Source: Ignavibacteriales bacterium (GTDB lineage Bacteria > Bacteroidota > Ignavibacteria > T3Sed10-11). From it: a stretch of DNA of 43,243 bases. This document shows, in pieces, positions 1 to 43,243 of the stretch; within the stretch, counting starts at the first letter, position 1; the number at the start of each line of letters is the position of its first letter. Made by a program: the position numbers and the translations under genes. The DNA is taken from NCBI GenBank assembly GCA_003562775.1, contig PWTU01000267.1:1-43243 (forward strand), given 5' to 3'. The notes beneath the pieces were generated by a model, which was not told the DNA's origin, did no database searches, and worked only from the letters and a program-made list of their open reading frames with translations.

Positions 1-2
1 AT

Positions 3-224
3 GCACGCGACAAAGCGTCAGTGTTAACCGAAACTTTAAATGTCACACTTGGCAAAGTAGTACGGATACAGGAGCAGAGTTTTCGCTTCCCGGGACCGGT
101 TGCGGTGCGCGCAATGACTACGGAACAGATGGATGCAGCTATGGATATGGGAAGACCCGAAGCGTATGCGGCGGGTGAGATCGAGGTAAGAGCGCAGGTG
201 CAAATTGATTTTTTAATTAAATAG
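3..224 (+). CDS. SIMPL domain (DUF541) protein, 3' end only
   Basis: The reading frame is open to the left window edge, so this is the C-terminal end (about 73 residues) of a longer protein; the GTG at 21 is probably internal. The visible part starts ARDKASVLTETLNVTLGKVV and ends in a beta-rich stretch with GEIEVRAQVQIDF before the stop. Known family pattern: SIMPL/DUF541 proteins end with an A..KA..LA..LGV.LGKV.. helix followed by a G.I.V.A.V.V.F strand, which fits well. These are usually periplasmic or outer-membrane-associated proteins of poorly defined function. The next gene lies convergently on the other strand 28 bases after the stop. The family call is by pattern only; the N-terminus, signal peptide and full length cannot be seen. 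Confidence 0.6.
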   Translation, partial: ARDKASVLTETLNVTLGKVVRIQEQSFRFPGPVAVRAMTTEQMDAAMDMGRPEAYAAGEIEVRAQVQIDFLIK

Positions 225-252
225 GGAAAATTATTATATCCATTATTTCAAT

Positions 253-606
253 CTAATGAAGATCGAATACAATTTTCAATGCATCATTGATCTTTTGTAA
301 TTCTTCATCGGATACCTTCCCAATAACTTTTCTAAATCGGTATCTTCGATTTAGTGGACGTGTTTGCAAGCAATCTGCTAAAGATTTCTTCTTTAGTCCG
401 TTCTCATTGGACGGAATTAATTCAACATTAGTTATAATTTTAGATTTCTTTTCACTCCAAGCAGTAACAGGTACTACCTGTATAACAGGTACGCGCTCAT
501 TGTAAATATTATTAGTTACGACAATTCCCGGTCTAATTTTTCCGGTTTCAGAACCCTTTATAGGATTGAAGTCAATTTGTACCACCATTCCTCTTTTAAT
601 ATTCAT
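253..606 (-). CDS. MazF/PemK-family mRNA interferase toxin
   Basis: The 117-residue protein has the normal MazF length and fold signature: RGMVVQIDFNPIKGSE at residues 5-20, then RPGIVVTNN and PVIQVVPVT. Arg25 and Thr48 fall exactly where the catalytic Arg and Thr of Bacillus-type MazF lie. MazF toxins are sequence-specific endoribonucleases that cut mRNA. The ATG overlaps the TGA of the upstream antitoxin gene in an ATGA arrangement, so the two are translationally coupled. The module is AT-rich compared with its neighbours, as expected for a horizontally moving toxin-antitoxin locus. The family call is firm; cleavage specificity cannot be read from sequence. Confidence 0.9.
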   Translation of the reverse strand: MNIKRGMVVQIDFNPIKGSETGKIRPGIVVTNNIYNERVPVIQVVPVTAWSEKKSKIITNVELIPSNENGLKKKSLADCLQTRPLNRRYRFRKVIGKVSDEELQKINDALKIVFDLH

Positions 607-839
607 TCTTCAGGCCAATCCAATATAGCGGATTCAGTCAATACCTGCAGTTCTTCATCTTCTTGATATACTTCGGCGTAAAGGGTGGCGGATTTTTTTA
701 ACTCGTTTTTTTCTATTTTTCGCTTGAGTAGACTAATACTTGCTCTTACCATTGAGCTTTTATCCTTAAACCCGAACAGTGAATGATTATTAAGAAAATC
801 AATCTGATCTTTATTTAAGCTGAATTTGAATTGTCTCAT
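603..839 (-). CDS. antitoxin of the MazF module, ribbon-helix-helix-like
   Basis: This 78-residue protein precedes the MazF gene and overlaps it by four bases. I chose the ATG at 839 (MRQFKFSLNKDQ) because AGGGTG lies about five bases upstream; an in-frame TTG at 875 would add 12 residues without a good ribosome site. The N-terminus looks like a ribbon-helix-helix fold: one short beta strand (QFKFSL), then two helices, the second containing KSSMVRASISLLKRKIE. The C-terminus is acidic (YQEDEELQV...ILDWPEE), as expected for a toxin-wrapping tail. It is therefore not an AbrB-type MazE by eye. Such antitoxins neutralise the toxin and usually repress their own promoter. The role is inferred from position and architecture. 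Confidence 0.75.
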   Translation of the reverse strand: MRQFKFSLNKDQIDFLNNHSLFGFKDKSSMVRASISLLKRKIEKNELKKSATLYAEVYQEDEELQVLTESAILDWPEE

Positions 840-857
840 ATTACACCCTGTATTAGT

Positions 858-895
858 CCTTATTATTGGCACCAACTAATAGTACTAATATAAGG
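858..895 (-). promoter_or_regulatory. putative promoter/operator of the toxin-antitoxin pair
   Basis: The 80-base gap upstream of the antitoxin holds symmetry typical of autoregulated toxin-antitoxin promoters. A direct repeat ACTAAT occurs at 875-880 and 884-889 with a 9-base period, the palindrome TTGGCACCAA at 866-875, and outer arms CCTTAT (858-863) and ATAAGG (890-895). On the minus strand TTGAAA followed about 18 bases later by TACTAT could serve as -35 and -10. Ribbon-helix-helix antitoxins commonly bind short tandem or inverted half-sites, but binding here is inference. Confidence 0.4.
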
Positions 896-919
896 TATTC
901 CATTTCAATTTTCAATGTG

Positions 920-1585
920 TTATACACCCCATATTTCACCATTCCAACACATTTCCCAGAAAAGATATTCATATTTACTTGATAGCACAAAAATCTCAAT
1001 TAACCGGGTTTTTTTCTCGCTCTTTGTTCCTTCGGCGAGCCGGTTCATTTCTGCTTTGAGCCACTCTGCGGCGCCGGTAAATTCTTTTGATGAATACATA
1101 GAGATCCAATCCGCATATCGTTGATCTTCGGGCGGATTGCCTTGTGCGAGGTGCTGTCCGATGTACGCATATCCCCACGCACAGGGGAGAAGCGCTGCAA
1201 CAAGGTCTGCCATATCGCCGTCGGCAGCGGTGCGCACAAGGAAATCGGTATACGCGCGGGTTGTAGGCCACATCGGAACCTGCTCCAATTCTTCGGCGGT
1301 TATATCAAATCGCTTTGCATAATCCCGATGCAACTGCATCTCGGTGTTGAGCGTTAAATTTAAACCAAACGCATACCAGCTCATCGATTCGAGCCGGTCC
1401 GATTTCGCTGCCGCCCAGGCAAAGATGCGTGAAAATTCAATGAGATACCGGTAATCCTGCCGCACCCAGTTCTTGAATTTTTCCTCATCAAGCGATCCGT
1501 TCCCGATGCCCTTTACGAAAGGATGTTCAAGTTGTTTATCCCAGATTGGTTTTGCTTCGTTGTAAAGTGTATCGGAAAATGACAT
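920..1585 (-). CDS. tenA: TenA family aminopyrimidine aminohydrolase (Cys type)
   Basis: The 221-residue protein is a full-length TenA. It carries the residues known from Bacillus TenA at almost the same positions: Asp44 (in RQDYRYL), Tyr112, Cys135 in LLPCAWGY, Tyr164 and Glu206 in KYEYLFWEM. TenA_C enzymes hydrolyse 4-amino-5-aminomethyl-2-methylpyrimidine (a base-degradation product of thiamin) to HMP for thiamin salvage, and can show thiaminase II activity. The start at 1585 has a strong AAAGGAGG site. It lies downstream of a second TenA-like gene, 93 bases away on the same strand, and both follow a TPP riboswitch, so the pair is probably repressed by thiamin pyrophosphate. No thiamin biosynthesis genes are visible next to it. 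Confidence 0.93.
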   Translation of the reverse strand: MSFSDTLYNEAKPIWDKQLEHPFVKGIGNGSLDEEKFKNWVRQDYRYLIEFSRIFAWAAAKSDRLESMSWYAFGLNLTLNTEMQLHRDYAKRFDITAEELEQVPMWPTTRAYTDFLVRTAADGDMADLVAALLPCAWGYAYIGQHLAQGNPPEDQRYADWISMYSSKEFTGAAEWLKAEMNRLAEGTKSEKKTRLIEIFVLSSKYEYLFWEMCWNGEIWGV

Positions 1586-1608
1586 ATTGTATCCTCCTTT
1601 AATTAAAA

Positions 1609-1675
1609 TATGAAATTGGAAATAGGAAATCAGAAATAATTTGGCTGTCAGTTATTTCATATTTCCTATTTCATA
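1609..1675 (-). repeat. imperfect inverted repeat between the two tenA genes
   Basis: The arms 1609-1639 (TATGAAATTGGAAATAGGAA onward) and 1652-1675 (TTATTTCATATTTCCTATTT onward) are imperfect reverse complements around a 12-base loop. The right arm is itself a direct repeat of an ATTTCATATTTC unit. In RNA it would form a long AU-rich hairpin between the two cistrons, 24 bases before the downstream start. It could be a spread palindromic repeat or an mRNA processing/stability element; neither can be decided from one copy. Confidence 0.5.
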
Positions 1676-1678
1676 TTT

Positions 1679-2335
1679 CTAATTTTTTAAACCCGGCCAT
1701 TTCGCACCTACGTAGACCATCTCCCAGAATGCGATTTCATACTTTGTCGTTAACTCAAAATATTCGGACATTCGTTTGAGTTCATCTTTTCCAGCCTGTG
1801 AAGCAAGATTATCCAATTCATTCCCGAGGTAATCGACATATTGAGCAAAAGCGTCGCCTGCCCAGTTCTCCACAAACGGATACCATTTTGAATCTTTGTC
1901 AAGTCCTTTTTGTACGACTTTCCATGAATCATGGTATGCTTTTTCTGCCGTATACAGAACCGTATATGCGACAGGGTATGATTCGTATGCCGCTGTTGCA
2001 AGTAAGAATTGGATATAGGCATGATTGGTAAACCACGGGTTGATGTTGTCAAAACTAACACCGACTGCATTTGCACGTTCTTCGAATAGTTTTAATTCTT
2101 TCTGAAGCATTACAATAACATTCGAATGCGCTTCCCAGTGTTTAAGCGGCGCTTTTGGGATCAAAGCGGCAATAAACGGAATTGCTGCACGCACGAACAG
2201 ATAATCCTGCCGCATCCATTGTGCAAATATCTGATCCGATATTTTTCCGTCTCGTGTCTCGAGCAGGAAACGGTGATTTAGCATGGAATCCCACATCGGC
2301 TTGATTCGATTCAATTGGTCTGAACAGAAACCCAT
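1679..2335 (-). CDS. TenA_E-type protein (active-site Cys replaced by Glu)
   Basis: This 218-residue protein is a second TenA-family member. I chose the ATG at 2335 (MGFCSDQLNRI) because AGAGGA sits eight bases upstream; a start at 2365 would add ten residues. It keeps Asp44 (RQDYLF), Tyr107, and Glu200 in KYEIAFWEM, but where Cys-type TenA has LLPC it has LYTAE, placing Glu131 at the nucleophile position. That is the mark of the TenA_E subfamily, reported to act in salvage of the pyrimidine moiety, including N-formyl aminopyrimidine in some organisms. It is the first gene after the TPP riboswitch and likely cotranscribed with the Cys-type tenA. The exact substrate is inference. Confidence 0.85.
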   Translation of the reverse strand: MGFCSDQLNRIKPMWDSMLNHRFLLETRDGKISDQIFAQWMRQDYLFVRAAIPFIAALIPKAPLKHWEAHSNVIVMLQKELKLFEERANAVGVSFDNINPWFTNHAYIQFLLATAAYESYPVAYTVLYTAEKAYHDSWKVVQKGLDKDSKWYPFVENWAGDAFAQYVDYLGNELDNLASQAGKDELKRMSEYFELTTKYEIAFWEMVYVGAKWPGLKN

Positions 2336-2433
2336 TTTTGTATTTCCTCTAAATGTTCTACTCAATTAAGGGTTATAGAAAATGTTTAGGATAATACGAC
2401 TTGGGAAGGCAACTGCGGAAAGTATATGTTACG

Positions 2434-2530
2434 ATCGCACTTCCTCCGCCGGTATTATCCGGTTCAGGTTCAAAGGGTCTAATCTCAGTTCCGTATTGAT
2501 TATGTATACTAACGGGACACCCCTTGCGAT
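2434..2530 (-). promoter_or_regulatory. TPP riboswitch (THI element)
   Basis: Read on the minus strand, the region has the thi-box core in order: AAGGGGTGTCCCG, CTGAGA, ACCCTTTGAACCTGA, then CCGGATAATACCGGCGGAGG followed by AAGTGCGAT. ATCGCA (2530-2525) and TGCGAT (2439-2434) can close the P1 stem. The spacing matches known TPP aptamers. The 3' end lies about 98 bases before the TenA_E start. No clear terminator hairpin is seen between them, so control could act on translation or through a structure I did not identify. The neighbouring thiamin-salvage genes agree fully with the call. Confidence 0.95.
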
Positions 2531-2586
2531 TTTGTTACATTCGTTAAACGACAGCTAAGTTAAAAAAGTTCAAAACTATATTCAAA

Positions 2587-2622
2587 TAAAAAAAGGAGAT
2601 GGCATAGCAGCCATCCCCTTTT
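2587..2622 (-). terminator. intrinsic terminator of the lipoprotein gene
   Basis: On the minus strand a 13-base stem (AAAAGGGGATGGC with GCCATCTCCTTTT, one G-U pair) closes a six-base loop and runs into a T tract at 2594-2588. It lies 36 bases after the stop of the lipoprotein gene at 2658 and before the TPP riboswitch, separating the two transcription units. Confidence 0.85.
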
Positions 2623-2657
2623 GAAACATTTCTATGTACGTTGATTATCAATCAATT

Positions 2658-3236
2658 TTAGAAGCCCGGCCAGAAAATATCTCCACCGACAGCATTAAAT
2701 TCGCCTCCGATAGTCACTGTTTTCTCACTATCCGGATCATTCATCGTAAAACCATCTGCAGAGAATTCAAATGAGCCGGCGAATTGATTTGATGAAGAGG
2801 TAGTTATACTCATTGTACCGCTTGTTGACCACGCCCATGCATTCTCCCCTGCATACATTCCGTAAAGAACCTGGGGATTAAAATCATCATCGTCTATGTC
2901 ATCAAAATTAGCAATGGGCATTTGTCCGGTTCCGGGGCGGGTTGCACCGATACGCACTATCCAAATAATATCTCCTGCCTGCTCATTATCCATATCGGTT
3001 TGCATGATAAGAGCAAATCCCGACTCACCGGTTTCCGGATCAGTTCCGCTGCCGAATATAGCCGTTCCGGAGATAGATTTACTCATATCACCGGATATCG
3101 TTACGCTGAAAGTTCCCTGACCACCAGGACCTGTCGGGCCGTCATCATCATCACTACAGCCCACGAAGAAAAATGCGGCGATTATACTAAAAACGCCGAA
3201 TCGTAATATAAATCCCAAAATTTGATTTATCCTCAT
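2658..3236 (-). CDS. lipoprotein of unknown function
   Basis: The 192-residue product starts with a basic, then hydrophobic signal sequence ending in the lipobox FFVGC near residue 27. A Ser-Asp-Asp-Asp-Asp linker and a Gly/Pro-rich stretch follow, then a beta-rich domain with many Gly, Ser and Asp residues (VTISGDMSKSISGTAIFGS, GGEFNAVGGDIFWPGF at the end). This looks like a small secreted beta-sandwich or beta-barrel domain, of a kind seen in many FCB-group lipoproteins. The ATG at 3236 has AGGAG seven bases upstream. It stands alone between dinB and the thiamin-salvage genes and has its own terminator. I do not recognise a named family. Confidence 0.8.
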   Translation of the reverse strand: MRINQILGFILRFGVFSIIAAFFFVGCSDDDDGPTGPGGQGTFSVTISGDMSKSISGTAIFGSGTDPETGESGFALIMQTDMDNEQAGDIIWIVRIGATRPGTGQMPIANFDDIDDDDFNPQVLYGMYAGENAWAWSTSGTMSITTSSSNQFAGSFEFSADGFTMNDPDSEKTVTIGGEFNAVGGDIFWPGF

Positions 3237-3336
3237 TATGCATCTCCTCTTGTCATATTATACATATAAGTTAACATAGATTAAAATATATAATTATATA
3301 TGGAATTACAACCCCAAAGTGGAAATATTTTCCGGA

Positions 3337-4530
3337 TTATGTATTCTTTTTCTTTATCGCTCCGAGTTTTATAGCATTAATGCCGTATTTTTTACGAATT
3401 GAATCAACTGTTTGTAGAACCGATTCCCTCCTGGAGGTGTGTGTTTGAAAAAGTTCCATCGGTTCATTGGTTTCAGTTAAGTTCGATAACCCGGTGCCAA
3501 TTAATCGAACTGAGGTTTTATGATCGTATGATGCGGTAAAGAGAATCATGGAAGTCTTTTTAACGATTGCATCGTCATTGGTAGGCGGTATAGATTGAGA
3601 GCGGGTAATGGTGGAAAAATCTTTATATCTGATCTTAATTGTTACCGTTCGTGCTTTTTTCCCGATATTTCTCAATCTGTGGCAAATCTCCTCGACATGC
3701 GGGGCGAAAAGCGATTCAAAATCCGTTCCGGGTGGAAGATCCACTGAGAATGTTTCTTCGGAGCTAATGCTCTTTCGCTCAAATTCGGGAATAAGTGTGC
3801 TCGGACTTTTCGCATGAATTATGTTGTACAAATCCTCTCCATATTTTCCGATCAATTGTCTGAGTGAATTTTCCGTTAATTGCTGGAGCTGCGATACCTT
3901 TGTGTATCCTTTTTGTTTGAGTTTTTCTCCTGTTTTAGGCCCGATACCCGGTATCTCATCGATCTGAAGATTGCCAAGAAATGCCTTCTCACTATCCGGT
4001 TGAACGATCAAGATACCTTTCGGCTTTGCTTTGCCTGAAGTGATTTTAGCGATTATACGTGTACTACCCATCCCGAATGAAATCGGCAGGTGAAATTCTT
4101 TTTCGATTAGATCCTGAAGCATTTTTAAAGCAGCGTGAAAATCATCTTTAAATAATTTCTCGCATCCGGTAAAATCCATGTATCCTTCATCAATGGAGGT
4201 TTGTTCGATTACCGGCACGAAATCGTGCAAACGTTTTACGATTTTTGAGGACATTTCACTGTATATACCATGCCGACCTTTTACGATCACAAGATGAGGA
4301 CACAGTTTTAAAGCGGTTTTCATAGGCATCGCGGATCGGACGCCGTATTCACGCGCTTCGTATGAGGCCGAGGCAACGACGCCGCGTTTATCCGCCGATC
4401 CACCCACAACAACCGGCGGCATTTTCCCGCGGCTGTCCTTCTCTGATAGTTCCGGATTGTAGAGTCGTTCTACAGAGACGAAAAACGAATCAAGATCGAA
4501 ATGTGCTATGTATTTTGTTAGGAAAGCCAT
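3337..4530 (-). CDS. dinB: DNA polymerase IV (Y family)
   Basis: The 397-residue protein matches Pol IV in length and order of motifs: the N-terminal catalytic motif FDLDSFFVSVE (residues 11-21), SIDEGYMDF around residue 110 carrying the second acidic pair, a helix-hairpin-helix IPGIGPKTGEKL, and a C-terminal little-finger domain. Pol IV is an error-prone polymerase for bypass of DNA lesions. The start at 4530 (ATG) is preferred to an in-frame TTG at 4548; no strong ribosome site is seen at either. The protein ends in a Lys-rich tail without a clear beta-clamp motif that I could identify. No LexA-type operator was recognised upstream. Confidence 0.93.
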   Translation of the reverse strand: MAFLTKYIAHFDLDSFFVSVERLYNPELSEKDSRGKMPPVVVGGSADKRGVVASASYEAREYGVRSAMPMKTALKLCPHLVIVKGRHGIYSEMSSKIVKRLHDFVPVIEQTSIDEGYMDFTGCEKLFKDDFHAALKMLQDLIEKEFHLPISFGMGSTRIIAKITSGKAKPKGILIVQPDSEKAFLGNLQIDEIPGIGPKTGEKLKQKGYTKVSQLQQLTENSLRQLIGKYGEDLYNIIHAKSPSTLIPEFERKSISSEETFSVDLPPGTDFESLFAPHVEEICHRLRNIGKKARTVTIKIRYKDFSTITRSQSIPPTNDDAIVKKTSMILFTASYDHKTSVRLIGTGLSNLTETNEPMELFQTHTSRRESVLQTVDSIRKKYGINAIKLGAIKKKNT

Positions 4531-4656
4531 AATTATATAAATTACCAAGACTTACAAACAGAGGCAAGTGTTTTGAATATTAGTGTTTTGAATATTATCG
4601 TATTTTTATTAAATTGATACGGCAGAAGTAATGTATTTTTCATACGAGAGGTAAGC

Positions 4657-4899
4657 ATGGCAGACAAACCGGTAATTGCAGAACGTACTCCCGCAGTAAT
4701 GGAAGTCGAGCCGGGAACATATTCTTGGTGCCGGTGTGGGCGTTCGAATAATCAGCCCTATTGCGACGGCTCGCACCAGGGGACTGAATTTTCACCAATT
4801 AAAGTCGAAATAACCGAGAAGAAAAAAATAGCGTGGTGTCGGTGTAAACATACAAATAATCCGCCATATTGCGATGGCACACATAAAACACTCACATAA
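4657..4899 (+). CDS. small protein with two CDGSH iron-sulfur motifs
   Basis: This 80-residue protein carries two complete CDGSH-type 2Fe-2S sites. The first has Cys25, Cys27, Cys36 and His40 (CRCGRSNNQPYCDGSH); the second has Cys61, Cys63, Cys72 and His76 (CRCKHTNNPPYCDGTH). Tandem CDGSH domains in one chain resemble the CISD3/Miner2 class and its bacterial relatives, which bind two redox-active, acid-labile clusters and are thought to transfer electrons or clusters. GAGAGG precedes the ATG by five bases. Its 3' end overlaps the start of a small membrane protein gene, suggesting cotranslation. The specific partner is unknown. Confidence 0.92.
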   Translation: MADKPVIAERTPAVMEVEPGTYSWCRCGRSNNQPYCDGSHQGTEFSPIKVEITEKKKIAWCRCKHTNNPPYCDGTHKTLT

Positions 4900-5227
4900 G
4901 AAAGTACCGGTACAATTGCAACTATTCGAGTCGGTGCGTAATTCAATTAAACTCGATGCCTGGCGCTGGATCGATTTATTTTTAATAGTTGCGGGGATGG
5001 TTTTTGTGATAACAGGTCGATTTGTCTTTATACCGATTATTTTTGTGACAATGACGGTTATCGAGATTTTGATTGAGATAGCGATTCGGCGGTCGAATAT
5101 AGAGTGGCAAAGTACCGATGAAGGGAAAAGTTGGGTCCGGCGAATGACTGCGGCCTGCCGTTTATTTTTTATTCCTTCAAAAACGATGATTTTTCTGATA
5201 GCACTATTTCTCCTGATTGCAAGATAG
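4874..5227 (+). CDS. small integral membrane protein, unknown
   Basis: The 117-residue frame overlaps the end of the CDGSH gene by 26 bases. It has two strong hydrophobic segments (WIDLFLIVAGMVFVITGRF with FVFIPIIFVTMTVIEILIEI in series, and MIFLIALFLLIAR at the C-terminus), with a basic and polar stretch between. A longer open frame on the opposite strand (4792-5238) looks like its mirror. The true start is uncertain: ATG at 4874, or a TTG at 4916 or GTG at 4937, which would reduce the overlap. I find no named family. The coupling to the CDGSH gene suggests a joint role, but that is inference. Confidence 0.55.
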   Translation: MAHIKHSHKKVPVQLQLFESVRNSIKLDAWRWIDLFLIVAGMVFVITGRFVFIPIIFVTMTVIEILIEIAIRRSNIEWQSTDEGKSWVRRMTAACRLFFIPSKTMIFLIALFLLIAR

Positions 5228-5246
5228 TAATCGGGCATTAAAGGGT

Positions 5247-6113
5247 TTATTGTTCTATTTGCGCTTTTTTGTAATAGCCGAGAACTTTAATATCGTGTGC
5301 CATTTCTGAGCACGAGTGAAGCAACTCGCGCATGAGTGCATAGTCGTGTGAGTGGAATTCTACGTCGATAAAAAACACGTACTCGAATGTCGTGCCGTGG
5401 ATCGGGCGTGATTCGATTTTTGAGAGGTTAAGATGGGCATTTGCAAACACACCGATGATTGTGTGTAAGCTGCCGGGTTTATGAGGGAGAGTGAACATAA
5501 TGGAACATTTGTATTCCGTGTCATAAGCCAGAATATCCTGTTCACGGTGTATGTTTGTAATGATTAGGAAACGTGTCCAGTTATTCGGGTTATCCTGTAT
5601 ATCTGCAGCAAGGATATCGAGACCGTACAAATCCGCTGCTTCGCTGCTTGCGATTGCAGCAATTTCTTTTTTCTTTTTCGATGTGACAAATTGTGCGGCT
5701 TCGGCCGTATCGTTGTAAGCAAGAGGAACTATATGAGAGTGCTTCCTGAAAAATTGTACGCATTGTTCCAATGCTTTGGGGTGAGAGTAAACGGTGCGCA
5801 GATCTTTCACTTTAATTTTTTGTTGATGCTTTGATTGCTTTATGACCAGCAGATTGTGACGCACCGGTTGGTAATATTCACCGACTACGGTTATATTATG
5901 CGAATACAAAAGGTCGAAGTTTTCGACGACGGATCCGGCTAAACTATTTTCAATCGGGATGACCCCGTAATCGACCCGTGTTTCTTTAACCCGGTCGAAA
6001 ACATCATAAAATGTAGGTAAACCGTTAAAGGAGTGATTTTCCCCAAAATAGCCGAGAGCCGCAATATAACTGAATGCTCCCGGGATGCCCTGATAAATTA
6101 TTTTCCGTTCCAT
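5247..6113 (-). CDS. pheA: prephenate dehydratase
   Basis: The 288-residue protein is a stand-alone prephenate dehydratase, which converts prephenate to phenylpyruvate in phenylalanine synthesis. The catalytic domain begins IIYQGIPGAFSYIAA and contains the conserved TRF motif at residues 180-182 (NWTRFLIIT). A C-terminal ACT domain follows, with GSLH at 214-217 and the Phe-binding motif ESRP at 234-237, so feedback inhibition by phenylalanine is expected. There is no fused chorismate mutase domain. The ATG at 6113 is preferred to an in-frame TTG at 6149. It is divergent from the esterase gene at 6171. Confidence 0.94.
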   Translation of the reverse strand: MERKIIYQGIPGAFSYIAALGYFGENHSFNGLPTFYDVFDRVKETRVDYGVIPIENSLAGSVVENFDLLYSHNITVVGEYYQPVRHNLLVIKQSKHQQKIKVKDLRTVYSHPKALEQCVQFFRKHSHIVPLAYNDTAEAAQFVTSKKKKEIAAIASSEAADLYGLDILAADIQDNPNNWTRFLIITNIHREQDILAYDTEYKCSIMFTLPHKPGSLHTIIGVFANAHLNLSKIESRPIHGTTFEYVFFIDVEFHSHDYALMRELLHSCSEMAHDIKVLGYYKKAQIEQ

Positions 6114-6170
6114 GAAAATAGTAAGATAGAGGTATTCTGTTCTACTCAAATATACATAAATAAATAGACT

Positions 6171-6914
6171 ATGAAAAGATTGAACGTATTAATATGGTTA
6201 TTTGCCGGATTACTGTTAATGACCGGTTGCGCACGACCGGGGAGAATACTTATGCATCCTGCGGGTGAATATGACAGACAATTTTCAGCGACAATAAGTC
6301 GAACCGTCGGCTATCGATATCATTTATATATTCCTCCTGCCGATACAGTGAATCAATTGTATCCGTTGCTTTTATTTCTTCACGGAATCGGTGAGCGGGG
6401 GGAGGACCTTGAACTCGTTAAAAAACACGGACTGAACAACATGTTGCTTGCACACGATCCGCTGTCCTTTGTCGTTATATCACCACAACTACCAGATGAA
6501 GAATGGTGGAATAGCGAAATACTGAATGCACTGATCGATCATGCACTTGATGCCTATCCAATAAACCCCGAGCGAGTTTACATAACGGGATTAAGTATGG
6601 GAGGCAGTGGCGTATGGGAGGTTATTACCAGATATCCCGACCGATTTGCGGCAGCGATTCCAATATGTGGCTGGGGAAACAGGTTAATGGTGCACCGTGC
6701 AATGAATATCCCGGTGTGGGTGTTCCATGGTGAAGACGATCCCGTTATTCCGCTGAAGCGATCGGAAGAAATGGTCAACGCTTTGAAGGAAGCCGGGGGA
6801 ACGGTAAACTTCACAGTTTATCCCGGAACGGGGCATGATGCATGGACTAAAACGTACCGGAACCCGGAAATATACGATTGGCTTTTAAAGAATAAACTAA
6901 AGCAGGAAAAATGA
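6171..6914 (+). CDS. lipoprotein alpha/beta-hydrolase (esterase-like)
   Basis: The 247-residue product has a signal sequence with lipobox LMTGC (Cys20), so it is probably anchored in the envelope. The hydrolase fold shows an oxyanion-type LFLHGIGERG (about residues 68-77), the nucleophile elbow GLSMGG with Ser142, a candidate Asp190 in HGEDDPVIP, and His222 in GTGHDAW. This order matches polyhydroxyalkanoate-depolymerase-like/phospholipase-carboxylesterase relatives often annotated as prolyl-oligopeptidase-like. The natural ester substrate is unknown. Its TGA overlaps the typA ATG in an ATGA junction, so it is in one transcription unit with typA. Confidence 0.85.
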   Translation: MKRLNVLIWLFAGLLLMTGCARPGRILMHPAGEYDRQFSATISRTVGYRYHLYIPPADTVNQLYPLLLFLHGIGERGEDLELVKKHGLNNMLLAHDPLSFVVISPQLPDEEWWNSEILNALIDHALDAYPINPERVYITGLSMGGSGVWEVITRYPDRFAAAIPICGWGNRLMVHRAMNIPVWVFHGEDDPVIPLKRSEEMVNALKEAGGTVNFTVYPGTGHDAWTKTYRNPEIYDWLLKNKLKQEK

Positions 6915-8755
6915 AACAATCAGTTATAAACGATAAAATCAGGAACATAGCCATAATTGCACATGTTGATCACGGAAAAACGACGCTTGTCGATCTAATG
7001 TTCCGTCAAAGCGGCATGTTCAGAGACAATGAAGAGGTAGAAGAGCGATTAATGGATCGACTTGACCTGGAGCGGGAACGGGGAATTACAATCGCTGCTA
7101 AAAATTGTTCGGTACAATGGAATAATATAAAAATTAACATACTCGATACGCCCGGCCACGCCGATTTCGGCGGTGAAGTTGAGCGGGCGCTCATGATGGT
7201 TGACGGTGCAATACTGCTCGTCGATGCTTCAGAAGGTCCATTGCCGCAAACAAGATTTGTGTTGAATAAAGCACTCGAAAGCGGCAAGAAAATAATAGTC
7301 GTTATAAATAAAATCGACCGCCAGGATGCCCGACACGAAGAGGTATTAAACGAAATTTATGATCTTTTTATCGATCTCGATGCAAACGAAAATCAAATTG
7401 AATTCCCCGTCCTTTATGCAATTGCACGTGAGGGTATAACGAAGTATAATATCGAAGATGAGAGTACCGATCTGCGTCCCTTATTCGATACCATAATTAA
7501 CGAAATATCCGGCCCGCAGTATAATCCGCAGGAACCGTTTCAGATGCTTGTCGCCGACCTCGATTATTCGGATTATGTCGGACGGCTTGCTATCGGAAAA
7601 GTGTTTAACGGATCGGTAAAGAGTAACGAAACACTTGTCTGCATCGATGAGAACGGAGATGTACGGCAACTGAAAGTAACAAAACTGCAGGTATATGAAG
7701 GTCTGGAAATTACCGAAGTAACGAGCGCTTCGCCCGGCGATATCGTTATCCTTGCCGGAATCGATAACGTTCATATTGGCGATACAATATGCACACAGGA
7801 TGCTCCGAAGCCCCTGAAAAGAATTGCCGTCGATGAACCGACAATTTCGATGTTGTTTGCTATTAACACCTCGCCATTCTCGGGAAAAGAGGGAAAAATC
7901 GTACAGGGAAAGAAAATCAGGGAGCGGTTAATTAAAGAGACATTACGCAATGTTGCGTTGAAAATCGAAGAGATGCCCGGCGCCGATAGTTTTATTGTGA
8001 AAGGAAGAGGGGAATTCCAAATGGCAATATTGATAGAAACTATGAGAAGAGAGGGATACGAATTAAGTGTCGGGCGCCCGAATGTGATTTATAAAGAAAA
8101 AAACGGCAAGCTGCTTGAACCGATCGAACATCTATTCATTGATTGCGATGAAAATTTCGTCGGCATTGTTACCGAAAAACTTTCGAAGAGAAAAGGGAGA
8201 TTGATAAATTTGATTAATCATGGCACGGGCCGTGTGAGGATAGAGTTCAGCATCCCGTCGCGCGGATTGATCGGATACCGGAGCGAATTTCTCACCGATA
8301 CAAAAGGCACGGGGATTGTGAACTCATATCTCGAAGGATACGAACCTCATCGAGGTGATTTCCCCTCCCGGATGACCGGCTCGTTGGTATCGGACCGTCA
8401 GGGTGAAGCGGTATCGTATGCTCTGTATAATCTTGAGCCGCGCGGAACCATATTTGTGAAACCCGGTGAACCGGTATATGAGGGCATGATCATCGGGGAG
8501 CATAATCGAGAACAGGATTTACAGGTTAATCCGTGTAAAGTAAAGAAACTTACGAATATGCGGGCAGCCGGAAAAGACGAGGGGATTATTCTTACCCCGG
8601 TCACGCCGATCACGCTTGAAAAAGCTATCGAATTTATAAAGGACGATGAACTCATCGAGATTACGCCAAAATCTATCCGCTTGCGGAAAACAGTTCTATC
8701 AACAAACCGGCGGCTGAATGTAAAGCCGGAAAAAAACAACGCGCAGGTAGCTTGA
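6911..8755 (+). CDS. typA: translational GTPase TypA/BipA
   Basis: The 614-residue length and motifs are those of TypA/BipA. The GTPase domain has G1 AHVDHGKTT, G2 GITI, G3 DTPGHADFGGEVER and G4 NKIDR. The BipA-specific C-terminal part contains GYRSEFLTDTKGTG and NMRAAGKDEG. TypA binds the ribosome and supports 50S maturation and growth under stress, including cold. The start overlaps the preceding esterase stop and AGGAAAA lies directly upstream. A sigma70-like promoter for the next gene overlaps the typA stop codon, so this operon appears to end here, though no hairpin terminator is seen. Confidence 0.96.
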   Translation: MKQSVINDKIRNIAIIAHVDHGKTTLVDLMFRQSGMFRDNEEVEERLMDRLDLERERGITIAAKNCSVQWNNIKINILDTPGHADFGGEVERALMMVDGAILLVDASEGPLPQTRFVLNKALESGKKIIVVINKIDRQDARHEEVLNEIYDLFIDLDANENQIEFPVLYAIAREGITKYNIEDESTDLRPLFDTIINEISGPQYNPQEPFQMLVADLDYSDYVGRLAIGKVFNGSVKSNETLVCIDENGDVRQLKVTKLQVYEGLEITEVTSASPGDIVILAGIDNVHIGDTICTQDAPKPLKRIAVDEPTISMLFAINTSPFSGKEGKIVQGKKIRERLIKETLRNVALKIEEMPGADSFIVKGRGEFQMAILIETMRREGYELSVGRPNVIYKEKNGKLLEPIEHLFIDCDENFVGIVTEKLSKRKGRLINLINHGTGRVRIEFSIPSRGLIGYRSEFLTDTKGTGIVNSYLEGYEPHRGDFPSRMTGSLVSDRQGEAVSYALYNLEPRGTIFVKPGEPVYEGMIIGEHNREQDLQVNPCKVKKLTNMRAAGKDEGIILTPVTPITLEKAIEFIKDDELIEITPKSIRLRKTVLSTNRRLNVKPEKNNAQVA

Positions 8756-8780
8756 CAAGTTATTTCTGTAACAGTATATC
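8752..8780 (+). promoter_or_regulatory. sigma70-type promoter for marR
   Basis: TTGACA (8752-8757) and TATATC (8775-8780) are separated by exactly 17 bases. The -35 box overlaps the typA TGA (8753-8755). The predicted transcription start, near 8787, leaves a leader of about 25 bases before marR. This is the clearest promoter in the window and is of the housekeeping proteobacterial/Firmicutes type rather than the Bacteroidetes TAnnTTTG type. Confidence 0.7.
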
Positions 8781-8811
8781 TAAATTAAAGTATTTGAGGT
8801 TTTAAATATAT

Positions 8812-9270
8812 ATGAAAACTACACAAAAATACGGGAAAGCAATAGACCGGGCGTTGAGCCTGTGGGTAAAACTTGCCCGTACGCATTATACAATGTACAC
8901 ACTCGCAGACCGTAACATTACAAGTTTCGGGTTAACAACTCCTCAGTTCGGCGCAATTGAATGCCTGGGACATCTCGGTCCTATGACGATCGGGAACCTC
9001 TGTAAAAAGATGCTCGTAAGCGCGGGCAATATGACCGTGGTCATCGACAACCTCGAAAAAGAGAGACTCGTAGAACGGATCAGGGAACCGGGTGACCGCC
9101 GAAGAATAATCGTACAGTTGACAACGAAAGGTGAAAAATTATTCCAAAAGATTTTTATCCAACATGCCGAATACATTAAAGAACTTGCCGGAGTCCTTAC
9201 CGTCGAAGAACAGGAAGAGCTGAGCCGGCTGCTGAAAAAACTCGGCAAGTCATTGGAACTTAAACGGTAA
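8812..9270 (+). CDS. MarR family transcriptional regulator
   Basis: The 152-residue protein has the MarR winged-helix layout: dimerisation helix at the N-terminus, helix-turn-helix around TIGNLCKKMLVSAGNMTVVI (residues 60-79), then the wing EKERLVERIREPGDRRRIIV, whose Asp-Arg-Arg signature is conserved across MarR proteins, and a C-terminal helix. It probably represses itself and the adjacent yceI gene, 62 bases downstream. Similar TTAAA[G/A]TATTT sequences occur before both genes and might be binding sites, although AT-rich sequence makes this weak. MarR genes next to YceI genes are a known association; the ligand cannot be told. Confidence 0.92.
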   Translation: MKTTQKYGKAIDRALSLWVKLARTHYTMYTLADRNITSFGLTTPQFGAIECLGHLGPMTIGNLCKKMLVSAGNMTVVIDNLEKERLVERIREPGDRRRIIVQLTTKGEKLFQKIFIQHAEYIKELAGVLTVEEQEELSRLLKKLGKSLELKR

Positions 9271-9332
9271 AAATTTTTGTTCATAAGATACGAACTTAAA
9301 ATATTTAAATTAAAATTTTATAAGGAGTAAGT

Positions 9333-9920
9333 ATGAGACGTATATTTAGTGTTTTTGTTTTGTTCCTGGTATTTTCCTTGCTTGCAAATGCACAAACCAC
9401 GTGGAAAATCGACCGGGCGCATAGTAATCTCGACTTTTCGGTTCGCTATATGATGCTCTCCAATGTACGCGGAACGTACACCGATTTCGATGCAGAGTTA
9501 ATTCAACACAACGACGATTTTTCGGGAAGTAAGGTCGAGGTGTCTGTAAACGCAAACAGTGTCAACACCCAAAATAATGACAGAGACAATCATTTACGGT
9601 CGGACGACTTTTTTGATGCCGAGAATCATCCCGAACTTACGTTCGTATCCCGGGAATTTGAAAAAACCGGAGGTAAAACATATCGCATTCTTGGCGACCT
9701 GACTATTCGGGGTACTACCCGTCCTGTGGAGCTTGACGCCGAATTAGTCGGTATCATCGACGATCCGAGGGGCTTTAGGCGGGCTGCTTTTTCGGGAAGT
9801 ACGGCAATCAACCGCAATGATTTCGGTGTACAATGGAATCGTGTACTGGATGCAGGCGGCTTTGTGGTCGGCGACAATGTGAACATAACGATCAATGTGC
9901 AGTTTATTGAAGAATCATAA
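9333..9920 (+). CDS. YceI family periplasmic protein
   Basis: The 195-residue product begins with a cleavable signal peptide (to about ANAQ, residue 21). It then shows the YceI lipocalin-like barrel: WKIDRAHSNLDFSVRYMMLS, the conserved NDRDNHLRSDDFFDAENHP (asparagine/aspartate-rich), ITFVS-type strand, LTIRGTTRPVELDAEL and a C-terminal NDFGVQWN. YceI proteins bind polyisoprenoid or other amphiphilic lipids in the periplasm. AAGGAG lies six bases before the ATG. It is probably controlled by the MarR protein upstream and is followed by a strong terminator. Confidence 0.94.
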   Translation: MRRIFSVFVLFLVFSLLANAQTTWKIDRAHSNLDFSVRYMMLSNVRGTYTDFDAELIQHNDDFSGSKVEVSVNANSVNTQNNDRDNHLRSDDFFDAENHPELTFVSREFEKTGGKTYRILGDLTIRGTTRPVELDAELVGIIDDPRGFRRAAFSGSTAINRNDFGVQWNRVLDAGGFVVGDNVNITINVQFIEES

Positions 9921-9950
9921 TATTTTTAGCATTTAGTTATTATTATAAAG

Positions 9951-9981
9951 AACCCGCATATACTATGTATGCGGGTTTTTT
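9951..9981 (+). terminator. intrinsic terminator after yceI
   Basis: AACCCGCATA (9951-9960) and TATGCGGGTT (9968-9977) form a perfect 10-base stem with a seven-base loop, followed by a T run to 9981. It lies 30 bases after the yceI stop. Confidence 0.92.
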
Positions 9982-10327
9982 ATATGATATCAAGCAAAAC
10001 CCATACAGAGAATTTACGCTTGAATTTTTGAAATTGTTGTGTTGTTATCTACATACCAATGTTGATTTATTATATTTATTTTCTTTAGGGAGGTGGGAGC
10101 CAAATGCACTTATCTCTTTAAGTGCCCGAATGCCAGGTGCACATTCTCTTCTTTTTTGGCTTTTAATTATAATAGGAAGCAGTTTTTTAGCTTACTATTT
10201 ATAGAGTTTCAAAATTCAAAATTATTTCGTATTTTGAATAAAAAACCGCAATAAATAAAACACCTGTAAAGTACCTTTATAAACCAATCCTGAAGAAGTA
10301 ACAAATAACCGAATATGGAGGACAGAT
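9982..10327. other. 346-base gene-free interval before the P5C dehydrogenase gene
   Basis: An open frame over 9965-10204 begins inside the terminator hairpin and has no ribosome site, so I do not count it as a gene. The interval holds a perfect 7-base stem (GCACTTA 10106-10112, TAAGTGC 10119-10125), preceded by a G-rich AGGGAGGTGGGAGCC and followed by GCCAGGTGCAC, and an AT-rich inverted repeat TTCAAAAT/ATTTTGAA near 10210-10238. It may contain a leader RNA or a decayed element; I match it to no known riboswitch. Confidence 0.4.
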
Positions 10328-11959
10328 ATGTCGAATGCATATTTTAAAGTGCCCGAAACAAAGAATGAAGCACCATTGATGTATGCACCGGGTACCCCCG
10401 AACGTGAAGATTTAAAAAAGACATTAAAGGAACTACAATCAAAAGAAATTGAAGTTCCGCTGATTATTGGCGGCGAGGAAGTGAAATCAGGCAATACCGC
10501 AGATATCCGACCGCCGCATAATCACGGCAAAAAACTCGGTATATATCATAAGGCAGGCGAGAAGGAAGTAAACATGGCCATCGAGGCGGCGCTTGAAGCC
10601 CGAAAAACCTGGGCAGAATTGCCGTGGGAACAAAGAGCTTCGGTTTTCCGCAAGGCAGCCGAATTGCTAACCGGTCCGTGGCGCTATATTATTAACGGCG
10701 CAACTATGCTCGGTCAGTCGAAGACGTCGCATCAGGCGGAAATAGAAGCAGTTGCCGAGCTTGCAGACTTTTTAAGATTCAACACACTCTACATGACAAG
10801 AATTTTTGACGACCAACCGTACTCACCAACGGAGATGTGGAACCGGGTAGAATACCGTCCTCTGGAAGGATACATCTTTGCGGTGACGCCGTTTAACTTT
10901 ACTGCAATTGCAGGTAACTTACCGACATCCCCCGCAATGGTGGGCAACGTATCGTTATGGAAACCGGCATCAAGCGCTGTTTACTCGGCATATCACTTTA
11001 TGAAGCTGTTGATTGAGGCGGGTCTGCCGCCGGGCGTCGTCAACTTCATCCCGGGATCGGGTTCGCAGGTTGGCGTTCCTGCACTTTCAAATGAAAATCT
11101 CGCAGGTATTCAATTTACCGGATCGACAGCGGTATTTCAGCAGATGTGGAAACAAATTGGCGACAATCTTCATAAAATGAAATATTATCCGAGAATCGTA
11201 GGCGAAACCGGCGGTAAGGATTTTATTTTCGCACATAAAGATGCCGATGTAGATGCAATGGTGGTTGCAACGATTCGGGGTGCTTTTGAATATCAGGGCC
11301 AGAAGTGTTCGGCCGCATCGCGGATGTATATTCCGAAATCGATCTGGCCGGAGTTCAAGGATAAATATGTCGCCCAAGTGAAAAATATTAAAGTGGGTGA
11401 CGTGGAGGACTTCACAAACTTTATGGGTGCCGTTATAGACAAAGCGGCGTTTAAGAGCATAACCGAATACATCGATTATGCCAAGAAATCCGATGAAGCG
11501 GAAATTATAACCGGCGGCGAGTATGATGATTCAAAGGGATATTTTATCCAGCCGACGACCATTCTTACGACAAATCCGAAATTCAAAACAATGGAAGAAG
11601 AGATATTCGGTCCGGTTCTGACGATCAACGTCTACGATGACGATAAGTTCGATGAGGCACTCACCCTGTGCGACGAAACCTCACCTTATGGTTTAACCGG
11701 CGCGATATTCTCACAAGACAGATATGCACTGGATTATATGACCAAACGGCTCCGGAACGCAGCGGGGAACTTCTATATTAACGATAAACCCACAGCGGCA
11801 GTTGTGCATCAACAACCATTCGGCGGAAGCCGCGCTTCCGGTACGAACGATAAAGCCGGTAGCGTGATGAATATGCTGCGCTGGATGACAGCCCGGGCGA
11901 TTAAAGAGACCTTCGTACCGCCAAAGGACTGGACGTACCCGTATATGGGTGAAAAATAG
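10328..11959 (+). CDS. pruA: L-glutamate gamma-semialdehyde (P5C) dehydrogenase
   Basis: The 543-residue aldehyde dehydrogenase oxidises glutamate-5-semialdehyde to glutamate with NAD+, the second step of proline catabolism. Catalytic Cys327 lies in GQKCSAASR and the general base Glu293 in GETGGKD; VTPFNFTAIAGNL (186-198) is the Asn motif. The sequence resembles the ALDH4A1 type found in animals and many FCB bacteria: a stand-alone enzyme with a long N-terminal extension, not the fused PutA. GGAGG precedes the ATG. No proline dehydrogenase gene is in the window, so the first step must be encoded elsewhere. A strong terminator follows. Confidence 0.94.
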   Translation: MSNAYFKVPETKNEAPLMYAPGTPEREDLKKTLKELQSKEIEVPLIIGGEEVKSGNTADIRPPHNHGKKLGIYHKAGEKEVNMAIEAALEARKTWAELPWEQRASVFRKAAELLTGPWRYIINGATMLGQSKTSHQAEIEAVAELADFLRFNTLYMTRIFDDQPYSPTEMWNRVEYRPLEGYIFAVTPFNFTAIAGNLPTSPAMVGNVSLWKPASSAVYSAYHFMKLLIEAGLPPGVVNFIPGSGSQVGVPALSNENLAGIQFTGSTAVFQQMWKQIGDNLHKMKYYPRIVGETGGKDFIFAHKDADVDAMVVATIRGAFEYQGQKCSAASRMYIPKSIWPEFKDKYVAQVKNIKVGDVEDFTNFMGAVIDKAAFKSITEYIDYAKKSDEAEIITGGEYDDSKGYFIQPTTILTTNPKFKTMEEEIFGPVLTINVYDDDKFDEALTLCDETSPYGLTGAIFSQDRYALDYMTKRLRNAAGNFYINDKPTAAVVHQQPFGGSRASGTNDKAGSVMNMLRWMTARAIKETFVPPKDWTYPYMGEK

Positions 11960-11984
11960 GACTGTTATACCCTCCATTTAATAT

Positions 11985-12033
11985 AAACCTGCGGTATGTC
12001 CCTGACCGGCATGCCGCAGGTTTGTTTTTTTTT
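11985..12033 (+). terminator. intrinsic terminator after pruA
   Basis: AAACCTGCGGTATG (11985-11998) pairs with CATGCCGCAGGTTT (12010-12023) over 14 positions with one G-U pair, followed by a T run from 12025 to 12033. It lies 26 bases after the pruA stop. Confidence 0.93.
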
Positions 12034-12092
12034 ATAATTACTTGTATAATTATTCTTTAGGTAACTGAAAATTGTTTTAATCGACCGGTACT

Positions 12093-12827
12093 ATGAAACT
12101 TATACATTCGCGCTATTTCCCGGGAGCGAAGGGTATTTTACGATACGATGTTTTTTATCTGCTCGTACTGCTTCTGACATTTCTCATTTTTTGGTCAGTA
12201 CTCGGCGTAAGCGATCTTGTTGAGCGCGGAAGAATACAGAAGTTTGATGAAAATGTCCTTTCAATCGTTCGTCAACCGGATGACCCTGCTCAACTTCGGG
12301 GACCGGAATGGTTGAAAGATTTTATGCGCGATATAACCGCACTTGGAGGAGCGCCGGTTCTGACGCTTATCACACTCGGAGTAATCGGTTATCTGTTATT
12401 ACGAAAAAGTTACCGATCGTTATGGCTTGTACTCATAGCAACCTTATCGGGTTTAGGTGCGAGTTTGTTGTTAAAATTTTATTTCATACGTCCCCGACCC
12501 GATATTGTTCCGCATCTTATGACCGAGACGACTCCCAGTTTTCCGAGCGGCCACTCTATGATGTCGACAGTTGTGTACCTCACGCTTGCTGCGTTGCTCA
12601 CACGTATTGAAACATCAAACAAGGTACGTATTTATACAATTACATTATCGTTTTTTGTTGTCTTTCTCGTCGGCATTAGCCGGGTTTTTCTCGGTGTTCA
12701 TTATCCGACTGATATTCTGGGAGGTTGGACATTCGGCGTTGCATGGGCGATGTTTTGCTGGTATATTGCCCGGTATCTACAGAACCGCGGAGCGATCGAG
12801 GAACCTGAAACAGAAACCTTATCATAA
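12093..12827 (+). CDS. PAP2-family membrane phosphatase
   Basis: The 244-residue protein has about six hydrophobic segments and the three-part PAP2 catalytic signature in order: KFYFIRPRPD, then PSGHSMMS, then SRVFLGVHYPTDILGG. Enzymes of this family dephosphorylate lipid phosphates such as undecaprenyl diphosphate or phosphatidylglycerol phosphate at the membrane. The segment between the first and second membrane helices is longer than in minimal members and looks periplasmic. A role in recycling undecaprenyl diphosphate is plausible but not shown. It is 34 bases upstream of the amidohydrolase pair on the same strand. Confidence 0.9.
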   Translation: MKLIHSRYFPGAKGILRYDVFYLLVLLLTFLIFWSVLGVSDLVERGRIQKFDENVLSIVRQPDDPAQLRGPEWLKDFMRDITALGGAPVLTLITLGVIGYLLLRKSYRSLWLVLIATLSGLGASLLLKFYFIRPRPDIVPHLMTETTPSFPSGHSMMSTVVYLTLAALLTRIETSNKVRIYTITLSFFVVFLVGISRVFLGVHYPTDILGGWTFGVAWAMFCWYIARYLQNRGAIEEPETETLS

Positions 12828-12861
12828 ATCACATTCATACTAATAATAGAAAGGTGTTGCA

Positions 12862-14166
12862 ATGCATAAACTTTGCTCTTTTGCACTGTTTGTTATTGTA
12901 ATTTGCGGATCGTTGTTTGCAGATGAAACGCCCACCGTATTTACGGGAGCGTTGCTGTATCCGGTGGCGTCCGATCCGATTGAGGATGGTGTGCTCGTTA
13001 TACAGGGTTCGACGATAATAGATATCGGTCCCGCAAACGAAGTCTCCATTCCGTCCGGTGCACGTGTAGTAGATGCATCGGGACAAGTTATAATTCCCGG
13101 TATGGTCGATACTCATTCACATATCGGCAGGGGAGACGGCGGCGACCGTTCAGCGCCGATACATCCGGATGTTCGCATCCTCGATGCAATCGATGCGATG
13201 AACGACAGTTTTATGCGGGCGCGGGCCGGTGGAATAACGACAGTAAATGTTATGCCCGGTTCCGGTCATTTAATGAGCGGTCAAACGGTGTATCTTAAAA
13301 CAAGGCACGCGCGGACTATTTACGACATGCTTTTATGCGACGATGTGAACACCGGTATATGCGGCGGCTTGAAAATGGCAAACGGAACGAATTCAATCGG
13401 GAATCCCCCGTTCCCCCAAACACGCGCCCGGTCGGCAGCCATTGTCCGTCAGTTGTACATGCAGGCGCAGGAATACCGGGATAAATTAAAAGCCGCAAAC
13501 GGCGATCCCGAAAAGATGCCCTCCCGTAATCTTCAAATGGAAACGCTTGTCGAAGTGCTTGAAGGAAAGCGAATCGTTCATCACCATACGCACAGACATG
13601 ACGACATTATGACGGTACTCAGGTTGGCCGATGAATTCGGATTCAGAGTCGTTCTGCATCATGTGAGCGAAGGTTGGAAGGTCGCCGAAGAAATTGCCAC
13701 GGCTGATGTACCTGCGTCCATTATTCTTGTGGATTCACCGGGCGGTAAACTCGAAGCGATAAATTTGATTTATGAGAACGGACGCGATCTCGAAAAAGCA
13801 GGCGTCGATGTTGCTTTCCACACCGACGATCCGATAACCGACTCCCGTTTGTTCTTACGGCAGGCGGCAATCGGAGTTCGGTCAGGTATGTCGAAGGAAA
13901 AAGCGCTTGAGGCGTTGACGTTTGCAGGCGCCCGTATGCTCGGCATGGAGGACCGTATCGGTTCTCTCGAAAAAGGTAAGGATGCAGATTTTGTGATACT
14001 TTCCGGCGATCCGTTTAGTGTATATACCCATATCGAACAAACCTGGGTTGACGGTGAAATTGTGTATGATCGCGCAAATCCCGATCACTATAAATATGCA
14101 GTCGGCGGCTATCAAGTCTATCGAACTATGCATTACCATCACCATATCGATGGAGGCGGACAATGA
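12862..14166 (+). CDS. secreted metal-dependent amidohydrolase
   Basis: The 434-residue product has an N-terminal signal peptide ending about FADE (residue 21) and the amidohydrolase superfamily fold. The metal motif His-x-His is present in GMVDTHSHIGRG; further candidate ligands are Lys in GGLKMANG, His in HHHTHRHDD, His in VLHHVSEG, and Asp in FHTDDPITDSR. A C-terminal GSLEKGKDADFVILSGDP strand closes the composite beta-sandwich, as in imidazolonepropionase-like enzymes. The tail is His-rich (MHYHHHIDGGGQ). It likely cleaves an amide or cyclic peptide-like substrate in the periplasm; the substrate is unknown. Its stop overlaps the next gene (ATGA), a second, degenerate amidohydrolase. Confidence 0.88.
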   Translation: MHKLCSFALFVIVICGSLFADETPTVFTGALLYPVASDPIEDGVLVIQGSTIIDIGPANEVSIPSGARVVDASGQVIIPGMVDTHSHIGRGDGGDRSAPIHPDVRILDAIDAMNDSFMRARAGGITTVNVMPGSGHLMSGQTVYLKTRHARTIYDMLLCDDVNTGICGGLKMANGTNSIGNPPFPQTRARSAAIVRQLYMQAQEYRDKLKAANGDPEKMPSRNLQMETLVEVLEGKRIVHHHTHRHDDIMTVLRLADEFGFRVVLHHVSEGWKVAEEIATADVPASIILVDSPGGKLEAINLIYENGRDLEKAGVDVAFHTDDPITDSRLFLRQAAIGVRSGMSKEKALEALTFAGARMLGMEDRIGSLEKGKDADFVILSGDPFSVYTHIEQTWVDGEIVYDRANPDHYKYAVGGYQVYRTMHYHHHIDGGGQ

Positions 14167-15365
14167 AAACTACAGGTATTTTCTTAACACTGATATTATT
14201 TAGTGGGATTATAACTCAATTAAATGCTCAAATCGCTGTACGCGGCGATATGGTGTATACTATGAACGGCGATCCGGTAGAAGGCGGCGTTGTGTTGATC
14301 AACGATAAAACTATCGAACGGGTCGGTCCGGCGGATGAAATACCCATTCCAGACGGCTACACGATTTATAGTGGTGCGGTTGTCACCCCCGGCATAATCG
14401 ATGCCCGGAGTGTGGTGGGACTTGCCGGAATGTTCAACTACGATCACGATCAGGATCAGCTTGAGTTGTCGAATCCGGTTCAACCTGAGTTACGGGCGAT
14501 CGATGCATATAATCCGCGTGAAGAGTTGGTAGATTTTTTACTCGGGCTCGGTGTAACGACACTGCATACCGGACACGCTCCCGGCGCACTTGCGAGCGGA
14601 CAGACGATGATCGTAAAAACAGGCGGGAGATATGCGGAGGCAGTTATTGATTCATCGAAAATGGTAGTGTTCACGCTTGGTCCCGGCGTGACCTCAAATT
14701 TTTCGTCTCCCGGCACCCGATCGAAAAGTGTCGCAATGCTGCGATCTGAATTCATGAAAGCACAGGAATATCAGCAGCGACGGGAAACATCCGATGAAGG
14801 GAAAGGGCCGGCGCGCGACATTAAACTTGAGACGCTCGTTAAAGTAATGCAGAGTGAGCTTACTGCTTTGTTTTCAGTTCATACTGCCACTGAAATAGTC
14901 GCAGCCCTCCGGCTTGCCGGCGAATTCGGTTTTCCGCTTGTGCTTGCGGGAGCATCCGAGGCATATCTCGTAATCGATGAGATAAGAGAGGCAAATGTGC
15001 CGGTGATCATCCATCCGACGATGATTCGCACTTTCGGCGAAGCGCAAAACGCTTCTTTCGAAACGGCGGCTAAATTACATGAAGCTGGCATACCGGTCGT
15101 TTTTCAAAGCGGATATGAAAGTTATGTGCCGAAAACGCGTGTTGTTCACTATGAAGCGGCGATTGCGGTGGCAAACGGATTACCGTATGAACAGGGTCTG
15201 GCATCGGTGACGATAGATACAGCCCGTCTGCTCGGCATCGACGATTGTGTCGGTTCGTTGGAACCTGGAAAAGACGCTGATGTAGTGATATTCAACGGCG
15301 ACCCGTTCGAATATCTGACAAACGTGGAGGTGGTAATTGTGAATGGAGAAGTAGTGAAAGAATAA
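14163..15365 (+). CDS. secreted amidohydrolase-like protein lacking metal ligands
   Basis: The 400-residue product also has a signal peptide (to about NAQI, residue 22) and the same fold: VTPGIIDARSVVG in place of the His-x-His motif, SVHTATEIVAALRLAGEF, and GSLEPGKDADVVIFNGDP at the end. Compared with the upstream paralogue, both His of the first motif are replaced (Ala-Arg-Ser), the VLHHVSEG histidine becomes VLAGASEA, and the HTDDP aspartate region becomes FQSGYESY; one His (SVHTATE) remains. It is therefore probably a catalytically inactive partner or has a changed chemistry. GGAGG precedes the ATG, which overlaps the upstream stop, so both subunits are made together. Confidence 0.85.
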   Translation: MKTTGIFLTLILFSGIITQLNAQIAVRGDMVYTMNGDPVEGGVVLINDKTIERVGPADEIPIPDGYTIYSGAVVTPGIIDARSVVGLAGMFNYDHDQDQLELSNPVQPELRAIDAYNPREELVDFLLGLGVTTLHTGHAPGALASGQTMIVKTGGRYAEAVIDSSKMVVFTLGPGVTSNFSSPGTRSKSVAMLRSEFMKAQEYQQRRETSDEGKGPARDIKLETLVKVMQSELTALFSVHTATEIVAALRLAGEFGFPLVLAGASEAYLVIDEIREANVPVIIHPTMIRTFGEAQNASFETAAKLHEAGIPVVFQSGYESYVPKTRVVHYEAAIAVANGLPYEQGLASVTIDTARLLGIDDCVGSLEPGKDADVVIFNGDPFEYLTNVEVVIVNGEVVKE

Positions 15366-15376
15366 CATCTGTACCT

Positions 15377-15454
15377 GTGCGACGCACTTGTCTGTGGAGA
15401 AGAGCAGAAATCAATTCGATTGGAATAAATGTTTAGATGAAGAGTGCGTCGCAC
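15377..15454. repeat. palindromic repeat element, copy 1
   Basis: GTGCGACGCAC (15377-15387) and GTGCGTCGCAC (15444-15454) are exact reverse complements; each is also an odd palindrome around its central base. They bound a 56-base spacer. A homologous element occurs at 21683-21761. It lies in the convergent gap between the second amidohydrolase and the unknown gene at 15489, where it may also end transcription. Confidence 0.75.
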
Positions 15455-15488
15455 TTGAGTGGGAGCGAATCGAGGTCGTCAACTTTTT

Positions 15489-16145
15489 CTACTTGAGTAT
15501 GGTCAAACCAAGAAAGTTATAATCGTCATCGAATTTGAATATGACTGGAAAGTTCTTTAAATCTTTCTTTTTAATTTCCCACGGGAACCCGCCATAGGGA
15601 GGTTTTTTCTTTTTCGGTTTTTGTACTTTAACATTAATCAGATAATTATCAATGCGGCACTCAATACCGCGTTCTTTTAATGTCACTATCCTGTCAGCCG
15701 CAACAGTAATTTCATGTTTTTTCCCGAGCAGGGATGATTTATATGAATTGGTCGCTTCTACACTTAAAACCGCTCCGTGAAAGTTAACCGTATCATTCAA
15801 AAGCGTCGCCTTCTTTTTTGTAGGGAACGTCTTTTTTGATTTCGGAACAACTTTGAAACCGATCTTTTTTGCACCTTTCTTTGGTATCAAATAGTAACTT
15901 TCATCAACGCTTTTCACTTTGCCGCAGATTTTGCAGACTTCATTTCCTTCTCTCGTCCGTTTGTAACCGTCCCAATGTTTACATTGCAATCCGAGAAATT
16001 CCCATGCAATGCCAAGCTGCTGGTATATAGTGAAAAACTGATCTACATCCTTTTTACGACTTTTGCCGTTAAGGTAATTCTCGCTGATGAAATCAAGACT
16101 CTTAAAGAGTTTGTTAAGTTCTTTTTTGAGATGCGATTTTTTCAT
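15489..16145 (-). CDS. unknown protein with a zinc-ribbon-like motif
   Basis: The 218-residue protein is Lys-rich. After an N-terminal helical region it has Cys55-x-His57 (CKHWDGYKR) and Cys71-x-x-Cys74 (VCKICGKVK), a plausible zinc-binding C/H-CxxC set, followed by a basic central part (GAKKIGFKVVPKSKKTFPTK) and a beta-rich C-terminus with KPKKKKPPYGGFPWEIKKKD. I do not recognise the family. The basic composition and possible zinc ribbon would fit nucleic-acid binding, but that is inference. It stands alone, convergent to the amidohydrolase pair. Its A-rich start differs from the more GC-rich neighbours, a possible sign of transfer. Confidence 0.75.
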   Translation of the reverse strand: MKKSHLKKELNKLFKSLDFISENYLNGKSRKKDVDQFFTIYQQLGIAWEFLGLQCKHWDGYKRTREGNEVCKICGKVKSVDESYYLIPKKGAKKIGFKVVPKSKKTFPTKKKATLLNDTVNFHGAVLSVEATNSYKSSLLGKKHEITVAADRIVTLKERGIECRIDNYLINVKVQKPKKKKPPYGGFPWEIKKKDLKNFPVIFKFDDDYNFLGLTILK

Positions 16146-16577
16146 AGGGATTATTACAATTAAAATTCAACATTTGCGACAAAATGAATTCATACCAATA
16201 TAATAAAGACAATTTACAAATTATAATTTAATGTAACAATGTGCTACTGATGCCATGCAATTGTTATAAACATCGCAACCGGAAAAATCGTCAAATTTAC
16301 GACGCCGCTTGAACCGAATGTGCCTGATATAGAGTTTGGACACCCGTACAGCGTTTCTTACGTCCGATAACGAACGAATATTACGGAAAGCTGTAATATG
16401 GCAGAATGGATGATGATGTTGTTTATCATTACTCCAATAATGATCTTGTAGGTAGTACCATTTTTAATGGAAAATCCCGGAGGTTAAATCCCTATATATA
16501 ACAGAGAAGGATAATCACAAGAAGAAATTATATAAATGCTCACAAGATATGCATCCCCGGCGAGACAGCACACCCCC
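16146..16577. other. 432-base gene-free interval with a possible gene remnant
   Basis: No intact gene, hairpin terminator or promoter is convincing here. One stretch, 16251-16370 on the plus strand, is open for 39 codons and its translation (NIATGKIVKFTTPLEPNV, then GHPYSVSYVR) reads like real protein with codon use like the neighbouring genes, but it has no start or ribosome site. It may be the remnant of a decayed gene. The rest is AT-rich with no recognised structure. Confidence 0.35.
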
Positions 16578-18638
16578 TCACCTAAAAATCCTCGAAATAA
16601 ACGATCTCACCGCGCGAATGACCGACCGGTGTTGATCGCATAGCCCCGGCAAGGAGTCGGTGAGCATAACCTCAGTTATTCGGTCGGGACAGCGATTTCG
16701 TGCGAGTTTGTTGGATTCAGGGCAAATGTCGGCATGTCTGATACCCGGAGGAATTTCGAATTCTCCCGGTTCAAGATCAAGTCCCTCGTCGGTGTAAATA
16801 TGTTGCATAAATGCGGCCCAGATCGGTAGTGCACTCCGGGCGCCCTGTCCGTTGATCCTGCTCATCGTGATGCGTCTGTCGTCGAAACCGACCCATACAC
16901 CGGCTGTAATATCGGGAGTATAACCGATAAACCAGCCGTCTGCATATCCTTGAGTGGTGCCGGTCTTACCCGCCGCGGGAAAGTCGATGTATACTAATGC
17001 GGGGTGACCGGTACCGTACTCGATTACATCGCGAAGCATATCGGTCATAATATATGCGGTTTCCGGTTTGAGCACCCGTCTGGTTTCGGGTTCAAAGGAA
17101 ACAATAATATTACCGTCATTATCTTCGATGCGTTCAATTGCAAATGGTTTTGAGTAGATTCCGCCGGCCGCGTAAACACCGTAGGCAGAGGTCAACTCGA
17201 GAGGCGATACTTCCGCTGTACCGAGCGACAACGATTCATAGGAATGGAGGGGAGATGAAATACCTAAAAGCCGTGCATATTGTACTATTTGTTCGATCGG
17301 TGCAAGTTCCATCATCGTGCGCACCGCAATAAGGTTAATGGACATTGCAAGCCCTTCTCTCAATGATGCATCTCCGCCGGTTGCTCTATCCACATTTACC
17401 GGTTGCCAGAGTGTTCCGTCATCGGTCGTGATCGTTACGGGTTCATTCGAAAGCCGGTGCCATGGCGGAATACCGTTGTCGATTGCCGCTGTATAAACAA
17501 ACGGTTTAAATGCAGAGCCGGGTTGCCGCCGGATTTGGGTGGCCCGGTTAAGTCCATGTCTGTGTTGAAGAGCATCGGTTCCGCCCACCATTGCTTTGAT
17601 CGTTCCGGTAAACGGGTCGAGTGCGACAAAACCGGTTTGTATACGGTGAGTGTCATCATCATACATTTCCTGATATGACGCGAGATGTTTTTCGATTGCA
17701 TGATTTGCATGTTGCTGCATCCGGCTGTCAAGCGTCGTATGAATGGTCAACCCGTCACGGTAAATATCAAATCCGTATGCAACGGCAAAATCCGATAATT
17801 GCCGTCGAACATACTCTACAAAATGAGGTGCAATATTCGAGTCTGCCGGGGAGATATTATCGGTTACTTCCATCGGATACGACGATGCAAGCCGTGCAAT
17901 ACCGGGGGATATAAATTCCATAACCGACATCGAATGCAATACATAGTTCCTTCGTGTTAGCGCCCGATCTGGATTGCTATACGGATTGTATAGCGAAGGA
18001 TTCGGCAGCACACCGACCAACAGCGCCGATTCGATGAGCGTTAATTCGGGAACGGATTTATCGAAGAATTGTTTTGAAGCCGTAGCGATTCCGTAGGAAC
18101 TGTTTCCGAAATAGGCAAGATTAAAATACATCTCAAGAATCTCGTTTTTTGAATACCGGCGTTCTATCTGAATGGCGGTGATTACTTCACGGATCTTTCT
18201 TGTAAGCGATCGGGATTGATCGAGGTAAAGATTACGTGCGACTTGTTGTGTAATCGTACTTGCTCCTTCGCGAATCCGGAAGCGTAATATGTTTTTAATA
18301 GTTGCTTTTAATATACGATCCGGGTCGATTCCGCGATGACGGTAGAATTTTCTGTCCTCTGATGCAATGAGTGCATTTATTAAATGTGAGGGGAGTTCAT
18401 CGAACGTTGAGCGTTCCCGGTTAACCACCGAATAGCGGCCGAGTAAAACGCCGTCGGCAGAGTATATTTCTGAAGAAAATTCGGTTTTTGGATTTTCGAG
18501 CTGCTTTATCGATGGTAATCCCGATATGACATAAATTCCATACGATATAAAGAAAAGGATTAAAAGAGCAGTGATCAGCAGCGGTAATTTCTTTAAATAG
18601 TCCGGATTTTCACGCTTTTTCTTTCTTTTGATTGTCAT
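16578..18638 (-). CDS. penicillin-binding protein 1A (transglycosylase/transpeptidase)
   Basis: The 686-residue class A PBP has a short basic cytoplasmic end, one membrane helix (about residues 19-38), a GT51 transglycosylase domain with Glu94 in ASEDRKFYRHRG and GASTITQQ at 125-132, and a transpeptidase domain with Ser375-x-x-Lys378 (GSAFKPF), Ser433-Ile-Asn435 and KTGT at 558-561. It polymerises and cross-links peptidoglycan in the periplasm. The C-terminal region holds three Cys (CPESNKLARNRCPDR, GLCDQH), a tail often seen in FCB-type PBP1A proteins. It stands alone, with a long spacer on each side. Symbols used for the family are mrcA or ponA. Confidence 0.94.
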   Translation of the reverse strand: MTIKRKKKRENPDYLKKLPLLITALLILFFISYGIYVISGLPSIKQLENPKTEFSSEIYSADGVLLGRYSVVNRERSTFDELPSHLINALIASEDRKFYRHRGIDPDRILKATIKNILRFRIREGASTITQQVARNLYLDQSRSLTRKIREVITAIQIERRYSKNEILEMYFNLAYFGNSSYGIATASKQFFDKSVPELTLIESALLVGVLPNPSLYNPYSNPDRALTRRNYVLHSMSVMEFISPGIARLASSYPMEVTDNISPADSNIAPHFVEYVRRQLSDFAVAYGFDIYRDGLTIHTTLDSRMQQHANHAIEKHLASYQEMYDDDTHRIQTGFVALDPFTGTIKAMVGGTDALQHRHGLNRATQIRRQPGSAFKPFVYTAAIDNGIPPWHRLSNEPVTITTDDGTLWQPVNVDRATGGDASLREGLAMSINLIAVRTMMELAPIEQIVQYARLLGISSPLHSYESLSLGTAEVSPLELTSAYGVYAAGGIYSKPFAIERIEDNDGNIIVSFEPETRRVLKPETAYIMTDMLRDVIEYGTGHPALVYIDFPAAGKTGTTQGYADGWFIGYTPDITAGVWVGFDDRRITMSRINGQGARSALPIWAAFMQHIYTDEGLDLEPGEFEIPPGIRHADICPESNKLARNRCPDRITEVMLTDSLPGLCDQHRSVIRAVRSFISRIFR

Positions 18639-19085
18639 TTTCCCTCGCCTCGATAATAATCTTTCCTTTTTGATTCGCTTCTATATAATATCCGGATTAT
18701 ATCACTAAGACAACATATTTACACCGGCAGGTGTTCCGATGAATATAATTTACAATTTACGTATTTATTAAAAAGGGTGCAATTTGATATTAAATTTTCA
18801 TACATATAGTTCGTTTATTATAATATTTCGGACAAAAAAGGATTTGCAAGTCCGATATAGCGGGAACTCTTATTACCCTTTTCTGTTGCAATATATACAA
18901 CCCGTCGATTCGTTGGCGGTTGTAACAATAAAATAAACAGAACCCGGTCTGTTGGTTATGCACCGATATATCTTTCATAAACATCTTCATCAAAAAATAA
19001 CCGGGAGACCGGGTCAATTGCAATAACAATCCTATTTACTGACACACTAAACCACCGGGGGAAACTGATAAGGAGGGAAGGGTGT
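18639..19085. other. 447-base gene-free interval upstream of the DksA-like gene
   Basis: An open frame at 18790-19029 on the minus strand has no ribosome site and crosses the structured part, so it is not counted as a gene. The interval divides PBP1A from the DksA-like gene (divergent), so it must hold both promoters. Its 3' half, 18886-19023, contains several complementary segments described separately as a possible structured RNA. Just before the downstream gene is AAGGAGGGAAGGGTGT. Confidence 0.5.
18886..19023 (+). ncRNA. candidate structured leader RNA with alternative stems
   Basis: Four complementary pairs are visible. An outer 7-base pair joins TTGCAAT (18886-18892) with ATTGCAA (19017-19023). 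Inside it, TACAACC (18896-18902) pairs with GGTTGTA (18918-18924). A long helix joins 18942-18959 (ACCCGGTCTGTTGGTTAT) with 18997-19014 (ATAACCGGGAGACCGGGT), 15 of 18 positions paired. A competing hairpin, AACAGA (18936-18941) with TCTGTT (18948-18953), uses the same bases as the long helix. The strand is assumed from the downstream gene at 19086; the pairing works on both strands. It matches no RNA family I know. Confidence 0.3.
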
Positions 19086-19487
19086 ATGCAGAAAAAAATA
19101 CGGAATATGCTCGGGGAAAAACTGCTTCAGGAAGCCGGTCACGTTCTTGAGGAATATTTTCACCAACCTTTAGAAGAAGCAATTACCGATTTACGAATTC
19201 GGTACCTTATCGACAAAGATGCCCGCGAGCCGGTTGACATTCTCCACGGTCTACATTTCAGCGGATTATTTTATCAAATACATAATGATGCAGCAGAGCA
19301 ATTACGGCGTGCCCTTGCGCGGTTTGTAGACGGCGGTTATGGTTTATGTTTACATTGCGGAGATACTATACCGGAAGAATGGCTTTTGAGAAGTCCTTTG
19401 CTTTCCTACTGCTCACGGTGTATGGTGAATATGCGGCCTTTGCACAAGGAAGAGAAAGAGCGAGAAATGACGACGGATTATGTTTAA
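19086..19487 (+). CDS. DksA/TraR-like C4 zinc-finger protein
   Basis: The 133-residue protein ends in a DksA/TraR zinc finger: GGYGLCLHCGDTIPEEWL (Cys88, Cys91) and YCSRC (Cys109, Cys112), preceded by a helical N-terminus (residues 1-80). DksA-like proteins enter the secondary channel of RNA polymerase and modulate initiation, often with ppGpp. I do not see the standard DxxDxA tip motif in the helical part, so the mode of action may differ from true DksA. An AAGGAGG site precedes the ATG by about ten bases. The long upstream region has candidate RNA structure, which might regulate it. Confidence 0.75.
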   Translation: MQKKIRNMLGEKLLQEAGHVLEEYFHQPLEEAITDLRIRYLIDKDAREPVDILHGLHFSGLFYQIHNDAAEQLRRALARFVDGGYGLCLHCGDTIPEEWLLRSPLLSYCSRCMVNMRPLHKEEKEREMTTDYV

Positions 19488-19499
19488 TATTGATCGGTG

Positions 19500-20324
19500 T
19501 TATGAATTTATAAGAAAGGTACGTCCGCTCTTTTTAATCAACCCGTCCTTCTGAAGCTGCTTGAGAATCTTCTCGAGATCGTGATTTTGTATATCGATCG
19601 CCTGTTCAATTTTCCGCTTGGTTACCGCTCCGTTTTTGGATAATAGTCGGATTATACTGCCGCGTACCTGTCGTGACGATCCATCAAAGCGGGATTGCGC
19701 TTTATAATGGGCGCTGCGTTTGTTGGGATTATAATGTTGTTTTTTCAGGTATACACCGTAGTCCATCAGTGCATAATACCATTCGCGTATGTTCCGGTAA
19801 TCATTGGTTTGTGCTACCAACGAAGCAATTTCATTATCGTGGACTTTTTTCTTATGAGATAGGAAACAGTGCAGGAATACGGTTCGTATATTGGTTTCGA
19901 TAAAAACGGTCGGTATATCGAATGCAAACGCTCCGATAGCAGATGCAGTTGCTTTGCCGATCCCCGGCAATGTTTGCAGAATTTCCGGTGATCGGGGAAT
20001 ACGGCCATTATAACGTCCGGAAATGATAATTGCCGTGTTTTTTAAATATACCGCACGCCGGTTGTAACCCAGGCCCTGCCAAACCGCAACAATATCGGAT
20101 AACGGTGCACGCGCCAGTGAAATTAACGAGGGAAATTTACGTATGAACAATTTATATTTCGGAATAACCCGCTCGACCTGTGTTTGCTGCAGCATCATTT
20201 CGGAGACGAGAATCCGGTAAGGAATTCGTGTTTTTCTCCACGGCAAATCATGCCGGCCGTAACGATGAAAATAATGCCGTATCGTATTTTGAAAATTCCG
20301 GATTTGAGATTTTGTTAGTTTCAT
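19500..20324 (-). CDS. MutY-like HhH-GPD DNA glycosylase without 4Fe-4S cluster
   Basis: The 274-residue protein follows MutY through the glycosylase core: LPWR at 27-30, SEMMLQQTQV with the catalytic-type Glu42, GLGYNRRA, and the helix-hairpin-helix LPGIGKATASAIGAFAF (119-135). Two features differ. The MutY catalytic Asp position reads FIETNIRTVF, giving Glu143. The four-Cys cluster motif is absent; instead comes WYYALMDYGVYLKK and NPNKRSAHY. The C-terminus is a short winged-helix-like domain (about residues 210-274), not the MutT-like 8-oxoG recognition domain. It is thus a divergent glycosylase whose substrate is uncertain. ATG at 20324 is preferred because the upstream extension to 20399 looks noncoding. 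Confidence 0.85.
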   Translation of the reverse strand: MKLTKSQIRNFQNTIRHYFHRYGRHDLPWRKTRIPYRILVSEMMLQQTQVERVIPKYKLFIRKFPSLISLARAPLSDIVAVWQGLGYNRRAVYLKNTAIIISGRYNGRIPRSPEILQTLPGIGKATASAIGAFAFDIPTVFIETNIRTVFLHCFLSHKKKVHDNEIASLVAQTNDYRNIREWYYALMDYGVYLKKQHYNPNKRSAHYKAQSRFDGSSRQVRGSIIRLLSKNGAVTKRKIEQAIDIQNHDLEKILKQLQKDGLIKKSGRTFLINS

Positions 20325-20460
20325 GTTATGTAAATATAAAAAAAATATTATATAATAATTATAACATGGAACATTCGAACTCCTTGATTTTACCCCCATA
20401 GACCTTTACATTACTATATGCTAATTCATCTAAAGCAACCCTTACTAATACAGGATCATT

Positions 20461-21672
20461 ATGCGAGTATCACAATCTTTGAAAACAAAAGTTCAGAAAA
20501 TTCAGAAAGCGATTAGAGCCGAAGGCATTGACGGCTGGTTATTATACGATTTCCGCGGCGCAAATCCGTTTGCGACCGGAGTGATGGAAATACCTTCACA
20601 TATGCACTGCACCCGGAGAATGTTTTACTACATCCCTGCACGGGGAACACCGCAAAAACTGGTGCATAACATTGAAAACCATAATCTCGATCATCTGCCG
20701 GGGAAAAAGCGAATTTACGTGAGCTGGAAATCGCTCGAGGAGGGGCTTGACGGCATCTTGGGGAAAGCAAAAAATATCGCGATGGAGTACTCACCGCGAA
20801 ACGCAATACCATACGTATCGGTGATTGATGCCGGTATGGTAGAGCTTGTGAAACGCCGGAAAGTGAAGATCGTCAGTTCGGCAAATCTCATACAGCGGTT
20901 CGAGGCGGTATGGTCGCCGAAACAGTTCCGTGAGAATAAAAAAGTTGCACGCGTCTGCCTTGATACCATGCATAATGCATTTAAATTCATAGGAAAGCAG
21001 GTGAAGGCGAGAAAGAAGGTGACGGAGTACAACGTGCAGCAATTTATTATGAAGGAATTTAAGAAACATAAATTTGTTACCGATCATCCTCCGAATTGTT
21101 CGGTTAACGCAAACGCCGCTAATCCGCATTATGAACCGACGGCCAGGATCAATACATCGATTAAAAAAGGAGATTTTGTTCTGATAGATCTCTGGGCAAA
21201 GGCAAATGATACGGACGGCGTATATTCGGATATAACCTGGACGGGGTATGTCGGTGAATCGGTACCTGAAGAATATACAAAAGTATTTGATATAGTCCGT
21301 GAAGCGAGAGATCGGGCGTTTTCCTTTGTAGAGGATGCAATGAAAAAGAAACGAACGATTCGCGGCTGTGACGTTGATGATGTCGCACGCGGAATTATTG
21401 AAAAGCACGGATACGGGAAATATTTTATACACCGCACCGGGCACAGCATCGGCAAAGCGCTGCATGATAACGGGGCGCATCTGGATAATCTCGAAACACG
21501 CGATCTGCGGGAAATTATTCCCGAGACATCATTCACAATTGAGCCGGGAATTTACCTCCCCGGGAAATTCGGCATCCGCAGTGAGATAGATGTTTTTGTG
21601 AATAAAAACCGTAAAGTCATATTAACAGCAGGTCCAGCGCAAACGGAAGTGATTACGATTCTTGCGTTGTAG
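20461..21672 (+). CDS. M24 family (aminopeptidase P-like) metallopeptidase
   Basis: The 403-residue protein has the pita-bread fold of M24 enzymes in its C-terminal half, with candidate metal ligands Asp in LIDLWAK, Asp in YSDITWTG, His in RTGHSIG, Glu in TIEPGIY and Glu in IRSEIDVF. The N-terminal half is a creatinase/prolidase-like domain. Such enzymes remove N-terminal residues next to proline or cleave Xaa-Pro dipeptides. There is no signal peptide, so it acts in the cytoplasm. AGGA lies seven bases before the ATG. It is divergent from the glycosylase gene and followed by a palindromic repeat. The precise specificity cannot be read from sequence. Confidence 0.9.
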   Translation: MRVSQSLKTKVQKIQKAIRAEGIDGWLLYDFRGANPFATGVMEIPSHMHCTRRMFYYIPARGTPQKLVHNIENHNLDHLPGKKRIYVSWKSLEEGLDGILGKAKNIAMEYSPRNAIPYVSVIDAGMVELVKRRKVKIVSSANLIQRFEAVWSPKQFRENKKVARVCLDTMHNAFKFIGKQVKARKKVTEYNVQQFIMKEFKKHKFVTDHPPNCSVNANAANPHYEPTARINTSIKKGDFVLIDLWAKANDTDGVYSDITWTGYVGESVPEEYTKVFDIVREARDRAFSFVEDAMKKKRTIRGCDVDDVARGIIEKHGYGKYFIHRTGHSIGKALHDNGAHLDNLETRDLREIIPETSFTIEPGIYLPGKFGIRSEIDVFVNKNRKVILTAGPAQTEVITILAL

Positions 21673-21682
21673 AGGCCTACTG

Positions 21683-21761
21683 GTGCGACGCAATTGCCCG
21701 TGGAGGAACGGCATAAAATTATTAAATTATTGAACTGTTTCGGAAAAAGAGTGCGTCGCAC
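21683..21761. repeat. palindromic repeat element, copy 2
   Basis: GTGCGACGCAA (21683-21693) and GTGCGTCGCAC (21751-21761) are reverse complements at 10 of 11 positions, around a 57-base spacer. The spacer resembles that of copy 1 (both have TTG, then C.GTGGAG after the left arm and end in AGA before the right arm). It lies 10 bases after the M24 gene stop and 90 bases before the toxin-antitoxin pair. Confidence 0.75.
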
Positions 21762-21851
21762 ATGCCCTTGAAAGAAAAAGAATGATAATTTTATTTTTTT
21801 TAGCTATATTTAGTAGAAAATATGTAGTATAGAAAAAATATAGGTGTCATT

Positions 21852-22055
21852 ATGACAAAAGACCAAATTACTAAGAAAATAGTCGATGAATCAAAAAGTT
21901 TATCTATAGAAACCTTAAATGAGGTGTTAGATTTTATTGAGTTTAAAAAACATAAAACAATAAAAAAAGAATTATCAAATCTAAACGATGCATCGTTATC
22001 TCATTTGGAAAGTGAATTTATAAACTATAAAAAGCGCTATCCACGTGAACAATAG
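21852..22055 (+). CDS. putative antitoxin of a VapBC-like pair
   Basis: The 67-residue protein is Lys/Glu-rich and mostly helical: an N-terminal DQITKKIVDESKSLSIETL helix, then LNEVLDFIEFKKHK, resembling the DUF2281-like antitoxin pattern in which a short helix is followed by VLDFIEF. Its stop overlaps the start of a PIN-domain toxin gene by 11 bases, the usual order for VapBC modules. The DNA is AT-rich compared with the flanks. It lacks an obvious DNA-binding ribbon, so self-repression is uncertain. Assignment rests on size, composition and position. Confidence 0.75.
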   Translation: MTKDQITKKIVDESKSLSIETLNEVLDFIEFKKHKTIKKELSNLNDASLSHLESEFINYKKRYPREQ

Positions 22056-22437
22056 TTATGTTGCAGATACCATGGCAGTGGTCTTGCGGCTTGAAAATAG
22101 AAAATTAAGCAGCAAGGTAAATTCTATTCTTGAAAGTATAGAGTTAGGAGAAGCATCATTATTCATACCTGCAATGGTATTGGCTGAGATAGGATACTTA
22201 TCAGAGAAGAAAAAGATCGATACAAACTTACAAGAGGTTGAACACTATTGTCGGAAATATTCAACTGTCTCCATAGAACCTATTACAGAAATAAGCATAC
22301 ATAGTAGTTTTCAAATCGATGATATTCCAGAATTACATGACAGAATTATTGCAGAGGTTGCGTTTACTAAAGACTTAATTCTCATTACAAATGATCCGGT
22401 TATTATTGATTCCAAATTTGTTTCTACTATCTGGTAG
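22045..22437 (+). CDS. PIN-domain toxin (VapC-like)
   Basis: The 130-residue protein has the PIN nuclease layout with acidic residues in order: Asp8 in YVADTMAVVL, Glu in VLAEIGYL, Asp in ELHDRIIAEVAF and Asp in LITNDPVI near the end. PIN toxins are Mg2+-dependent ribonucleases that cut tRNA or rRNA. The start is a GTG at 22045 overlapping the antitoxin stop; the N-terminus MNNSYVADTMA has the right spacing to the first Asp. It is AT-rich like its antitoxin. The module sits between a full and a half copy of the GTGCG[A/T]CGCAC repeat. Confidence 0.85.
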   Translation: MNNSYVADTMAVVLRLENRKLSSKVNSILESIELGEASLFIPAMVLAEIGYLSEKKKIDTNLQEVEHYCRKYSTVSIEPITEISIHSSFQIDDIPELHDRIIAEVAFTKDLILITNDPVIIDSKFVSTIW

Positions 22438-22476
22438 TAACGGTAAAAATATTATCGCTCGTCTACGTTATTAAAT

Positions 22477-22487
22477 GTGCGACGCAC
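22477..22487. repeat. single arm of the palindromic repeat
   Basis: GTGCGACGCAC, identical to the left arm of copy 1, occurs once without a partner within 100 bases. It lies 40 bases after the PIN toxin stop, so the toxin-antitoxin pair is flanked on both sides by this motif. Confidence 0.6.
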
Positions 22488-22544
22488 CCTCATACAAGAC
22501 ATTTCCTAAAAGACGACAATTTTTCTACTCCTCAAAACGGGCAG

Positions 22545-22562
22545 GTCCCGACGAGTCGGGAC
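22545..22562. repeat. CCCGA-type mini-palindrome next to carB
   Basis: GTCCCGA (22545-22551) and TCGGGAC (22556-22562) form a perfect 7-base stem with the loop CGAG. It sits five bases after the carB stop (minus strand). No T tract follows directly on the minus strand, so it is a weak terminator at best. A related hairpin, CCCCGAT/ATCGGGG, is at 38342-38359. Confidence 0.6.
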
Positions 22563-22566
22563 AATA

Positions 22567-25500
22567 TTACTTGCCGTGCATTTCCTGTAAACATTTTACC
22601 GTTACGCTTGACGCCGTTTCCTCACGTAAAATCTTTATCGCGCCGATGGTTGCCAGTGCACCGGAAAGTGTCGTGATGCACGGAATATTATACTGAATAG
22701 CAGCGCGTCGCATCGCCTTTTCGTCGAAGAACGACTCTTTACCGAGAGGAGTATTAATAAGGATATGAATTTTCCCGTTCTTGATGAGATCGACCACGTT
22801 CGGTCTGCCTTCGTTTACTTTATACACGAAATCAGCAGCGATATTATTACTGTTCAAATACGCCGCGGTTCCACGTGTAGCGATTATCGAAAAACCGAGT
22901 TCGGTGAATTGTCCGGCAATATCAAGAGCTTTCTCTTTGTCGCGATCGTTCACGCTTATAAACACCGTTCCTGCCGTGGGAAGTTGTAGTCCCGCCGCTT
23001 CCTGCGCTCTCAGAAATGCTTCGCCGAAGGTTGCACCGGTTCCCATAACTTCACCGGTCGATTTCATTTCAGGACCCAGTATGGTATCTACTCCCTGAAA
23101 TTTGTTGAACGGAAACACGGGTGATTTCACAAAGCAATTTTGCACCGTGAGGTCCTCTTTTAATCCAAGCGACGACAAAGTTTTGCCCGCCATTACCTGG
23201 GCTGCAATTTTTGCAAGCGGCACTCCGGTAGCTTTGCTCACGAACGGTACCGTACGCGAAGCGCGGGGATTGACTTCCAGTACGTATACAATTCCGTCTT
23301 TGACTGCAAATTGAATATTCATTAACCCGACCACGTGCAATTCCCGTGCTATGAGCCGGGTGATCCCGGTAATATCGTTATGTTGTTCCTCCGTTATCAT
23401 AATAGGGGGGAGGACGCAACTGCTGTCGCCCGAATGTATTCCCGCTTCTTCAATGTGCTGCATAATCCCGCCGATAATAACATCGTTGCCGTCGGCTACA
23501 ACATCAACATCGTATTCGAATGCATCCTCGAGATATTTATCGATAAGGATGGGATGTTTGGAAGACACATCGACGGCTTGTTCCATATATTGTTGAAGCG
23601 AAGAATCATCATAGACAATTTGCATTGCACGACCGCCCAGAACGTATGACGGCCGCACAAGCACGGGAAATCCGATTGAGGCGGCAATCTCACTTGCTTC
23701 ATCGAATGAGCGGGCTGTTCCGTAATCGGGGTGTTTTATATTGTGTTTGTGGAGAAACGCTCCAAACCGCTTTCTGTCTTCGGCAAGATCGATCGAATCG
23801 GGGGATGTTCCGATTATGGGTACGCCCGCTTCGTACAACTGACCTGCTAATTTCAACGGTGTCTGACCGCCGAATTGCACAATCACACCATCGGGTTTTT
23901 CAAGTTCAATGATGTTCATTACATTTTCATAAGTTAACGGTTCGAAATACAACCGGTCAGACGTGTCATAGTCCGTGGATACCGTTTCGGGATTGCAATT
24001 GACCATAATAGTTTCGTACCCGTCGGCTTTAAGTGCGAACGATGCATGGCAGCAGCAATAATCGAACTCAATGCCCTGTCCGATTCTGTTAGGACCACTG
24101 CCGAGAATCATAATTTTTTTCTTATTGCCGGGTATTACTTCATTCTCAGCGTCATACGTTGAGTAATAATACGGCGTGTATGATTCAAACTCTGCCGCGC
24201 ACGTATCGACGTGTTTGTATGTTGGCAGAATTGCATGATTTTTCCGCAATTGGCGGATTGTCTGCTCATCGGATTTAAGCAGATGTGCAAGCCGGGAGTC
24301 GGATATTCCCAATTCTTTTGCTTTTCGTATAACCGAAGATGGAATGTTATCAGCGATATATTGATCAAGCTCCTGCGAAAAGGTGAATAAATCATTCAAC
24401 TGACGCAGGAACCACCTATCGATTTTAGTGATATCATATACTTCTTCGATTGACATACCCTGTAACAGGGCATAGCGTAAATAAGCAAGACGATCGGGAC
24501 CGGGGTGGCGGAGTTCCAGTTGCAGCCGTTCGGGGATAACGGGGAATTGCGAAAGCGATTTTTCTATTTCAAGTGAGTGCAGCGCCTTCATAAATGCCTG
24601 TTTAAACGTGCTGCCGAGCGCCATCACTTCTCCGACAGATTTCATCTGGGTTCCAAGCGTTGTTTTTGCTTCGGGAAATTTTTCAAAATTCCATTTCGGG
24701 ATTTTGACGACAACGTAATCGATCGACGGTTCAAATGATGCGGGCGTTTTTAACGTGATGTCGTTTGGTATCTCATCGAGTGTGTAACCGACCGCAAGTT
24801 TGGCGGCAATTTTCGCAATCGGAAATCCGGTTGCCTTTGACGCCAGCGCGGAACTTCTACTCACCCGCGGATTCATTTCAATGACGACCAATCTACCGTT
24901 GTCGGGATTCACGGCAAATTGTATATTCGATCCACCTGTTTCGACTCCCACCTTGCGAATAATACGCTTTGCCGCATCGCGCATTAGATGGTACTCATAA
25001 TCGCTTAGTGTTTGCGCCGGGGCAACGGTAATGGAATCGCCGGTATGGACGCCCATCGGATCTAAATTTTCAATAGAACAAATCACGACAAAGTTATCGG
25101 CTTTGTCGCGCATTACTTCAAGTTCGTATTCCTTCCAACCGATAACCGATTCTTCGATCAATATTTCATTAATTGGAGAAAGAGACAAGCCCCGCTGAAT
25201 GATGTCATCATATTCCTCGGTATTATAAGCAATCCCGCTGCCGCTCCCCCCAAGTGTAAAAGAAGGACGGATAATTGCGGGCAATCCGATATATTCGAGC
25301 AATTTTGTTGCATCATTTTCATTTTTCGCGATGCCGGATCGCGGACTCTCTATACCTATTTCATCCATTGCCTTTTTAAATAATTGCCGATCTTCTGCAG
25401 TATTTACAGCTTCAATCTGAGCACCGATAAGTTTAACATTATGTTTACTCAGAATTCCGAGTTTATCGAGCTCAATAGCAAGGTTAAGAGCTGTCTGTCC

Positions 25501-25773
25501 GCCCACCGTGGGGAGCATAGCGTCGGGATGTTCACATTCTATTATCCGCTCAATATATTTTGGGAGCAGTGGTTCAATATACGTGCGATCGGCAATTTCA
25601 GGGTCGGTCATAATAGTTGCCGGATTCGAGTTCACAAGAATAACACGATACCCGTCACTTTTTAGAGCTTTACATGCCTGTGTGCCCGAATAATCGAACT
25701 CACATGCCTGTCCTATAACAATCGGACCGCTGCCGATAACAAGAATAGACCGGATATCGGTTCGTTTGCCCAC
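22567..25773 (-). CDS. carB: carbamoyl-phosphate synthase large subunit
   Basis: The 1068-residue protein is a full-length CarB with the two homologous ATP-grasp halves. The N-terminal half begins [20 protein letters not shown]; the second starts with [20 protein letters not shown] at about residue 555. The C-terminal domain ([19 protein letters not shown] onward) is the methylglyoxal-synthase-like allosteric domain. CarB makes carbamoyl phosphate from bicarbonate, ATP and ammonia delivered by CarA, feeding arginine and pyrimidine synthesis. It starts with a GTG whose first G is the last base of the carA TAG, a tight coupling. No arginine or pyrimidine operator was recognised in the operon's upstream region. 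Confidence 0.97.
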
Positions 25774-26903
25774 TATGTTTTCGATTCCTCAATTAGTTTG
25801 TAAAAATCTTCGAATAAATATGCAGAGTCGTGCGGACCCGGCGCCGCTTCAGGGTGATACTGAACACAAAAAACGGGATGATTTTTGAGCCGGAATCCCT
25901 CGAGTGTTTGGTCGTTTAGATTAACATGAGTAAACTCTACATCGGTATCACTAAGTGATTCAAAATCAACGGAATAACCATGGTTATGTGAGGTAATTTC
26001 AACCTTCCCGGTAGTAAGATTTTTCACCGGTTGATTTCCTCCACGATGACCGAATTTCAACTTGTATGTTTTTCCACCGAGTGAGAGAGCAAGTATCTGA
26101 TGACCGAGACATATACCAAATATCGGGACTTTACAGATCAGTTTACGGGTATTCTCGATGGCATAACCGACAGCTGAGGGATCACCCGGTCCGTTTGAGA
26201 GAAATATTCCGTCGGGATTGAGTGCCAGAGCATCATCGGCGGGAGTATTCGCCGGAATTACGGTTACGTTAAATCCGGTGGCTGTTAAGGAATGGATGAT
26301 ATTTTGTTTCATCCCGAAATCGTACGCTACAACATGATAGGGAGCACGACTGGGAGCAGGGTCAGAGTGATAATTTGTTAATTCATGCCTACTGACTTTT
26401 TTTACAAGATCTATTCCATCTAAATATGGCGATTTTCTAACCATATCAACCAGTTCATTGTCGGATAATTTATCTGCATAATCTGTTTGATCCGTTGTCG
26501 CCTTTCTTGTGAAAATAATTCCTCGCATAGCACCTTTCGTCCGTATGTGGCGAACGAGCGCACGGGTATCGATTCCGGAGAGAGCCGGTATTCCATGATG
26601 CTTGAGATAATCGTTCAGGGATTGTTCGGAACGCCAGTTGCTCGGCAGTTCCGAAAAATCGCGAACGATAAAACCCTCAACGTACGGACGGTCCGCTTCG
26701 GAATCGGATGCGGTAATGCCGTAATTACCGATGTGTGGATATGTCATTACCACGATTTGTCCTGCATACGAGGGATCGGTAAGAATTTCCTGGTATCCGG
26801 TCATAGATGTGTTAAAAACAACTTCACCGGTGCAGTTGTTTTCTGCACCAAAGAGACTTCCTTCAAGTGTAAAACCATCCTCGAGCACTAAACGCGCAGT
26901 CAT
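25773..26903 (-). CDS. carA: carbamoyl-phosphate synthase small subunit
   Basis: The 376-residue protein has the CarA N-terminal domain ([17 protein letters not shown], then [19 protein letters not shown]) and a C-terminal class I glutamine amidotransferase domain with the nucleophile Cys in [16 protein letters not shown] and the His in [14 protein letters not shown]. It hydrolyses glutamine and passes ammonia to CarB. An ATG at 26918 is also in frame and would add five residues (MYGIT); I prefer 26903 ([10 protein letters not shown]) because that is where the family usually begins. Neither has a strong ribosome site. It is followed without a gap by carB. Confidence 0.95.
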
Positions 26904-27245
26904 AGTTATACCGTACATTAATATTTATAAATAGGGGATAATAAGGGAATGTTCTCGGCTGGTGTAATGCGATATGAAGATTCCCTTTCATCTGGGATTG
27001 TAATATATGGTAAATTGAGGTAATAATCCATAGTTTACCGGGAAGATTGAAAAATAAATGTGTAGCTCATCATTCCGATTTTATAGCTATTGTTGGTATT
27101 TAAAAAAAATAATAACTATATTTCGCTACAAAAGAGTTGCAATTTAATTCTATGCGATCGGAACTTGTTTTGAATTTCAACTCTGCTTGAAAAATGGGGT
27201 TTACTAAATATCTAACTTACCGACTATATGTGGGGAAATATAGCA
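26904..27245. other. divergent intergenic region, carA to lipoprotein
   Basis: No gene is supported in these 342 bases, which must hold the carAB promoter on the minus strand and the lipoprotein promoter on the plus strand. Two inverted repeats are visible: GGTAAA/TTTACC near 27009-27038, and GAGTTGCAATT (27134-27144) with AATTTCAACTC (27173-27183), 10 of 11 paired. Either might be an operator. No ARG box or PyrR-type leader was recognised. Confidence 0.4.
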
Positions 27246-28604
27246 ATGAAACCGCATACGATTTTATTCCTGATTATATTCCTATTCATCTTTTCGGCAT
27301 GTGAGGACACACCAGTTGATGCCGATGGATTGTACTTTGTGAAAGGAAAGGTGGTATATAAAAACGCCGGTGTTTCACAAGTACCCGTATCGTTATCCAA
27401 TGAAACGAGTAAATTTTTGACTACCACGGATGGAAATGGCTATTTCATATTGGAGGATGTCCCGGTTGGTACATATATACTTACCGTTCAGAAAGCAATC
27501 GATGATCAAAGTTTTGTGGAAAATAATATTGAAGTAACCGTGAGCGGAAATACCGAACTGGATGCACTGTTACTTCCGGATCCGGTTGTTTTGTACCACC
27601 CTGATATAGTAACAATAAGCGCAGTAGAGCTCAGATGGTCGTCTTCTATGGTACAAAATTTTATGGAGTATAAAATTTACCGTCACCATAGCAGCGCTCT
27701 TGACGAGACTACAGGTACGTTAATTCATATAGCAACTTCCCGCAACGATACAACATATACAGATACCGGTCTGGAAGAGTTTGGTGGTTTGGGAAGGAAC
27801 GCAACCTGGTATTATCGTATTTATATTATGAACCAATACGGTCGGTTGGGGGGAAGCAATATTTTGCAAATAACTACTCCGGAGTGGGAGAACGAAGATA
27901 ACTTCACGGTATCATATACATTGGAGCGGGATATTCAATTCACAAGTCAGCATGGAACCGTTGCAGGTATCGATCATGACGGTGAAAATTTCTGGGTTGT
28001 ATATCTGAATGAACAGGGTGGATACCATGATCCGAATAAAGTAACGATAGAAAAACAAAATTTCTATTCCGGAAAATCGCTGAAATTATTTGAATATGAA
28101 GAACAGTATGCTTTTCCATCCGGCTTAGCATATGACGGCTCGTCCTTGTGGCTTAATAATTACGGCAGCGGTCAGGATATCAGTACACTCCGAAAAATAA
28201 ATACCGATACCGGTGAAGTTGAACTCTCATATACATTACCGTACGGAATACAGGATATAGCATTTGATGGAAACACCCTCCTGCTAAGTTACTATTATGA
28301 TAGAGTAGAAAGATTCAATCAGGAGAACGGTGCGATATTGAATGAATATTTTAGTCCATTCGGTTCGGGAGCTAATTTTGGTATTACAAGTCGGAACAAA
28401 GAGATATGGGTAACCTCAAAATCAAGCAGATATATCGCTATATTGAATGATCAGGGAGAACATATCGGTGTTGCGTCAAACGATATACTTGAGGATTGGA
28501 ATGGCTATAGTTCTCGACTGCATCTCAGTTCGTTTGAAGATAAAATAATTTTAGTGAAAGAATCGCGGATTTATATTCTTCATGTTGATGAAGATTTGCA
28601 TTAA
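27246..28604 (+). CDS. lipoprotein with carboxypeptidase-regulatory-like and propeller regions
   Basis: The 452-residue product has a lipoprotein signal (IFLFIFSAC, Cys about residue 19). Next comes a beta-sandwich of the carboxypeptidase regulatory-like type (VKGKVVYKNAGVSQVPVSL, then TTTDGNGYFILEDVPVGTY), a fibronectin-type-III-like domain (VELRWSSSMVQNFMEYKIYR), and a C-terminal repetitive region with DGENFWVVYL, DGSSLWLNNY and DGNTLLLSYY that resembles blades of a beta-propeller. It is probably an outer surface binding protein; the ligand is unknown. The ATG at 27246 with GGGGA upstream is preferred to 27228. It is alone between carAB and lepA. Confidence 0.85.
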   Translation: MKPHTILFLIIFLFIFSACEDTPVDADGLYFVKGKVVYKNAGVSQVPVSLSNETSKFLTTTDGNGYFILEDVPVGTYILTVQKAIDDQSFVENNIEVTVSGNTELDALLLPDPVVLYHPDIVTISAVELRWSSSMVQNFMEYKIYRHHSSALDETTGTLIHIATSRNDTTYTDTGLEEFGGLGRNATWYYRIYIMNQYGRLGGSNILQITTPEWENEDNFTVSYTLERDIQFTSQHGTVAGIDHDGENFWVVYLNEQGGYHDPNKVTIEKQNFYSGKSLKLFEYEEQYAFPSGLAYDGSSLWLNNYGSGQDISTLRKINTDTGEVELSYTLPYGIQDIAFDGNTLLLSYYYDRVERFNQENGAILNEYFSPFGSGANFGITSRNKEIWVTSKSSRYIAILNDQGEHIGVASNDILEDWNGYSSRLHLSSFEDKIILVKESRIYILHVDEDLH

Positions 28605-28830
28605 CAAGGAAATGATATCGCCGAACAGCATGGCGGAAAGGAAATAAGGCAAAGACCCAACCATTTCCTAACCTGATAATAGCCGATTGTATTTTATTCC
28701 GGCATTGCGCTCTATCAATCGTTACTTTCTTGAAAATCACTCCTATTTGTAGTATATTTAATATTTACCGAATTTTACAATTGCCTGTCCGGGTGCGGAG
28801 GGCTTATTTTTTGACCGGTTATTTGGAGAG

Positions 28831-30624
28831 ATGAAGCATATTCGCAACTTTTGTATAATTGCACATATAGACCACGGGAAATCGACGCTTGCAGACCGCT
28901 TTCTCGAACGAACAGGCACGATTACCGAGCGTGAGATGATGGACCAAATCCTCGACGATAATCCGCTTGAGCGGGAGCGGGGAATTACAATAAAAATGCA
29001 CGCCATCAAGATGACGTATAAAGCCAGGGATGGAAACGAGTATACGCTCAACCTCATTGATACGCCCGGTCACGTCGATTTTACTTATGAAGTCTCCAGA
29101 TCGTTAAATGCGTGCGAAGGCGCATTACTGGTTGTCGATGCATCGCAGGGTGTTGAAGCGCAGACAATCAGCAACTTCTATCTTGCTCTTGAAGCTAATC
29201 TCGAAATTATACCCGTTATAAATAAAGTAGATTTGCCGAATGCTCAAATCGAGGCAGTGAGACATCAACTAAAAGAATTAATGGGATGTACCGACGATGA
29301 AATTCTTGAGGTAAGTGCAAAATCAAATATCGGGATCGAAGATTTGCTTGAACGAATTATCAAGCGGGTGCCGCCTCCACAGGGTGATACTGAAGCTCCC
29401 GCTCAGGCATTGATTTTCGACTCGGTGTTCGATACCTACCGCGGTGCAGTTTGTTATATCCGCGTTTTTGATGGAGTATTCAAAGAAAACGAAGAGATGC
29501 GATTATTCCATAACAACAAGAAATTCGAAGCGGAGGAGATCGGATTATTACAACGTACCAAAAAACGAACGGGGGTACTGAAAGCAGGCGACGTCGGCTA
29601 TATTATCCCGGGAATAAAAGACGTTCGTGAAACGAAAGTCGGTGACACGATTACGGTTCTAAGCAATGCGGCAAAACAACCGCTTCCAGGTTATAAGGAA
29701 GTAAAATCGATGGTCTTCAGCGGTGTGTATCCGGCAAACATGGAGGAATTCGAAGGTCTTCGCGACTCACTTGAAAAACTCCAGATGAACGATGCTGCGC
29801 TCCAGTATGAACCTGAAACATCGACGGCACTCGGCTTTGGCTTTCGCTGCGGATTTCTCGGACTTCTTCATATGGAGATTATACAGGAGCGGCTCGACCG
29901 TGAATACGATCAAACGATAATAACGACGGTGCCGAACGTCGAGTATAAAGTCTTTTTAACCAACGGCGAAGAGTTGTTAATCGACAACCCTGCGAGTATG
30001 CCGTCGGTAGGCACAATCGATCACATTGAGGAGCCGTTTATACGTGCAGAAATCATAACACCTTCGGAGTATGTCGGCAACTTGATGCAATTGTGTATGG
30101 AACGGCGCGGTGTGTATAAAAATACCACCTATCTCGATCCGCAGCGTGCGAATTTACATTTCGAGTTACCTTTAGCCGAGATCATATTCGATTTTTACGA
30201 CAAGCTCAAATCGGTTTCCCGCGGTTATGCATCATTCGATTACGATTATCTGGATTATCGTGAATCCGATCTTATAAAACTCGATATACTGCTGAACGGC
30301 GACCCGGTCGATGCGCTCTCTACAATTGTACACCGGGAGAAGGCGTATGTATGGGGGCGGAAGTTGAGCAGCAAATTGAAGCAATTAATACCGAAGCAGC
30401 AGTTCGAAGTAATAATTCAGGCGACAATCGGCAACAAGGTCATTGCACGGGAATCGGTCCGCGCATTGCGAAAAAACGTCACCGCGAAATGTTACGGAGG
30501 CGATATCACAAGAAAACGAAAATTACTTGAAAAACAGAAGGAAGGCAAGAAGCGAATGAAACAAGTCGGACGGATTGAGGTGCCGCAAGAGGCATTCCTT
30601 GCAGTGCTTTCTATGGAACAATAA
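28831..30624 (+). CDS. lepA: elongation factor 4 (LepA)
   Basis: The 597-residue protein is Lep[20 protein letters not shown] with the G1 motif, GITI for G2, [15 protein letters not shown] for G3, NKVDLPNA for G4, and the LepA-specific C-terminal domain ending [17 protein letters not shown]. LepA is a ribosomal GTPase with a role in translation initiation or ribosome biogenesis. GGAG lies very close to the ATG (two bases between), so initiation may be modest. Genes for two signal peptidases follow within 24 bases, the common lepA-lepB order, so this is likely the first gene of a four-gene operon. Confidence 0.97.
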
Positions 30625-30648
30625 ACATATAGGAGAGGTCAAATCAAT

Positions 30649-31569
30649 ATGGCGCATAAGAAGAATCCCCGCGAACGGATGAAGAAAAAGAAGATGCAGG
30701 TAAAAAGAAATCCGAAAGATGCGGTTTTAAAATTCTTAAAAGAAGCGGGTATAATTTTCGGCATCTTTATCATATTAAATAGTTTTGTCTTTGCTTCCTT
30801 CGTTGTACCGACGGGTTCTATGGAAGATACCGTTCTTGCGGGCGATTTTCTTTTTGTCAACAAGTTTATTTACGGCGGTTCGACGCCCCGGCATATTTTT
30901 TATACGAATATAAGAATCCCGTTTTTCAGCGTACCCGGTTTTCGGGATGTAAGAAAAGGAGACGTAATTGTTTTTGAATTCCCCGGTTTACGGGATGAGG
31001 TGCAGCCGGAGGAATTTCATTATTATTTAAAACGTTGTGTAGCACTTTCGGGCGATACGGTAGAAATACGAGACCGGGTTTTATATGTAAACGGGGAACA
31101 AGCGCCGCGGCCTAAATATATGCGAACCGCTCCACGTGCGCCTATACCGCCGAATCAAACGGATACCCGCATTTTCCCCAAAGGAATGCCGTGGAATGAA
31201 GATAACTATGGACCATTGTACGTTCCCGGCAAAGGGGATACGTTATATTTTAACGAAGACAATTTTGAAGCGTGGCAGGTGTTTATACAGCGCGAGGGTG
31301 TCTCGGCGCGGATGCTTAATGACGGTACGATTATTATCGATGGGGAAGAAACGGATCATTATGTCGTCCGGCGAAATTATATGTTCGGACTCGGCGATAA
31401 TCGTAACAACAGTCTTGACAGCAGGTATTTCGGACTCATAGCAGAAGATTTGCTCATCGGCTCGCCGATGATTGTGTATCTGTCGTGGGATCCGCATATT
31501 CCATTCGTCAATCTTTTTGGGAAACTCGGATCTATCCGGTGGGATCGGTTCGGCCGGTTAATTAGATGA
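30649..31569 (+). CDS. lepB: signal peptidase I, first copy
   Basis: The 306-residue S26 peptidase removes signal peptides at the outer face of the inner membrane. A basic N-terminus precedes one membrane helix (IIFGIFIILNSFVFASFVV), then the catalytic Ser57 in PTGSMEDTVLAGD and Lys128 in YYLKRCVALSGDTVEI. The later motif reads GDNRNNSLDSR, with Asn where the family usually has Asp. About 75 residues between the Lys region and that motif form an insertion rich in Pro and Arg. AGGAGAGG lies nine bases upstream. A second signal peptidase gene follows after 16 bases. Confidence 0.94.
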   Translation: MAHKKNPRERMKKKKMQVKRNPKDAVLKFLKEAGIIFGIFIILNSFVFASFVVPTGSMEDTVLAGDFLFVNKFIYGGSTPRHIFYTNIRIPFFSVPGFRDVRKGDVIVFEFPGLRDEVQPEEFHYYLKRCVALSGDTVEIRDRVLYVNGEQAPRPKYMRTAPRAPIPPNQTDTRIFPKGMPWNEDNYGPLYVPGKGDTLYFNEDNFEAWQVFIQREGVSARMLNDGTIIIDGEETDHYVVRRNYMFGLGDNRNNSLDSRYFGLIAEDLLIGSPMIVYLSWDPHIPFVNLFGKLGSIRWDRFGRLIR

Positions 31570-31585
31570 TGGTAAGTGATCGTTT

Positions 31586-32464
31586 ATGACGGACAAGTCG
31601 CAAATACCGAAAAAGTCAATCATACGAGAGTACCTCGAAGTTATTCTCATCACGATATTGGTTGCGTTCGGTATAAAGATTTTTATAATGGATGCATATC
31701 GTATCCCGACCGGCTCGATGGAAAATACCTTGATTGCGGGTGATTATATTCTGGTAAATAAATTTATTTACGGGCCGAGTACACCACGAACGGTTCCGTT
31801 GACAGGAATAGAAATACCGCATATCCGGTTTCCCGGCTTTCGCAATCCGGATAGAGGCGATGTCATTGTTTTCAAGTTTCCCGGTGAACGTGATGAAGTT
31901 GAGCCGGCGGCCAATCTTAATTACATTAAACGGGTAATAGGTTTGCCCGGCGATACAATTAAGATTCGGAACAGAAATGTCTTCGTCAATGGAGCGGCAT
32001 TTCCGAAACTGACGACACAACGCAGCTCAAGCCGCTCGTTGAAACCGAGCGGTCGAAACGATCTGCGAATTTTCCCGAGCGGTACGCCGTTCAATGAGGA
32101 CAATTACGGGCCGATTTATGTGCCGAAAAAAGGCGATACGTTGACGATCGATATTGGAAACATAAAACAGTGGGAGGTATTTTTACGACGTGACGGTGCA
32201 GATGTTGAAATCTTGCCGGATCAAAGTATCGTTATTAACGGGGAATTATCTAATATATATGTAATCCAATCGAATTATTATTTCACACTCGGTGATAACC
32301 GGGACAATAGTCTCGACAGCCGTTTCTGGGGATTTGTTCCCGAGGAAAATATAATAGGTCGGGCATTGTTAATTTATTGGTCGTGGCATAAGGAGGGAAC
32401 GCCGAATTTTGCGGCACGTTTCAGAAATGTCAGAACCGACCGGATAGGAACACTGATTCGTTGA
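31586..32464 (+). CDS. lepB: signal peptidase I, second copy
   Basis: The 292-residue paralogue has the same plan: one membrane helix (VILITILVAFGIKIFIM), Ser44 in PTGSMENTLIAGD, Lys115 in NYIKRVIGLPGDTI, and the canonical GDNRDNSLDSR. It shares the medium-sized insertion between the Lys motif and the last box with the first copy. The tandem probably arose by duplication, and both look catalytically complete. Some bacteria use paired enzymes for different preprotein sets or for regulated processing; which applies here is unknown. Its stop overlaps the hemW start by one base (TGATG). Confidence 0.94.
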   Translation: MTDKSQIPKKSIIREYLEVILITILVAFGIKIFIMDAYRIPTGSMENTLIAGDYILVNKFIYGPSTPRTVPLTGIEIPHIRFPGFRNPDRGDVIVFKFPGERDEVEPAANLNYIKRVIGLPGDTIKIRNRNVFVNGAAFPKLTTQRSSSRSLKPSGRNDLRIFPSGTPFNEDNYGPIYVPKKGDTLTIDIGNIKQWEVFLRRDGADVEILPDQSIVINGELSNIYVIQSNYYFTLGDNRDNSLDSRFWGFVPEENIIGRALLIYWSWHKEGTPNFAARFRNVRTDRIGTLIR

Positions 32465-33591
32465 TGATGAAAGGATTATACTTACATATACCGTTTTGTG
32501 AACATAAGTGTATCTATTGCGATTTTTACTCAATAGAGCAGTCCGACAGTTTCGATCGTTTCGTACGGACAATTACGAGAGAAATTAATTTGACTTCAGG
32601 AAAAATCGAAGATGATCCGGTATTTACATCAATATTTTTCGGCGGCGGTACACCGTCATTGTTGTCTCCGGTACAGATACGGAAAATTATGGACGCATTA
32701 CATCGTAATTTTGTTGTAGCACCTGACGCCGAAGTTACCGTCGAAACCAATCCCGGCACCGTTGATGATGAAAAACTACGCGCATATAAAGCGATCGGAG
32801 TGAATAGATTGAGTATCGGCGTGCAATCCTTCTCAACGGGAGACCTGACATTTCTTACCCGTATACATTCGGTCGAAGACGCAGAACGGTGTTATTATAA
32901 TGCGCGCGAAGCGGCATATGATAATATTAATATCGACCTGATGTTTTCTCTCCCGACTCACACAAAAAATCGATGGATCAATAATCTCAATAGGATTATA
33001 GAGCTTGAACCGGACCACATCTCGGCGTATAGTCTTACATACGAAAAGGGAACACCGCTTTACCAGAAGTTAAAAAATAAAGAAGTGACGCCGTTAGAGG
33101 AAGATCTGGATGCCGAGCTTTACGGAATCACCCTCGATATGCTCGATAATGCCGGATACGAGCAATATGAGATTTCCAACTATGCGCGTTCGGGAAAACA
33201 ATGTTTGCATAATCGAACCTACTGGGAATCATGTGAATATCTTGGTTTCGGTCCATCGGCACATTCTTTTTATAAGGGAAGGCGATACTGGAATATTAAT
33301 AATCTGCAAAAATACAATCGCAAGGTCCGAGCCGGCCTGTTACCTGTGGCCGGAGAGGAAATGTTAACCGAACTGCAGCGTGCCGAAGAGGAAATCTTTC
33401 TCGGTTTGCGAAAAACGGGAATCGACCTGAAAAAAATGAAAAATTCTTATAATTTAGATATATTAAAAATAAAGACGAAAGAAATTTCATCGTTTTCTGA
33501 GCGGGGATTTGTCGTTATTGACAATGATTATCTGCGTCTTACCAAACAAGGGAAAGCGTATGCAGATATGATCGCATCGGAGTTAATGTGA
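32464..33591 (+). CDS. hemW: HemW-type radical SAM protein
   Basis: The 375-residue protein starts LYLHIPFCEHKCIYCDFYS, with the CxxxCxxC cluster motif of radical SAM enzymes, and contains FFGGGTPS, GVQSFS, ISNYARSGKQCLHN and GFGPSAHSF, all typical of HemW. HemW is a heme-binding protein proposed to act as a heme chaperone; it is often mislabelled as oxygen-independent coproporphyrinogen oxidase (HemN). I chose the ATG at 32464 in the TGATG junction rather than the TTG at 32461; a further ATG follows at 32467. It ends the lepA operon. Confidence 0.92.
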   Translation: MMKGLYLHIPFCEHKCIYCDFYSIEQSDSFDRFVRTITREINLTSGKIEDDPVFTSIFFGGGTPSLLSPVQIRKIMDALHRNFVVAPDAEVTVETNPGTVDDEKLRAYKAIGVNRLSIGVQSFSTGDLTFLTRIHSVEDAERCYYNAREAAYDNINIDLMFSLPTHTKNRWINNLNRIIELEPDHISAYSLTYEKGTPLYQKLKNKEVTPLEEDLDAELYGITLDMLDNAGYEQYEISNYARSGKQCLHNRTYWESCEYLGFGPSAHSFYKGRRYWNINNLQKYNRKVRAGLLPVAGEEMLTELQRAEEEIFLGLRKTGIDLKKMKNSYNLDILKIKTKEISSFSERGFVVIDNDYLRLTKQGKAYADMIASELM

Positions 33592-33640
33592 TTTTGAAAA
33601 CATAAATTAAACATTCTTATTCATTACTTATGTTGCTTGT

Positions 33641-36385
33641 ATGAACTTAATAACTGAAAACAGAATCATTGCTGCCGCTGTCTTATTGACGGCATTGGTT
33701 ACTTTATTCATCACGGTATCACCGTCTGTATCGTTTTGGGATCCGGGTGAACGGATCGCAGCTTCGTATCTCGTTCAAGTGCCGCATCCGCCCGGTGCAC
33801 CCTTGTTTATTCTCGCAGGCCGCGCTATGGCGATAATCCCGTTCGCCGATGATATTGCATTTCGTGTTAACACGATATCCGTATTGTCCGGCGCATTTAC
33901 GGTTCTCCTGTTATACCTAATGATCACACGATTGATCATATATTTCCGGGGAAGACCGGTATCGGTCGGCGATAAGATTATCACTTATGGAAGCGGTGTG
34001 ATCGGGGCTCTGTCGCTTTTATGGAGCCAGACGTTTTGGTTTAATGCCACCGAAGCTGAAACGTATGCGGCAAGTTTGTTTCTTACGTCATTGGTTGTTT
34101 GGCTCGGATTTCTCTGGTACGAGAATTCCGAGGAGGACTGGAGTGAACGGTATCTGCTGCTCGGTGCATACATTATCGGTCTGTCTATCGGTGTACATTT
34201 GCTGAGCGCACTGGCGATCTTTCCGGTTGCGCTTATGGTTTATTTCCGGCGGTTCAAACCGGAATGGGGATCGTTTATCAAATTCGGCTTCGGTGCAGTA
34301 GCTGCTTTCTTTATCATTTACCCGGGAATTGTAAAATGGTTCCCGGCTATGCTGGATGGTCATTTAACCATCGGGGGATTTATTGATATCCAGGAGAGCG
34401 GATTTTTGAAGCTGATTCCTCCGCTTATTGTTGCTGCCGCCCTGTATGGTTTGTATCATTCGATCAAGAACAAACAAAGATATCTTAATCTTGCAATGCT
34501 GGCGTTTTTACTGGTTCTGTTCGGTTTTACGACATATGCTTCGGTGCTGATCAGGTCGAATGCAAACCCTCCGATGAATCAAAATCAACCCGACACGATG
34601 AACAGGTTGGTATCGTATCTTAACCGTGAACAGTATGGTGATACACCGCTATTCGAACGGAGATGGAATCCGGAACCGGTATTCCAACAAAATTATATGA
34701 AATATTCCAGCGATTTTGATTATATGCTGCGATACCAGATAGGGCATATGTACGTACGGTATCTCAGTCATAACTTTATCGGGAAAGAAGGCGACTGGCA
34801 GGATGCAGGCGTTGACTGGAAAGGTGTATATGCTATTCCGTTTCTTCTGGGACTGCTTGGCGTTTGGTATCATATCAGACGTGATTGGAAATGGGGGATG
34901 GTGTTTTTATCGTTTTTCATTGTTACCGGTCTGGCACTCGCATTTGTGTTCAATATGGCGGAGCCGCAGCCGCGTGAACGTGATTACTTTTTTGCCGGGT
35001 CTTTCTTCGTGTTCGCGGCATGGATAGGGATCGGTGCGTCTGCGTTGCTGGAAACCATCCGCGATTATATCAAGGAGAAAAAAATTCAAATAATCGGATT
35101 GAGTGTCGGCGCCGGTATTTTATTTATTGCGTCACCGGTTAATTTGCTCACGGAAAATTGGCACGAGCGGGACCGTCGCGGACATTATGTTGCATGGGAT
35201 TATGGTTATAATCTTCTCCAAAGCGTAGAAGAAGATGCGATCCTGTTTACCAATGGAGATAACGATACATTTCCGCTGTGGTATCTGCAGGATGTCGAGG
35301 GAATACGAACCGACGTGCGGGTTGTAAATCTGAGTTTGTTAAATACACCGTGGTATATAAATCAACTGAAAAACCAGCGACCGCATGGCGCAAAACCGGT
35401 ACCGATCAGTTTGACCGACAGCCAGATCGAGCGAATCGTTCCGATGCAATTTGAGCCGAGAGAATTTGAATTGCCGGTGCCGGATCATGTGTATGATGAA
35501 TTCGGCGTTGACGATCCGGAAATCCGTGAAGAAGGAAAAATACGCTGGCTTATGAGAAATACACGGGAGTTTAATAATATACCGGTGATTCGTGTGCAGG
35601 ATTTCATGGTTCGCGACATAGTTATGACTGCCGGCTGGGATCGACCGGTTTATTTTGCCGTGACCATTCCGGATAACGGAAGCAAAATCGGACTTGATGA
35701 ATATCTCCGGCTTGACGGATTGGTGCAGAGAATTACTCCGGTTCGACAGGAACGGGGCCGTCAACTCGGCACCGAGGTATTGCATAAAAATTTATTTGAT
35801 GAACCCGATACATTCTCACGAGATCAACGTTACGGGTATAAATTCAGAGGATTGAACGATCCATCAATCTATCTTGAAGAACAGAGCAGACGCTTGACGA
35901 TTAATTATCGAAATGCATTTCTTCAACTCGCAATGCATTATCAGCGAATCGATGGTAATGACGAGCTTACCGTTGCAACGCTGGATCGTATGGAATACAT
36001 CATTCCACGCAACCACATAGAAATGAGCCCGGGTATGATCTATGAAGCAGCAAACCTTTACCGGCTCGCCGGCGATAACGATACGTTTCTTGAAATAACC
36101 GACGAGCTTATCGCCGATATGGAGGAACAGTTGCGTGAAACTCCACGTCCGCCGCTCACGATGAATAATCCGTACGTCGTGCTCTTTAACCTGTACAGCG
36201 ATCGTCAAGAGTTCGAAAAGGAACGGGACATACTTTCCCGGCTTCAGGCGATGTACAGCGATCAACCGGAAGTGGTACGATTTGCCCAACAACGTATCGA
36301 GCAACTGAGCTTGATTATTGATGAGGAGGATGAAGATATCGACATACCCGATACGATGATCGTACCTGAAGATATCCAGGAGTAA
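33641..36385 (+). CDS. DUF2723/GT117 (TMEM260-like) membrane glycosyltransferase
   Basis: The 914-residue protein has many membrane helices in the first 450 residues, then a large soluble C-terminal region. The N-terminus has the GT-C pattern: after helix 1 comes SVSFWDPGERIAASYLVQV, with acidic residues expected in the first loop, and PHPPGAPL. DUF2723 proteins, common in FCB bacteria, are homologous to human TMEM260, a protein O-mannosyltransferase (family GT117). The C-terminal part resembles helical repeats (NHIEMSPGMIYEAANLYRLA onward). It likely moves a sugar from a lipid donor onto secreted proteins. Next come a methyltransferase and a GT4 enzyme, suggesting an envelope glycosylation cluster. 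Confidence 0.88.
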   Translation: MNLITENRIIAAAVLLTALVTLFITVSPSVSFWDPGERIAASYLVQVPHPPGAPLFILAGRAMAIIPFADDIAFRVNTISVLSGAFTVLLLYLMITRLIIYFRGRPVSVGDKIITYGSGVIGALSLLWSQTFWFNATEAETYAASLFLTSLVVWLGFLWYENSEEDWSERYLLLGAYIIGLSIGVHLLSALAIFPVALMVYFRRFKPEWGSFIKFGFGAVAAFFIIYPGIVKWFPAMLDGHLTIGGFIDIQESGFLKLIPPLIVAAALYGLYHSIKNKQRYLNLAMLAFLLVLFGFTTYASVLIRSNANPPMNQNQPDTMNRLVSYLNREQYGDTPLFERRWNPEPVFQQNYMKYSSDFDYMLRYQIGHMYVRYLSHNFIGKEGDWQDAGVDWKGVYAIPFLLGLLGVWYHIRRDWKWGMVFLSFFIVTGLALAFVFNMAEPQPRERDYFFAGSFFVFAAWIGIGASALLETIRDYIKEKKIQIIGLSVGAGILFIASPVNLLTENWHERDRRGHYVAWDYGYNLLQSVEEDAILFTNGDNDTFPLWYLQDVEGIRTDVRVVNLSLLNTPWYINQLKNQRPHGAKPVPISLTDSQIERIVPMQFEPREFELPVPDHVYDEFGVDDPEIREEGKIRWLMRNTREFNNIPVIRVQDFMVRDIVMTAGWDRPVYFAVTIPDNGSKIGLDEYLRLDGLVQRITPVRQERGRQLGTEVLHKNLFDEPDTFSRDQRYGYKFRGLNDPSIYLEEQSRRLTINYRNAFLQLAMHYQRIDGNDELTVATLDRMEYIIPRNHIEMSPGMIYEAANLYRLAGDNDTFLEITDELIADMEEQLRETPRPPLTMNNPYVVLFNLYSDRQEFEKERDILSRLQAMYSDQPEVVRFAQQRIEQLSLIIDEEDEDIDIPDTMIVPEDIQE

Positions 36386-36391
36386 CGGGTT

Positions 36392-37159
36392 TTGGCACAG
36401 GCATCGACGAAGAATGATTGGGATACATATTGGGGAAGTAAGGATCGTGCTGAGGAAATATATTCAAATCGGGACAGGATCGCACGTAATCTCAAGCTGG
36501 CAGGGTTCCCGTCTGATGCTTTAATTCTTGAAATCGGTGCGGGGACCGGTCGCGACAGTCTTCCACTGGCCGGATCCGGTGCAACGGTATATCAACTGGA
36601 TTATTCATACGAATCACTTCGATTGATAAAACAGATGTCCAATTCTGCCGGTATCTATGCAGTTGGGGGCGATACATTTTGCCTGCCATTTCACGACAAC
36701 ACCTTTGATATTGTTTTTCATCAGGGATTGCTTGAACATTTTCGTAAAGACGACGCTGATCGTATGATAGAAGAGCAGATTCGGGTTTTAAAATCGGGGG
36801 GATTGATTTTAATCGATGTACCGCAGCGTTATCATCCGTATACTGTTCTAAAACATCTGTTTATAGCAATGGGAAAATGGTTTGCCGGCTGGGAACGTTC
36901 ATTTTCGTATCCCGAACTGAACCGGCTTTTAATTCTCCATAATTTAAAACCCGTTCATCGATATGGTGAATGGATGACTCCGAGCTTGATGTACCGGCTT
37001 GTGCGCGAGGCGGGGAAAATAATAGGAGTCCGGCTGCCGTTGTATCCACCTTCCATACCGGTTATTGGAAAGATACGTACTGCGTTAAGGTCAATGTTAT
37101 TAAAAACAGTGCTGCCACTGTATACAGGTATCTCAATAGGTATTATTGCACGTAAATAA
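36392..37159 (+). CDS. class I SAM-dependent methyltransferase
   Basis: The 255-residue protein has a Rossmann methyltransferase core: ILEIGAGTGRDSLPLAG (motif I, about residues 45-61), YQLDYSYESL (acidic loop), DTFCLPFHDNTFDIV and VLKSGGLILIDVP. The N-terminus (DWDTYWGSKDRAEEIYSNRDR) resembles methyltransferases that modify lipids or glycans. The start is a TTG at 36392, six bases after the upstream stop and ten after an AGGAG; no in-frame ATG fits better. It lies between the GT117 and GT4 genes in one operon; its target is unknown but likely a glycan or lipid. Confidence 0.88.
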   Translation: MAQASTKNDWDTYWGSKDRAEEIYSNRDRIARNLKLAGFPSDALILEIGAGTGRDSLPLAGSGATVYQLDYSYESLRLIKQMSNSAGIYAVGGDTFCLPFHDNTFDIVFHQGLLEHFRKDDADRMIEEQIRVLKSGGLILIDVPQRYHPYTVLKHLFIAMGKWFAGWERSFSYPELNRLLILHNLKPVHRYGEWMTPSLMYRLVREAGKIIGVRLPLYPPSIPVIGKIRTALRSMLLKTVLPLYTGISIGIIARK

Positions 37160-37163
37160 TTAC

Positions 37164-38291
37164 ATGAAAATTCTCGTTTTCAACTGGCAGGATATTAAAA
37201 ACCCGTTTGCGGGCGGGGCGGAGGGGCATCTGCACGAGACATTCAGGAGAATTGTAAAGAAAGGACATCCGGTCACGCTTGTATGTTCCAACTTCAGAGG
37301 AGGAGCCCCGCGCGATATCATTGACGGTATTCGAGTGATACGCATCGGTACACGAAATTTATTCAACTTCGCCGTTCCTCTGTGGTACTTATTTTTCGGG
37401 TTCAGGTACGATGTAGTAGTAGATGACGTAAATAAAATACCGTTTTATACACCGATCTATGTACGTAAACCGATCGTTGCATTATTCCATCACTTGTTCG
37501 GAAAAAGTATATATCTTGAAACAAATCCCGTCGCAGCGAGCTATGTTTATGCATCGGAGTGGTTGATACCGAAAGTGTACAGAAAGACCCCCTCCGTCGC
37601 CGTTTCTGAAAGTACAAAAAAAGAACTGATCGAGATGGGTTTAACGGAAGATAATATTACCGTGATACATAATTCCGTCGATCACTCCCTTTATCGACCG
37701 GAGGATAGGGAAAACGGCAAACCCTTTACAATCGGTTTTTTAGGCCGTATTAAAAAATATAAAAGCATCGACCACGTACTGCAAGCATTTGATATGATAA
37801 AGACACGAATTCCGGATGCGCAGTTGCTGGTAGTCGGTGACGGAGACTATCTGCCCGCACTTAAAAAAACGGCGTCGAAGATGAATTGTCGTAATGATAT
37901 TACCTTCACCGGATATGTTTCGGGTGAAGAAAAGGTAAAACATATTAATAAGATGGATGTGGTGGTTAATCCTTCACCAAAGGAAGGATGGGGTTTGACG
38001 GTCATCGAGGCAAATGCTTGTGGAAAGACAGTGGTCGGAGCGGACGTACCGGGATTGCGCGATTCAATCATACATAACCGGACCGGTTTGCTCTATGAGT
38101 ACGGCGACATCGAAGCGCTCATGATTCATCTGTTTAGATTATATTCCGATAAAGAGCTGCGGGAAAATCTGTCTCAGAACGCACTTGAGTGGGCTGCAAA
38201 ATTTAATTGGGACACTGCGGCGGAGGAATTTCTCAAGTTTATAAATGAAAGTGTGTATAACTGGAAATTCCGGAAAAAATCTTTTATCTGA
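37164..38291 (+). CDS. GT4-family glycosyltransferase
   Basis: The 375-residue protein is a GT-B fold enzyme of family 4. The N-terminal domain opens MKILVFNWQDIKNPFAGGAE, with the Gly-rich loop near residue 17. The C-terminal donor domain has IGFLGRIKKYKSIDHVLQAF and the E-x7-E motif region SPKEGWGLTVIEANACGK. Such enzymes transfer a sugar from a nucleotide donor, retaining configuration, in glycan or lipid-linked sugar assembly. The ATG at 37164 is chosen over a TTG at 37146; it starts four bases after the methyltransferase stop, so the three genes are an operon. The sugar and acceptor are unknown. Confidence 0.92.
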   Translation: MKILVFNWQDIKNPFAGGAEGHLHETFRRIVKKGHPVTLVCSNFRGGAPRDIIDGIRVIRIGTRNLFNFAVPLWYLFFGFRYDVVVDDVNKIPFYTPIYVRKPIVALFHHLFGKSIYLETNPVAASYVYASEWLIPKVYRKTPSVAVSESTKKELIEMGLTEDNITVIHNSVDHSLYRPEDRENGKPFTIGFLGRIKKYKSIDHVLQAFDMIKTRIPDAQLLVVGDGDYLPALKKTASKMNCRNDITFTGYVSGEEKVKHINKMDVVVNPSPKEGWGLTVIEANACGKTVVGADVPGLRDSIIHNRTGLLYEYGDIEALMIHLFRLYSDKELRENLSQNALEWAAKFNWDTAAEEFLKFINESVYNWKFRKKSFI

Positions 38292-38320
38292 AATATAAAT
38301 TCCCAAATCATTGTGAGTAT

Positions 38321-38415
38321 TCTCCCACAGAATCTCGATAACCCCGATAGCCATCGGGGGAATCCCACGAGAATATTTTTTTTTAAAATCTGTGGGATTC
38401 CAATTCTGTGGGAGA
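38321..38415. repeat. nested palindromic element in a convergent gap
   Basis: Outer arms TCTCCCACAGAAT (38321-38333) and ATTCTGTGGGAGA (38403-38415) are perfect reverse complements over 13 bases. Inside are CCCCGAT/ATCGGGG (38342-38348, 38353-38359) and AATCCCAC (38361-38368) with GTGGGATT (38392-38399). A T run (38375-38383) lies between the last two arms. The gap is between the plus-strand GT4 gene and the minus-strand lipoprotein, ending six bases before the latter's stop. It may act as a terminator for both, or be a MITE-like element. Confidence 0.75.
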
Positions 38416-38421
38416 GAGAAG

Positions 38422-39012
38422 TCACTCATGTCCCCAGGGAGCAGGAGGAGCATCCACCGCTTGAGTTAGATCAAAATCCACACGCCAGGTATAATCATCA
38501 CTCCGAATAGTACCGTATATATATTGTTCGTCGGGGAAAATTTGTATACGCCAACCGAGACGTTTTCTATCGGGATCTTCACGGCCGTAGTAAATAAATT
38601 CCTGAATGTGCCCGGTGCCGGGTTCTTCCGTAAAGCCGCCGTACCAATTGTTGTCATCCTCGCTTCCGTCAGGTTTTCTGTGATCGTGGCGCAATTCGAG
38701 ACGATCCTCATGACGGATAAAGAACCAGGTGCGTGACCGGTCCCAATCGTCGGTATTTTCGATCTCGATGTGGAAGGGCGCCTTTATGGTATCTTCAATA
38801 CACTCCCGAAAATGAACTATGAGTAATTCCGTGCCCGTCAGCATTTCATCACCGGGCGGTTCTTTGGATAATCCCCCCGCAAACGCAAGACCGCAGTGGT
38901 TTTTGAGGTTATTCCAAAAAACTTCTTGTGGATCAACAACTTCCGGCGTATCATCTGAAGTACAGGATAGCATGAGAAATGGCAGCATCAGTAGTACTAC
39001 TATATATTTCAT
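38422..39012 (-). CDS. lipoprotein of unknown function
   Basis: The 196-residue product has a lipobox LMLSC near residue 17 (MLPFLMLSCTSDD) and then an acidic, Trp-rich domain: EVFWNNLKNHCGLAFAGG, HIEIENTDDWDRSR, WFFIRHEDRLELRHDHR and DDNNWYGGFTEEPG. Cys residues at about 40 and 70 could form a disulfide. I recognise no named family. GGAGG with a seven-base spacing precedes the ATG. It lies between the palindromic element and the S9 peptidase gene on the same strand, with about 100 bases between; it could share the peptidase transcript. Confidence 0.8.
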   Translation of the reverse strand: MKYIVVLLMLPFLMLSCTSDDTPEVVDPQEVFWNNLKNHCGLAFAGGLSKEPPGDEMLTGTELLIVHFRECIEDTIKAPFHIEIENTDDWDRSRTWFFIRHEDRLELRHDHRKPDGSEDDNNWYGGFTEEPGTGHIQEFIYYGREDPDRKRLGWRIQIFPDEQYIYGTIRSDDYTWRVDFDLTQAVDAPPAPWGHE

Positions 39013-39115
39013 TTTTTAAATCCTCCATCTTTGATTGTTATCGAGGTAGTTGTTTGCAACCCTTATTAACCGATATTAGCAGTTAGCAACAGTTATTAAC
39101 CAATAATAATTTTGA

Positions 39116-41719
39116 CTAATTTTCATACATCTCATTCCACCACTCAGGTTGATCTTTGAGATACCTATCAAACCAGGCAATGATAGTATCTCCCCATTTG
39201 ATTCGTTTATTGTAATCCAGGATGTGATGATCCTGATCCTTTACCTGAATATATTCCACTTCTTTACCGAGCATTTTTAGAGCAAGGAAAAATTGTGTGC
39301 TCTCACCGGGAGGAACATTAGTATCCGAATCACCTGTCAATAAAAGTACCGGCGTTGTAACTTTATCGGCATAGAAAAGCGGACTTTGATCGACGTATAT
39401 ATCGCGGCGGTTCCAGGGGAAACTATTGGCCGTGGCAACTGCGCTGTATGAATATCCCCAGTATCCTTCACCCCAATAACTCGAGATTGAGCTGATCCCT
39501 GCGTGTGCTACTGCCGTGGTGAAGATATCCGTTTGTGTAAGAAGGAGCATGGTCATAAATCCGCCGTATGATGCTCCGATGCCTGCAATCCGGTCTCTGT
39601 CGATGAAGGAATGAGCGTCGAGGAATTGCTTTGTACCGTCTATGATTTCATCTGCGACTATCTTACCCCAATCGTTTACGTGCAATGCCGAAAATTCCTG
39701 TCCGTACCCCACCGCACCACTGGGCTGCAAAACGTACACCACATAGCCCTGTGCAGCCCATTTGTTTTTCGGATATCGCCCCTCGAATGCACGCGAAACA
39801 GGACTTACTCCACCGTAGTAATACACAATGAGCGGGTACGTTTTATCGGGATCGAAATCCGGTGGATAATAAATCATACCGTCTATTGCAACGCCACGTT
39901 CATTCAGGAAAGTCCATTCTTCCACCGTTCCGGTTTTTATGTACCGGTAGGTGTCTTTATTTGGATCGTATAACATTGTCGTTCGTTTTCTGTTGATGTC
40001 GGTAAAATAAAAACGAGGCGGTTCGTTTGCGCTTTCACCTGTAAATACGGCAACGGGGCGATCTTGTGCAAGGTCGATATTGTTAACCATCTCAACTCCA
40101 AGATCAACATTTTCATACCGTTTATTTTTCACATCGTATCGATAAATTTGACTGTAGGATTTATCTGTGGTATTGAAATAAATTGCACGTTCGGCATAAC
40201 TCCATTGCGCCGACGATATGGACGGATTAAAATCCCGGCTGACGGCTTCCACCGAACCGTCTTCGGTGTTGTAAATATATGCCTGTGTATCATATTCATT
40301 CGGGATTACACCTTCGGGAGTGTTTATGCCGGCGTCTCCGAAAAAGGAGGGACCTGCCGTGATGAGAATCTTTTTTCCGTCCGGCGACCATTGCGCCTGT
40401 GCAGTCCATCCTCCGGTATGAATGGTATCGAGCGACATACGCTCAATATCGAGTGTGAACAATGAGGTAAAAGAGTACGGACGTTCGGTGAAATTGTGTT
40501 TTGTACGTGATACAAGGAGTTTCTTTCCATCGGGGCTGATCGAGTTCAGACCGGTAGATAATTCACCGGCAGTCAGACGCTGTCGTGCGCCGGAGGGAAC
40601 ATGCACAAGATGCAAATAACTTCGCTGTGTCCACCAGGGCCATCGCTCAACCGGTTTGGTAATGCGGCGCATGAAGTTATCCGTTCCGTCATCCTGTTGT
40701 GAAATACTAAATACAATGAATGTTCCGGTCGGCGACCAGGTATACGAGCCGAAATTTTCAATATCTTCCAGCAAAGCATGCTTTTCTCCATTTTCGATAT
40801 TTACGATCCAAAGCGTTGCTTTGCCTGCTTTCCGTTGTACGTAAGAAAAGTGTTTATTATCGGGTGCCCAGGAAAAGTTCCCGATACTGAAATCGCCGCG
40901 AAAGGTTCTCACAAGCGATCCGTTGCGGGTATTAAATATTTTGATCCACGTTTCGCGATGCGGCGCAGTACCGACCGGTGTGCTTGTACCTACCGCGGCA
41001 AGTTCACCGTTGCGGGTAATATGCACTGCCCCCACGCGGGGGTCGTCCAGAACGTTGGAGATATCAATGGAACGCTCGGGAGAAAGCGTAGCAGCTATAT
41101 TTTCCGCCGAATATGGGTCGTTCAACATTATTGAAGTTTTAATATCCCAACCGGCTTCGTTTCCCGGATCGTTTATGGTTTTTATTATCAAAGTATGCTT
41201 ACCGTTCTTCAATGTAATCGTTTGTGTTGCGGAACCGGGTGAGCAATTATCCGATGATTCATCGGGTTTATTACTTTCGGTCTTTGAAGTAATTTTATTC
41301 CCATTAAGATATACTTCGAAAAGATGACAGCTTTCTACCTTTAGATCGGCTTTTAACCATCGGTTGGTTGCGATGTATGCAGCAGCATAGTACACACCCG
41401 GCGCGGAGCCGGCGGCTGAAAGTGAAAGTTCACAGTCATCTGCTTGTTTTGTCTGCCAATTCAGTGTTTTATCCTGTCTCCATTCGATGTCCGTATCTTG
41501 TACGGGATTCAGATTTTTAATGTCGATATAATCGTAAGCAAGTAAGTCTTTCAGTTCGACTACATTCCGATCGCCGACATTGAGAACCGGGAAAGGTGCA
41601 TCGACCGGTCCGGCGACAAGATAATTTTGTATATCGATTGTGGTTGTTTCCTCTGCAATGGCAGGCGTTACGGAGAGGAACAAAAAGCAAAAAAGAAAAA
41701 CGAAACGGAAATACCTCAT
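39116..41719 (-). CDS. secreted S9 family peptidase with extra N-terminal domain
   Basis: The 867-residue protein has a signal peptide (MRYFRFVFLFCFLFLSVTPA). About 200 residues form an added beta-rich domain (YYAAAYIATNRWLKADLK, VYLNGNKI, ITLKNGKHTLIIK), resembling a PA14/jelly-roll module. A WD/PD40-type beta-propeller follows (FSWAPDNKHFSYVQ, AQWSPDGKKILI), then an alpha/beta-hydrolase catalytic domain. Ser717 lies in GASYGGF, the likely Asp799 in GDSDTNVPP and a His near 831 in DQDHHILD. This is the S9 dipeptidyl/oligopeptidase plan, probably cleaving peptides after Pro or Ala in the periplasm. ATG 41719 with GGAG nine bases upstream is chosen over 41770. Confidence 0.92.
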   Translation of the reverse strand: MRYFRFVFLFCFLFLSVTPAIAEETTTIDIQNYLVAGPVDAPFPVLNVGDRNVVELKDLLAYDYIDIKNLNPVQDTDIEWRQDKTLNWQTKQADDCELSLSAAGSAPGVYYAAAYIATNRWLKADLKVESCHLFEVYLNGNKITSKTESNKPDESSDNCSPGSATQTITLKNGKHTLIIKTINDPGNEAGWDIKTSIMLNDPYSAENIAATLSPERSIDISNVLDDPRVGAVHITRNGELAAVGTSTPVGTAPHRETWIKIFNTRNGSLVRTFRGDFSIGNFSWAPDNKHFSYVQRKAGKATLWIVNIENGEKHALLEDIENFGSYTWSPTGTFIVFSISQQDDGTDNFMRRITKPVERWPWWTQRSYLHLVHVPSGARQRLTAGELSTGLNSISPDGKKLLVSRTKHNFTERPYSFTSLFTLDIERMSLDTIHTGGWTAQAQWSPDGKKILITAGPSFFGDAGINTPEGVIPNEYDTQAYIYNTEDGSVEAVSRDFNPSISSAQWSYAERAIYFNTTDKSYSQIYRYDVKNKRYENVDLGVEMVNNIDLAQDRPVAVFTGESANEPPRFYFTDINRKRTTMLYDPNKDTYRYIKTGTVEEWTFLNERGVAIDGMIYYPPDFDPDKTYPLIVYYYGGVSPVSRAFEGRYPKNKWAAQGYVVYVLQPSGAVGYGQEFSALHVNDWGKIVADEIIDGTKQFLDAHSFIDRDRIAGIGASYGGFMTMLLLTQTDIFTTAVAHAGISSISSYWGEGYWGYSYSAVATANSFPWNRRDIYVDQSPLFYADKVTTPVLLLTGDSDTNVPPGESTQFFLALKMLGKEVEYIQVKDQDHHILDYNKRIKWGDTIIAWFDRYLKDQPEWWNEMYEN

Positions 41720-41858
41720 AACGATTACTCCGGGGATTGTGGAACAATAAACGTGTGTAACAATATACAAAATTCTTCTAAAAAACGGTAAATGTGTGAG
41801 AAAAGTATTACATTTATATGTTAACTTATTGCGGGTAATCGCATCAGGGATTCGTACA

Positions 41859-42761
41859 ATGAAAAAATCTGAATTGGCAGCCCGGCTGCTCGAAAATAAT
41901 ATCCACCTGTTAAAATGCCCGGTGTGTGGTGAAGAGATGACGCTACGGGAGTTGAAGAGTATAGTCTGTATGAATAATCATTGCTTTGACATCTCCCGGA
42001 CCGGCTATGTCAATATGTTAAACAAAGAAACCAAAACCAAATATACTGCCGGTATATTTTTATCGCGCCGCACGCTATCAGACCAGGGATTTTATAATCC
42101 GTTACTTGAAAAATTATTTGGGATAGTGCTGGAAAGGAAATTAGGAAAAATTATGCAGCCATTATTTATTCTTGATGCGGGGTGCGGTGAGGGATCGATG
42201 GTTTCAGGTCTGGTCGATAAGTTGAATTTAGTATCAGATTCGTATATTCATGCAACGGGCATCGATATTGCAAAAGAGGGCGTACAAATCGCTGCAAAGA
42301 ATTATACAAATTGTAACTGGTTTGTCGGTGATATTGCCGATATGCCGTTCGGGTCAAAGTGCTTTGATGTTATCTTTAACATTCTCTCTCCATCAAACTA
42401 TTCTGAATTTCGACGGGTGCTCAAAGATAACGGTGTTCTTGTAAAAGTCCTTCCCGGCGAGAAACACTTTGATGAAATAAGGAAATTGATTTTCAAGGAT
42501 ACTATGAAAGAAGAGTACTCGAACAAAGAAGTTCGTAAGCACTTTGAAAATAATTTCGAAATTCAAGAGGAGCAGACCATAAGATACACGGTTCAGCTAA
42601 ACAGGAAAACTTTGCACCATGTGATACGGATGTCGCCGCTTTCGTGGGACACCGATATCGAGGATAACAATGTGGATGACATCGTGCATCTGAAATCGGT
42701 TGTTTTCGATTTCGTTATTCTTGTCGGAGAAAGGAGGGCGCGCAACAGCACATACACATAA
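41859..42761 (+). CDS. rlmA: RlmA-type 23S rRNA guanine-N1 methyltransferase
   Basis: The 300-residue protein has the RlmA plan: an N-terminal zinc domain with CPVCGEEM (CxxC), CMNNHCFDISRTGYVNML (C and H ligands and the GYVN signature), then a Rossmann core with ILDAGCGEGSMVSGL and GIDIAKEGVQIAAK, and NILSPSNYSEFRRVLKDNG. RlmA enzymes methylate N1 of G745 or G748 in 23S rRNA, in the peptide exit tunnel. The ATG at 41859 has AGGGA upstream and matches the family N-terminus (MKKSELAARLLENN); the in-frame ATG at 41796 would add 21 residues. Which of the two guanines it modifies cannot be decided. Confidence 0.85.
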   Translation: MKKSELAARLLENNIHLLKCPVCGEEMTLRELKSIVCMNNHCFDISRTGYVNMLNKETKTKYTAGIFLSRRTLSDQGFYNPLLEKLFGIVLERKLGKIMQPLFILDAGCGEGSMVSGLVDKLNLVSDSYIHATGIDIAKEGVQIAAKNYTNCNWFVGDIADMPFGSKCFDVIFNILSPSNYSEFRRVLKDNGVLVKVLPGEKHFDEIRKLIFKDTMKEEYSNKEVRKHFENNFEIQEEQTIRYTVQLNRKTLHHVIRMSPLSWDTDIEDNNVDDIVHLKSVVFDFVILVGERRARNSTYT

Positions 42762-42766
42762 GGTTC

Positions 42767-43243
42767 CTATTTACCTTTTCGCTTAGGCGGCATATTATTT
42801 TTCCGGTAGCGCGGATTCAATTCGGAACGTTCTTCAAGGAATTCTTCAAACGATTTCAGTTCATCTTCCTTCATATCGGCAATGGTGAGGTATTGATAAT
42901 AGACGTGTTCGAAAAGGAATCTTTCCCGGTTCTCCGATTTTTTCAGGTCGATTTTATAATCTTTGCCAAGCGTTCTGTCGGTTGCGAGATGCCGGTGTAG
43001 TTCGCTTTCGACATTTTTTGATTCAACGATACCCGATAAACGGTTTAATAATCCGTCCTCCAGTTTTGGCGACGCAATTCCTACAAGAAGACATCTTGGC
43101 GGGGCTTCATCAAGCCAAAATATAAATGCACCGGGAACCGGCGGTACATTCGGTAAATCGTCGATAGTTCGAATCGGACTCATTTTCAGGTTTTGGAATA
43201 AATTATAAAACCGATGTCTGGCTACTTTACTGGTATTTCGCAT
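42767..43243 (-). CDS. unknown protein, possibly GIY-YIG-like, at the window edge
   Basis: This 158-residue frame reaches the right window edge with an ATG as its last triplet; whether it continues upstream cannot be seen. Internal ATG at 43183 (MSPIRTIDDLPNVPPVPGAF) could also be the start. The stretch PVPGAFIFWLDEAP, then RCLLVGIASPKLEDGLLNRL, resembles the strand, strand, helix opening of a GIY-YIG domain (G.YI...YVG....L..RL), but the key YIG tyrosine pattern is degenerate. The C-terminus is charged and ends in a Lys-rich tail. It is convergent with rlmA, five bases apart. Function unknown. Confidence 0.6.
   Translation of the reverse strand: MRNTSKVARHRFYNLFQNLKMSPIRTIDDLPNVPPVPGAFIFWLDEAPPRCLLVGIASPKLEDGLLNRLSGIVESKNVESELHRHLATDRTLGKDYKIDLKKSENRERFLFEHVYYQYLTIADMKEDELKSFEEFLEERSELNPRYRKNNMPPKRKGK

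Follow-up and report, generated by a model that had tools for sequence, protein, structure and literature searches.

The window analysed here, a stretch of 43,243 nt from a soda-lake bacterium, contains a structured element directly 5′ of a gene that encodes a DksA-like regulator. This gene (19086–19487, + strand) encodes a 133-aa DksA/TraR-like C4 zinc-finger protein and is preceded by a Shine-Dalgarno sequence, AAGGAGG, which was read from the sequence at 19070–19076 (+). On its 5′ side lies a divergent gene for a penicillin-binding protein (PBP; transglycosylase and transpeptidase) at 16578–18638 (−), and its 3′ neighbour is a convergent gene for an HhH-GPD DNA glycosylase. The intergenic region between the PBP gene and the DksA-like gene measures 447 nt in the window compared to 384 nt in the related genome G003. 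Elsewhere in the window, a TPP riboswitch at 2423–2534 (−; 70.7 bits) is the sole match to Rfam 15 at gathering scores.

The 133-aa product can fairly be described as DksA/TraR-like, based on sequence and fold matches that are weak but consistent. For example, the four cysteines of the C4 zinc finger (C88, C91, C109 and C112) are invariant in six sequences, and a profile of six relatives matches the DksA-type structures 2kq9 (6.5e-07) and 1tjl (0.0012) in the PDB. Similarly, the top eight matches in a fold search are all DksA-type, each of them weak (E 0.03 to 0.23), and the structure model of the protein has a mean pLDDT of 80.0. Pfam at 0.001 gave no family for the protein, and the curated DksA cut-offs were not reached (25.0 bits vs 105 for NCBIfam NF033459 and 17.7 vs 115.5 for TIGR02420). 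The initial annotation of this DNA, made from the sequence, had called the gene DksA-like and its product a likely RNA polymerase modulator; the first part agrees with these matches, and the second goes beyond them and is one that we infer.

A long hairpin in a closed domain

A helix with 15 of 18 positions paired, lying within a larger closed structure, had been described at this locus, and both are present. The helix joins a 5′ arm at 18942–18959 (+) to a 3′ arm at 18997–19014 (+) through 15 Watson-Crick and two G-U pairs, with one mismatch, over 18 positions, and the distance between the arms is 37 nt. Its dG is about −27 kcal/mol, and it is beyond chance, as a helix with at least 17 of 18 positions paired was seen in none of 300 shuffles. 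The long hairpin alone has a z of −5.07, with none of 200 shuffles as stable, and its antisense has a z of −3.36. Furthermore, the 138-nt region as a whole folds at −43.2 kcal/mol (z −5.06, again with none of 200 shuffles as stable), compared to −38.5 kcal/mol (z −2.83) for its antisense. The larger structure is closed by the pairing of UGCAAU (18887–18892, +) with AUUGCA (19017–19022, +); closing stems with six or more pairs turn up in 56 of 1000 shuffles. Within this closed domain, a minor hairpin, ACAACC..GGUUGU (18896–18924, +; dG −12.1, z −2.06), forms on the side.

When 1440 segments of 138 nt from both strands were ranked by folding, the exact segment at 18886 came third, a rank that is favoured by its having been placed by hand on the element, and the best overlapping grid segment (18901, +) came only 21st. 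The gap to shuffles was at least 17 kcal/mol in three segments, namely the one at 38281 on both strands and the exact segment at 18886. No second copy of the element was found in its own genome, where the three other matches are 19–22 nt long (E 0.2–0.7), and an origin as a repeat or mobile element was rejected on the ground of this single copy.

Two other structures of the window may be described alongside. At 38321–38415, between convergent genes, there is a very stable nested inverted repeat (z −5.69) composed of two facing copies of a ATTCTGTGGGA-type word, an inner CCCCGAT hairpin and a T run, which may be a repeat or a terminator working in both directions. At 11983–12034 (+), 3′ of a gene ending at 11959, an 18-bp stem (G-U pairs included) is followed by a T run and looks like an intrinsic terminator. 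At least one neighbour in the ranking, the segment at 11941 (+), is a long stem with a U-run behind it, resembling an intrinsic terminator, unlike the hairpin 5′ of the dksA-like gene, after which there is no U-run.

The short stem and the question of a switch

Riboswitches and attenuators are located in leaders and contain two stems that are unable to coexist. The element is like them in its leader location and its non-coexisting stems, and the initial annotation had read it as having their architecture. The second stem is a 6-bp hairpin at 18936–18953 (+), AACAGA/UCUGUU, in which 18936–18941 pair with 18948–18953, so that it overlaps bases of the long helix. This hairpin is present as described, yet at a frequency expected by chance, with stems of its size appearing in 191 of 1000 shuffles. 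Its dG is −4.1 alone. When the short stem is forced, the region folds at −32.5 instead of −43.2 kcal/mol, a cost of 10.7 kcal/mol, and the pair probability of the stem in the ensemble is essentially zero. Moreover, in folds of a growing transcript that starts at 18831 and is extended in 10-nt steps, the short stem is absent from the best fold at every step from 18960 on, and no counterpart overlapping the helix was found in G003.

A scan of 18300–19700 found no intrinsic terminator. At gathering scores Rfam 15 has no family match at the element, and a permissive search of 18640–19130 gave three matches, all far below gathering scores, which agrees with the earlier statement that no known RNA family was recognised. 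No conserved leader peptide was seen when the short frames around the hairpin were compared by eye with those of G003. Sequestration of the Shine-Dalgarno sequence was considered as well, prompted by the fold of 18780–19085 and by a pairing that is possible in both species; in the window, a possible anti-Shine-Dalgarno strand, ACCCUUUUCU at 18875–18884 (+), pairs with 19074–19083. The probability of this pairing is 0.2 to 0.84 and varies with the pair and the assumed transcript ends, a run of 10 bp or longer arises in 290 of 2000 shuffles, and the best run in G003 is 8, which is typical of shuffles. The candidate was dropped because shuffles reach it easily.

As the short stem is out of reach and occurs at chance frequency, and there is neither a terminator nor significant sequestration, a switch is unsupported. 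The two exclusive stems are a matter of geometry here, and overlapping stems in one sequence are no evidence for a switch, given that the long stem is conserved and the competing stem is not. Apart from the bases that the stems share, nothing favours a riboswitch or attenuator; unlike known examples, the element is without a competitive alternative fold, a terminator, significant sequestration or a family match, and its loops differ between the two sequences compared. This reading is not supported, and we regard it as very improbable.

Comparison with relatives

The order to which the window belongs is represented by six genomes from a single genus. The DksA-like gene has clear orthologs in G003 (68% protein identity), G004 (58%) and G005 (54%), and none was found in G001 and G002, both of which are incomplete genomes. 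The contig of G004 begins 30 nt 5′ of the gene, and in G005 other genes are inserted 5′ of the ortholog and the leader is a different one. G003, where the gene is flanked by the divergent and convergent genes also found in the window, is the only relative able to test the element by synteny. The intergenic regions of the two align at 49–53% identity over aligned columns, which is near saturation.

At the matching place in the intergenic region of G003, CCGGUUUCAU..AUGAGACCGG form a 10-bp stem. This hairpin has a z of −4.36 in the sense direction (none of 200 shuffles as stable) and of −1.35 in antisense. The core of the 5′ arm, CCGGTCT at 18944–18950, is near-identical in the two sequences, and GAGACCGG in the 3′ arm (19005–19012) is identical; the distance from the core 3′ arm to the ATG is 73 nt in the window and 56 nt in G003. 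With the arms counted by hand, all ten core positions are paired in G003. Six of these pairs are unchanged between the window and G003, two carry one-sided changes (C-G to U-G and U-G to U-A), one is changed on both sides (U-G to A-U), and a mismatch is replaced by C-G. The arms thus keep 15 of 20 letters with all ten positions paired. By a statistic that was designed after the match had been seen, shuffling the intergenic region of G003 yields a match of such quality in 3 of 20,000 cases, and none of 1488 real 384-nt chunks contains one. These chunks come from partly overlapping loci and exclude 11 loci with the two elements or neighbouring sequence.

Covariation in relatives had been proposed as a check, and its outcome is divided, as the long hairpin is kept and partly covarying in G003 and the short hairpin and the closing stem are not. 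TTGCAA is found in G003 on the 5′ side of the closing stem only, and the minor hairpin at 18896–18924 has no clear counterpart there. Likewise, the loops of the long hairpin differ between the window and G003, although two sequences are too few to define a ligand-binding core, and over its full 290 nt the leader of G003 shows no unusual stability (z +0.69). A DNA search gave no homologs, the matches with E ≤0.1 in 26 of 99 genomes being the window itself and short matches. A covariance model would have little power here, with two sequences and a 5′ arm misplaced by MAFFT.

Because only two loci bear on the element, inheritance of a chance or decaying inverted repeat by two species, without constraint, is a serious rival. 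A motif scan of the six genomes with a loose outer-stem pattern, in which palindromic matches are listed twice, returned 36 rows vs 0 for a reversed-pattern control, and such a number indicates that CCGG words are common in these genomes and that CCGG..CCGG combinations are frequent. The rows at a DksA-like gene are those of the window (two rows) and of G003:C324, and all 12 of the 36 rows that were checked elsewhere in the genus are inside open frames of at least 100 codons, stop to stop. The surroundings of the hairpin are not conserved, which would also be in keeping with chance, as would the ordinary stability of the G003 leader as a whole. On the other side are the stability of the hairpin itself (z about −5 in the window and −4.4 in G003), the rarity of the arm match among shuffles, and the retention of the arm letters amid the low identity of the intergenic regions, with the changed core positions all paired. 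We consider chance inheritance unlikely on this evidence, though it has to be taken seriously. The initial annotation had itself allowed for a chance or decayed repeat; this caution holds for the short hairpin, which is within chance, and to a lesser degree for the long one. Its observation of the sequence is confirmed, and its interpretation overall is partly supported.

The genus contains 14 DksA-like loci, of which the 12 with enough upstream sequence were scanned. In all three readable orthologs the strongest fold within 300 nt 5′ of the gene is a nearby hairpin (z −5.28, −4.17 and −4.89), and the upstream hairpins of the nine DksA-like paralogs (z −0.52 to −3.73) are weaker than those of the three orthologs. 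The hairpin of the ortholog G005:C183, CCTGCCGGCAA..TTGCCGGCAGG, has a different sequence and lies directly 5′ of the Shine-Dalgarno sequence, at most 60 nt from the ATG and without a U-run. It may end the preceding gene, which we take to be PfpI-like.

Strand, possible role and published parallels

A promoter-like sequence of the divergent PBP gene, TTGCAC-N17-TAAATT, lies at 18754–18782 (−). The pattern TTGCMC-N17-TANNTT is found 5′ of the PBP gene in four of the four genomes examined, 71–192 nt from the ATG, and its single match in the window (18782–18754, −) has the element on one side and the PBP gene on the other. Judged by its sequence, this site is likely to be a conserved PBP promoter, and if it is real the element is outside the PBP mRNA, because the promoter separates the two. 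A PBP leader on the minus strand was rejected in view of this conserved promoter. Promoter-like sites are also present for the + strand at 18795–18824, although they are weak evidence in such A+T-rich DNA. Folding favours the + strand in both the window and G003, and the G-U pairs in the stems of both species work solely in + strand RNA.

The position between divergent genes and the conserved CCGG in the arms could also suit an operator at the DNA level, in which the inverted repeats would be the binding site of a regulator that acts on the divergent promoters. However, arms 37 nt apart, G-U pairing that works in both species only as + strand RNA, and a two-sided change that preserves the RNA pair and not the DNA word all argue against it, and we see little chance of an operator here.

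An independent small RNA between the two genes, outside the dksA-like mRNA, would account for an element that is intergenic, structured, strand-biased and present as a single copy in its own genome. Such an RNA is improbable, as the region 18300–19700 has no terminator-like site, whereas the hairpin at 11983–12034 (+) has a long U-run, and as the distance from arm to ATG is similar in the two species (73 and 56 nt).

Stable stem-loops in 5′ UTRs form a general class of elements that tune mRNA decay or translation. The element resembles this class in having one strong leader hairpin with the ribosome-binding site downstream, and differs from it in that its effect is a predicted one. Our best explanation, which we hold tentatively, is that the dksA-like mRNA carries in its 5′ leader a static single stem-loop that influences decay or ribosome loading. 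Transcription of the + strand would start from a putative promoter near 18784–18824, and the leader hairpin would fold once and stay folded, with its 3′ arm ending 55–75 nt 5′ of the start codon and the Shine-Dalgarno sequence open or loosely paired. The hairpin would then most likely set the level of the DksA-like protein via mRNA decay or ribosome loading, or would perhaps serve as a protein landing site. Provided that it is transcribed and has a function, the hairpin would give a regulator of the secondary-channel type a small leader element specific to its lineage, a little-studied one from soda lakes that is placed close to Ignavibacteriales.

The nearest published parallel found is GraL, which the accessible part of its report describes as a structured RNA of 37–59 nt in the E. 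coli greA leader that ends at an intrinsic terminator and acts in cis autoregulation (PMC6829880). The likeness is that of a structured leader RNA at a gene for an RNA polymerase secondary-channel factor; unlike GraL as described there, the leader here is without a terminator and its hairpin is larger, and autoregulation is a feature of GraL (PMC6829880). That the DksA/TraR-type regulator controls its own synthesis, with the protein or the polymerase under its influence acting at a terminator-free, lineage-specific hairpin, is a very improbable reading. In the accessible portions of the literature on dksA leaders and riboswitches, no dksA-leader RNA of such kind was found, and the same is true of the literature on Bacteroidetes/Chlorobi structured RNAs and on leader hairpins and mRNA stability, as far as its accessible portions go; dksA, TraR and Ignavibacter do not occur in the main text of PMC2864571.

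Another DksA-like paralog, which is absent from the window, has leaders in G005 (C247:4115–4232, −) and G003 (C457:1321–1432, +) that are 74% identical. They are situated about 110–250 nt 5′ of the gene. Their features are a hairpin of the form TCATC..GATGA, another stem that covers a Shine-Dalgarno sequence, and a short open frame whose translation includes YPLKFLI. This paralog leader has no Rfam match in G005 or G003 and was found in two of 61 genomes; it is better conserved, and possibly encodes a leader peptide.
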